Shown piece after piece: positions 1 to 64,000 of a DNA stretch of 64,000 nt (its first letter is position 1; each line of letters begins with the position of its first letter). The position numbers were made by a program, and so were the translations under genes. Below the pieces are notes generated by a model. That model did not search any database, was not told the DNA's origin, and saw nothing but the letters and a program-made list of their open reading frames with translations. Location of the stretch: the NCBI RefSeq assembly GCF_910592395.1, contig NC_088309.1:4962501-5026500 (forward strand). The letters are read 5' to 3'. The DNA comes from Lineus longissimus. Taxonomy: Eukaryota > Nemertea > Pilidiophora > Heteronemertea > Lineidae.

Positions 1-705
1 ATCTAAACTTGATGACAAAGGGATCAGCGGTTTCAGAAATAACACATCATTGCTACGTCAGTGTCAGTGTATGCCTGCAGGGCACAGCTTATGAATACAT
101 GTCAACCATAAAAGTAAAAACTAAATGTCAAAACAGCAAATTTCATCAGAAATCACACGGAAATGATGCAATACACCTCGCCTTATTTTCTGAAGTAGTT
201 TTGTTTTTTGATTACTGCAGGAGGCTGAAAAGTTGGGAAAGGGAGGGGGTTCATTAAGATGAGATTTGGGATTTATTAGATAGTGGCTTGGTTTCAATGA
301 AATGAGCTGCTATATATCCCGTTTAGAAAACATAATGACGAACAAGAAATCATAAATTTTTTTTCATCACATTTATCTCAATTCAAGGCAACAACAGTAT
401 CTACAAAGCATGACCTATATTGGTGTCTACTGGACATTTTATGTTAGACAACAACGTCAGTTAGTTCTTATAGCCAATATTTCCAAACTTATTATCTAGC
501 ATATCATTGAAAAGAGCGTCCAAAAATGTACCATGTAATCCTTTTGATATCCAATAATTGCACAAGTTCAGCACAGTTTGTCTCTTAGTCTTTAACACAG
601 TTATCTGCAAATGACAAAGTATTCTAACAGATTCACAATCTTCTCCATAATACCAAGAATCCGGTCAATTTCACTCTCAGTTCTATCTGTCTCAGACTCG
701 TTGTG
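1..705 (-). other. HAX1 3' untranslated region and window edge
   Basis: No coding exon is visible here on either strand. The open frames are short and match no family I know. The stretch lies directly downstream of the HAX1 stop codon on the minus strand and probably holds its 3' UTR. A minus-strand AATAAA (TTTATT at 272-277) is a plausible end, which would give a UTR of about 430 bases. Confidence 0.5.
272..277 (-). terminator. candidate poly(A) signal for HAX1
   Basis: TTTATT on the plus strand reads AATAAA on the minus strand, 429 bases past the HAX1 stop codon. It is a candidate only, because the hexamer is common in AT-rich DNA. Confidence 0.35.
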
Positions 706-3171
706 TCAGGAACTCCTAAATCCCGGTAGTGAGCCAAAGAATTTAGAGAACATGGATTTTGATTCGTTATCTTGGTGATCTGACAACACTAACTCGTTGT
801 GAGATATGGATCTCTGCCCCGATTCGGTCCACTTCTTGTTGAAATCTTCCAATGACTCTGAAACAGTAAAACATTTTTTCTAAAAGGCATGTAAACGTAC
901 AGTCCATCATTAGTATTATTTTGGAGTCTTGGTCCATTTCTAACTTTTCTTCTCGCAAAAATGTTCTCGACTACGAGACGGCTTTGTTATCCTACAAATA
1001 TTATTCAAAGGACCTTCGGATGAAAAGTGTTGCTTCAAATTTCAAGCTTTCTCAATTTGTCAGTCTGTCACAATACCTATTGTTTCATCTCATTAAGAAT
1101 CTCTTTGCTTGTAATCTGAACTTACTTTCATCAATGTTGCGAAATGTTTCCATCTTCTCTTTTTCGCCATCTTTATTCCTCTTGGTAACAACAGAATAAC
1201 TCTTGTTGTCGATTTCTCGGGTGACAGTTTTTTCTTCACTGCCATCACTGTTCCTCACTGTTTTCACATGTTCTACAGTCTGAAAGATGAAGTGTTGACC
1301 ACATTCAATAACGGTAATCTTCTGTTTTATATTTTTACGATTTGAGAGGCAAACACGAACATTAAGTGATTTTTTGAAGAATCATAGTAGTAAGATTAAT
1401 TGATTAAACTCTGGCTTACCCAATAACAAGGACCCCTGGCTCACAGAGTGATAGATCAGTATTTTACTCACACTGATGACCGATTCTCAGTTCAGGATCT
1501 GTACAAGTTTCTCAACACTTACCCCATCACCTCTCCTGGTTGATCTCACTGACACACTCTTTGAGAATCCCCACGTCGTTCCTGATGGCATGACAACTGA
1601 AGAGCTCGGTTCAGATTTCTTTGATTCTGAAGCAATTCGGTCGAAGTCATCCTTACCAAGTTCACCATCTAGATCTGAAATATGAGATGGTAGATTCGTA
1701 GTGTAGGAAGCTGAACACTTGACTTTTAAATGCAGCGAGACAGAAAGATAAATTTCGAGGGTAGAATCCATCAAAAACACCAGAATTGAGATGCAGAAAA
1801 ATTGAATACTGTCATTTCTATCTGTGTTCCATGGCAAGAAAAAACATACAATCTTGAACTGTTTAGTCCCATACCTTTGTCAATTTTGTCATCAGGTCGA
1901 ATTCTGTCCCATCTTGGTGTTTTCCATATGTTGCCAAACTGCAATGGAGACAAAAAGTATAAAATCAATTTTCTGTTAAAACATTCAATTTCTCAATATT
2001 TCCTGGAATTTTCTCTCCTAAATCAAAATTATTGCATTTTATTTGGCAAAACAAACAACATGTACTCATGGCCTCTTTCCCTTCACTTTCTAGAGCTTGT
2101 ATGCAAGCATTCCTTGTAAGGTAAATACACATACCAATACCAATAACTTTTAAACTTACTATAGAAGGGGCTTCAAATGTATCAGTCCTCTTGTCTGATG
2201 GCAGAGTGTCCACTTTATTGTCCGGGGCATCTTCAACCCCATCTTTAAGCATTCTGTCCCGAAGGTTACTGTTTCCGTCAGGTCCAGCTTCTTGAGAGAA
2301 GAAATAGAAATGGTTCAGCTATGCAAAGAGAAGTCACCATAACATTTGCCTTTAGCACCTAAAATATATTCTTTTGGCAGGCTCAAGAAACTTTGCCCAT
2401 AGTAATACACTATACAGTGTTGCGTGAAAATCATCCCCAAATTCCTGAACCTCTTAGGCTTTTAACTTCAGTATTACTAGTATAAGTGGTAGATTGTGCA
2501 AAGTTTATCACACATTCTTAGTACTACAAAGTCTTAATGATTCCTGAAGTTCAAATTAACAACAATATTGTCTGACAGCGACACTCACCAAAATGCCTTG
2601 AGGAAGGCAACTCCACCATCCCAAATGTCTTGAACATCTCCTCAAAATGTCGGAACATATCATCAGCCTGGCTGAAGTCAAATTGTGTATTGACATCTGG
2701 CATGCCTGGTACACTTCCAAATATCATTTCACCCTCTTCTCCAATATCACCTTGGCAACACTCATCATCATCAATGTCATTGGAATCTGATTGTCCAAAG
2801 TGTGGTGTCCCATGGAAGATATCTCCAAAGTAATCCCTGTGAAAGACATGAAAAGTTGATGACATAACATTTAGGCAAAGCAATTGACTAAATATGTGCA
2901 CGTCAATGTACATTACCTTCATTCATTGACATTTTGAAATTAGTATAGATTATGGAACTGCATAATACACCACAATAAAGTCAATACACAGTCAGTCAGT
3001 ACTACATGACAGTCATGACCACCGCCCCATACATGCAGACATCACATAGGCCTATGTGAAGTAGCAAGCCCAGAGTAGAGTATTTTTAGTCATAGTGTGG
3101 ATGGATGAATATTACCTTTCATTGTTTCCACGCCTGGAAAGCCCGAAGAACGATCTAAATAAATCATCCAT
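706..3171 (-). CDS. HAX1: HAX1-like protein (HCLS1-associated protein X-1), 7 exons
   Basis: HAX1 is a mostly disordered mitochondrial and cytosolic anti-apoptotic protein; in mammals it works with CLPB and HtrA2/PARL. Seven coding exons join in phase: 3171-3116, 2836-2589, 2290-2160, 1938-1875, 1674-1523, 1279-1126 and 857-706. They total 957 nt, or 318 residues (human HAX1 has 279). The start MDDLFRSFFGLSRRG matches the human N-terminal LFDLFRGFFG segment. An acidic stretch (DIDDDE) follows, then FKTFGMVELPS (human FSDMGAWTLPS) and FGNIW near the human IFGG. The conserved C-terminal core reads GFSKSVSV, then DGTVEHVKTVRNSDGS and EEKTVTREID. The last residues, SKFFGSLPGFRSS, resemble the human FLGRWFRSR end. 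All introns are GT-AG. The start is the first ATG of exon 1 and faces FEM1C across a short shared promoter. The family call rests on remembered human sequence; the low overall similarity is usual for HAX1. Confidence 0.84.
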
Positions 3172-3635
3172 GTTGCAGAAGTGGTAGATTATGACTGCCG
3201 CTTGTAAGGCTACTTGGTGACGAAATCTACATGATGCAATAGACAGAAAAACGACCAATATCGACAATATCGAACATGTCGAATATACACCGAGTTATCG
3301 ACGGCCTTGACATTGACCTTGGTGACCCCAAAATATCGTAAAGTTGTTGTTGCTGTTTTCATAACTTTTCAATAAAATAAAGACAAAAAAAGGAGCGAAT
3401 TGCATTGAAAAATACAACACAATATTTTCATCGATTTAATATTACAATGTTTTTATATATTTTACGACTATACCCGGAATTTAAGGTATCCGCGCATGCG
3501 CATCTCTTAATTGAACTGGACACAAAATTTTCTGAAGTTGATGAAAAATTCTTTAAAAACTCGTCAAATTCATGCATTTCCCTGTTCTAATTGACGTGAG
3601 CTTTAGTTTAATAGTTGTTTAACACTCTGGACGCA
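3172..3635. promoter_or_regulatory. divergent HAX1/FEM1C promoter with NRF-1 palindrome
   Basis: Only 464 bases separate the HAX1 start codon (minus strand) from the FEM1C start codon (plus strand). The spacer contains GCGCATGCGC at 3492-3501, a perfect NRF-1 half-site palindrome that is common in TATA-less animal promoters. No TATA box sits at a convincing place. A promoter shared in both directions is inferred from the geometry and this motif. Confidence 0.6.
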
Positions 3636-5902
3636 ATGGATTTCAAAAGCGTTGTTTACAACGCTGCCCGTGACGGGAAAATACAACGTCTTAAAATTTA
3701 TTTGGATCATCGTTCTCCAGAAGAAAGACACAAACTTGTTCACGTAAAGACGCTAGGGGCCACCCCTTTGATTATGGCGTGCAGAAACGGCCATTCAGAT
3801 GTTGTTGAATACTTAGTGACTGTTTGTAAAGTAGATCTAGAGCAAGTCGGCTCTGTGACTTTTGATGGAGAGACCATAGAAGGGGCCCCTCCTCTCTGGT
3901 GTGCTGCAGCGGCTGGACATCTTGAAATTGGGAAATGCCTCGTCAAACACGGTGCCAAAGTCAATAACACCACCTTCACAAACTCGACGCCACTTCGAGC
4001 TGCTTGTTTTGATGGACATTTCGAAGTTGTCAAGTATCTGGTTGAAAACAAGGCTGACATTGAAATCGCCAACCGACACGGCCACACCTGCTTGATGATT
4101 TCATGCTACAAAGGACACTACAAAATTGTTAAGTTTCTCTTGGAACTGAAGGCAAATGTCGACAGAAAAAGCGTTAAAGGTGATTGTCATCAGAGGCAGA
4201 CAAAATAGTTTGGTCTTCTCAGAGGACACGGCATACTAAGCATACATGTATTATACTATTAGCAGACCATGATGATCTGGCCCACCAAGTGTCAGAAAAT
4301 GTAATATCCAATGCACCAGATACACCCAACGTGATGATGATGGAATAAATGTACTGCCTTAAAACTTACACCGGACATCAAAACAAATAGTTGTTCTGTT
4401 TGATTCTGTTTTTAGCAAATTGAAGTTACAGTCGGAGGTTCTTTCTTCACTGGAGTCAGTAGGGATATTCTAATGTTATTTGCTTTGTCCAATTTCAAGT
4501 TAAACCCACAGGCTCATGTCTTTGTATTTTCTTTTCTTCAGGCAACACGGCACTTCATGACTGTGCTGAGTCCGGAAGCCTTGAGATCCTGGAACTTCTT
4601 CTATCGTACAAGGCGAAGATGGCCAAGGACTCCTATGGTATGACGCCCCTGTTAGCAGCGAGCGTGACAGGACACACCAATGTAGTTGAATACTTGATAT
4701 CCAGGACTCAATGTTGCCGTGAAGAAAAGGTGGATGCGCTTGAGTTGTTAGGAGCAACTTATGTCGACAAGAAACGTGATATGTTGGGAGCTCTCCAGTA
4801 CTGGAGGAGAGCAATGGATGAACGCTATGCTGATAAGTCGAACATTATCAGAAAGCCAGCACTAGAGTCTTCCATTGCTGCATATGAAGGAGCAAAGGAA
4901 TTCCAAACGCACTCTGAGCTGCTGGAGGTGATATCTGATCCAGACAACATGAGAATGCAGGCTCTGCTTGTTCGTGAGAGAATCCTTGGACCTGCTCATC
5001 CTGACACGTCATACTACATCAGGTACCGAGGAGCCGTCTATGCAGATATGGGGAACTTTGAAAGATGCATAACATTGTGGATGTACGCCCTGGAAATGCA
5101 GCAGAAAAACCTAGAACCTCTCAATCCGATGACGCAGAGTAGCTTTCTGTCCTTTGCTGAGCTCTTCTCCTTCATGATGACTAGTTCCAGCCGTCAGCGA
5201 CCAACAATGCCAATATCATTTCTTGATATGATGGTTGTCCTGAATAAAGCTACAGACGAGCTGAAGAAGGGCATCCAGGCACTTGCCAAGTCTCCTCCGA
5301 AGACTGAGAAAGATTCAACCCATTTCAACCGACTCTTAGTCATTTTGATGCACCTTCTTGCGCTGATGTGTCGGTCTTCTGCTCAGACTGGCCCTGATGA
5401 TGTGCCCAAGGCAAGAATGTCCACTGAGGATGAAATGGAATTCAAGAAAAGGATTTACCAGCTTGTACATTTGAATCCATGTGGTAGCAAAGGCCATTCT
5501 CTTCTTCACCTTGCTTGCTCTGCAGACACCTCCTCTGTTGGTCGCTACCCTGTCTGTCCATTTCCTTGCTTGGAGGTAGCTGAGCTTCTGATTGAAGTTG
5601 GGGCAAATGTGAATGCCAGTGATATTGAGAACAATAGCCCACTTCATGTAGCAGCTCTAAACAAGCCATGCAAAGTTGATATAATGAAGTTGTTGCTGGA
5701 CAAAGGTGCTCATTTAGATGCTTGTAACTTGGACCATAAAACTCCTATGCAATTGATGAGAAATACAACAATATACGATGTGGTGTCGCCTCTCAAGTAC
5801 ATTAACCTGCAGTGCATGGCTGCGTCTGCAATCATCAAGCATGCTATTCCTTACAAAGGGCACGTCCCGAAGAAGTTAGAAACCTTTGTTCAGCTGCACT
5901 GA
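3636..5902 (+). CDS. FEM1C: FEM1C-type ankyrin substrate receptor of CUL2 E3 ligase, 2 exons
   Basis: FEM1 proteins are substrate receptors of CUL2-Elongin B/C ubiquitin ligases and read C-terminal degrons; FEM1C prefers Arg/C-degrons. Exons are 3636-4179 and 4542-5902 (1905 nt, 634 residues; human FEM1C has 617). The intron splits a Gly codon (G|GC) inside the ankyrin domain. N-terminal ankyrin repeats begin MDFKSVVYNAARDGK. They include FDGETIEGAPPLW, with Asp77 at the same number as the degron-contacting Asp77 of human FEM1C, then NSTPLRAACFDGH and NRHGHTCLMISCYKGH. A TPR-like middle follows (RERILGPAHPDTSYYIRYRG). The C-terminal ankyrin pair ends YKGHVPKKLETFVQLH, closer to FEM1C than to FEM1A or FEM1B. 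The start is the first ATG and matches the family N-terminus exactly. Identity is very secure; the A/C choice is less so. Confidence 0.95.
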
Positions 5903-7381
5903 TGTTGTAACTGCAGTGAAGTTCATGAACAAAGAAAGTCACAACTTATATTTGCCAAAACCTGTTGAAGTGCATCCAAAAAGATTGGTACTTACTTAAT
6001 GCACAGTGTGTTGACCATAGAGTCTGTCTGAGCTTATTCATGATTCTGCATGTACATGTAACCTTGCACAATACTGGCTAGAACATTTAGAATAGAAGAG
6101 GTACATGTGGCAGATTAGTCAATTCTTAAGTCTGTAAATTTTGTAACCCATAACACTAATCTTGGCAGTGGGCTGGCAGCAGGGAAACCGGAGTTATCGC
6201 TCCCACTCCAGTAATTGCAGGAGTGATGGACAACTCCTGTGGCCATCCTTGCTTCAACTTGAATTGCTACTACATCAGTCCTGTAGTGTAAAATGTCACA
6301 TCACTCCCATTAAATGCCATCATGGGTGTTGTTTAAAAGAAAAGATAAGGTCTCTGTGTAGACTTGACTTGAGCCTTGTAAATATTAGCTGCATGAAGTT
6401 TCATTACATGTAAAACTTCTTTGTGTCCGATTTTCCATTCAAAAACTATAAAAAGTTATGTTTCAGGCCTAAGCAGCTTCTGGAACCAGAAACAAGTGAA
6501 CAGCGCCACTGTATCTGCATAGGACATTTTTCTTAACCTCACTGGCTTGAATGCCATCAACAACTCCTGCTATTTTACATTTCACTGGAAGGATATTGAG
6601 AAGAGTTGAATGCAAATCCATTAAATCCCCTGGAGGCCTTTTGGAGTCAACACCATGTAAAATAATGGTTTATGCACTGAAGTGAAACTTGTTGCATACA
6701 TGTACTTACAAGTGGGATATTGCGGGTTTTGCACTGCGATGGTGTGGTATCCTGAAAATGATCCAATGTTCTGTCATCATTTTGCCAGAATTTTTTTTCA
6801 GAATGAGTTCTGCATCTGAGTATGTGTATGCAGTTGTTTCAATAATGGTTGGAAACTAGAAATAGTACAGGACATGTGGCACATTGAAAGTTTTAACAAA
6901 GTTATGTCCGATAGTACTGGTATGTCTATTCATGAATGGTTGTGGATTCCCCAGAATCACTACAAGTGTATTTCCCTTTTTACAAGGATTTTGTTGTACA
7001 AGAAAGTTGTAGTTAATTGAATACAAATGTTCTGTAAGTCCATGCCATCTCTTGAACCTTGGTTGCAGCATTTTCCTTTGTGCTAATTGCTTGTCAGGAA
7101 TGTATTGACCTTAGCCTGTGATCATGTGTGAAAGGTGTCCAGTTAGGAATTGCTTTATCAATTCTCCCGAGTTGTAATAAAAGTTTGTTATCAAATCATA
7201 CGTTTAGTTTTGATTTTCTCCCTCAGGATTGAACTGTTTGTAAAAAGTGATGAGTTTTCATGACTTTTGACTATAGTACTAGTAGTATTTTAAGGGGCAA
7301 TCTTTATTCAGACTTCGATGAAAGTCATCTGGCCCTTGAAGTTTAGACGATCCTTTTGTTGGACACACACCTAGCACGACT
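5903..7381 (+). other. FEM1C 3' untranslated region
   Basis: No coding signal is visible. The stretch is AT-rich and runs from the FEM1C stop to a repeat. AATAAA at 7176-7181 is the best candidate poly(A) signal and would give a 3' UTR of about 1.3 kb. Confidence 0.5.
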
Positions 7382-7796
7382 GGTGGCTGTACTTTTAGCC
7401 ATATTGAGTCAGCTCCAGCCATTGCCGATCGAGCCCACAGCAACATGTGCGAGAATGGCAGCCCGCCAGTACGGAGACTAGCAAATCAACGAACGATTCG
7501 AGGAACCCGTGACCGGAGACTCCATGGCAACGAAGCGAGCGGGAAACTAGCCGATAATGAATGAGTAAGGCGACCACCAGCGCCACCAAAATCACTGTAG
7601 CGGCAACGGGTAGAACTACAATGCAGACGATAGCAACCACGTGTGATAGCGCGGCCGCCCGCAAATATGATAAAGTTTGACTGACTAACGATGGTTCCTT
7701 GGTGCATTTGGTGTTGAAGTGGATCTTTTTGATAGACTTTGATCAATATTCGCACAACACTATTACTCTTTCGCCAAATCATGGCAATTCAAATTG
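7382..7796 (-). repeat. interspersed repeat, copy A (inverted relative to copy B)
   Basis: About 415 bases match the reverse complement of 41915-42334. Shared landmarks include GCGGCCGC, the word GTAGCGGCAACGGGTAGAA and the outer word CAATTTGAATTGCCATGATT. Copy A carries a few tens of extra bases near its 7700-7750 side that copy B lacks. The GC-rich core gives similar open frames in both copies with no recognisable protein, so it is read as a mobile or degenerate repeat rather than a gene. The class is unknown. Confidence 0.75.
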
Positions 7797-8308
7797 AATT
7801 CGCAAAATGTTTAGATAACTCTGACAGAAGACGCTGACACCATTATTTATCAGGTATGAATGTTTATTGATAACTGTATGTACATATTTACAGCACAAGC
7901 CTCAGGGTGCCTGCACCCTATTATAGTCAGTCAATAATGAGGCTTTAAGATTCATCTACACCTTTAGAAATAAGTTGTGACGGATCATTAACAATATACA
8001 CTTTAACAGCATTGGTTTAAGGAATTAATACAGAGTTAGCAGTCCTCGCTTGCAACACGAACTCGAAATGGTTTGGGGGTAACACATTTTTCATTACCAA
8101 TGTTGATGTCATGACGATGCGTCCAAGGCATTGTAAATGTAATTATAAACTTCACTGAACAGTCCAGTTTTCCAATTTCAAGTGCATCATAAGTTCAAAG
8201 CAAAGTCCTTGCTCTAGTGACAGTATCATTCTGAGACAATCATATTTGTAAACCCACAGTGACAGCAACTTTATCTCCATACATGTAGATGTCATCTGAT
8301 CTCATGCA
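7797..8308 (-). other. TUBGCP4 3' untranslated region
   Basis: This non-coding stretch lies downstream of the TUBGCP4 stop on the minus strand. TTTATT at 7863-7868 reads AATAAA on the minus strand and could end the transcript, giving a UTR of about 450 bases. Confidence 0.45.
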
Positions 8309-11300
8309 TCACCTTCGACTGGTAGGACCGTAGCTAAAATAAAAGACAAATCAAATGCTCCAATGATTTTTGGGATTCAGTACGAATGTTAATAAAAAAC
8401 AAGTGATCTTCCTTGACATGATACCACTAGTATAACAGAAAACGACAAACTCTAATAAGAACAAATATGAGACCCCTCGATTTAATCTCACCACCTCCAA
8501 GTACAACTGGGTGTATTTCATTGAAAATTGAACACCATCAATAATTGTATTAGAAAAACTCTTTCAGTTGGCAACCAAGAATTACTGGTTTTATCTAAAA
8601 TCTGAAATTTCACCCACCTTCCCAGTTGTCCTCCAGACATACTGAAATATTTGTTGAAATCGATCCTCAGCAGAAGCTGTGCTAGGTGAGGGCTGGCCTG
8701 GTGACTGCGAACACTTGATAATATGCGGAAAAGAAGACTTGACTGGCGTTGGAAGCTCTGAAAACAAATTTTGTAATCATAAATTCAGTCGAAATTGACC
8801 AGTGTATTGTGTGCTCATTGTTTGCTTATCTTAAAAGCCCTGTGGCCTCAACATCACAGAGACCAACACTTCTCCCAAGTTTCTAGCATGATATTGTCAT
8901 GTTCTTGTCGTCGTGATGTCATGATCCCAAGGAATCAGATATAACTGGGATTGGAATCAGCCTTATCTCAGAAGGGTAGCCAAAGGATTCCTTTCAGAAT
9001 AGCAGTGTAATTACCTTAGCAATGACTTCCAACTGCTCAATCTCCCACTCGGGGCCAGCATTGTCACCTTGGGTCACCAGGAGAGCAAAGTTATGGCAGT
9101 TTTCTAAAATCTCATTCAAACAGTTGGACACCTGCAAGAATTAAAATCATCAATTTCAAAATGAGAAAGCACAAGTACAGAACAAACCACGAATAGTTTT
9201 ACTCCCAACTGCTCAAGAACAACCCAGTTGCCTCGATTTGGTGTACGAATAGCACACACTAAAATCAATCCCATTCCTTGCCCCTGTATTCCCATATTTT
9301 CCCCGACTGCATTATCTAGGTCAGCCAATATAATTACGTCTCCGTACCGGTTTCATGAGTTGGAAAGACTGCGCAAGCAAAGCTGTGATGAACTGATCAT
9401 GAGAAAGCCTGATCGCCTCAAAATCTCGAGTAGCCTGGATCTTCTCAAGAAGAACACTGTACTGAGACTCTATAACATCAACCTGGAAAAAAATGAAAGA
9501 TAGTATCAAGGAAAAGAAAAAGTCAGCAAGATTTGGCTTTGAGCAGGAGGAGCGCGAGGAGGCTCATAGCCTAGTGGTTGACACTGCTGGCTAACATGCA
9601 GTAGGGCACATGTTCCATCCCGGGAAGAACCCAAGATTGTATTTCTGGATGAATTGGTGTGGTTGTCAAGGAACTAAAATTCGGTCCTGGCTCTTCACAG
9701 TCCTTCAAATGAAACTTAAAACTGGGTTGTGTCACAATGTCTAACCATGAACTGCCAACACATTACCTGTAGATAGTATTGCAAGTTGTCCACAAGGAAA
9801 GCCATGTGTGTCCTGAGCAGCCACTTGGCAGCACTCTGATCTGACGACTTGCTTCTCTTCTCCTGCATCTGGAGTGACCAGCATTGCTGCAGTGCCAGCT
9901 GAACACGCTTTACAGCCAACAGGAACCGGAACAACGTGTTGTATCTGAAGCGACAGCAGAATTAAACTCATACCTCATACCACGCTTGGTTTAAGCTGCA
10001 GTTGGGTCATTTTGGCCAAATTACACATCATTTATCATCTTATGAGCCATGTAATATCTGCTTAAGAGGAAGTCTCTTACTTCTTTTGAGCCCTTTAGCT
10101 AACCTTAGTGATACAGAAAGTAAGGCACTAACTTGTCTAGAACTCCTGGTGTAAACAAAATGTGCAGCGGCCACTCCACGTTGTAATCAAGTCTCAGAGA
10201 ACTCCATCCAGTCTCTGCTGTTGGAGGGCCAAACTGGGAGATTTCTGAGGTGATATCTGGCTTAATTTGCTCTGAAAAGGAAACAAAGGTTGAGTTTTAC
10301 CCCTCTCTGCGCTATGCGTGAGCACCATGGCCACGGACAGAAACAAGTCTGATATCAGGTCTTAACATGACTTCTTGAGTTTTTGAGTATAGGCCACCAA
10401 TTTGTTATACTCATGATGTTGAGTGTAGGCCCGAACTGACTGTTGGTGGTGTGTCCCAACTGAACACAGCATTGTCAAAATCTCAAGGTTGTACATAACC
10501 AGCGGTAATACTAATATTAGTAGTAATCCTTGTCACTTACTTTTTGGTGGTGCAGCTTTGACATCAACAATCATTTGAAATTTCTGGAGGAGATCATCAT
10601 CATCCAATAGCACGTTGTGGGCAGCTTGGTTAAATGCAACATTTACATCTGAAAATTTAAAATTTGTCATCATCACGCTATGCATTTTGAATAGCATTGG
10701 CTTAACCCATGTTTTTCATCCAAAATTTCTGAATTTGGAACATGTCCAAAGAGTGAAATATTTTAGCCAAGTGCCAACAGATATTTGTCATTCAGGTTTG
10801 AGTTCAGTTACGACGAAAATAGTGGATGGTAGATTGCTTAGGCTTTAGATTTTCGACGGGTCGTCCTGATATTTCGGAACCATTCTTCATCCATTTTGAG
10901 AGTTGATTCCTTGAATTATGCTTACCATGCTGAGTTGTTGAGGTTGGTGGCATCTTCAGCAAATGTTTAGCCTGGTCAATAAATGCCAGGAACAATTCCC
11001 CTCTGCCGAGAAGGAGGAAATCTTTCAAGATCTTCAACTGTTCGAACAGGTTGGACTCCTCAACAACAAGTTTCCAGAGATGCTGAAAAAGACCACTTAC
11101 TGTGAATTACTTGCCAAAGCTTTTTGCAAGAATGAAAAAGTGCTTGAACGAATCAAAGATAACTAGGTTAACAAGGCAAATTTAAATGGTAGAAACCAGC
11201 GCAAGGCACACAACTACATTGATCTAATAATCATACCTCAGCTACACAAGTCCTGATTCTGTCAATGCACTCCTCAAATTCTCTGAGGCTGAACTCGCTC

Positions 11301-13807
11301 TCTCTGGATAACTCATGAAGCTGTTTTGCAAACACCACTTCTTTGTTCTTAAGAATTGAAGATCCTAAATAAAAAAGAAAGGTAACATTTACAGCTCAAG
11401 TGATCCGGGGTTATTTTGAAGGAGCAGCTACTACATCAGCACAAAAAAAAATTTCTTGAAATATTCACGACAAGCACAATTCTGTGATCTGCATGACACA
11501 CAGAGCCAAGTATTCCAAGAGGAGTACGAGGCAGATGCAATTTACACTGTCACTACCCTTCCCCCAAGAAGTTTGTTAATAGATTTACCTGCTTTTTTCA
11601 TTGTGGTGACCCTTCTCTCACTGAGGAATAGCTGTACTGACTCGCCAACAAATAGAATCTTTTCAGCCACTCGCACTGGGATGTAGCATGGTAACAGTTC
11701 TCCACGAATACAAAATTGTTCATTTGTCGGCATCACACCAATGCCTTTGTCAATTTGCTGAAAAAGTACAAGAGGTATGATAATGATGTACATGAGTAGA
11801 AAAAGCTTTCCGTGTAAATTGAGTATGCCCCAATTTGCAGATGGAGAACTCTGAGTTTATGAAACTCATCCTACTCACCAACATCTGCTGCAGCATCTTC
11901 CCACTCAGGCCACTTAGTCCAAGCTCATCCTCTTCTGCCTGGATCTCCTGCTTCGGAGCAGTTGATGGAATCATCTGGATGAAAAACTCCTCATGCTTAT
12001 CAAGCAGCAAACCATGGAGCATCCAGCTTGCAAGCTGTTTGTACAGAACACCATGACATGTGAAGATAATTCTGGAAGCAGAAGAACACTAGCAATTAGA
12101 AAAATAACTGTCTTTACATCAACTTTACGCAGTAACACAAACAAGGTAATGATTTCAACAAGTTTTATTAAAATGTATGAGTATCATTGGCAAATTCATA
12201 TTGATCTGACATGACAAGGTCCCTACATTTAATGGACTAACAAGGTCCCCACATTTAACTTCACTCTTTAGATACCACACTTACTGTTGTAATGCTGCTT
12301 TGACTATAGGTAAACCATGCGAGGAGTTTTTGTGCAAGATGTCCAAAATGTGACAACCATGGGCATTTTGAGATGAGATCTGTTCCAAGATTGAAACCAA
12401 GAAGGGGAACATGTGTCGATACTGAAACAACATCAAAATGAATGTAAAATGCATCAAGTATTTTGGAGCTAAAACAGTTCCGCCTTCACCAGCCAGGAAT
12501 TGTTTTTTCTTCATACAATTACCAGGTACATTGATACATGCAGTAACTGAATGTACAGGATTCCTTAAAAGATTTTTCTCATGTAACATCTAACAATTCC
12601 CAAAGGAACATGCACACATTAAGAAAAGCTAAACTAGTTTAAACTCACTTCATCTAAAGAGCTCTGAACAAATGCAACTGTCAAGTGTGGGTCAGCAAGG
12701 ACGCTCTGTTCAATATCCAACAAACTTTTCCTGTAGGGATCCAGCACTGAATCAAGGCCATCACAAAATGCTTTTAGGTAAAGGCCTGGCTGAAGACAAC
12801 TTGATTCTGAAATGAGTAATTATGAAAATTCTAAAGTGAGACTGACAGGGCTGAGGAAACAGTCTAGGTGAACAAAAGTTCATGTACGGTAAGAGAAGGT
12901 GGTAGTACATTTGTAGCCTTTTGTTGTCATTTTCAAGAAATAAAACTAATAATCGTTGCATGTCATAGTCAGCCACTAGGAGTCCTATCAGTATTATAGC
13001 AAATTACCGTACATCATAACACTATTTTTAATGCAAAAGAGGAGTTAGTTCTTTCTTGAAGATTTTACAAAGCAAGTTTACCATACCTGGAGGTGGAATC
13101 TTTGTCACAGCTGGGCAGCCACTATTTTTCCGGATAAATTCTTGAAATCTGTAGTAATAGCTCCCAAGTTCACATAATCTGTTAAGTAGCTCCTCCTCAG
13201 TGCGACTAATGAAAGGGAGGTCTGGGACGAGCTGGAAGTTAATATCAAAGGAATGTTCATCAGCATTGAATCCTTTTTTGTGATCCTATTCCTAAAAATC
13301 CTAACAACAAACATCCTCCCATTATTTCACAAAATCTCTGTAGTGTAATTTTAAATACAAAACTCAACAAGTGATACAGAACCCACTAGCAACAGAACTT
13401 AGCATCATTCAAATATTTTTCCACTTATATGCAACTATTGCGTCTTTCTCATTCAATCAATCGACAATAAATACCCTACCCCCTGGGGCAGGGGCCCATG
13501 CAGGAGTTTCTTTCGATACCACTACCAGTCCAAATAATATATATGCAAACGTGAAAAAGGTGCTTCCCCTAATGGATAGCTGCCTCTTCCATCCGTATAC
13601 ATCTTATGGTCATAGAAGTTACATGTAGAGGTGACACTTTTTTGGGTCACCCTGACTGGTGCCAGTGGTGGTGAGACTGAGAGAAAAATTACTTTTTAGA
13701 AAAGATCCAAGAAAAAAACATTACTGTACCCTGATGTCAAACTTTTCATTCATAACAAATATGCTGCCCGGACACCCACTAAGGGCAAGAATTACTTCAT
13801 GCAACAT
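8309..13807 (-). CDS. TUBGCP4: gamma-tubulin complex component 4 (GCP4), 15 exons
   Basis: GCP4 is a core subunit of the gamma-tubulin ring complex that nucleates microtubules at centrosomes and spindles. It has an N-terminal GRIP1 domain for lateral packing and a C-terminal GRIP2 domain that binds gamma-tubulin. Exons are 13807-13730, 13231-13087, 12806-12649, 12421-12285, 12071-11879, 11757-11589, 11364-11237, 11082-10926, 10648-10541, 10271-10133, 9944-9767, 9482-9348, 9131-9015, 8757-8618 and 8333-8309. They total 2007 nt, 668 residues (human 667), with every junction in phase. Landmarks are LALSGCPGSIF at the start, WMLHGLLLDKHEEFF, LPCYIPVRVAEKILFVGES, LLGRGELFLAFID, THMAFLVDNLQYYLQVDV, ATRDFEAIRLSHDQF and LLLRIDFNKYF. 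The exon 1 donor (AG|GTACAG) is weak; the others are standard. Several plus-strand open frames inside it are shadows. Confidence 0.96.
9541..9680 (+). repeat. possible tRNA-derived SINE fragment in TUBGCP4 intron 11
   Basis: TAGCCTAGTGGTTGACA resembles a pol III A box. About 40 bases on, TGTTCCATCCCGGG resembles a degenerate B box. The spacing fits a tRNA-derived SINE head. No tail or target duplication was identified, so this is tentative. Confidence 0.35.
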
Positions 13808-14065
13808 GGCTTATTCTTCACTCCTTTTTTACGGTGAAAAATCACATTTATTCAGCAAAACTTTACAAAACATCATCAAAACCGGGGCGGGAAATACCCA
13901 TCCCTACCAGCCTCGATCGCAGGCAGAACCCTCAAATGTGATTGGCCAAGGACGAAATGAGGTCAGGAATTCCCACACTTCCTAAATAGGTCAAAGGCCA
14001 AAAAAGTTTTGCGAGACCGATTTGATCATCTCGTCGCCAGGAAAAACCTCATCAAAGTCATCGAA
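13808..14065. promoter_or_regulatory. divergent TUBGCP4/SLC5 promoter region
   Basis: Only 258 bases separate the two start codons, which face away from each other. The spacer holds ATTGG (inverted CCAAT box) at 13941-13945 within GTGATTGGCCAAGG. No TATA box is evident. Sharing of the promoter is inferred from the distance. The two genes have unrelated jobs. Confidence 0.5.
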
Positions 14066-17000
14066 ATGGCTAATGCTTCAATAGCAGGGGGGACTAATGT
14101 TACTGGAACGAATCTTCATTATGCTGACATTATTGTCATCGTTCTATACTTCGTCATTGTCTTGGCGATCGGTATTTGGGTGAGTTGACAAGGTTTTTTT
14201 TCACTTGTCTTTCATACATGAATGATGACATACTATACTACTACTAGGCCCTGGGCCTATATTTATGAAATTAACTGTAAAAAGTGTATTAACTTTAATT
14301 TTCATACTTTTGTGTTTACCTACATGTCAGTCATACATGGTCCACTTGCTGTATCTCATCTGTGTTGCCTACTCTAATACTGATATATATCTCGCCATGG
14401 AGGTATTATTACCTCCATGATCTCGCACACTGTCGTCAGTAATTTATCGTCATGACTCGTGTACGTACATGATTCAACTTTTATTGGGAATTGACAACGT
14501 CGAAGTAAATAGATGGCGATATTATTATTACGCATGACCTGGTGATGCAATATCGCACAACGTTAAAAGGCATAAAGAGGTCCTTGTCAGTATCATCTCT
14601 CATCGGGGTCCCCACCTCTAGTACACTCTTCACTTACTGACACTGGCTCAGCATTGAAATGCTCCCATTATCGAGGCCTTGCCGTTCAAATTCCACGGTC
14701 CAATTTGCCATGTACATTTCATAAAAAAACCCACAGTATCCTCATGGACGAGCTTTCTATTGCCAGTGGTGCCTGCATGCAATATGTAAGATTAAAATGT
14801 TTCTTTCAGTCATCATGCCGAAACCGAGGTAGTGTTGGTGGATATTTCTTAGCAGGGAGGAGTATGCACTGGATTCCTGTAAGTATACAGTATGGGACAT
14901 GAAATTAAGTTACAACTTAAAATAGTACTACCGCTATACTACTTCTAAGGGTCTCTTAAAGTCACCATTAAGTACATGTAAATAAAATTTGTTTTTTGTT
15001 GAAATATCAGTTCTAAAAAGATATTTCTCTTGTCCTGCATTCATGAAAGCAATTATTTGTTGCAGGTTGGTGCTTCACTTTTTGCCAGTAACATTGGAAG
15101 TGGCCACTTCATCGGTTTAGCAGGATCAGGGGCAGCTAGTGGAATTGGAATCGCTGTATTTGAATTGAATGTAAGTCACACCTACATGTAAAAAAACTAA
15201 GTATTTGATGTCGGCGGATGTGACAGGAATATTTCGACTTTGAAAATACTGAGGATTTGTCATGTTGTTGTAAATGACTGAAATTGTCTGAACATACTAA
15301 CGAATTCCAAGCTATTCTTTTGATTAGTTTTCCAAAGTTCGACTGGCATGACAAATAGGGAAAAATGAACGCACTATTCAAACTTTTTTTCATACTTTGT
15401 CATTTGTTTTTTCATTCAGGCTATCTTTGTGTTGATGATCCTAGGATGGGTGTTCGTCCCTGTGTATGTGGCTGCTGGTGTAAGTATGACTTCCTTCACC
15501 CTATTTAGCCGGTTGAGGAGTGTCTGTTACATATAGGCCTGATCATTCATGTTCAGCAGTGTTTGCCTAAACTCCTTGTCCTGTTAAATTGATGTCAAGT
15601 TCTCAGAAAGATAAAAATGAAATTCAGTGAATAGTGTTTTTGTGACAAAGTTGTTTATGGTGGTAACTCAATTTCTTATCAATTGTTATTTGTAAAGATT
15701 AGCACCATAAAATTGACTAAAGTTAATTTGTTTATGTTTTGTCTAAATCATTTGGGGCTCCAGTGCACAAGCTACTGTTCGGATGTCTTTGAAATCCAAC
15801 CAGTAGTTCATGCTCCAGAGTCCCAAACAATGTCGATAAAAACGTTTTATGAATGGGCTACCAGTATACCTATCAGTCGATCCCAGCCACTGACTCCTTT
15901 TGAAGCTTTTGCAGCTAATGTGGTAAAAGTTGGGTGATTAGAGATGTGAATTTACTTCGGTAGTCAGTTTCTGTGGTTCCGTTTCTATGATCCAGATCCT
16001 CTCTTAGACTTCTTCAAGAAATTGTAAATCAAATTGTTGGTTGTTTTTCAGGTTTATACCATGCCCGAGTATCTCCGCAAACGATTTGGAGGTCAAAGAA
16101 TCAGGGTATATTTAGCTGTGCTTGCCTTGCTCTTGTATATATTCACGAAGATCTCAGTAAGTATAAGTAAACATGTAATATTGACTCTACTGTGTTTGCA
16201 GACCACCAATTTTAGACAAAGGTTTGATGTCCACAAACCTTTGACAGTAGGCCAGCAATTAGCATCATTCTGTGATGGATCATGGCAACTTCTTATATGT
16301 TTGTGACTTCTGCTTGGTGAAATATTTTTAACCAACGCTAAACTTAAGCCTTAACCCTGGTCATAAATGTTGCCCTTATGTCATGCTCTGTTTCTCTTGG
16401 CATGAATAATCTCATACCTTGACTTTGAGAAACCTTATATTGTAAATTGAGGATAAAAGTTTAGAGGCCATTTCAAATCCACATATCCTGTTTTGCAAGT
16501 TCTTGCTCAGGTTGCATAAAGATATGTTGAATGACATGAATGGTAGACAGCACCCTACTATTATCACGAAAGTACTCTCAACCTAAAGCATTGTCACTGA
16601 GGCATTCAAAAGGGCATGGTCATGTCACTGACCTTATTGGCCAAAGATTCATGATAAAGCTTTCTGCACTATTCATGTTGAATTTGATTTTGAATAAACT
16701 GAATGAGATTAAGAAGGGATATGACTGAAATTAATGTAACATGACAAAGGCCTGTGTGTTTATGTTAACCAAGTTTAAAGTGGTGATATCTTTATTTCAT
16801 CCCAGGCTTGAAATAACATTTATATGATAATGTAATGAATGAAATTGTGTCTTTTCATGAAGGTATGACCAGGTTACCATAAACTACACAATGAGAAAAT
16901 GCAAATTTTTATTTGACCAGACAGACACTAGGCCAGAATGGCCTGATATCGGTCCTGTTTCATGTGAATGATACTTTATACATGCTTTAGCACTAAAGTG

Positions 17001-20000
17001 ATTGAATGTATTGAAGTCTTTTGGTGTCAGACAGTTCATAGAAATCATAAAATTGAAACATTGAATAATTTATCTTAACTTGGAGTAGGAGGTGCTTTTA
17101 TTGACTACAAGCTAACATGCAGATGAAAGTTACACTGAAAAGTTTATCAGGAACAGTAACATTGTCCAAAAGAAGATGCAGTATAATGAATCGAAATAGT
17201 TACTGTCTGAACTGCACCTTTTAGGCCTATAACCATGTTTGGCCGTTATATTTAGAGCAATGCCATTTGATGTTTGGTCTTACCCTTTTCCTGTATCTTC
17301 TAATCTGTCATTGAGAAGTTAACGTGAATCCTGTCAGTCTTCTCTCATCATAATGTGATACTTTTCAGGCTGATTTGTATGCTGGTGCTGTATTTATTGA
17401 ACAATCTTTGAAATGGAATCTGTACGCATCCGTCCTGCTACTGCTTGGTATTGCAGCTCTGTTCACAATCACTGGTAAGTCAAGTCCTGGACAACTTTCA
17501 CTATTGTGAATGTTTAGTTGCATGCCACTGTGTTAGGGCTCCAATTGGTTTATTGGCCAAGGAGAAGTCGGTCACAAGGTGCTCGTGTTTCGCACTTGGG
17601 TGGGGTTTCTTGTCATGGCAACATGACCATGTACATGAAGTATGAGGACAAGGCAATCAAGGAAAAGCAATTTGCCCAAAGTCACAAGCGATGTGTCAGC
17701 ATAGGTTATTGGACCCTTGGTATCTATCAACTTAAAAACACCTAATTTTGTCATCCATTTTTTGTTGTTCTTGAGTCCTATGTCCTCAGATCTAAAAGGG
17801 ATCTCTTCATTGGCTTTCCCTCTTCATTCATAGAAAGAGTATCGATTAAGAAATAAAATAGAGCATGTCTCTTTCATAATGCTTTATATTTGTCCGCAGG
17901 AGGTTTAACTGCTGTGATCTGGACCGACTTTATTCAGACGATCATCATGGTCATCGGTGCCTTTGTTCTCATGATTCTTAGTAAGTATATTTATGACATG
18001 GATGACTACCGATCTTCTTTGCTGATAGTGATATATCCCATGTTTGAATATCAAATAAGAATTGCTGCATGTCTGAATTTCATATTCAGTTGCAAAATCA
18101 ATTTTGTCTTTTTAAACATGTGGCAGACATTTTACTGGAAGGCCCCAACTTGCACCAAATTAAAAAAAAACAACAACATTAAGTTGCATGTATTATCAGG
18201 CAGTCACCAGTTGGTGCACACTCAAATATCTATAGTTTGTATTTCAACAGGTTACTGAAATATTCATGTCAATATCTGGTTTAAATGATCAGCCTGTGTT
18301 GCCTAATATTTGAGGGTGTGCACACCCAAGCACAATGCAAGCACAATCCTGTTCAGATTTTAATCTGGGTGTATTTACTTATGTCTTGTCATTGATTAGA
18401 TTGTTGATTTGAAAAACATTAGAACTTCAACCCAATGTAGAAGTGCAGTTTTGATAAAAAGTGAAAGTCAAAAATGGGAATGCAATTAGAAGAAAAGCAA
18501 AATGCCGTTCCAGTATTCAACTTTCATAGTTTTTACAACGTGGTTGAGTCTAGTTGGGAGCAATTTCATTGTTCAAAATGAGTGATATAAGAGAACAAAG
18601 GTATTTCTATATTACATAATTGTGCTGTTGTTTTTCTGAAATGATTACCATCTTAAATGACATCGATACTCCACTGGGTTTGTTATGCATTAATAATGTT
18701 GTAGTCATTGGTTATTCATGTATGCATACCTTCACCAGTGTTTCATTTATTTTTGAGCGTTTCTGTACAAATAGTAACAAATTCACGCTAGTCCTGTTTC
18801 AAAAGTTCTAGCGCTTTGTGCATTGCCACCAATAGAGCCCAAAAGGTTTTCATCACACCTTTGCTGATATATCTATTGCTTTTCTTATGCTCTAACATGT
18901 TTCTATGCGTGCTGCTATGATCTAACCCCCTGTATGCTTCCTGCTAATCCAATAAATATCCCCCTATATCTTGCTTCTCTGCTTCATCTCATTTCAAGGT
19001 TTTATGAAATTGGGTGGATATCAACAAGTAGTGGATGCCTTTATGGTATCAATTCCGCAGGAAACAATTTACTCGAACAGCACTTGTGGGTTTGTCCCAG
19101 CAGAATCTATGCACTTTATTCGGCCTGTCACTGACTCCCTCTTGCCATGGCCTGGTGTATTCTTTGGCCTCACTGTCAACTCTGTGTGGTACTGGTGCTC
19201 TGATCAGGTCAGCTCAGTTTTTTAGGTCAACTTTTCCACTAGATCAGAGTAGAAGTGCCTGCGAAAGCTTTCCTTTTAGTGGCACTTTCCTATTACAACA
19301 TACATGTAGCTGAAATATGTAATTGATTTGAAGCCATGTTAATAGAAAGATAATACATGTAATAGCTTCAGTGCCCAAATTGTACGCTTTCTGCAAATAT
19401 ATTTCATGATGTGCAGCACTGGTGTTTTTTATAGCTTCATTCCTTTTACCGTATTTTCCGGCGTATGACCCGCGGCTTTTTGCCCTCAAACAGGCCCAAA
19501 AAGTGGGGGTGCGGGTAATACAAAGGTGCGGGTCTTGCGTGGATTCTGAGAGGGATAAGCCCCAACCCCAAAGAAAAAAAAGGGGACCAAACTGGTTACT
19601 TGATAAGGATTTATGTCCATCGTTTTCGCATTGTTTTCAACCAATATTTCCGCCATGATCGCATAGTTTGTGATGTCTCCGCTAGGGAAAGTAGTTACGG
19701 CCATGCTGGAATTGATCCACTTTGGTTAACAATTAAAAAAAAACATGGCGGTTCTAGGATGTCAACATCAATGAATGGCTTACTATTTTTGGAGAATGCG
19801 GGTCTTGGAGCAGTGCGGGTCATAATCAGGTGCGGGTCTTGCGTGGCTTTAGGTAATGGTCAAAGGGGGTGCGGGTCATAGGGCAGTGCGGGGGATAATC
19901 CGGAAAATACGGTAGTCCTGATACCTTGTAGATGTACTTGTAGAGATGTGACCTTGGCATATTTGCATGAATCCGACCCAACCTTTACCTACCTCATTCC

Positions 20001-23000
20001 CTCCGTCCTCTAGGTCTCATTAAGGTCGGCGGCCATGATGCAGTGGTCAATCAATTCTTCACGTCCTGGCCAAACACCACCAGAAACTACAATGCCTCCT
20101 CCAACTACACTACCTGTGGTATCCCTCCCGCCAATTCCATGCACCTCATGCGCGCCGCCAGTGATGGAAATCTACCCTGGACAGGGATCACGTTCGGTCT
20201 CACCGTATCGTCCATTTGGTACTGGTGCTCTGATCAGGTCAGTCAAAGAGTAGAGTAAGCACTTTCTGCCTCTTACTGGAGTATGTCACTTGGCCATTTG
20301 GATTTTCCAGTCCCTATTAGAGAAGGTGGGTACCCTTTGATTTCTCCCAAGAATGGCTGTGCTTCAGGCGAAGGTAAGGTAGGTTTTTCAGGGACTTCAA
20401 TCACTTCAAATGCCTTGAAACGAATGCAACTTAGAAGTGGAATAATAACTGGCCCAGAGGTGCTGTCTGTCGAATGTCAATTTTATTGGCTTTGAAACGT
20501 GCTGAACTGCTCCAAACCCCTCACCCTTGCATGTTGACAGCTCTTTACCTGCATGAACCTAAAAAAAGCATGACCAAAATCCTCAACTTTATTTTATTTC
20601 TGCTTGCAAAGGAAAGAAATATCATTGAAGTTTTCCCTAATGCAGGTTTCACGAAAGTAGGTGGGTATCAAGCAGTAAAAGATGGTTATTTTGAAGCCAT
20701 CCCAGAAACAACGTTGTACAGTAATGCCACATGTGGAATCCCTGCTTCATATTCATACAATTTGATGCGAGGAATGGAAACAGATCTCCCGTGGACTGGG
20801 GCCATCTTTGGCCTGATGGTATCAGCAATCTGGTACTGGTGTTCGGATCAGGTTTGTATGTTAGCTTAGTTGTCTTCGGCTAAATTCCTTAATGAAGCAC
20901 TTACATGTAGACATAGACATAGTCTTTATTTTGTAATTATACTTTTTAGCCCATCTCTGTGTAATCCCTTGTCTTGTTATGCTATGTGTGGTATGATTGT
21001 GCTTCATTTATATGTGGTCTTGTGTCACTGTAATGTGGCCTTACCGTATATGCTAAATATGGTCTTGTTGCACTATATATCAGCTCAGGATGTTTCTTGA
21101 GGCTTTTGCATTGTTCGGCTTTTTGCCAGACATTTCAGTTTTCCAAAGAGGTATTTTCTTCAGTTTGTGTTTTGAAACATGTTGTCTTTAGTTTAATTAC
21201 TTCCAAGATAATTGACTTAATCTTGCACAAAATGCCGATAGGGTTATGCAAAGAAATAGAGCTTTTATTGAAATTGCCGATTATTGTCACATACGATATA
21301 TGACTGCAGGTGGCAGTGATTTATATTTCTCCTTTCCGGGGCGCTTTAGACACTTGTTTTACCGTTTAGGTCATTGTGCAAAGAGCCCTTGCTGCAAAGG
21401 ATCTGTCGCATGCTAAGGGTGGGACCATCCTGGCAGGTTACCTCAAGATTCTTCCCCTGTGGCTACTCGTCTTCCCAGGAATGATTGCAAGGATCCTCTT
21501 CCCAGGTAAACACCAGAATTTTGCTTTTCTAACTGCGGAGATTTCTGCGGTTAGTTATGTAAATTGCCACATGGCTCACATTTCGATTCAAAAGAGCACA
21601 GCAATTAACCTGAAAAAGGGGCTGAATGTGTGCTATTGCTGTTTTCCTCTTCAACTAACCTGATGTATTTTTTTCACAAGATGAGGTTGGTTGTGCTGAC
21701 CCTGCCATCTGTAAGGCACTCTGTGGGAAGGAACGAGGTTGCACGGACATCGCCTACCCAAAGCTGGTGCTCAATTTGATGCCCGACGGTGCCCGAGGTC
21801 TAATGTTGGCGGTGATGATGGCCGCACTGATGTCATCATTGACGTCCATTTTCAACAGCGGTAGTACCATTTTCACCATGGATATCTGGCGAAGGATCAG
21901 GAAGCATGCATCTGACATGGAACTTATGATTGTTGGAAGGTGCGTCAATCCGAGGACGTATGAATTTGACTTCATAAAGATCATCATAATTCGGACTAAA
22001 GTATTTTTGGGTGGTGTAAAGTGATGTTTCTGACATTGCTTAACTATTATTTGATGACTTGGCTACTTGTAAGCAAGTACACATCTTTTGCTATGATATG
22101 GATTTGAATATCAGCATTGAGCTGATACAGAACTGGAAGCATCTTTGCAAATAAAAACAAATCATAATTTACATTTTCTAGTTGAAGTCAACATATTTTT
22201 CCAAACTGTATTGGTCTGATGTATACAAATGCTAATTCATTCTCATCTCTGTCTCTATGTAGGGTGTTCGTACTTGTCCTCGCGGGTATTGGTATTGCAT
22301 GGATCCCGATCGTACAGAGTGGTGCCGAGCTGTTCCACTACATCCAGGCTGTTACCAGCTACCTGTCGCCGCCTGTCTGTGCAGTTTACGTTCTAGCTAT
22401 CTTCTGGAAGAGAACCAACGAACAAGTAAGAATTTCTCATTCTTAAACTTCCCCTCACGATGTAGTAATACTTCTCTTAAGTTGTTTCATCACCCTCGTC
22501 CCAGGCAATTTATTAACAGATACCATATGCATAATAATGTTTGCATAGAAAAATTGTACAGAGTGGTGCCGAGCTGTTCCACTACATCCAGGCTGTTACC
22601 AGCTACCTGTCGCCGCCTGTCTGTGCAGTTTACGTTCTAGCTATCTTCTGGAAGAGAACCAACGAACAAGTAAGAATTTCTCATTCTTAAACTTCCCCTC
22701 ACGATGTAGTAATACTTCTCTGAAGTTGTTTCATCACCCTCGTCCCAGGCAATTTATTAACAGATACCATATGCATAATAATGTTTGCATAGAAAAATTG
22801 CAACGAAACACCATTTAGTACCGCGTACATTGATATGTGTGAACTTTTTTTCATTTTGGAGTACTTATTTTGGAGTAGGTAAAAGATGCGTAAAAAATGT
22901 TGCTCTAAATTTTGAAATTAACTTTTTCTTTCTAGGGTGCCTTCTGGGGCCTGATGGTTGGCCTTGTGACGGGCCTCATCCGTTTTGGCTGGGAGTACGC

Positions 23001-23927
23001 CTACCCACCCTATCCCTGCGGACAGGAATATTTGGACACCAAACCCTCCATCATCTCCAGTGTGCACTATCTTCACTTCGGATGCATCCTTTTCGTGATA
23101 TCACTCATAACGACCATTGTCATCAGCTTGTTTACCAAACCTATCGATGATAAATACGTAAGTCACCTTGATTTTTGTTAGTTCAGTGCAAGCATGTTGG
23201 TGTGATCCTTTTAAACCCATGTGATCCTTTTAAACCTATTTTGTATACTAATGGGTTGTTCTGAAAACATTATTTCCGTCTTGTTCTAATAAGGCCATTT
23301 TGAGTAGAACAAGACAGAGATAATGTTGGCGCTAATCAGTCTCATTTGCACCTTACTTATGTTATGTTCTTCTGCTACTTTTACAGTTAATCCGTTTGAC
23401 ATACTGGAGCCGCTACGACAAGGGCGAGCGTGTGGATATTGATGAGGAAGAGAAAGAGGGCGCTAAAGTTGCCGCCATGGAATTGGAAGGAAGAGACAAC
23501 GAGGGCATGTCCAAGTCATCGTCTGCTGAGGCAGTGGTCGACCAGCCTGGTGACTCGGTGGTGAACAGTCAAGCACAGCTTGCTGGAGGTTAGTATAGTT
23601 TATATCCTGTTGTTCATTTCCCATTAGTATATGTAAAGCCACACAAAAATTTATTAGGGTCAGTCACCTAAAGTCTATTAAAGTAATAAGTCACTGCACC
23701 CTTTCGTTACAGAAGGTGAACCTGATAAATCCAAGTGCCGCAAAGCAGGGGAATGGATCTGTGGTATTGAGAACCTGAAAGAGGAGGAGATCAGCCCAGA
23801 GGATCTCAAAATCCTGACAGACAAGGCCATGAGCATCGATGAGAAACCAAAGTGGCGCCGACTTTGCAATATCAATGCTGTTATTCTTATGTGTCTTGCT
23901 ATCTTTGTCTGGGCTTTCTTTGCCTAA
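14066..23927 (+). CDS. SLC5A: SLC5-family Na+/glucose-type cotransporter with a mutually exclusive exon cluster
   Basis: This is a plasma-membrane sodium-coupled sugar symporter of the SGLT group (SLC5A1/2/4/9-like). Exons are 14066-14179, 14810-14878, 15066-15170, 15420-15479, 16052-16156, 17369-17474, 17900-17980, one of 8a/8b/8c, 21370-21505, 21681-21939, 22263-22425, 22936-23157, 23387-23588 and 23713-23927. Use of 8a, 8b or 8c gives 681, 686 or 680 residues (human SGLT1 664, SGLT4 681). Transporter signatures include [19 protein letters not shown] (sugar-site Asn and His retained), [19 protein letters not shown], and [16 protein letters not shown] with the Na+-site serines. Exon 11 carries [11 protein letters not shown] with the sugar-site Gln. 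The end, AIFVWAFFA, matches SGLT tails. All junctions are GT-AG and in phase. The exact paralogue and substrate cannot be told from sequence alone. Confidence 0.95.
18999..19207 (+). CDS. SLC5 alternative exon 8a
   Basis: 209 nt between TTTCAAG and the donor GTCAGC, preceded by a long pyrimidine tract. It starts by completing a split Ser codon (A|GT) and ends on a codon boundary. The peptide opens [15 protein letters not shown], carries one N-glycosylation sequon (NST) and ends [11 protein letters not shown]. It aligns over its whole length with 8b and 8c. The residue two before the first Trp of WYW, matching human SGLT1 Thr287, is Ser275 here. Confidence 0.92.
19447..19914. mobile_element. 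MITE-like element between alternative exons 8a and 8b
   Basis: The ends are perfect 15-bp inverted repeats, TACCGTATTTTCCGG at 19447-19461 and CCGGAAAATACGGTA at 19900-19914. The outer TA bases could be a TA target duplication, as in Tc1/mariner/pogo-type insertions. The 468-bp body is G-rich, with TGCGGGTC-like words repeated near both ends, and has no transposase. It looks like a non-autonomous DNA transposon; the family was not identified. Confidence 0.8.
20014..20237 (+). CDS. SLC5 alternative exon 8b
   Basis: 224 nt between CCTCTAG and the donor GTCAGT, with a strong pyrimidine tract. Start and end phases equal those of 8a. The peptide opens [15 protein letters not shown]. Its loop is five residues longer than in 8a and holds three sequons (NTT, NAS, NYT) before the conserved Cys. 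It ends [11 protein letters not shown]. The SGLT1 Thr287 equivalent is Ser280. Confidence 0.92.
20646..20851 (+). CDS. SLC5 alternative exon 8c
   Basis: 206 nt between AATGCAG and a weaker donor, GTTTGT. Phases equal those of 8a and 8b. The peptide opens [16 protein letters not shown], carries one sequon (NAT) and ends [11 protein letters not shown]. The SGLT1 Thr287 equivalent is Ala274, so the hydroxyl is lost in this version. Confidence 0.92.
22312..22799 (+). repeat. 244-bp tandem duplication covering part of SLC5 exon 11 and its intron
   Basis: 22312-22555 and 22556-22799 are near-identical. One difference noticed is CTCTTAAG against CTCTGAAG. The unit begins inside exon 11 and ends in the following intron, so the second copy has the 3' part of the exon and its donor but no proper acceptor. 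It should be skipped as intron. It is either a recent duplication or an assembly artefact. Confidence 0.95.
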
Positions 23928-24529
23928 ACTTTTGATAAAACAGCGCATTTGTATTGGAAGGAGAGCTGATGCAGATATGGAATTTGTGACAAATCAAAAG
24001 TACAGGCAAAAAAAGACTACATGGAGACAGTTAGTTGTTCACTAATAAATCGAAACCTCAAGATTAGCAGTATATCAAAACTGCCTATGATATTGGCATA
24101 GTTTAGATTAGATTGTAGTTATAGTGTGCCATAGGAAATTATGTAGCTTGTTTTATTACTGGTAGTCATTTTAGGACTTCAAGAGGGAAAATGAAATAAA
24201 TTGTTTGTTGATAGTAATTTACCAATTAATTAGGTGCTGTGTTTAATGCTGGATACCTTTGAAGACTGTTTTCTATCATTTTGTATTGCGCAATTTTATA
24301 GATGAGTAGGAACTTAATACATGTAGCTACATGTACACAATGGAATTCCTGTATGCGAAAAAAGCACATTCCACTTCAAAGGTACAATCGGGTCAGGTTA
24401 TTTTGACCTTATTTTACAACATATCGTTCCATTTGGTAATGTTATCAGGGTTTTACCCTTCATTCACATTCCAATGTTTTAGTAACGCTTTAATTGTTTT
24501 TGTCATACATGTACATTAGTTCCAATAAA
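23928..24529 (+). other. SLC5 3' untranslated region with poly(A) signal
   Basis: AT-rich non-coding sequence follows the stop codon. AATAAA at 24524-24529 is a good candidate for the 3' end, giving a UTR of about 600 bases. An earlier AATAAA near 24195 could be an alternative. Confidence 0.6.
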
Positions 24530-26206
24530 TACCAATATATTTTAATCAAGAGGGTTGATTGTTTTTGTGAGAAGAAGTGAAGATTCCACATGCTCGTGAT
24601 TCAGGGGTAGTTTAAACCCTGTACAATGTTCAACACACGGAGACCGACGGATGTTTGCCAAGCAGATATTAGATAACACTCCCGATGGCCTAGTGACTCA
24701 AGTGGTCTCTTCTTGGTTTGAGCCCTGTTGGTAGCTCATTTTAATACGACTGGTTAGTTAGTTGTCGGCTAGATAGACATGGGGGTACAAACTGCCTTCT
24801 CACCAGGCCCCTGGCACTAGAGTTTGGAGGCATTAAAATTATGTCTCATACATGTACATGTAAGCCAAATCTGGCTCTACCTTTGATCAGACAACCCTCA
24901 GTAGAATTGGGATTAATCCAAACACCGAGCGCCATCTAGATGTCACCTTTTCCTTCCATGTCAACATGTCCTTATATCATTTAAAGGCACGACCTTTACT
25001 CACCTCATCCAGGCAAACCCAACCAACAAAGAAGATTGTTTGAGATGTCACAACCATCTCTACAAGACACAACTGTCCAACAACAGAACTGAAGTCTCTT
25101 TTGAACAATCAGAACTTATGAAGGATACTGCACATGCACCATAGCAATGACCCCTCGATTTGACACACAAGAAATCAAAAACTATTGCAAATTTAGTTTA
25201 TAAAGCATTTATTTACCTTAAATATTACATGTACATACTGTAAACAAACCTGGTATTTATGGGATACAAATGAGACAATACCTCCATAATAATAGGTATG
25301 ATATATGATGAAAATGCAGTCCAACAGTCCAAGATATGTACTTACAAAACCTAGGTGAGGCGCTCAGATTTGGCCTAGAGTTTAGCTCCACTCTCACAGT
25401 ATTTGCTGAGACAACCTACATTGTATACCTTAATTCAGTATCAATTTCTTCAACAAAAGTTACATGTAGGAACTCTACATGGAGAAAAACTTCTTCTGAA
25501 GAAGCATTTTTACATAAAATCCTAAGATGGTTATAACATGCAGCACACTTGACATTGAAATGTCAAGTTGTAGGAGTGAGTAACATGATACGATGTATAT
25601 AAAATAATCATCTGCAATAGCACAGTCTAGTGAAATGTAATATCAAATGCAGTTACAAAAATAAGATGTACATGTACACAGCACCAGACATTCATGACAT
25701 TATGGCAAGAAACAGTATGTGCTTTTAAGTAGAAGTATTGACTTCCATTCTATCAAGAAATAGGGGGGAATCAACTAACTCCAGTCATGGCTAAACAAGG
25801 ATAGTTGGTTGCAAGATGGTTTCATAGATGCATCAAAGATGTTTTATATTCTGCAATGTACACAAGAGCATGAATCCTGGGGCATAAATGTTATCAAAAG
25901 CAGATTGTCTGTTTTTTATACCACTCCTTGTAATACATAATGTACAAATGTAGTCCCTAGAAAAAATCTTGAAAATCAATTATCTCTACAGTTTCATTGA
26001 AGCGTTACAGCCAAATAATATAAAAAAACATGCAACATACAGAGGAAGACCAATACATGCAATATGCAAACAAAAGCATTGTGGAAAGTAACTTCGTTAT
26101 GATCACATGGCTACAATGGCCCTGTATAATAGAGTAAAGTTACATCCTTTGATATGAAGTAAGAATTTGTTGTACTCAAAACAAAATATTTGATCATTTT
26201 CAACAA
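24530..26206. other. intergenic, mostly AADAC-like 3' UTR
   Basis: No coding exon is visible. The two genes converge here. On the minus strand TTTATT at 25208-25213 (AATAAA) could end the AADAC-like transcript with a UTR of about 1 kb. Around 24685-24745, TGGCCTAGTGACTCAAG followed by GGTTTGAGCCC resembles pol III A and B boxes and may be a SINE remnant. Confidence 0.4.
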
Positions 26207-28607
26207 TCATAATTTTTCAAGTAAGTATTCTGCAATATCATCCATCATTTTATCAGCGATTTTAAAATCACCAACAAGACTTAACATTCCGTGGAATCCA
26301 CGCTTATAATGTTCTACTTTTACACTGACCTTCCCTTTTCCCAATTTTTTGGCATAAAGCATGCCGTCATCTCTCGTAACATCATGCTCACAAATGAGAA
26401 TATATGCACTGGGAAGATTAGTATGATCCTCTGCCAACAGGGGGCTGAAATACTGATTCAGATAGAATGCTTCATAACGCCGCGATATCTCTATGTTGCC
26501 GCCAGTCCTTGCAGCAGGTTTAAAACCTTCAGGAATGAACTCCTCCGGGAGATTTTCAACATCTGTGTGTTTGTAATAATGTTGCTTGACATGGGCAGAC
26601 GTGTGATCATTCCGCATGAATTCCTCGACCATGGTGTCATTCTGCACACCCATGTAGCTCATCAAAAAGGTCACCACTTTCTTTGTTGTCAAAATTTCTG
26701 GCATGAAATGCGTCTTTTCCATGTATGACGGCAGGTGGTAATCGATGGCTTGTACTAAAGGGTAGATGAGAACTTGTAGTTTTGGTTTGATTTTGATTTC
26801 ATCGCTCCTGAGTTTAAGGGCTACAGCGGCTGCCATGTTCCCACCAGCATCGTCACCTGCACGAGAAAATAAAGGAAAATTCAAAATCCATTCTTCTGTT
26901 TTCTGATACATCAGGCACTCCAATAACTAGGTGCCTTCAAAAAAGGAACGACGATAGATGAGTGTTGCATTCGCCCAGCTAGGCCTGGATGCAACTGGAG
27001 AGTAAAGAAACAATGAAACTAAACATACATGCAAGTGCCTGTCACCTGACAACCCAACTGGGTACTTGGATTGTAAGATGTCACCAACCAAATGCATGAT
27101 TATTGGTCACCAGACAGTGAAAATGTAACTTACCCATTACGGTAATTCTGTTTGGATCCACATTCAGGGAGTTAGCATTCTCAATGAAATACTTCGTGGC
27201 TATCTCACAGTCAAAGAATGGAGTTGGGAAGGGAAACTCTGGTGCAAGTCTGTAGCTGGAAAAGCAGAAAATCATCAAAGAATTATACGCAAAACAAATG
27301 ATTTTGTCCACTGCAGTATAACAGATTACACTTTCGAGAATGGCATTCATATAATTTCTGAGTTTACAATGGAACATATATCAGATCTTGTATCATTTGC
27401 ACATATTTTCCAAAATAATGATTCTTGTCAGGTGTTATAATGGCTTGGCTAAAACAAAAATGGTTCCCAAAACTTAAACATATTTATCATCAGTAATACC
27501 ACAGCTACTTACTCTACAGAAGCAACCACCATCTTTGTCTTCTTTGCTAATGTTCTTGTCAATACATCATAGGTTACTGGAAAACAATAGCAGCTGGATA
27601 TATAACATATTTTTAGAGGCATTCAAAATTTTTAATATACATGTATGAGACAATTACAAGTATGCATATGAATGACCCTAAAAGAACCAAAAAGTCAATT
27701 GTTTAATTTAGAAAGGAGCACAGTTAAACTTACAGACACTGCCATACACCCATCCTCCACCATGGAAATAGATGATTCCGGCTGACTTTTCCCTGATACT
27801 TCTTCCCCTAGGTTTGTAAACACGTACTCGAATACCATGGAAGAATGTATCATCTATCTGGAGGCAAAAACGAAGAACTACAGCAAGCAGGAAATGACAA
27901 CTTTCTAGCAAATTTCATACTTTCAAACACATTGAAATACATTGGAATACATTTGGCTCCTAGCTATTCAACAAGCTGAGTTGAGGTTCATGCAAACAAT
28001 GTGGACCATAAGAGACGCTTATATGTAATCCATCTTAGGAGAGCTGATTTTAAAATCGGAACACAAGTGCTGTTCTCACCTCTAGATCAGGGTCCGTGTC
28101 AGTAACATCAGCAGTTTTTTCCTGGATACTTCGGGTCAGGTTAACTCTGCTTTCAAATCCAAGATATTCACCAGCAGATGCCTGAAACGAAATTATTAAC
28201 ACTCCAATTTGAATGTTGAGTATAGCAGGTTTGGCTAATTGAATGTGCCTTGATTTTGTTGTCAAATACTTTAAGATTGACTGAAATAAACACACTCATA
28301 CTTCGATGCTACACAATGGGCACACATGGCTACATATGGATGTTGTTCTTTTTTTCAGTGACATTTTTTCCTGGACCAGCCCATAAAATCCCCATTTCTT
28401 TTTTTCACCAGAAAAAGCTATTATTACCAATATGCTTAAATAATGCCATGCAATCATTCTTACCACATATTGCTCCATCTTTGCTGATGCAAGACATAAT
28501 CTTAATTTCCATGGTTCATCAATCTCTGATGGAATCGGAGAGTAGAAGGCATAGAATAACAAAGCAACAACCAGACTTCCCACAAAGATGGTTTGAGGCA
28601 GTTCCAT
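26207..28607 (-). CDS. AADAC/NCEH1-like esterase with nucleophile Ser replaced by Asp, 6 exons
   Basis: This belongs to the hormone-sensitive-lipase group of alpha/beta hydrolases. The family are type II ER-membrane enzymes that deacylate arylacetamides or lipid esters. Exons are 28607-28464, 28181-28080, 27857-27734, 27576-27513, 27255-27134 and 26856-26207. They total 1206 nt, 401 residues (human AADAC 399), all in phase. An N-terminal hydrophobic anchor ([16 protein letters not shown]) is followed by the oxyanion-hole HGGGW (114-118) and [12 protein letters not shown]. The nucleophile elbow reads GDDAGGN (186-192) where the family has GDSAGGN, so residue 188 is Asp. The other triad members are in place: Asp344 in [10 protein letters not shown] and His374 in RGFHG. 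The protein is otherwise intact, so it is a candidate pseudoenzyme. A misread base is less likely because Ser to GAT needs two changes. Confidence 0.93.
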
Positions 28608-29048
28608 GATGACAGATCGCCTTGAAAATCTACTGAAAAGAATTAGAAAGAAAATCAGAATATGCCCCGAGAGCCCACCTGTCATGATCATGATGAAAGA
28701 CAGGTAGCCAAGATATGTTCACATATGTCGTTTGTCCACTTGAATCATGAATTATGTGCTTGATTTTGTCATGATGATGGACTGTATGAATGAATGACTT
28801 GTGTTGTGGCACTTGTACTTTTCAATTTCCCCTACCTGCACTGCACTGCATGTAGCTGTAGCTAACCTTGGCCCTATAGTATAGCATCGGCTAAGCATGT
28901 ATGTTGGTTCGGCTAAAAACTAGCACATCACGACTTCTTCACTCTACCATTCATTCAATCATTGAATTGATTGCATCTTTTCTACCAAATAGGCCTATAT
29001 AGACGAGATAGGGCAATGCCAATGGCCATCCCCAAGCATGCATCACTG
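28608..29048. other. AADAC-like 5' flank; ends in transposon target duplication
   Basis: No gene was found. It holds the promoter side of the AADAC-like gene. At its right edge CATCACTG (29041-29048) is the left copy of the transposon target-site duplication. Confidence 0.5.
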
Positions 29049-29277
29049 GGTTTACTGTCGTTTCGCTACATTGCCAGTTCGCTACCAGTCGTTTCGCTAC
29101 ATGTGGCGGTCGTTTCGTTACATGGTAGGTCGTTTCGCTACATGGGTGGAGTCGTTTCGCTACATGATGGGTACGGTCGTTTCGTTACATGGAGGGCGTT
29201 TCGCTACATGGGTGGAGTCGTTTCGCGACATGGATGTAGGTCATTTCGCGACATGGATGTAGGTCGTTTCGCTACAT
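29049..29277 (+). repeat. left terminal inverted repeat of the MULE
   Basis: Tandem degenerate copies of a 16-20 bp word (GTCGTTTCGCTACATG) occur in the same order as in the right terminal repeat, read on the other strand. Spacer words such as TGGCGG, GGGTGGA and ATGGGTACG match one for one. The innermost units diverge between the two ends. Confidence 0.9.
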
Positions 29278-29366
29278 TATTCCCCTATTACTCCCTAAGT
29301 TTGTGCTAAACTCCGGGCTAAATATCTGTTGTGAATTTAGGGAAAAAATGCTCGAGTATAGTACAA

Positions 29367-31160
29367 TTACAGATTCGTCTTCGGGTAATCATCATTATCA
29401 TCATCATCATCATCATCATCATCATTATCATCATCATTATTCACGGCATAGTAACCAAATTTGATTTTTGCCGTTTGAAGCTGTTTGAAGGGCGACCGGC
29501 AAAGTTTAAACGTGGCATCAGCGTACCAGGTCTTTGCTTTACTCAGGAGGTGGATTTGTTCATCTGTTGCGAAGATGAAATGCCGGCGATCTCGGACATT
29601 GATGTCAGCTTTAAAAAAATTTTCAGCGACGCGGTCCTCTTGGAGCTCAAATTCCAAGTCTGTGGGATCTTGCGGGCGATTCTTCTGGCGAAAGCGATTA
29701 GTTGCTCTGGTTAAGCAGCTCATTTTCGGTAGCGAAGGACATGGGCCTGAGTTCACGTGCTCAAGAAGGACTTCAGTCACAATAGCGGATGCTGACTTGT
29801 ACACGTTTTCGGCGGCTTTTTCTTTCATGGACGCGGTTATCTTGGAGACGACTGCTGCACCTGGTTGTGCTTGATGGTTATGCGCATTTCTCCCGACAAT
29901 AAATTGGTCCCCCTTCTGTGTCACCATAGCGCGACACGGATTATGCTTCGGCCGGATCGTGCATTGCCAATCAGTTGTAATATTGTTATTACGACGGCGC
30001 ATAACGTTGTACGTGTAACCGTGGCTGTCAATCAATTTGTTTCTTGACCGTTTAGTCCCGACGTCAACGATTTGAAACGTCAATTCGAAGTCTTCCGCGG
30101 CCGGCGAAATTGAACTAGGTTCCTCAATGGATGATTCATTTATCTCCGGAATTCGTACGTCAGGTCGAAAATTGTATGTCTGATCCCCGCGTGGTAAAGT
30201 CTCGTCTTCGAGCAGTGTGGAGGCATGCGTAGGCGATGGTGGAGTTATGTCCCGGAATAGGTACATACTGACGTTGGCGGTGGGGTCAGGTGAGGCGGCG
30301 GCGGAAATCTCCCGCATAGGTGGCGATGGACTTTCGCATAGTGTAGTAGAGACGTCCATGTCCATCATTGGTGGTGGATTTTCGCGTGGCGTAGTGACGT
30401 CCGCGGTGCCAGTGGAGTCAGGTGAGTCGTCTATCATGGGTGGTGGACTTTGGCGAAGAGGATTAGTGACGACGTCGGCGGTGGGGTCAGAGACGGCGGA
30501 GATGTCAATCGTTGGCGGTGCCGGTGGGTCAGCAGTAGTCGGACTTGATGTCATCACTTTGCGCTTGCGCTTGTTGGGCTGTTCGTCGTGGACCAAGGTT
30601 CCTTTTCGCTTGTTGTCAACTTTTAGGAGAGGCACAAAATGGCTGGGAGTCCATGTTCCGCGATTAAACGCAGCACTTCCAGAGGACCAGAGGATGTGAA
30701 TGGCAGCATTCGTTCCCCTGTTCTTTGAAGTTCGCGGAACAAACGTCGTGCTGAGGCGGCGTACAGCAGGGTCCATATGACCATTCATTGGCGGAAACAT
30801 GGATACAATCGAGCGGCCGACCACTGAGGCGAGAGCGTGAAAACACCACGCGGAAGATTCGTTGCGTCGGAGGCAGTCAGAACAGGCGTCATCAAAACTT
30901 TGGGTGAGCGCGTCCCATACCGGATCAAAATTCTGTTTGATGTAGAAATCGCGGTGAAGAATTAACTCAATGGCCGTTCTTACGCGCAGCTCGGGGGTTT
31001 TAGAGAGACTCGTATCTCCGCAGAGCGCTACTGATACCGCGTGATAGAGACAATCCCCATCACCAGGAATGCTGACAGGTAGCCTGTTTCGCACTCCCCC
31101 ACTCTTCTCCAAGATACGCTGTGCGTTTGTGTCGATAGCGTGTACGTTTTCTTGGTACAT
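29367..31160 (-). CDS. OTU protease - FLYWCH - truncated MULE transposase
   Basis: 597 residues on the transposon's minus strand. The OTU-type cysteine protease domain is at about 25-180: GDGDCLYHAVS with Asp34/Asp36 and Cys37, and the distal His173 in PSHFVPLLK. A proline-rich linker with repeated SPPPM-type words runs from about 190 to 350. The FLYWCH-like zinc finger is at about 358-428, with W397, C399, C408, H426 and H428. Then comes the N-terminal part of a MULE transposase, ending FIFATDEQ and KTWYADATFKLC, where Asp547 matches the first catalytic acid of the DDE triad. After PFKQL the frame runs into a (GAT)n tract giving poly-Asp and stops. The second Asp and the Glu are absent, so transposase activity is not expected. 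The start is the first Met; upstream in-frame sequence is possible. Confidence 0.85.
   Translation of the reverse strand: MYQENVHAIDTNAQRILEKSGGVRNRLPVSIPGDGDCLYHAVSVALCGDTSLSKTPELRVRTAIELILHRDFYIKQNFDPVWDALTQSFDDACSDCLRRNESSAWCFHALASVVGRSIVSMFPPMNGHMDPAVRRLSTTFVPRTSKNRGTNAAIHILWSSGSAAFNRGTWTPSHFVPLLKVDNKRKGTLVHDEQPNKRKRKVMTSSPTTADPPAPPTIDISAVSDPTADVVTNPLRQSPPPMIDDSPDSTGTADVTTPRENPPPMMDMDVSTTLCESPSPPMREISAAASPDPTANVSMYLFRDITPPSPTHASTLLEDETLPRGDQTYNFRPDVRIPEINESSIEEPSSISPAAEDFELTFQIVDVGTKRSRNKLIDSHGYTYNVMRRRNNNITTDWQCTIRPKHNPCRAMVTQKGDQFIVGRNAHNHQAQPGAAVVSKITASMKEKAAENVYKSASAIVTEVLLEHVNSGPCPSLPKMSCLTRATNRFRQKNRPQDPTDLEFELQEDRVAENFFKADINVRDRRHFIFATDEQIHLLSKAKTWYADATFKLCRSPFKQLQTAKIKFGYYAVNNDDDNDDDDDDDDDNDDYPKTNL
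29388..29440. repeat. (ATC)n microsatellite at the transposase break
   Basis: A run of ATC/ATT triplets reads as poly-Asp/Asn on the minus strand. It replaces the expected continuation of the transposase. Confidence 0.9.
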
Positions 31161-31330
31161 AGGAGTAAAGCCTTGGGGCGGTACGGCAATCGGGCCGACA
31201 TTTCGGCGCAGGAGAATTTGCTCACGTCTTGCTGCTGCCCTCAGGAGGTCAGAGGTGATGCTAAATTGGTGATAATAAATTTGTAGTCACCACCGGGAAT
31301 TATAGTAGGGTAAAATAGAGTAAAAATAAT

Positions 31331-31566
31331 GACTCCACCCATATAGCGAAACGACCTACGATGTAGCGATATGACCTACATCCATGTCGCGAAACGACTC
31401 CACCCATGTAGCGAAACGCCCTCCATGTAACGAAACGACCGTACCCATCATGTAGCGAAACGACTCCACCCATGTAGCGAAACGACCTACCATGTAACGA
31501 AACGACCGCCACATGTAGCGAAACGACTGGTAGCGAACTGGCAATGCAGCGAAACAGCCTGATACC
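31331..31566 (-). repeat. right terminal inverted repeat of the MULE
   Basis: This is the inverted counterpart of 29049-29277, with the same order of repeat words and only scattered mismatches in the outer 200 bases. The inner end has an altered unit (ATATCGCTACAT). The ORF start lies about 170 bases inside, so the repeat may act as its promoter region (inference). Confidence 0.9.
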
Positions 31567-31574
31567 CATCACTG

Positions 31575-32478
31575 CATGCAGTGCATGACCATTAACCGCC
31601 GATGGGGATTTTTCCTGCTACTTGAGCCATACAGACGCACATACAGATATCTGATGGGAACTTACATGTTGCCTTAGTTAGTTGTCATCTGGCCAATAAA
31701 AAGTTACATCAAAATGTGGATAAAAACAGTTTTATGTCGATTTCCACGTTGCAAAGCCAAGAAATTTGTTGATTACCACCACAGGGCAATCGAAAACACC
31801 ACGCCACCTATCAACTCGAAATGTTCTACAAAAATGTAACAATTTTCTTCCCGCCACACCACTACCCGAAGTTTCATTTTATAGAGTCGCCGCGGGCGCA
31901 AATGAGAAAAAGGGGTTGCAAAGATTGGAACAATATTGGAACGTTTTGTTGATTGACCAGAAAACATCATTATTGAATTTATTATGTATTTTCCATGACT
32001 TAGGGCTTATGGCTTGAAGACACACATAGTTAGTTTTTGTTCGGAAGGCGCAAAACACACGGTCAGTCTGAAAATCCGCCCCTCACGCTGCACGAAAACA
32101 GTCTAGTCATTGTAATCCATGACGTTAATTAAGAATGTAATCCATTCACAATATCGAATATGCAAAGGACGTAATAGCTGCTTCTTCTGGGTCATACCAT
32201 CTTGACCCTCAACGTATTGTCAATGCTAAGCTTTACTTACATACTACGCGCGTCTAGTAGTAGTATGGGCGGAGCGGAGGCACACCGCTGGAAGTTCAGT
32301 ATGGGGTCATACACTCCGGACGCAGTGGACCGGCCTCCTTCCTCACCATAAGGAGACCAAATTAGGCTGACGCGATGGGCTGCGTAAAAAGGTGGCGAAA
32401 TTCGGACATGCTAAAGATGTGTGAGTGGGGGGGGGGGGGGCTCTCCTTACGCTTGCATTATGTTTTTCTTAAGGAATC
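31575..32478. other. intergenic between MULE and GT15 gene
   Basis: No coding exon is visible on either strand. It contains a G homopolymer of about 14 bases near 32428. It includes the GT15 gene's 3' side (minus strand), but no convincing poly(A) signal was picked. Confidence 0.5.
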
Positions 32479-33621
32479 CTACCGTTTGTGGTCGAAGTTC
32501 ACATCGTTGAATTTATAGAGATTCTTTTTTTCCACGAAAAGAGTTACTGCGTGTGTTCTGATCGCAGAATCGCACCAGCGCAGATAGTAGATCCCTCCTA
32601 ATCTGTCCATGAACTCCAAATAGTCCTTCACGTCCCCTCTCCGCCAAAACTCTACCTTGGATATCTCAAAACTTGTGAGGAACATTTTCGGAAATTTTAG
32701 CTGATAGAAAAGAGTAGGGTGGTGGGACTTGGCTTTGATATATGCCTCCGTTGCCTCCCACGTGCCAAGTGCGCACCACCGGTTTTCGTCATAGAGTGTT
32801 TTGTACCCATAGTAAGCATTGTTGTCCTTCATTCTCTGGAAGACATCATATCCAATCTTTCCACCTATTTTCGCATCCGAGTCAATGCGCCAGTAGTAAT
32901 CTAAATGTTGCAGGACATTATGTTCGTGGAGCTTTGTGAGAAAGCGACAAAAGTTCCTCTGTTTGATTCCGTCTCGAGCTTCCCCATAACGACCGCAGTA
33001 TGTCTGTGAAGGAGACTCATGGTGAAGATGACCTGACGGTTTCCCTTCATCGATTTTCGGAGAAATTTTGAGAAAGAATAGCTGTGAGCTTGTACGCTTT
33101 CGGATGAGGTCGGCTAGTTCTGGCATGAGCTCATCAACTAAGATGATAACCGGGTACTTGTATTCCTTGTTGAAATGAGTGTCCAAACTTCTGAGCATTC
33201 GCGTGAGATCGGAAAACGAGTTGTCCCGAAAAGGTAGGAGGGTGACAATGGCAGCTTTTGGACGTTTCCCTTGCCATTTTGAGATCAACCGCTGAAAGCG
33301 CTCCTCGTCCCTATAAGAATGGTGTCTGTTCGGTTCAATGGAATTTTTGTCCTCCCCACCATTCGTTGCACTATTTTGCACATCAGTTTCACCTTGTCCC
33401 GGCGCCTTAGTTTCTTTATAATCTAATTGAGCTGCGTATCTTTTAGACGGTGTTTTTTTAATCAGTTGGGCAGGCACAGCTGTGACAGCCTGTTTGGCAA
33501 TGCCCCCCTTTCCCCAACTGGAGAGAAAAATCAAAATCAACGGCGCAACAAGGAGCATCAGTGCAGTTATTGTAACTAAAATGAAAAGACAAGTTTGAAA
33601 TGTTCCTTGACGGAGGTGCAT
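32479..33621 (-). CDS. GT15 (KRE2/MNT1-type) alpha-1,2-mannosyltransferase-like protein, intronless
   Basis: 380 residues in one uninterrupted exon. Residues 11-33 (CLFILVTITALMLLVAPLIL) form a signal anchor, giving a type II Golgi topology, followed by a ~90-residue stem. The catalytic region matches yeast Kre2/Ktr proteins: FCRFLTKL, then LDYYWRIDSDAK (yeast YYWRVEPD, the DxD-like metal site), TSFEISKVEFWRR (yeast SNFEIADLNFWR), and GGIYYLRWCDSAIRTHAV with the terminal KFNDVNFDHKR. GT15 enzymes add alpha-1,2-mannose from GDP-mannose in fungal O- and N-glycans. The family is known mainly from fungi, so its presence here is notable. Upstream 5' non-coding exons are possible. The substrate in an animal is unknown. 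Confidence 0.88.
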   Translation of the reverse strand: MHLRQGTFQTCLFILVTITALMLLVAPLILIFLSSWGKGGIAKQAVTAVPAQLIKKTPSKRYAAQLDYKETKAPGQGETDVQNSATNGGEDKNSIEPNRHHSYRDEERFQRLISKWQGKRPKAAIVTLLPFRDNSFSDLTRMLRSLDTHFNKEYKYPVIILVDELMPELADLIRKRTSSQLFFLKISPKIDEGKPSGHLHHESPSQTYCGRYGEARDGIKQRNFCRFLTKLHEHNVLQHLDYYWRIDSDAKIGGKIGYDVFQRMKDNNAYYGYKTLYDENRWCALGTWEATEAYIKAKSHHPTLFYQLKFPKMFLTSFEISKVEFWRRGDVKDYLEFMDRLGGIYYLRWCDSAIRTHAVTLFVEKKNLYKFNDVNFDHKR

Positions 33622-35252
33622 TGGAACGGCTAATGTCGCTACGGCATTATAAGAAGAACAGTTACCGTATTGAAAATGTCACAGCAAAGCTTCCCTCTCC
33701 AACTTATAGAATGGTATTTGAACGCCTCTTCCGTCGTCTGCTAAAGTCGTCCCGGACTTGATTTGGAATATTGGTTTGTACCATGTCAGGCAATTTGATG
33801 TCGATCCTGCTACCACACCAACTCTGTATCTAGACAAGTTCCACTTATAGAGGACGGGGTATCGTCTAAACTGTTTTCGGAACAAGTCGTTTACTCGTCG
33901 GTACTCCTCCAATGCGCTAGTGATGCTGACAGGTTTTGATCGACAAAAAGTACCCCCTATATATAATCGTCCACGTCATCCATTTTGCGGGACACGCTCT
34001 TCCAAACAAGGAATCTTAGTCTGATATTCGATACAAACAAAACTGTACGAGCTGCGCTTACTAGAATAAACACCCCGGGCAGAATCTCATGACTATGGCA
34101 ATTTTCAAGATTGTTGGTAATGTGTCTTTGCGTTGCATTGTTTACTCTTACCACATTGGTATTGTGACAGGCACTCAAAACATGGGCTATATTAAAATCT
34201 AATCCACCAGCCCGACCACTCGAGTGGTAGCTCCCGGCGGTAAAGTGACTCAGTGTATTTTATCCTCAACAGGCCAAGCGGCCGGTGTGACAGGAGTTCC
34301 CTAGAATATATAAGTGAAACAACTCATTAGGCCGTGCCACCAGGGAGTTGTAATAATCTTCAGCTATTCTCACTATGTGTTCAGTCCTAGTCTTGATGAG
34401 TACACTGTCCCTTACATTCTTTGCCTTACATTATTACTTTATATTCCCAGACCAAAGTTGGAAAACTCCGAATAGTATGTTTGAAATGCAATAAGTCATT
34501 TTCATGAAGAATGTCACTTCCGTGATCCCTCACAGTTCAACTAATATTTTTGGGTGCCAGGATGACTTTTTTGTGACACCCAGTAACGACGACTTTCGGA
34601 CCAACTCCAAATTCCAACTTTTATCACTGCCCAGAAAGATTATACCGTGTCGCCATCTAGGACAATTTTGCTGACAAGGAAAATGAAAAAAGTTTCCATA
34701 TTTTCACGATTTTATCACTGTAATGTCTTGAATAAGATAAAATAAAATGGAGGAAATAGAGGTATATCAATATATGAATCGATTTTAGTGCAGGGAAAGC
34801 TCTTGTTTTTACCAAAATGGGTAAAAACTGGCCTTCTTCATTATAAAAAAATGTCGTACATTTTCATAGTACATTTTGTACATGACCCATAACCAATAAA
34901 CCATCCCATGATAGCCAGGCCATGCACTACACTACCCCCAACTTCAACGACTAGGCTGCCTCTTTTTGTCTGTGAAATTATTCTCCTTCCAACACCTACC
35001 TGTACCCTGTGGTTAGTGATGTCATTCACTCAGTCCAGCACATGTAGGCCTACCCCCTTACATGTTGAAGGTGAAAGTTATTGCAGATAGAGTCTAGCTA
35101 AAGTAAGACCTGTAACTGGCTTGGTGGGAGTCTAGCTAAAGTAAGACCTGTAACTGGCTTGGTGGTTGTTCATCTTGTTGTATAAGTAAGTCAATCATGA
35201 GCAACAGCCTGACAGTTTGACATTGCCTTAAATGATTTGTTTACTTTTCCAG
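33622..35252. other. intergenic between GT15 gene (-) and AF9/ENL gene (+)
   Basis: This should hold the GT15 promoter and the short first coding exon of the AF9/ENL gene (in vertebrates only a few codons, MAS-type). I could not place that exon with confidence. An open minus-strand frame at 33679-33912 matches nothing known. A 38-bp tandem repeat lies at 35091-35165. Confidence 0.5.
35091..35165 (+). repeat. 38-bp tandem duplication
   Basis: Two adjacent near-perfect units begin AGTCTAGCTAAAGTAAGACC. Each unit contains AAAGTAAGA, which resembles a splice donor. It lies about 90 bases before the first identified AF9/ENL exon. Confidence 0.9.
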
Positions 35253-38200
35253 TGTATACAGGTCAAGTTAGAACTTGGACATAAGGCAGCTTTCCGTAAG
35301 AAACCTACCAAAGAGGGATTCACACATGACTGGAAAGTATTCGTCAGGGGTCCTCATGGAAGTAACATTGAACACTTTGTGGAAAAAGTTGTGTTTCATT
35401 TGCATGACAGTTTCCGGAAGCCAAAGAGAGGTAAGACTAGTTGTGGTTGTTTTCTATTGGGAAGGACTGAGTTGAAGAAAGTTGGGAGCAGATTGTTAAT
35501 TTTTTTAAAGGATAAGATCAGTCTGATGTCTTTAGTGTAGTGTGCATTTATTTTCTATGTCTTCATCTTTTCAGCTGTCAAGGAACCCCCGTACCAAATA
35601 GCTGAATCTGGTTATGCTGGTTTCCTGCTTCCGATTGAAATATACTTCAGAAACAAAGATGAACCAAAGAAGATTCGCTTCCAGTATGACATGTTCCTTC
35701 ATACCGAAGGATGCCCACCGGTCAATAATGTTCGCTGTGAAAAACTCACCTTTCAGAATCCAACAGAGGATTTTAGAAAGAAACTGCTTAAAGCTGGTGC
35801 AGTAAGTATACCACAGTAAACCTCAACAATACAATATTAACTTGATAATGATATGTGAAGTCATGCTGATGTCATGAGGTATGACATCGTACTATTACGG
35901 AATGAGGAACACCTGTCTTCTTTCTTTCAGCTTCTTGTGACTCCTACTGGTGAACCTCTTCCAGGCCAGGTCATTCCATCTCCACACTCACAGAGGAGCA
36001 GCAGTGATGAGGAACATGTGGATCTCGAACATGACAACTTATCTTCAAGATCATCTTCGTCCTCCAACAGTCCTGAAAGTAGTACCTACTCCAGCCAGTT
36101 TAATGCTCCCATCCGCCTAGAGAAAACTGAGAGTTTAAAGAAGCCAAAGTCGGATAAGTCCAGCGGTGGTGGGACACCGAAGGTATTTTTTTGTGTTATT
36201 CGCATCTTCTTCAAACCAACCCATTCAGGGCTCTTCTTGTCAGTTGGATATTTCACCTTGATGCATATTTAAAATCATGCAGACTAAATGTGCTCGAGCA
36301 AACTACATGAATAAGTATATATCTGACTTTTATATCTGTTTATTTCAGGAATCGCCTAAAGTTAAAAGTATATCCAGCATGACCCCTTCTGTGTTCAAGA
36401 AGGAACGGGAAAAAGAATTCAAGGTTTCTACATCGAAAGAACGTGAGAAGGACAAAGACAGTGAACGAACTAAAGTAGGTCACAAACGCCCAAAGGAGTC
36501 TCCTCCTCCTGGAGAGTTTGTTCCTAAAAAGTTGAAAAAGGAAGAGAAGCCAAGGGAGAAAATTGACTCAGATGTGAAAAAGGAGAAATCAAGTTCATCT
36601 TTTGTGAAAAAGGACCGCCATTCATCTCAGAGTCGTGAGAAAGGAAAAGATAGAGATCGCAGCGATGCGAAGAAAGACAGAGATAAAAAAAGTAGCATTA
36701 AGGAGAAAGATAGAAATCGTGAGACTGAGGGAAGTGGGAGGGACAAGGGGAAAGACAGAGAAAGGGAAAGGGATAGGGATAGGGATAAAGAAGGGAGTAG
36801 TAAGGGTAAGGAGGGTAAAGGGAAAAGTGACAAAGATAAATCTAGGCATGAGAATTCGTCTTCGTCACAAAGTTCATCAAGTAGTGTTAAGAAAGAGAAG
36901 AAGTCTCCACATTCTGAAACATCTGAAAAAAGTTTATGTTCTTCTAGTTCTGATGTAAAACATAAGGAGAAGCATTCTCCATCAAAAGAATCTTCAGGTT
37001 CTAAAGAACATAAAAAGGACCACGGTGAAAATAAGCATATCTCGAAAACTAAAGATAAGGAACGAAGTAAGGACTCATCAGATGCTAAACACAAGGAAAA
37101 AAGTGAGGCTAAGGATAGATCAAAAGATAAATTGTCTACTTCACATGATAAGGAAAGAGAAAAAGATAAGGAGAAAAAGCATGATAGAGATCAGAGTAAA
37201 AGTGATAAGAAATCCAAGGAGAAGTATAAAGATAAAGACAGTGGGAAGTCATCAGAGGGTAAAGTGAAAGAGAAATCTCGTGAATCAAAACATGAGGACT
37301 CGAAAAGTAAGGATAAATCTGGTAAGTCTTCGAGTGAGAAGAAGAAAGAAAGGTCTTTTGAAAGTGGGAAAGTGTCCAAAGATTCGGTTGACTCTAAAAG
37401 AGAAAGGGATAGTCAGAACTCTTGTCAGTCTGAGAGGAAAAGAGATACGGATTCAGTATCCTTGGATTTAGACAATGAATCTGTTAAAAGTTTCGAAGTC
37501 AAGTCTTCAAAAAGTGATTCTCAGTCAAAGGGTCATGAGAGTAAACAGAGGAGTGAAAGTAGTCATAAGTCATCTTCTAAAAGTCATGATAAATCATCAA
37601 AATCTAGTAAGTCATCCAAAAGTTCGGAGAACAAAGATAAAAACCGAGATTCAAGTAAATCTAAAAGTCACAGTGGTAAGTCGACTAAGGACAAGGACGA
37701 GGAAAGATCACACAAGAAAGACAAGGAAAAAAAAGAAGTGGAATCGAAAAAGTCATCGAAAGAAACACAGAAAATATCTAAGTCTGTTGAAAAAAGTGCA
37801 GCGAAGAAACCAAAGGATTCAGAGAACAGAAAGCTTATAGCATTTAATGATCTGGTTAGTACTGGTGAGCAGTCAGATGATGATCCTTTTGATGTGCCAA
37901 CAACTAGGGATGATGATGATGATGCTTTAAGTGAAAGTTCTAGTATCAGCTTCTCCTCAATACCTGTAGGTGGCTCTGGTAAAGCTCTTGGGACGCTGAT
38001 TGCTGAAATCGCGAATCAGACTGATGCAGATGATGATGATGATGATGATGATAACGATGGTATACTTTCACCTTTGCCAATGACTCCTCCTTTTCGTTCT
38101 CATAGTCGAACTGACAGTACTCCTCCAAGTTCGAGGGAGTTCACTCCTTCCCAGTCAAAGGCAGATCCTGGCAGGTCAATCAAAGAAAAAGAGAAAGAAC

Positions 38201-39561
38201 GAGTTAGAGAAAAAGAAAGCGAAAGAGAAAAAGAAAGAGAAAGGGAAAGAGATGTGGATGAAAGGCAATCAAAGAGCCATTCAAAATCGAGAAAAGAGAA
38301 AGAGGAAAAGGACTCGAAGCAGAAATCAGAGAAACACAAACGAAAAGAAGAGTCATCAAAAGAGAAAAAGAAGAAATCTCATGATAAAGAGGAAGAGAGT
38401 TACAAAGAACGAACGATAAAGAAAGAACATTCAACACCAAAGAAAGATATCTCTCCTAAGAAGGAGGATACTACATTGAAGAGATACGCTTCTCCTAAGA
38501 AGGAGAGTGCAACACCAAAGATATATGGAACACCAAAGAAAGAAGAAATAACCCTGAAGAAAGAAAGTTTGACACCAAAGAAAGATGCAATGAAGAAGGA
38601 AACTCTTACAAGAGAAGTGACCCCAAAGAAAGAGAAGAAATCAAAAGAGGTGGTGAAACGAGAAGAAGAAGTGGTGAGGAAGAAATATTCTCCTATGTTC
38701 ACACCAACAACAGAAGAGAGTGAGGAAGAAGTCATCGTACCTGTTGTGCCAATTGTTGAAACACCAAAGAAAAAACGAGGGCGTAAACCAAAGAGTGAGT
38801 GTAAAGAGAATCGTGAATCGGGGCGGGATGCCGACTCTGAAAAGTCATCCCTGAAGAAGAAAGTGAAGCGTTCCAAAGTGGAGGTACATAGTGATTCTGA
38901 ATCGGAAGAAGTTATTGGTACACCACGGAAAAAGAAAGGAAAGAAGGCTAGAGAACACAGGGAGAGTCCCAAAAGACTTTATGACGATAGTGATGATGAT
39001 GATGAGCTTCCTGCTAGGCGGAGTATCGAAGAACCTAAGCAAAATTCACCACCACGGAGTAGGCCGAGATTGTTTTCAACTGACTCCGAAACTGAACCAG
39101 ATAATTCTATAAAACCAGTGGAACATTTAAATGAGATGATTACAGAGTCGTCAGTGCTGCAAGTGGAAGATATCAGTCCAGAAACAAAACCTGTGGAAGA
39201 GAGTCCAATTGTTGCTGTTGAGGAAATCTCAGACGATGATATGGACGTGGAGACCCCTGAGGAGCAAGTCTTTCATCCGATCATTACCGGCATACCGCCA
39301 CCTGTGACCGAAAAACGCAGCGAGTATTCAGACAAATCAGTGCCACTTACCGACGATTATTTATTACAATTGGCCAGAATGAGAGAAGTTATGATGGAAT
39401 CTCGTGACACAGATCTTATCCAAAAAATAGTTGATGTCTTGGAAGAAACCGGTGCTTTTTCGATCAGTGATTCAACATTTGATTTTGACCTGTGTTCCCT
39501 TGATAAAAATACCATTCAAAAGTTAATGTTTTGTCTTCAACCCTTCACATCTGTTCATTGA
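35253..39561 (+). CDS. MLLT3: AF9/ENL-type YEATS protein (super elongation complex), 5' exon missing from model
   Basis: This is the single invertebrate counterpart of vertebrate MLLT1 (ENL) and MLLT3 (AF9). These proteins read acylated histone lysines and recruit the super elongation complex and DOT1L. Exons found are 35253-35430, 35575-35801, 35931-36182 and 36349-39561, giving 1289 codons plus stop; human AF9 has 568 residues. The YEATS domain spans exons 2-3: [32 protein letters not shown] and [12 protein letters not shown], with the aromatic-cage residues present. A 1070-residue last exon encodes a very long Lys/Ser/Asp-rich linker, an AT-hook-like [10 protein letters not shown] (core at 38776-38790) and several PKKE repeats. 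The C-terminal ANC1-homology domain includes [16 protein letters not shown], which binds AF4/DOT1L/BCOR/CBX8. The initiator exon is not located, so the 5' end is partial. MLLT1 is an equally valid symbol. Confidence 0.93.
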
Positions 39562-40360
39562 AGGATTTTTTTCTTTTTTATGTTTCTTTTCATTTGGTGC
39601 TTTTTATATTTCAACTCTGCCAGGGCGAATAGCTCCACTGTGTCACATCATGTTACCTGTATGTTTATATCAGCGAATCCTGTCCTGTCTCAAGAAAATA
39701 CTAGACTATACATACCCTTATCTGGTCAGCCACCAACCCAGCAATCATGTTTGTGTTCCGGTGAAACTTCTAAGCAATACCGGTACTCACACAGTTCCAT
39801 TATGTTGGAAAAGGCCAACAAGTATAGGCTATTTGAATGATCTTAAATGCTCTGAGGAATTGGCTGATACTATTTCTTCCATTTTTACATTCTCAGTGTA
39901 ATACAGTCATGCCTGCCGTTGAATCGACATATAGTTAAGTTTTGGTCCTTTTGTTTTCAACCCACCAATGAGTGAAAGGAAATACTCTTTGCAGCTGGAG
40001 AATGTTGGGGATTATCAGGTATGACCGTATTCTTGACTGTGTCAAAACTAAGGGTGAAAAGTGCTTGAAATATAACTAAATACTGTTGACAAATTTATGT
40101 TGGTTGTGAGATGTCTATTGACAATTGTACATCAGTCGTTTGTTAAATAGGCATATTGTACAGGTGCTCCTTGGTGGCCTAAACCCTGTCGCCACAGTAT
40201 ATTGCATGGTGTGAAATAACTGTACTGAGACTGCCATTTCTGTGCCGTACTGTGGTAACAGAAACACTGTAATGAGGTTTAAGTACTATGCAGATATCCA
40301 CAGAGGACATTTATGCTGCACCTCTGTTTGTGCATTTTGCCAATTCCCACATGCTTTTTA
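39562..40360 (+). other. AF9/ENL 3' untranslated region
   Basis: Non-coding sequence without a recognisable exon. No well-placed AATAAA was seen before the repeat that follows. The next good one is at 42620-42625, beyond two repeats, so the true 3' end is unclear. Confidence 0.4.
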
Positions 40361-41460
40361 GCTCACCTCTTAGCAGAGGTGAGCTTATCCCATACCGTGG
40401 CGTCCGTCGTCCGTCGTCGTCGTCGTCGTCGTCCGTCGTCGTCCGTCGTCCGTTAGCAGGGCACGTTTCGTAACTGTTAGAGCTATTGAGTTGAAACTTG
40501 GTACACATGTACCCTTATGTAATGACACCTTGGAGACCAAGTTTCGGTCCGATTCGTTTCATGGTTTGGCCACCAGGGGGCCAAACGTTAAAAGTGAAAA
40601 TATGCAATATCTCCCTTAATAGTAGTCGGGAAATTTTGAAAAAAATATGGTAGGTACTTCTAGCAAAGGTGCATCATATATCCTCCGGGTTTTTGATTTG
40701 ACCTCCTTTTCAAGGTCACAGAGGTCAAATGGTGTAAATTGGCCGTTAGGATGTAACGATGGCACGTTTCTAAACTGCAATGACTATTCATACCAAATTT
40801 GGTACACATTTACCTCTTAGTCAGGTGATCTCAGGGACTGAAGTTTGGTCCAATATGATTCACCACTTGACCACCAGGGGGCAAAATCCAAAAACCTTAA
40901 AAATGTGATTATTCCTTAACTTCTTGCCCGATTGCCACCAATTTGATATCATGGGTACATCTAACCACCATACAGTATATGTCACACAGGTTTTTAATTT
41001 GACCTTCTTGTCAAGGTCACAGAGGTCAAATGGCGTAAATTCGCCGTCAGGCCGTAACTATGGCACGTTTCTTAACTGCAATGACTATTGATCACAAATT
41101 AAGTACACATGTACCCCTTGGTCAGGTGATCTCAGGTATCGAAGTTTGGTGCGATCTGATTTGCCGTTTGGCCTCCAGGGAGGGGGCCAAATCCTAAATT
41201 CTTCAAAATGCCATTATTCCTAGTAATGACTTGCCCGATTGGCACCAATTTTATATCATAGGTACATCTAATTCTAACAACCATTCGATGTGTCACCCGG
41301 GTCTTCTTTGATTTGACCTACTTTGCAAGGTCACAGAGGTCGAATGTACTGTAAATTGGCCATTTTGGGGAAATTGTAATTGCTTGGACCTACATCAAAC
41401 CTAACACTACATGACACAATACAATGCTCTTTATCCATCTTTCCTCCACATGAGGTGAGC
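40361..41460. mobile_element. 1.1-kb interspersed element with three 301-bp internal repeats
   Basis: The ends carry GCTCACCTC (40361-40369) and GAGGTGAGC (41452-41460) as short inverted repeats. Near the left end GCTCACCTCTTAGCAGAGGTGAGC forms a small hairpin, followed by a (CGT)n tract. The body is three direct repeats of about 301 bp, recognised by GCACGTTTC at 40461, 40762 and 41063, each followed by GGTACACAT-like and CCACCAGGGGG-like words and an AAGGTCACAGAGGTC word. No transposase is present. Elements of this general look are common in marine invertebrate genomes. Confidence 0.75.
40405..40455 (+). repeat. (CGT)n microsatellite inside the 1.1-kb element
   Basis: A run of GTC/CGT triplets with a few CCGTCC interruptions. 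It belongs to the mobile element and is not coding. Confidence 0.9.
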
Positions 41461-41914
41461 ACAATGGCCCTGGCCATTTCATTTTAATCAACGAACCTGA
41501 ATGTCTAGAAGAAACAATGAGAATGGCAACTTGATTTTAAATCAGATAATCTCACATGAACTGTATGTTTTAAAAACATTTCGTCCTGTTTGCATTGTGC
41601 AACTGAACTGTCTTCTGATCTCTGATATTTGCTTGTTGGTGCCTACAGAGTGAGTAAAGTTGTGGGAAAGAGGTGGTTTGATGTGATCAGTTTATTCAGA
41701 GAAGGGGGAAATTACACTTCTTGATGTTTGTACAGCTGACTAACATAACATTTTTGTTGCAATTAGGTTGCCAACAATTGAAAACTGCTTTTGTTGATGC
41801 TGATGTATGTGTTTAGTAAATACGCTGAAATGAGGCAGGGTTGGCGCGCCCGTTCGTGGCGAATGCTGCACATGATTGGCGAATGTAAAACAATGTCTGG
41901 CTAAAAATTTCAAT
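41461..41914. other. intergenic spacer between two repeats
   Basis: No gene, RNA or clear signal was seen. Confidence 0.5.
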
Positions 41915-42334
41915 TTGAATTGCCATGATTTGGCGAGAGAGTAATAGTGTTGTGCGAAAATTGATACTTCCACACCAAATGCACCAAGGAACGATCGTTA
42001 GTCAGTCGAACTTTATCATATTTACGGGCGGCCGCGCTATTACACGTGGTTGCTATCGTCTGCATTGTAGTTCTACCCGTTGCCGCTACAGTGATTTTGG
42101 TGGCGCTGGTGGTCGCCTTACGCATACATTATCGGCTAGATTCCCGCTCGCTTCGTTGCCATGGAGTCTCCGGTCACGAGTTCCTCGAATCGTTCGTTGA
42201 TTTGCTAGTCTCAGTACTGGCGAGCTGCCATTCTCGCACATGTTAGGCCTACTATTGGCTGGGTCGGCCCCAAGATGGACAAACGATCGGCAATGGCTAG
42301 AGCTGACTCAATATGGCTAAAAGTGACAGCCACT
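41915..42334 (+). repeat. interspersed repeat, copy B
   Basis: This is the plus-orientation copy of the repeat at 7382-7796, from CAATTTGAATTGCCATGATT to ATATGGCTAAAAGTGACAGC. It keeps GCGGCCGC and the conserved core frame. Point differences and a short missing segment show that the two copies are diverged. Confidence 0.75.
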
Positions 42335-43000
42335 TGGCTAAAGAGGAAAAGATTCACAGAGCCAACCCTGTGAGGTACCTATTCAGATCAATGTATTTTG
42401 TCATTGATTATGTGTTGCATCCGCTAAAACTTAAGAGAGGCTAAAACCAAAAATTATAGCTTTTCTTAAGATTATTTTGTCATCAATGTAAAATTGAAAA
42501 CTGTCCTGGTTATTTGACCTAAAAGCCATCATAATAAGGCACAGTAGCCTCCTTTGAGTCTTCAAAGGCAGCCCTTTTATTCTGACTCGTAGTATTTAAA
42601 TTTTTGTCCTGAAAGAGTCAATAAATATCTATATATTTTGAAAAAATTGTCTCTTCTGCTTCATACTGTCATGTGTTTGGCCTTTCTCAATCCTACATAC
42701 GCATACCCCAAACATGGTACTAACGACCGTTAGATCACAGCTTATCTTTATCCGAACTTTCGTACAGGCCGGGACCCTTGTGTGCAAATTCTCACGTAAT
42801 TACTCCCATGGGGATATTTGATGTGCGTACTATGTCGTATGGGCGGCCAACGGCAGGTGAGCCAGGAGCAGGCTCAGGACACAGAAGTGGTTTGATTTCA
42901 CTGGACACCTCAGGCTGTATATCATGACATGCACAACTATAGCTGCTGCTGTGTGAACCTCCACAGGAAGTTTACAATTCTGTGGATGAAGACCAAAGAT
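42335..43000. other. intergenic, no gene seen
   Basis: AT-rich sequence with no supported exon. AATAAA at 42620-42625 on the plus strand could serve an extended AF9/ENL transcript, but this is unproven. Confidence 0.4.
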
Positions 43001-43330
43001 GTTGTAACCATAATGAGCGTGGGTACATCTGTGGATTAGAGAGCTCCCAAATTGACCAGACAAAGGCACAACTGGAAACCTTCAGATTGATTGGTAATGC
43101 CTTTGTTGCTGTCACAACCACGATGAGCATGGCTACTAAGTGAATCAGGCGCCTCCCAATTTGACCAGGGACAAAGGAACAACTAGAAACCTCACGATGG
43201 GTCGGCAAAATGTTGGTTACATCGTTGTCACAACCATAGTGAGCTTCAAGGACACAATGAGGAATGTGATCACATCTGATACACTTGGGAGAAAGATTGG
43301 TTGGGTGTGACCTTTGCATAGTACATAATG
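43001..43330. repeat. degenerate tandem repeat, ~110-115 bp unit
   Basis: GTTGTAACCATAATGAGC (43001), GTCACAACCACGATGAGC (about 43111) and GTCACAACCATAGTGAGC (about 43227) head successive units. The first two share CTCCCAAATTGACCAG-like and CAACTGGAAACCT-like words. The third unit decays quickly. No protein is recognisable in the open minus-strand frames across it. Confidence 0.6.
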
Positions 43331-44298
43331 TTGCCTGTCCCAACTGTGACATGAAGATAGTTGATAAAAAGGGTCTTTGATCTGCATGCCCCAATTTGGG
43401 CCATAACACTTGAATAATGTTGATGAATGGTTTTGGGGGCCAGGCAATCCACAATGGGGTGTGTTGATGAAGATGATATTACATGCAGCTGGCCTTTCTA
43501 CAGAAAACTGATGAGGATATTGTCCTGGCTCCAAATTGGTAGATGTAAACAGGTAACTGGCCTATTGGGTAAATTGAGATGTAGGGAGCGAAGGACAGGT
43601 AGCCAATTGCTCTCCACACAATGGGCAGGAGAGGGTATTCAGTTGCCTCAAACACTATGCATCCGAGGACAAAAAGCTTGGCATTTTCATGCTCCCATCC
43701 CATCGTTGATATGACATCACATCCATGCTCTGCTTGTGAGCATGGCTTTCGATATAGTTTAACTGTGGCCAAGTCTGATGATTGATAGTCTGTCCTATCC
43801 CATGGCATACGACAATCACATATTGCAGTAGCTTTCAGGGAGGAACAACATGACCGCAATCCTGAAGAAATCAAACAACATATTTTCAAAATTATGCAAT
43901 GTATTGATATTGAACATACATATATGATACAAGTTATGAAATGATTTTAAAATGTCATTGGATAAAAACGGCACTTGAGGCAGAAACCATGGGTTGGCCA
44001 ATCAATGGTACACCAAAGAACCCACATCAATTTGCCTTTGCATGATCAAAACACAATTTTATATGTATTTTCATGAAAATTGTGGTGTTTTGATTGTGAA
44101 TGGATGATTTCATGTGGGGTGGTTGGAGAACCCAAAGTTGCTATCTTGTTTTATCATTCTGTAGTCGGGAGTCATCTACATGTATAAGACTCAGATCCCA
44201 CTTGAGGCAGCCCTAAAATTATGTACAGCAAGTTAGTTACACATTGCCACCTCATAATATGTGATAACATGAGGGTGGACATACAAAGAGTACATTTT
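43331..44298. other. intergenic, PRR14-like 3' flank
   Basis: No supported exon. It includes the downstream side of the PRR14-like gene on the minus strand. Open frames on both strands lack family matches and codon structure. Confidence 0.45.
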
Positions 44299-47206
44299 TT
44301 AAGCAAATATATTTTGAAAAATGTTCATTTTTTCCCAGTAAGTTCTTGCTCGGTCATCATCTGTATCACTTTCAGAGGGCTGATTAGGTACACTGTTCGG
44401 AGTTGAAGCAGAATAAGATTGGTCTTTCAACGATTCCTTTTTCTTTTCCTCCTTCTCAACTACTTCTGCTGCCTCTGGAGATTCAACGTTTGCAGACTTA
44501 CACGGTGCCACATCATTTGTCGGACTTTTGCTGCCAGTGCCATCTAAGGGGAGAACCTCTGAATCTTCAGGAGAATTGGTCTTGGTTTGGCTGCAAAAAA
44601 AGTTACATATACAGCTTACACTATCATCAAGATCTATCACGTATGTCCAAAGTAAAATAGTTTGGGGGGGGGATAGAGTAAAAGGTGGCCTTGAATTTAA
44701 GTTCTGTATTTAAAGCTTATACTGAACCTTATGATACATACCAAATATTTCGAATACGCTGATCCTCGAGCCAATTTGAATCAGTAGAGCCATCACACGG
44801 GACAGAGACATCTCCTTCAAGGCAGGCAACATCAATTCCAGGATTCACCAGAGGACTGGACTCGGAACTTTTACAGATTACCCCAATGGCCACAGAGTCA
44901 GATTTTACAGCAGGGGACAAGACATCCTTCTCAACACAGCGGAAGCCCACCAAGTTGGCTACTGCAGTCGGAGTTGACCCTATCGTGGAGATGCCTTCAA
45001 CCTCTGAATTTTCTATTTTTAGGAGTTCAAGTTCTTCTTCAAATGTTTTCAACTTTTCCAACAACTTTTTATCTGCTTTCTCAAGCTTGGCTTTGCTGAG
45101 TGGTTTCCACCCGTTCTTAATTGCTCTCTTGCGACGCTTCTTATACTTCGCGTGCATGTTTGGATCCTCCTCAAACATCAGGCTGCGCTTCAATTTCTTT
45201 TTCCCCAAGTCTCCCTGACCAGGACCTGGACTCTCATAAATGGTCTCCCATGATCTCACCTCAGGCATTTTAAAGTTTTTGTTGCGGTACAATTCCTCAA
45301 TGTTTATTTTTTGTTCTTTTCCTTTACTCTTTCGACGACAATTCTTGATCTGAGGTGATGGTGCATCAGGGGTACTTGGACTTTGTGTGAGAAGAATTCT
45401 CTGTGGTCTGGTTCTCACTGGTCTCTTGGTAGACGATTTAGAAGCAGGTTTTAGATCACACTCCTTACTCTGGACTGCAGGCTTATTCGACTTGAGATAA
45501 TTTACCAAAGAATCACTAGTATCTCCTTGGGAAACATTGTCCTCCATGACCAAGGAAACTGTTTCTGTGACATCTGAACCAGATTCCAATGCAGTAGTAC
45601 ACTTGACTGAACTACACGAAGGCCTACCACTGCCTGGACTATTACAAGTAACAATTTCAACTGATTTTACTTTTGATTCCATTGTAGTAGAAAGTTCGAT
45701 TTTACGAGAATCAGGGGTTGGCACCTCTTCTTCATTACATTTGACATGTACTTGAGGACTATCCCTGGGATTTGATGACACTGAACACCCAGATTCTAGA
45801 GTTTTTGGTAAAAAACTACAACTTTCAGAATCAGAAAGAATGCAACTTGCCGTAGAGGCAGCAGTAGACAAAAGTGATGGCTCAGAATTGTTTCCTTTTG
45901 GTTCATGGTTTGCAATGTCAGACACTATCTCAGCTGATTTTATACAATTGCGGTAAAGTTCAACAGATTTTCTTCGCAGTCTTGAAGAGCGTCGCATGCT
46001 TGGCATAGGAAGTAGAAGATCAGGACTGTCTACTACAGGACTAATGAGGATATTGGCAAGATCTATATCAATAGACAAGCGGCTACGCCTACGATTCTTT
46101 TTTGGTGAGCAGACTTTTTCCCTTCTCCTTTTGTTACCTTTCGACTGCTCATCTTCGAACTGTATAGTGAAGTCAGACATATCCAATTCAGGAAGATTTG
46201 AAGAGTTTTGTATCTGAGCAGATGATGTGGGTACACGGACTCCCACATTTCTGGACAATGTCTTATCAGAGACAACTTTAGCATGTCGTCTTTTCTTAGG
46301 TTTTATTGGCTGCTCGTCCTCAAACTGGATGGTGAAATCTGACATACTAAGTTCTGGCGTATCTGCTTTCTGACTGAATGGAGAGAGCACACTAACTCCC
46401 TCATTTCCACACAAAGTCTGATCTTTGTCATACCTTCTTCTATTTTGCTTTTTTGGCTGTTTGTTTTCAAACTGAATGGTGAAGTCTGACATACTCAGTT
46501 CTGGGATATCTGGAACATCATGAGACACAGGTTGGGGACTTACTTTGGCTTCTTCAGACAAACAAGGGTCTGAATCTGCAGCACTTACTTTCAAGACTGT
46601 CACACATTTCTTACTATTATCAGGTTCATCAGACTTCTCTGAATTTTTATCCCTGACAGATGTAAATGATTTCCTCACGACACGGCCACCTTTTGCCATA
46701 GAATCACTACCTCCAGAACAGCTCTCAGTTGATTCTTTAGAGGAGCAATCCAAAATAACAGACTTCACTCTTGTGAAAGGAATATCAACAGAATCAAAAG
46801 TGCATGTAGAAGTAGTTGTGTCAGACGGATGTGGGTTGGTATATCCAGTTTTCGGTGTCTTGTTGTTATGATTCCTACAACTCCTGCCTCTGCCTCTACC
46901 ACATACTCTTTGTCGATAGTTTACTTTCCTTACAAGCGACCCCCTACCTGAAACACAAGACTGTCTTGTTTCAGCAAGATTTCTACTATCCCAAGTTGGC
47001 TGCGTTTTACTGACGTTGAGATCCATCTGATTTTTGTATGGTCGGCAACGTGAATGCCGACATCTATTGAAAGTCTCTGGTACCACTGTTAACGGAACAG
47101 TATGTGAATCAGTTCCTACATTATGAAAACGCTCTGAATACGGTCTTCTGGGTCCATAAACATCAAATTGATAGGAAAAGTTTTCTTTTCTTGGATGGAA
47201 ATTCAT
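44299..47206 (-). CDS. Tantalus-like (PRR14-family) nuclear protein, 2 coding exons
   Basis: Coding exons are 47206-44742 and 44590-44299, joined TG|C in phase (2757 nt, 918 residues). The start is taken at MNFHPRKENF, six bases inside the exon after an ATTTCAG acceptor, which implies a non-coding first exon upstream. Most of the protein is low-complexity and Ser/Lys-rich. Three copies of the motif PELSMSDFTIQFE(D/N) or PELDMSDFTIQFED occur near residues 233, 284 and 338. A basic cluster (KKNRRRSRLS) and RRSSRLRRKS follow. At about 640-710 comes a Tantalus-like block: YRNKNFKMPEVRSWETIYES, KKLKRSLMFEE, YKKRRKRAIKNGWKPLSK. PRR14 tethers HP1 heterochromatin to the nuclear lamina. The family call rests on this C-terminal block alone and is moderate. 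Confidence 0.7.
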
Positions 47207-48762
47207 GACATCTGAAATTAGAACGAAAGAGGGATGTATCATTTTTTTACATGAATTGAAAACTTAGAGAAAAATAATAGGGCTTCGGACCACTTATTGA
47301 CAAATCAGCGTCGATTGCACATGAAAGTACAGCGAGTGAGAAGTATAAAGGCGAAGGCTCAAATCATTGATGGGTCAAAGAGCGATGCTAACTACACCCA
47401 TGAATATGCCTTACGTCATACATGGCAATGGCATAACTCTTCACTGTCTGACTCGGGGATAAAGTAATTTAGAATAAGGAATAAGTAGCCAACAAGCCAA
47501 CCTCAGGCTGGTTGGTTTTAATAGGCCTATACTAGGCTGGCAGGATAGTGAAGTAAACCAGCAATAGGTGGCTCTCATCTTTTGGACTGTCAAAGTCTAT
47601 TATTGATTATTCACCTTCCTAGACCATTATATAACAGTAACACAGACTGTACACGTAGGTCTACGGTGTGTACATCAAGCCTTGTATTGTACATTCGCAT
47701 CGAACGTCACTGAATCCGATACAGAATTAATTTAAGAAATAAGCACGCATCATGTGGAACAATGTAAGTTGTAGGCCTACACTGCCTGACACTCCAACCA
47801 GCTAACTGCATTTCTCACTAGGCCTATATTTTGGACAAAAAATCTTTGGGTTTCGAGAACGACCCGACCCAACGAGCGCATGATGAACGTGGCAACGATG
47901 TCGAAGCGGTGCCGATAGATTACTAACCATTCCAACACTATTTCGATCATTTATAACTATACTCACCATGACATGCATGAAGATGTGGTGTTGAAGATGC
48001 GAATCTGTACAATCAATGGACTTGTTGTGTACATTTGTACACAGTGCATACAATTCAAAATGGCCGCTATTGAAATTGATCAATCAGTGACCAGTATTTG
48101 AATAAGTATAAAATAGGGAAGGATAACTGGAACGAAACTCGCTTCACTTTACAGTGTGTCCGAGAAAAATAGTTTTCACTATTTAAAATTTTTTGAACAT
48201 TGACTATTCGAAACCTCTTTTGATTTCTTGCTCCCTCTTCTGCCTGAATCCATTTACAATGTTTCTGACACTCTACATTGTGAGCTTCAGTGGCCTATGA
48301 CCACTGACCTTCTCTCTCAGTCTCTGGACATACCCCCAGCAATACCATACCAGGGTCAGTTATATGCGTACACTTTTCGCACAGCAGTTCAAAGGGACAG
48401 TGACATTTGGTAATAGGTACCGAGTGAAAGGCCCTGAAGCGCAGGATGAAAACCCTAAGCCTGAAGGTGTTACTGTGAACTCACTCAGGAGCCGTCGTCA
48501 ATGTCGCTGCCCTTAATTTTTGGACTGCTGTGCAAAAACTACTCAGTTGTTTCGCACAGAGACAAAAGGGACAGTGACATTTACCTCTGAATGGACTATA
48601 GCATATAAATTCAGCAACGGCTAAAAACCATTACATGATTTGAGCAATCATACCGGTCGCGGAATGGATGCGGGCTTCGGAAGTAGTCGGCATTACTCGC
48701 ATCAGTGTATTACATTATGATACATTATGTTTATTCATTGACTCGGAGAAGCTGCTAAAGCC
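47207..48762. other. divergent spacer between PRR14-like (-) and TMEM53-like (+) genes
   Basis: It probably holds the non-coding first exon of the PRR14-like gene and both promoters. No coding exon was found. A word near AAAGGGACAGTGACATTT occurs twice (about 48390 and 48563). Confidence 0.45.
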
Positions 48763-51598
48763 ATGGCGGCACTGGATGTTATAATGGGAATCTTTATAGA
48801 CATGGTGACCATGGTAACCAACTGGATGATATTCAGTGTCCAGGTAGGCCCGACACCGATTTCATGTCATCATTAGACGTGCCAGGTGTGCAAGGGATAG
48901 TAGTCCTAGAGCTGATAGTCCGTGTAACAATAGCCCGCATTGCTAAATGTTTTGGTTAGGGTTGTATGGCAAGCCGTTTGCTTCAAAAAGTCGAGATGAT
49001 TTTTTAGATCATGCTGCTTAATTGATCAAATACAATGCTACCGGACTATGACTCCAGGGGGACTATATCCGCTGTCACACCGGATCTCCTTATTGGTTAC
49101 GCCAACAGCAGCGATGCAAAGTTAACTTAGGATGACACCGACTTCCATATAGGTCATTTGCCATGCCGACAATTAACGGTGCGCGTACAATCCTGGTTAG
49201 ATCGGAATGAATGGGTAAAAGAAGCGTAAAAATCAATACAAAATGTACGAGTACGTGTTTGCACGAAGGCATCCTGAGGAAATTGGGTGGGGGTTAATGT
49301 TCGCTTCTCCGAACCTGCAAAGCGATCATTTACCCATGATTTCCTCAGGATGGCCCAAAGGTGACCGAATACACAACATATCTTAGTCCGCGATATAATG
49401 TAAGCATCTATATCATAATACTATAAGGCGGCTCGCTAAAGTGCCATTTGGGGGTCGTGTTTCGTCTCGAAATTTTGCACGTTTGCAGGTGATATGTTAT
49501 CCTGATGCAACGTCATGTTTATTTTCGGAAATTTACTTCAGCGGAGCAGTAATGAGGGATTTTTAATCGGACACGGTCAATTCTCCTTATCACTCACGGA
49601 AGCCAAGCCATTGCTGTTCAGTTATGCAGGGGATTAATGAATCACCTGCACTCCCTGTGGGGTGACTAACACTACCTGTTGAACGGCTGGCTGTAGGGGG
49701 ATGACTGGAACAGCCTGTACACGTGTTGACCTGCTGAACCAAGGTTAATGTTATTTTCAATCCACGATTGTAGGTCACCTGATCTTCGAGATTTCGCGGG
49801 AAAGAAATTGTAAACAAACGCATGTGTGCAGTTCAAATGTAAACAAAAATGTATTTTGATACTTTTGGTTGCTGGACTTGGGTTTTCCCGCAGTAAGGAG
49901 CTGGGGTCAAATTGATGGTCTATCGTATATTGGTACTGTATTAGCCAGAGCTAGCCCTTGATTATGAAGGGATTTTCAAATTAAGGTTACAATGGTATGT
50001 TTATGTGCTCACCACAGCTTTCAAAACTTGATGTATCTGAAGAGGCACTCTGAACTTGGCATGGCCTTATCAAGGAGCTGCTCACGGTGCTGAACTTCTA
50101 GCTTGCCTGTCGACTAAGTGCCTTGCCCGAGATCATGCTACATGTAGGAGGAGCACGCATTTTAAAGTTTTAGTAGTGATAGTGCAATTGGTTCGAGCCA
50201 TTTGGAGGCCGACATGTGAAGGCCTATCTGGGTACTTCTTCTTCTCCGTATAAAAAGGATATATATTGCTGACTAAGGAACGAGGCATTGCCTCATCATC
50301 TCTATCGGACCAACTGATATACTTTTATATGCACGCATACAGCACGCCACAGCTAGGTCCGAGTTTGTGGACAAATGGTTGGTTTAATTTGTCTCTTCGA
50401 TATTGCTCCTTTGATATTGCATTATATTTTCATTGCAATTCAATCTATTCAAGGTATAGCCCATTTGAACCTGCCTGCGCCACGGGTACAATGCTAGTAT
50501 GCTTTTAATAGCGGCCGGGATTTTATTTCATTGGTACGGATACGTCTTCGGAAGATAAATGAAATAAGGACACGCAAAGGTTCCCAAAGGCATTTTCCCC
50601 AGTGTGCTCTCTAGTCCCAATAGCCAGTCCATGCAGTGTCTATCTTGTTCTGTACCATCCGGCCCGAGTATCATCTCTTCAGAGACCACTTCTTATGTTT
50701 ATAGCTTCATGATAAAACAGCGCCCCTCTTGTCGTTGCAGGGAATCTTGATGCTCCGCAGAAGCAATTTGAATCTGGTACGGAGTCAATGCCTTACTACG
50801 ACACCACTGCATGGCTCCAAATACATCACGTATCACCAAGCTCCAACCAAGTACAGTGCTCAAAACTCACACCAACCTCGAGTGCTGTTCTTTCCCTGGC
50901 TCGGTGCTACCAAACGAGGGATACTGAAGTATGTGGAACTGTACCACGAGGCTGGAATGGATGTAATCGAACTTCATTGTAACTCTAGAGTTGGATTTCT
51001 CTGGCCAAAATCCATTGAGAAGGAGGTTTTAGAGATAATTCCTTCAATCCATAAAATGGTGGAAGAGACTAACGACACATTGATGGTCCATGCTGCTTCA
51101 ATCGGTGCGTACGCTTACACTGTCTTCCACATGGAGATGTCGTCACATCAGGAATACAGTCATCTTAAAGACCGCATCGTTGGACAGGTTTTTGACAGTG
51201 TTGTGGCAGGTGGACTAGAGCGAATGGCGTCAGGCCTGGCAACAAATGTGTCATCAAATACATTGATTCAGTCAGTGATAGTTCAGACGAGCTTGTTGTA
51301 CTTTGGAGTGACCAAAGCATACACCACCAACTTTTATAACAAATCCATAGAGTATTTTCATCAGCAAATTGGGGGGCGACCAGGGTCACCAAATCTGTTT
51401 CTACACAGCGGAAATGACCCAATGGCTGATCCAGAGTCAATAAAGAACTTGCTTCACATTTGGAGAAAGGAGCGCGATTTGAAGGTGCTAGACAAATACT
51501 GGCCGGAATCTGTACATGTTGGTCATTTGAGGGAACATAAGGAGGACTATCACAAGATATTTAAGGAGTACATGGATCTAGTTAAAGGGGGACTGTAG
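48763..51598 (+). CDS. TMEM53: TMEM53-like DUF829 alpha/beta hydrolase fold protein, 2 exons
   Basis: Exons are 48763-48843 and 50741-51598, joined at a codon boundary (939 nt, 312 residues; human TMEM53 277). Exon 1 encodes MAALDVIMGIFIDM and a hydrophobic start. The core begins RVLFFPWLGATKRGILKYVE (human VVILLGWGGCKDKNLAKY). Putative triad residues are Ser in HAASIGAYAY (human FSNGG), Asp in LFLHSGNDPMAD (human LYLYSRADE) and His in SVHVGHLREH (human AHVSHLRDY). TMEM53 sits in the nuclear envelope and ER and dampens BMP-SMAD signalling in vertebrates; enzymatic activity is not established. Family membership (DUF829) is strong. One-to-one orthology is less certain because this family has several members. 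Confidence 0.86.
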
Positions 51599-52602
51599 GC
51601 AGGAACTAGGGGGTCATAATGGTAGTCTTAAGGTGACGTCTGCACAGTAGGGTCCTTGGTTGTATACGATTCAGTGATGATTACATTTCGATGACTGTGA
51701 GATACAGGACAAACATATCAGTACTCTATTCATATCGTGTTCATGTTGTCATAAAAAAGAAATGTAACCCAAACTGTAGATGCGTCATTCTTTTTAATTT
51801 GACAGTCAACATTACAATAGCGAAAGTTAGGAAAATCGCAGTTGGTCTCTGATCACTGCGGTTGTGATGACAGGGTTGTGGCTTGCGCTGGTCAACACCT
51901 GCTTGCGGTTAGGCATCTCATCTTTCTATCCGACGCTGTGCTGTTAACGCTTGTAAGGTCAAGACGGCCCACACCAGCCCCTTTAAGACAGGGGCTGTAT
52001 TTAAAATATATCGCCAGCGAGTAAAACTGCAACCAAACAAATTGCGACAATCTGGGAGGTCGCCATCCGAAGGAAATCGGGGGTCAATGGTCGCTTCTTT
52101 GGCCCTGCTCACAAACGACGTGGATGCATTTATCGGCGTTATTCGTCTTGTCAATGTCATTGATCACCTGTTTTTGTCTCCAGGGACACTGTTGTGAGGC
52201 GAGGCGTTCACCAGCAACCCAACAAAACCAATGGTAGAGTGTTCATTCACAAGTCTAAAAACACACGAAATATCACAGAATGTGCTAAGTTCAGAGTGCT
52301 CCTCAATTATTGTGTTTTTATCCATATCCATATTGGAAGATATGTATCCTCGCATGAAGTATTTTTGAAATCCAATAGAATAGTTCTGTGCATGCGTGTG
52401 TATAAAATCCATACTCGTAATTGTAGTGAATCGTCAATAGATTTCAATCTGTTAACTCGGTCACGATCACGCCAAGTGCATTTCTAGAAGTGGTGGACTG
52501 TTGTCTACAGAATTTCTACAGCTCCTGGCCGAGTTGACAGTTGCCAGATGAGAAGCACGAGAACGACAAAACGTCTTTGAAAACATTGTCTTCGTCTCAA
52601 CC
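51599..52602. other. convergent intergenic region
   Basis: No supported exon. It holds the 3' ends of the TMEM53-like gene (+) and of the unrecognised gene (-). A good AATAAA was not seen on either strand. Confidence 0.45.
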
Positions 52603-55600
52603 TCATCTGAGGGGCTTAACCCGTAACTTATTCAGTGGCGGTGTCCCAAATTGTAAATTACTCCTCAAATTTTCCGATATCCATTCTGGATTGATGTAAT
52701 AGTTTCTTTTTGGAATGGGTGGGTTTGCGTTATAGTACATACACTTTTTGAACTGTAGCGGATTGGGTTTACGCTTCAGTGTGGGTTCAGGTGTGTCGCA
52801 GGGGTAGGGCACTGTGACCTTGACTGGTGGTGACACTGGCCTGAAATGATAAAGGGACGTATCTCAATCAAATAATGTCAAAGATCATGATTTTTCGAGG
52901 CCGAGGCCACCAAGTGAACCTTTGTTATGAAATTAGTGGTACGTTCTTGTCGTTCATCTTCTACGTGACACTCCAAAAAACTCGTCTCGTCCCGTGTGAT
53001 GTACTTCATGACTTTGCCCACGAGACTGAATCACGTCGTCTCCGGTCGCCGGTCCGCGTAGTCGGAGTCGTAAAAATATTGCACAACCTTTATAATAGTA
53101 ACTTCTGTTCAGAGTAACACTTACTTTGCGACTTCGTTCACCCAGTTATCTATACTCTTTCGAGTGTAGTTCCTTTCAATATCGTCATCGAAGAGATTCG
53201 GCATCGGCACAAACGATCTGGTCAACGCATCATACTCTGGACTCTTTGGGGGTTTCGGATTTCTTCTTGTCACGGCTGTATAATATTTGGCGGAAGTCAA
53301 TTCTCGCTCCCTGTCGCGGACTTGACTCGGTGGCTGCCGCAGGCGTCTCTCCATCACACCACAGGAGTTCGAGCGCTGCTTACTGTTGGGTTTGGTGTCG
53401 CGTCCGTGGGTTAACCAGAACAACCTCAGAGCTTCAGTGACTGAAAGACAAGGTCATCGTTGCACATCTTTGACATACTTTCCGCAATTCATTTGTCTTC
53501 AAGTTCAAAACGCGGAAAATTGATGCTGGTGATAAGGAATATAGAATCCATTCGATAGAATCGGCAAAATTTGGGATTTTAAGATTTAATACTCAGCCGC
53601 TTTATCAGGTCAGTTGGTTCTAACACGGACACTACATTATAGATTACATTTGTACTTTTAATCTATAGCGTCCCTAGTTGTAAGCAACCACATGACGCTA
53701 AACGAAACTGAGAAAACATAGGCCTATCTCTAAAATTCGGACACACAAGATTCCCGGATGGGACTTTTCTCACCTGACATCTTGTATGCTACACTGCAGT
53801 TTATCACAACAAATGTGTCTACCGCATTGGATCAACAATATTCCTTTTGACGGTAACCATAATGCAGCTAGTTCTTTAAAAACGGATATGTTTAATAACG
53901 CCAAGACTGATGTATTGATGTGAATCAGTGGAGTGTCGCTTTATTGCAAATAATGATCATAATTAGAAATGCACCATGGTTTACTTTGAATAGGTCGTGG
54001 CCACAGCATGATAGCCAGAATGACAGCAATCATAGCTCGACGACAGTAATGGTTTCTTATTTTTGATAAAACTTGGGGCGAGGCATACAATGAAGGAAGT
54101 CCTCACCCTGAGGTGATTTCTGCAAGATCAGATATATATATAAAGTGCAAATTGGTGAGGCGAATCTCGTCGTAGAACTAATGTTTAGACAAAGATGATA
54201 TTTGCCCAGGCGTAGCTTACTGCATCCCTCGGGTAACAACAACAGCAATGGGTTTAACGGTGCGATAGCTCTTGGCCGGATTTACAGTCGGAAGGCGCGT
54301 GCGTTGCACTTGACCCACGTGCATTATAGCTCATTCACAAATTAACCACATAGTGGACAGTCTGCCACCGTGGCCCAATGGATAAGGCATCGGCCTCCTA
54401 AGCCGAGGATTGCGGGTTCGAGTCCCGCCGGTGGTTGGTGGCATTTTTGCTTTTTTGTGATTTCGGACATTTTTATAACACAAACATATTATTTACCTTG
54501 AGCTTAAATATGACTGATCTCTGTTTTTGTAACGTGTTTTCGTTATTTACTGTACATGTAGCCTGACGAAAGTTCACCGATTCATCCCACACCTCATCTC
54601 TTATAACATATTGCCACTTTATTTTTGGTTTTATCAACACGAAAAGCTTCATTCAACGACATAGCTCAAGTGAAAGGGAAATTCGTGTCGTGACCGTGGG
54701 ACATTTATATATATATATATACATTCATCTCGTCTCAAAAGATTTATATGATAAACTATATATGTGTGCTAGTTCGGACAGTTTAATTGAACGTTTTAAC
54801 ATGTCATTATAAAGTATCAAAGAATGAAGAAGAAAAGATAAACAATTCATGAGCAATCTATTGGCGTGTTTGTGTCATCGAAAAAGTTTCGGATCTTATG
54901 TTATTTGCTGTTGCGATTAGACGCATGGTTCGAGGACAGTTGCAAATGTAAAATTGGTAAAAATTGGCAATTATTATTCAATATTATAATATAAAAACCT
55001 GGTCGGTGCCTGAGAAGTCGCTTGGTGTCCGGATATTCCACCTGTGGTTCGAAAAAGGGTAGTCCAGGCGCCGAGTGCCGGAGAGAGCTTGGCAAACTTC
55101 TGTCATGCAGGATGGATTTGTCGAAAGCCGGAAACTGAAACGAGATTAATAGCTGTGAAAAAGAAACTGAGTTGGGGTTTCGCATGAGCAATCGATGCGT
55201 CGAGTCATTGCTATTGAAATTCCATACGCGAGCTTAAAGGCAGGAAAAGAGGGGCTAATTTGGAAACATATTTTGAACTCTTTCCGAACCCATGATACAT
55301 TATCAAAATTATTGGAGTTATCTTCTTTCAAAAGCTTTTCGGATCAGTGTAAGCTTAAACCATGGTGATTACGTCAAAATAACGGTATCAATGCTTCGAA
55401 AGGGAATTACACTACCAAGCATAATGTTTGTACTAAATCAATCCTTCCTCTCTAATATAATAATGTAAGCTTACATATTGAATCATTCATGTTTAATCAC
55501 TTTGACGCACAAAAATAATGCATGCAATACAGTAAAAATACGGTTTTAGTTTGCGAATTAAAATGAAACGGTCCATTGGAAATTAACTGTTTCAGTGATG

Positions 55601-56186
55601 CATACTGGGTCAACTTCATGTTGTTTGTTGTCGGCAGACCTTTTTTAGCCTGTTCAGTTGAACTTTAAATGATATGTATTTGATAAAACATTACACGGCA
55701 CTTACGGGTATTAGAGACACGAATGATACCATAAGGTCTTGAACTTTTGGGATGATAACTATTTGTCACTTTCTCTATAGACTCAGAGTCAAGAGATAGA
55801 GAAAATTGTCAACTTGTCTCCCGGATTTCCAAGAGGGAGAACACCAAAGAACAGCCACCAATCGTTTCACGAAGAAAACACCCATCAAACAAGAAAATTC
55901 GTTTTACCATACTCAATTTGTGGAGACCAGCGGTATTCAGAGGGAGACTAAAGAATCAGAAGAAATTCGATGCAGAAAATTTGATCCAAAGATTCATACA
56001 CAAACCTTTCTCCTTGAGGAATACATATAGAACTGTCTGCTCTCAAGTGAAATAACGCCTACTTCTGACAGATATTAATTTTCATATAAAAGCCAGCTTT
56101 ACCTCCCTTTATTTGTTGGTATGGGGTATCCGTAATCTACCTACCCTGCGGTGAGCGTAAGAATCCATAGGATCTATCGGCTCCAT
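52603..56186 (-). CDS. unrecognised 243-residue protein, 4 exons
   Basis: Four exons join in phase: 56186-56145, 55134-54999, 53440-53125 and 52840-52603 (732 nt). Acceptors are TTTCAG in every case. Donors are GTAGGT, a weak GTTTTT, and GTAAGT. The protein starts MEPIDPMDSYAHRRF and is hydrophilic, rich in Pro, Tyr, Asn and Arg, with no signal peptide or membrane segment. Notable stretches are LPFFEPQVEYPDTKRLLRHR, SPEYDALTRSFVPMPNLFDD, ERNYTRKSIDNWVNEVAK and NYYINPEWISENLRSN near the end. I do not recognise the family. The composition recalls small ciliary microtubule inner proteins, but that is a guess. The exon 2 donor is the weakest part and an extra exon may be missing. A plus-strand tRNA gene lies in intron 2. 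Confidence 0.6.
54364..54436 (+). tRNA. tRNA-Arg (anticodon CCT)
   Basis: A complete cloverleaf. The acceptor stem GCCACCG pairs with CGGTGGT (first pair G-U). The D arm is in TGGCCCAATGGATAAGGCA. The anticodon stem-loop CGGCCTCCTAAGCCG carries CCT. The T arm is GCGGGTTCGAGTCCCGC. Internal A and B boxes are intact, there is no intron, and CCA is not encoded. It closely matches the vertebrate tRNA-Arg-CCT pattern. It lies inside intron 2 of the opposite-strand unrecognised gene. Confidence 0.96.
54451..54456 (+). terminator. pol III terminator of tRNA-Arg
   Basis: TTTTTT lies 14 bases after the tRNA discriminator base. A shorter TTTTT at 54444-54448 may act first. Confidence 0.8.
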
Positions 56187-58239
56187 TGTAAATTCCTTGA
56201 GAGACACCACTCCTGACAAAAAAAATATGTTCAACTACCGTCCAAGTAACTTGAGTTGCCAATGAATCGATTGATTTCCGTTAGGTAAATATTGATGTGT
56301 ATTGCATAGGATTGCCCATCTGATTGGTTTTGGTCAAGACCAATTACTTTCCAGTCCAAAGGCCCGTTACCAGAGTACATGTATACAATAACTTGATTAT
56401 TATATAGTTTTCTTTCGTTGAGCGCAAGTCGTCTGTGACTTGAGTCGAAAGGACCCCTGGGCCGATAGCGGGGCGTCTAAGCGGATCAGGTTATGGGTGA
56501 CATGTCAAGAAATAATGTTTATAATGCGAAAAAGTGCACGTAAAAGGAGTTGTTATTTAGCATTAAAGCCAATATAAACCGTTCATTGACGTTCGTTGGG
56601 TTGTATGACAACTCTTCTAAATCATTTCTAACGATGACAAAATGTGAGTCCGTTGGATTCTGTTTTTTTTTGCAGACGGGATTTTTTCCAAAACATTGCT
56701 GTACGATTTGCGAACGAGGTTCATCATTCCGTCCCCTATAATACACAGAAGTTAAAATATCTTAACCGTACAGGGAGAAAGTATGTATAGAACAAATATT
56801 TTATGGTAAGAAGGTGTGCCAAAGCTTTGGTATTTTTTCCATGGATAATACATCCTTAAATCTGAGCCGCTATGAGAGTCATGGCATCTACATAGAACCA
56901 TATACCATAATCCTGACAGTTTTCCAGGGGGACATTTTCTACTTCTACACCGGCAATGTCCAACTTTTGATTGGTAATCGAAAAATCCGTCCAAAGGTGA
57001 GTTCCCGATGGGGGGGGGGGGCAAATATTTCAATCTCGGAGGCTTGGGTCTCTAATCCGTCGCATCGGCAATGTTTTTCAGTGATGAGGGGAACTGCAAT
57101 AGCTTCGAAGCCACTGCGCTGCAAAGTCACTGCAAATTAAGACTCCTGTGCAGGCCATTTCTTCATCATGGGGAGACTGTGGCCGGTCCACTACGTCCGG
57201 AGTGTACTGTAAATCGAACAGGAGCCATTGCGTTTTTCTACAGTAGGTCTACACAGATAACCTAACCACTCTTTAAGGGATTATGGCATTATGATAACCA
57301 TGCTTTAGATAAGACTAGAGAAATAACCCCCCCCCCCCCCCGCTTATAGAAGTGTAGACTAAGATAATTCGTCCCTAGCTAGGGCTAATTGATTGAAGCT
57401 AGTTCTCGGTCCCAGTCTCAGTTTTCCTCGTTCAAATAATTACCATGTCAACGTGGCCATGAGGCTTTACAGCTGTTCGTCTTCTTTGTTCAACCCACAA
57501 GCCTCCACGCACTTGCCAGCCCACAGCTGAATGCCGTCTAGGCTTTGTTCTCCCGATAATCACAGGACAACAATAATTTATTATTAAATCAATAATTGGA
57601 TTCTATTTTTGTATTATTTTCCATGTGCTGTTGTTTACATTCCGATATATTTCCGGGTATTAATACGCAGACCCTATTACAGCTTTATGTTAAAAACAAG
57701 ATACCACATTAAACTGTACAATCATAAATATCATCGCTATGAAATTTACATTTCAAAAACCGTATTTAATGCACAAAGTACTATATCAAAGCATCAAGTT
57801 GAGAACTTGGTAATTCATGCGCACTATTTTATTCTAATTAGATCATCCGTAAGGTCACAGGGTCACTGAGCATGTGCACTTCAGGACAAAACATTAGCAA
57901 AGATGGAGTTCTAAAAGTTGGAATTCTCGATTTTATCAATCCTTTTGTGTTGACTGCGGCCTTCAGTGGCAGTTTTTGCAGCAGAAGCCGACATTGCATG
58001 ATCGCCATATATCTTTATAACATTTTAGCATTTGCTTTTTACTAGCAACTCCTGATTCCGAGCTATACACGACGATTGCTTAGGCGTCACCTGGGACGAA
58101 ACTGGTCTTGTTTTCCCTTTCTCTGCTAGCTAACTGTATACATTGTATACAAGTATAGTACATTGATGTACAGGAGTTCTCTTTGTGATTGTGAGATTCA
58201 ACACATGGTTTATTGTAATCTTCATTGTTAGCAAGAATC
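56187..58239. other. divergent intergenic region upstream of SPPL3
   Basis: No supported coding exon. It should contain both promoters and the SPPL3 5' UTR. It has a G10 run near 57010 and a C14 run near 57330. Open frames across 56500-57250 on both strands match nothing known. Confidence 0.45.
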
Positions 58240-61200
58240 ATGCCTGAATACGAATGGTAAGTGTTTATGCAATGCTGCTACATTTGTCGGCAAAAGTAAA
58301 ATTAACCGTACTGTACTCTAGTCTAACCATCATTCAAAACTGTTAGTGTTGGTTGGGTCGGTCACAGGCGCAGGCTCCTGAAGCCTAGGAGGAGTGTATT
58401 GAGGTGATGTTGGGCCAGCGCTGTTCAACCAGTCACGCTACATCGTTCAGGGTGCTCGAAAGATAGGACAAAGTAATTTAATTGACCTTCAGGTATGCAA
58501 CAAAATTAGATCTTCATCTGTACTCTCCGAGGCACGTCATAAATCATTTGGGGGGCGGGGGAGGGGGGATTAGCTCTGAAGAATCTTCGAGCCAAGTGGT
58601 TATCAAGATCAATTAACTGATTAGATAATCTATATAAGATTGTGGTTGACAGTTCTTTCATTGAGATAACATAACAAAGAACTATTGTTATGACCATCTT
58701 TTGTTGTAACTGGAATGTAATTTATAAAGTGGTGTGTTATTGATTAAATAAAAAACTCTGTGAATGCTAAACCATACCCAAACTTATCATCTGGTCATTG
58801 CATGTAATCAATGATTACACTGTAAAGAATTGTTTCCCTCAAATAATAAATCCTTTGTGGTGGTGCTAATAGGCCTTTGTACTGTGATTAAGAACCCCCT
58901 GTGTAATCTAATGGGGACTGTTATTCTTTGTTTGCATTTGTAATCCCTATACACTTATCTCTTGCCCATTGATGTGGGCATTTGTTGTCCTGATGGTTTC
59001 TTTATCTAGTGTGTTCCGACACCTCCACACTCCAAATCAAACATAAGTTTTGTTAATTACAGGGCAGGATGTTGATATGAGTCCATGAAATGCCTCCATA
59101 AAATCACTTGACTTGTTACCCACCCTGCTGAAAGTAAATCTCTCTCAAGGAAGTATCTTATTTGGCAAGCTGTTCATTGGCATGGACATGTTGGCATGGT
59201 ATGTTTATCTTAACCTCATGATGTTTTTCTCTGTATTGGTGTATCTAATCTATTCTTATAAGCACCATTCTGGATTGAATGTATAAATCTATTCTAATAA
59301 ATAGCACCGTTCAATATTGATGTATGAATCTATCCTATTTTTAAAGCACCAAAGTGTTTTCCCTGATTGAGGTCCAATTTGAGTATGGTGTGCAGATCTT
59401 TTTTCTTTCTCAACAGCAGTGAAAGTGGATCCCGTCTCTTCTCGGGAAGAAATGCTGAATGTTATTTTGACTCCTAATGATGATAATGTCATGGATGTGA
59501 TGTGGTGTGATATCACTCAATTATTCTGGCGTACTCCTATGCCAGCATCATTTGCCTGTGCTCATCCCCTTGCACTCCAAGTGAAGCTTAGCAGTGGCTA
59601 GTGGAGACTATGGCTTCTACTTGGTTCTGTTGTACATTAGCCTATGCTCTTAGCTACAATGTAGGTGGTGATCTCCAATCCTGAAATTATTAGGACTTGT
59701 ACCTGATACCCCTAGTTTTGTCATCTCGGTTTTTAGTAAAAACATACATATCATTTATTTTTGCAGGGCCTATTCCGTGGTGGATTCCTCTCGAATTTCC
59801 ACATTTGTCATATCCATTTTACTCATCGTCTATGGAAGTTTCAGGTGAGTTGTTATGTTAGTTGTCCAGGCATGTTTGAATGCTGGCCTTGGTTGAGAAC
59901 CTATTTTGTGATGATTGCCAGTATTGAAGTGATAGGAATTTCAGCTTATTGAAGTATCCTCTGCTGATTTTGAGAAGTTCATGCAAAAAACCCTCATTTT
60001 ACACCTTTTTTTGCAGGTCGCTGAACATTGAACAAGAGAATCGTGAAAGAGAGAAAGAGAAAAACAATGGACATGATGGATACTCAACAGATGACGCTAA
60101 TGGTGCTGCAGGTCAAGAGAACAGTGAGTTACCGCTTTAAACTTCCAAGAAATAAAGCACAGAGGGTGGGGTCATCTTGGACCAGAAAGTTTGGCATACA
60201 ATACATTGCAGTATGTTTGGTAGATACATATCATGATAAAACTGGTATACACCATATCTTTTATCAAGAGAAAAAGCATGAGATGTTCATTTGTTCAGAT
60301 GATAACTATTTTGTTGGCATAATCTGGATTGCATTGTCATATATTGAACGTCCTCCTTTCAATACAAACATGATTTATACCAACATGCTGTTCCCTCAAT
60401 TCACTCTGTCAGTCTTGACAAATAGAGCCGGCTGATTGTCGTCAAGTGTGCTCCCTGTTGATAGTGTTGTGTCATACAGAAGATGATGAAGTAGGCTTGA
60501 GTTGTATCTTAGAAATGGCTGGTGTGGCATGTACGTGCTATTTGCATCCAATGCAACTTAATAGGCGATGCAAAAACTGCCGTGAATCCTTGTGTGGAGC
60601 ATCATGATCATGACCTGCATCATGAGCGCAGATTGTACTTCAATGTAATCTAACATTTGAATTGGGCACTAAAATTATTTATCTATCTTTGGCTTCAATT
60701 AAGTTAAATCTTGGTTCAATCCATTCCTATAAAAGTGGATGCATAGAATGAATCTCAAAAATGTGTTCCGTTCAGTAATTGATTACTTCCTTATATTACT
60801 CCATGGCGACAAATGATTTGCTTGAGCCTTTGCGATTTGCTGTGAAATCTTTTAAAGGTCTTTGTTACGTTGTGAAGTTACCGATACTAAAAATAGGTAT
60901 TGGAGAAGTTTTATGTATGCCATACATCGCTCTTGACCTTTTACTAGAGCAACAGAAGTTTAATTTCTTTCTGCCGAGTACCTGTATTTAAAAATCAGAC
61001 AAACTTTTCCTGAATCAAACGGTTAAAATATTCTGCTGGCATGGCAACCTGGTTTTATTAAAGATTACTTCTCAGTGCTAACTTAGGCTCGTAACTTACA
61101 AATAAAAGTTACTGTCAGTAAGATAGATTTTTCCATCACTTTGCCATGGAATCGAATGTTGTGACAGAGATTAATTTTCTCGGCACAACCGGAGGAACAT

Positions 61201-64000
61201 GTACTGCTGTTACTGGGTATTTATTGCTTCTCCTTGATTTATGTTGGCAGTGAGGAATCGTTAATCATGCCATATGGTTTCTGTTTGCTCAGATTTTGCT
61301 GTGTCAAAACCAAGATCATCAAGAGTTGCGACAAATAGAGCTTGCAGTGAATTGATACCTTGAGAGAGTCCACTAATTTGCACTCACAACCAACTGCTTT
61401 CCAGTCATCAATCACAATCCCTGCAACGATACTAAACTTCTTTTAAAGATCATGCAACTGCATGTCATGTATGTATTGATTCTCTTCTTCTCGTTCCAGA
61501 TGTGCAAACTATCGATACGTGCCAGGCAATGTTCCTACCGATCGGAGCATCAATATCACTGCTTGTAATGTTCCTCTTCTTTGATTCGCTACAGATGGTA
61601 TTTGCAGTCTGCACTGCTGGTAAGTAAAAATGAAGCAGATGTGGTCGAGTTCACTGGATGATAGAGACATTGGACTGAAAACCAATTTGAGATCCTTCTA
61701 TTCTAAATGGGGCCAAGAAAAAAACTCAACCTGACCATGCAATAAGGGGTCTAATCATATAAGTTATATGTTCTATTGGTAGTTTGATGTATAGATGACC
61801 CGGCCCTGTAGTGTAGCAAGCTGTTGGTCTGAGGAGAAATAGGAACTTTAACCCCAATGCCCTTCACTAGAATAAGGGTTCATATCTTATGAAAAGTACA
61901 AAGCATTTTGCAGAAACAGGAAGGGATTCTTGCCAAAATGTCATAATATACCATTATAAAAACAGTTACCAGCCTATGAAGTCCTTGGTTTATATGATGA
62001 TTTTAACAATTTCCTATCTTTTCCTTTGCAGTCCTGGCCACTGTTGCATTTGCTTTCCTGTTACTGCCAATGTGTCAGTATCTAATGCGACCATGTACTT
62101 ATGGACAAAAGTAAGTTATTTAATTTGTAACAAAGTTATCAGATGACTTTACCCTTGATTGTTGGATACTTGGGGTGCTGTGGTCTTTGATGGATGTGAG
62201 AAACATGTAGTAGCCTTGTGCCACCCATGGTTATTAGGCATTTGCTAAAACTTTCCTCATACAATCAAAAATGAGGCCTACCTTGACAGAGTCAACTACT
62301 GTTTCTGGATAATTGGATAATTACTGAGTGGACTGAAGCTATTCTGCAAAATAATTGTGACCATAAGAAATTATATCGAAAAACTGGAGTGTGGATATTA
62401 ATTGAATTTCTGAATTGAGTGGCAAGATCTTTTCAGTCTCTTGGGTTCGTGGCCGGTAGCAAAACCAAACCAGCCGTGACCACTGATATAATTTTGATGA
62501 CTTGCATGTTTCTATCTTGCAGAATATCATTTGGATGCTGTGGACGGTTCACTGGAGCTGAGATTATGGCATTTTGTCTTTCATTTCTCATTGTGTGTAT
62601 CTGGGTGCTAACTGGACATTGGTTACTTATGGACGGTGAGTATTGACCGCAATATTCTGTGGGTCCCAGTTTGAGCGCTGTAAATGGGACTGGAAGGAAA
62701 GGGGGCTTGCAATGTTAAGTGCGGACAGTTGTCCTCCAAAAATTAAAGACATTGCCTTGTCTGAACAAATCTCTTTTTGGTGTCGTTAACAACTCGTAAT
62801 TCTCTGATGAAAAACAAGGTAGTTGCCATAAGTTTAAATGTGATTTGTTATGCCCCTATTGGCACTGTCACTTTGCAGCCTACTTCGATGCTTTGATGTA
62901 ACTACAGCACCTGCTGATGACGCAGAACATTTTGCTTTGTTTTGATCACCACAATGTTCCTCTTCTTATTCTATTCTAGCTCTTGGAATGGGATTATGTG
63001 TGGCATTTATAGCTCTGATCAGACTGCCAAGTCTCAAGGTCTCCACACTGCTTCTTGTGGGACTCCTTGTCTACGATGTGTTCTGGGTGAGTCAAGTTCC
63101 TTCTTCGTCATTTCTGAATTTGTTTCACATAGCAAGCCAACAGTGCACTGCAGAGGGCTGACGTGACCTCATAACAGTGACCACTGAAGCAGAAAGCATA
63201 GTCCGGCATCGTGCTATTGTTGAGAATACATAACGGATCTGTTTTTCATCACATTCTGAAAATAGATGACGAGATGTGCTTATTGATTTGATTATTGATA
63301 TGTGTCACATTTATCCCTTCATTTACCAATCATAATTATAGAATTTCATGGCAGACCTCTTCCGCAATCAGACAGTAATATCAATGAAGTTAGCTAGTTA
63401 ATATTTCAGGGTTTTCACTCATATCAATATCTACATGTACATGTATCTCACTGTCTCTTTTCTACTTTACATTGTTCCTTTATTCTGTTGCAGGTTTTCT
63501 TCTCGCAATATATCTTCAAGGCCAATGTCATGGTGAAAGTTGCAACACGGCCGGCTGATAACCCTGTGGGTATGTTTGCGAAGAAGTTCCACCTTGGGGG
63601 ACTGATGAGAGATGCCCCAAAATTATCTTTACCTGGAAAATTAGTGTTCCCAAGGTGAGTGTTGACCCAGTTAAATGAGACCAAGTAGGAGGTTTAATCT
63701 TTGATAGTGACTGATAAGGTTATTAGCCGCACTTACACCACCTGAAAATGGACCACCAATCTTGGTTCGGGAACCAATGCCGCACCATCGAAAATCCACC
63801 AAGCGCTTACACCAGCGCTGCAGCTAGTTATAAAATCCGGCTACAGATGGCGCGCAAACAATAAGCAGAAAGCGCCATTTCGAAAGCGCCGCCTGGAGCC
63901 GAACCATCTAACTAGCTAATTGCCGATCCATTTGCGCTTACACCACGACAAAGCCGAACTTTTAACAAGCCGGGCAAATTTGGACCATCAAGCTTGGTGG
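58240..64000 (+). CDS. SPPL3: signal peptide peptidase-like 3 (SPPL3), 5' part, runs off window
   Basis: SPPL3 is a Golgi intramembrane aspartyl protease that sheds glycosyltransferases. Coding exons in the window are 58240-58256, 59767-59844, 60017-60123, 61500-61619, 62032-62110, 62523-62635, 62980-63086 and 63494-63654. They give 260 codons plus 2 nt. The first coding exon has only 17 nt (MPEYEW start, human MAEQTYSW). Landmarks are [19 protein letters not shown] (human [19 protein letters not shown]), [67 protein letters not shown] with the first catalytic Asp (YD motif), and [12 protein letters not shown]. The second catalytic motif (GxGD) and the C-terminal half lie beyond the window. 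The last exon ends AAG|GTGAGT, so it is complete. The linker after SLN is longer in charged residues ([10 protein letters not shown]) than in human. Confidence 0.96.
58550..58568 (+). other. G-quadruplex-prone tract in SPPL3 intron 1
   Basis: Three runs of 6, 5 and 6 G split by single C and A bases, about 300 bases downstream of the SPPL3 start codon. Runs this long can supply four G-tracts. The structure itself is inference. Confidence 0.6.
63720..64000. repeat. partial repeat at the window edge, SPPL3 intron 8
   Basis: The word CTTACACCA recurs at about 63732, 63806 and 63936. GGACCACCAATCTTGGT (about 63748) returns as GGACCATCAAGCTTGGT (about 63983). This looks like a tandem or terminal-repeat element that continues past the window. 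Confidence 0.45.

Follow-up and report, generated by a model that had tools for sequence, protein, structure and literature searches.

Results

The window analysed here, a 64-kb stretch of Lineus longissimus (Nemertea) DNA whose positions are used throughout, holds on its forward strand an SGLT4-like (SLC5) gene with 14 exon positions. In the spliced model, exon 1 carries the start codon (14066..14179) and is followed by exon 2 (14810..14878), exon 3 (15066..15170), which contains the equivalents of N78 and H83 in the human SGLT1 alignment, exon 4 (15420..15479), exon 5 (16052..16156), exon 6 (17369..17474), and exon 7 (17900..17980), whose last base is the first base of a split Ser codon. Position 8 is occupied by three candidate alternative exons in tandem, supported by the spliced model and by homology: 8a (18999..19207, 209 nt), 8b (20014..20237, 224 nt), and 8c (20646..20851, 206 nt). 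Exons 7 and 9 are common to all three, and the gene continues with exon 9 (21370..21505), exon 10 (21681..21939), exon 11 (22263..22425), which holds the Q457 equivalent in the same alignment, exon 12 (22936..23157), exon 13 (23387..23588), and exon 14 with the stop codon (23713..23927). The NCBI Lineus protein (P0001) is identical to the 8c isoform; its database cluster has a single member, so that neither 8a nor 8b was encountered in an annotated Lineus protein. The original prediction of an SGLT-type transporter was upheld by the human SGLT1 alignment and by the SSF domain PF00474, which scored 461 bits in the 8a isoform and 459 bits in the 8b isoform (cutoff 22.8) and is likewise borne by P0001.

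The exon 8 coordinates and lengths originally proposed, each length being 2 mod 3, were all recovered, as were the A|GT split Ser codon at the exon starts and the codon-boundary ends. Joined with the 13 other exons, 8a, 8b, and 8c each yielded a single uninterrupted protein (681, 686, and 680 aa, respectively), as expected from the claim that all three frames are intact. The further claim that the frame enforces one exon 8 per mRNA also stood, as five of the five other combinations tested stopped early: skipping at aa 229, 8a+8b at aa 396, 8a+8c at aa 288, 8b+8c at aa 293, and 8a+8b+8c at aa 374. Single exon 8 use per mRNA is what we infer from this frame. By frame arithmetic, four exon 8 copies in one mRNA would restore the frame; the gene has three. 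The splice sites of 8a, 8b, and 8c are GT-AG and, as anticipated, usable, with scores no lower than the range spanned by the constitutive sites, except for the AG-free stretch of the 8c acceptor, which is the shortest (13 nt vs at least 14 elsewhere). In phase and splice sites, all three exons are compatible with both shared neighbours.

Their predicted homology was confirmed when each exon peptide was searched with tblastn against the 64-kb window: the other two exons were found at E values of 3.4e-22 to 1.5e-20, while the next best match anywhere in the window had an E value of 0.15. The three exons share 51%–58% protein identity over lengths of 206–224 nt. In codon alignments, identity was 0.60–0.65 at first, 0.76–0.78 at second, and 0.28–0.37 at third positions; synonymous sites are saturated between the copies and NG86 returned no dS value. 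Neutral simulations reached the observed amino acid identity in 0 of 2000 runs per exon pair and stayed stop-free in 105, 122, and 262 runs per 2000. Because third codon positions are near-random and the amino acids are conserved, 8a, 8b, and 8c are, as judged from these codon patterns, old exons under purifying selection.

By alignment, exon 8 corresponds to human SGLT1 residues 222–295, which form an external loop and helix M6, and the segment covers the sugar contacts 287 and 291 and the inner-gate residues 290 and 294 (residue roles from PMC9616851 and PMC6133168). The equivalents of Y290, W291, and D294 are kept in all three exons, as are an N-X-S/T motif, a loop cysteine, and the motif WYWCSDQ. 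The external loop differs among 8a, 8b, and 8c, and so do position 286 (N, S, and S, respectively) and position 287 (S, S, and A). The sugar-site residues N78, H83, E102, Y290, W291, K321, and Q457, a list taken from PMC6133168, are all conserved when the human SGLT1 alignment is inspected by eye.

Among relatives, 8b is the nearest exon type for 84 of 118. The orthologous transcript P0004 carries an 8b-type exon (identity 0.64 to 8b vs 0.54 to 8a and 0.50 to 8c); it was placed with the two nemerteans in the tree and is probably itself nemertean. Exon 8 of the nematomorph Gordionus is of the 8c type: it is 72% identical to 8c, with a residual z of 5.3 among 149 relatives, and in the exon tree it groups with Lineus 8c (support 98/96), whereas the rest of the Gordionus protein does not group with the Lineus protein. 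A search with the 8a region returned 12 proteins, the best at 49% identity and 80 bits, and no specific ortholog; the terminal branch of 8a measures 0.49, against 0.29 and 0.33 for the other two exons and a median of 0.28 for all rows. In the crab Chionoecetes opilio, the SGLT4 model P0116 has two tandem homologous exon 8 copies joined in one predicted protein, probably a prediction error, and in the exon tree neither of the two has a supported grouping with any Lineus exon. The comparisons with P0004, Gordionus, and the crab model lend further support to the original interpretation. Among the 80 most similar of 457 similar pairs (157 proteins), none differs only in exon 8, although the clustering of the protein database at 90% identity would hide such pairs.

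Discussion

We consider it probable (about 0.83) that 8a, 8b, and 8c represent a three-member cluster of tandemly duplicated, mutually exclusive exons in an SLC5A9/SGLT4-like gene. To keep the frame, a transcript must carry exactly one of the three between its exons 7 and 9; transcripts in which exon 8 is skipped or joined meet an early stop and would be expected to undergo nonsense-mediated decay. It is possible that trans-acting splicing factors pick exon 8 by tissue or stage. With introns of 806 and 408 nt and GT-AG boundaries throughout, there is no sign that steric hindrance or U2/U12 incompatibility serves as the exclusion mechanism. Docking/selector pairing of the Dscam kind did not rise above controls when about 500 nt each of intron 7 and intron 8c-9 were scanned in this single species against the 120 nt that precede each exon, as randomised controls paired equally well in 12 of 30 and in 15 of 30 cases. 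We do not claim a hairpin at the 8a donor, with arms at 19188-19205 and at 19242-19259, because it was not significant (z -1.26, with 25 of 200 shuffles as stable).

Sugar affinity or selectivity may vary among the three predicted proteins. In human SGLT1, T287 contacts the C4 hydroxyl of the sugar (PMC9616851, PMC6133168); because Ala replaces this residue in 8c, its handling of glucose and galactose may differ from that of 8a and 8b. As the swapped part includes the helix responsible for sugar contact and inner-gate closure, one gene may yield transporters that prefer different sugars. Together, 8a, 8b, and 8c would also form a natural variant set in the same backbone, in which determinants of SGLT sugar selectivity and affinity are directly testable.

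The preserved features of all three exons bear on whether each is in use. If only 8c, or 8b and 8c, worked, with 8a and perhaps 8b decaying or rarely used, the occurrence of 8c in the sole annotated Lineus protein seen would be accounted for, as would the longer branch of 8a and its want of a specific relative in the database. We nevertheless find such decay unlikely: frame, splice sites, N-X-S/T motif, cysteine, and WYWCSDQ persist in every copy, few neutral runs (105–262 of 2000) stay stop-free and none holds the observed protein identity, and an 8b-type exon is present in an orthologous, probably nemertean transcript. The premature stops in every double or triple inclusion would also suit extra exons that act mainly as poison exons, lowering transporter output without making distinct proteins. 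A poison exon needs no open frame, homology, or key residues, however, and each exon, when included singly, yields a full SSF protein (by domain scan for 8a and 8b, as the NCBI protein for 8c), which makes this account very improbable.

Separate genes were one refuting case envisaged at the outset. A full-length protein search found no extra copies of exons 1–7 or 9–14 in the window, bar a partial copy of exon 11, and for that reason 8a, 8b, and 8c are not separate genes. Identities of 51%–58% would fit old gene copies, and the three could in principle be leftovers of tandem whole-gene duplications that lost their other exons and form no splicing cluster. Yet no trace of any other exon lies between them, and their phases and boundaries fit both neighbours exactly, so that we give this scenario almost no credence.

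The mutually exclusive cluster that we favour is probably old. When groups of exons were each tested as a single clade in the short exon alignment, with groups chosen after the tree was seen and p values uncorrected for repeated testing, p-AU was 0.085 for 8a+8b+8c, 0.026 for all five nemertean rows, 0.129 for 8b+8c, 0.111 for 8a+8b, and 0.135 for 8a+8c. An origin before the protostome split, and before nemerteans, is at most suggested by these tests, because only one p value is below 0.05, the groups were post hoc, and the values are uncorrected. If the link between 8c and the nematomorph exon is true, this splicing choice is more than 500 million years old. Tentatively, and at less than even odds, SGLT4-like genes could have had an alternative exon 8 since early in protostome history, with at least the 8b and 8c types present together in the ancestor of Nemertea and Nematomorpha. 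The choice of exon 8 (and of exon 11 in a springtail, and perhaps Daphnia) could then be the route by which many invertebrates obtain several sugar transporters per gene, whereas vertebrates have several SLC5 genes.

Among the papers listed in searches of the open-licence literature, those mentioning both subjects being judged by title and opening of the abstract, none described mutually exclusive exons in SLC5 genes; the same literature gave nothing useful on nemertean sugar uptake and no hits on NKCC2. The original remark that no such cluster is known in SLC5 needs qualifying, because the differences between the annotated isoforms X1 and X2 of Folsomia candida SGLT4 (P0127/P0128) coincide with the exon 11 equivalent. 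Like the Lineus isoforms, they belong to this family and their difference is confined to one internal exon-sized stretch; unlike them, that stretch lies around Q457, and exon 8 is not involved. We judge the exon 8 cluster, as read from the DNA, to be a real mutually exclusive cluster in a family for which none was found described.

To our knowledge, known carrier exon clusters affect ion, phosphate, or zinc carriers. The clusters of SLC25A3 and SLC39A14 consist of two exons each. Both are, like the Lineus gene, carrier genes with mutually exclusive exons, the SLC25A3 pair lying inside a folded domain (PMC5740500), and both differ from it in family. SLC12A1 (NKCC2) resembles the Lineus gene in being a sodium-coupled solute carrier whose mutually exclusive exons number three and lie in tandem. 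These are named A, B, and F, alter ion affinity and kidney location, and have RNA proof, whereas the Lineus cluster is known here from sequence. The third SLC12A1 exon is noted in PMC9741552. NKCC2 differs in belonging to another gene family and in varying another helix, while the Lineus exons would swap the sugar-site helix of an SLC5 transporter.

Results

The SGLT4-like gene lies at 14066-23927 on the plus strand of the window, and its spliced model has 14 exon positions. From end to end, the exon-8c isoform matches P0001, annotated at NCBI as "sodium/glucose cotransporter 4-like [Lineus longissimus]", with 100% identity, which assigns the window to the bootlace worm, a nemertean whose genome the Darwin Tree of Life project has published (PMC8593623). 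The transporter belongs to the sodium:solute symporter family (PF00474 match), and its top-scoring solved relatives are the SGLT1 and SGLT2 chains. A gamma-tubulin complex component gene (10804-13285, minus strand; Pfam GCP C-terminal match, N-terminal match just under the cut-off) adjoins it head to head. The minus strand also carries a long open frame with a FLYWCH finger (29370-31286; OTU match sub-threshold) and a second open frame (32482-33678) that matches the glycolipid 2-alpha-mannosyltransferase family (PF01793), which is mainly fungal.

Exons 8a (18999-19207), 8b (20014-20237) and 8c (20646-20851), all on the plus strand, were recovered in the spliced model exactly where the original prediction had placed them, each with AG upstream and GT downstream. 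Exon 7 opens a serine codon that the first two bases of each version complete, and each version ends at a codon boundary, as predicted; the isoforms are 681 (8a), 686 (8b) and 680 (8c) amino acids long. The claim that skipping or double inclusion breaks the frame also held, as a stop appears at residue 229 when exon 8 is skipped and at 396 (8a+8b), 288 (8a+8c) or 293 (8b+8c) upon double inclusion. Triple inclusion gives a stop at 374. For the donors (CAG|gtcagc, CAG|gtcagt and CAG|gtttgt for 8a, 8b and 8c), the energy of pairing to the U1 end is -6.9 to -7.5 kcal/mol, inside the constitutive range (-4.5 to -9.9). The corresponding acceptors have 17, 17 and 12 pyrimidines per 20 (constitutive acceptors, 9-16), and the 13-nt AG-free stretch ahead of the 8c acceptor is the shortest in the gene. 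About 470 of the 806 nt of the 8a-8b intron consist of a MITE-like element (19447-19914) whose inverted ends are 27 nt long (TACCGTATTTTCCGG...) and whose interior contains GTGCGGGT repeats.

Homology among the three versions was confirmed, with protein identities of 38/70 (8a-8b), 35/69 (8a-8c) and 40/69 (8b-8c). Codon-aligned identity is 0.60-0.65, 0.76-0.78 and 0.28-0.37 at positions 1, 2 and 3; the protein is conserved while silent positions are close to randomised. The observed amino-acid identity was reached in 0 of 2000 neutral runs for each exon pair, and 105, 122 and 262 of 2000 runs for the three pairs were stop-free; the similarity exceeds chance. Window-wide searches with each exon peptide gave no match of useful score beyond the other two copies, and a search with the full protein gave no further duplicate exon save a partial repeat of exon 11. 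This is a 244-nt tandem duplication (22309-22796, 99% identical) that takes in the final 117 nt of exon 11 and the beginning of its intron. Within the extra copy, a 108-nt stretch (22562-22669) is in frame and has TACAG ahead of it; the repeat is either a recent duplication or an assembly error.

Aligned with human SGLT1, whose numbering is used here, exon 8 corresponds to the external loop and helix M6 (residues 222-295). In the human protein, T287 and W291 are contacted by the C4-OH of the inhibitor's sugar, L286 and M283 (and T460) by the group at C5 of that sugar, and D294 and Y290 contribute to sealing the inner gate (PMC9616851), while glucose is bound by Y290 and W291 (PMC6133168). Retained in all three versions are W289-Y290-W291, D294, a cysteine in the loop and, directly ahead of this cysteine, an N-X-S/T motif. 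Positions 284, 286 and 287 read T, N, S in 8a, T, S, S in 8b and M, S, A in 8c, and the loop varies throughout, 8b exceeding 8a by five residues and 8c by six. The rest of the sugar site is encoded by shared exons, and its residues are conserved, as judged by eye from the alignment. The 8c isoform is predicted to have altered C4 selectivity.

Discussion

Frame, together with presumed nonsense-mediated decay, would be enough to leave single inclusion as the sole productive splicing pattern. Steric or U2/U12 incompatibility is unlikely because the introns measure 806 and 408 nt and all sites are GT-AG, and docking/selector pairing, sought in a limited scan, did not exceed controls. By elimination, the choice among versions would most readily be made by splicing factors. 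A possible hairpin at 19180-19270 with the 8a donor in its loop was not significant against shuffles. The protein cluster of P0001 has one member, and no other annotated Lineus isoform was found in the searched sources; such isoforms must be absent there, since anything more than 90% identical would fall in that cluster. In Lineus, 8a and 8b are predicted exons.

A search for homologs covered 7976 scored proteins, of which 118 of the best 120 (560-800 aa; database proteins P0002 and P0005 were excluded by length) were aligned with the three Lineus isoforms. By exon-8 score, 8b is the closest version for 84 of the 118, 8a for 26 and 8c for 8, the Lineus protein itself being one of these 8. Among the best 120 matches the closest mollusc and brachiopod proteins are 8b-like, and a second mollusc group (Crassostrea, Saccostrea, Mya and others) has an exon 8 of no clear type; an 8a-region search found no specific relative of 8a. 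P0004, a database protein, is probably transcript-derived, as the contig carrying its 662-aa frame is 2436 nt long. Outside exon 8 this protein clusters with Lineus and Tubulanus (SH-aLRT 99 in a quick 61-row tree, with one short row excluded), and its exon 8 is 0.64 identical to 8b, 0.54 to 8a and 0.50 to 8c; two apparent nemerteans are thus recorded with different exon-8 types of one gene. The Tubulanus protein (isoform X2) is 0.68-0.96 identical to Lineus in each of exons 2-12 except exon 8, where identity to any Lineus copy is only 0.45-0.51, as expected if yet another exon-8 copy were used. The single gene model P0116, from the crab Chionoecetes opilio, has two successive, differing exon-8 copies, and is the sole such protein among the 118.

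In an 8c-region search (37 proteins), Gordionus sp. (Nematomorpha; protein from a 64-Mb contig) was well in the lead (72%, 117-118 bits; runner-up 85 bits). Given the rest of the protein, its exon is an outlier for 8c (0.72 vs 0.55, z 5.3) among 149 of 157 relatives, after exclusion of P0116, P0001, database protein P0121, rows outside 400-800 aa and rows with too little overlap. The same exon is also the first outlier for 8b (z 3.4) and the third for 8a (z 2.5), and the 8c effect is therefore partly that of a generally conservative exon; convergence or gene conversion may also have produced the likeness. In an exon tree of 76 columns and 65 rows, hand-picked for lineage coverage and with the bootstrap not settled, 8c and Gordionus group at 98/96, and the rest-of-protein tree places Gordionus with the priapulid and arthropod proteins (91, not starred). 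Descent of 8c and the Gordionus exon from a single alternative exon would make the cluster older than the split of the two protostome branches, an age that some 70 residues make suggestive only. Forcing 8a, 8b and 8c into one clade cost 35 log-likelihood units and was not rejected on this short exon alignment (p 0.085); forcing pairs of Lineus exons together gave p 0.111-0.135 for the three pairs, and forcing all five nemertean rows together p 0.026.

Substitution of tandem duplicated exons is a well-known phenomenon. Ion transporters account for 6 of the 12 human gene families reported to share it with fly and worm (PMC9741552). The original prediction that no SLC5 cluster is known stood in part: no SLC5 case of mutually exclusive exons was apparent among the papers listed by our literature searches, the main texts of PMC9741552, PMC5740500 and PMC7954323 do not mention "SLC5", and the Kassiopeia paper (PMC3923563) does not mention "SLC", but the annotated Folsomia SGLT4 isoforms X1 and X2 (P0127/P0128) differ only over the exon-11 equivalent. 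Exon choice in the SLC5 family is therefore not limited to nemerteans. The models of two Daphnia species (P0105/P0112) likewise differ most over the exon-11 equivalent, and the two cases together suggest that arthropod SLC5 genes have a second site of mutually exclusive exons. Folsomia SGLT4 belongs to the same gene family but varies at the exon-11 equivalent rather than at exon 8 as in Lineus, and the nearest functional parallel is SLC12A1, which, like the Lineus gene, has three such exons.
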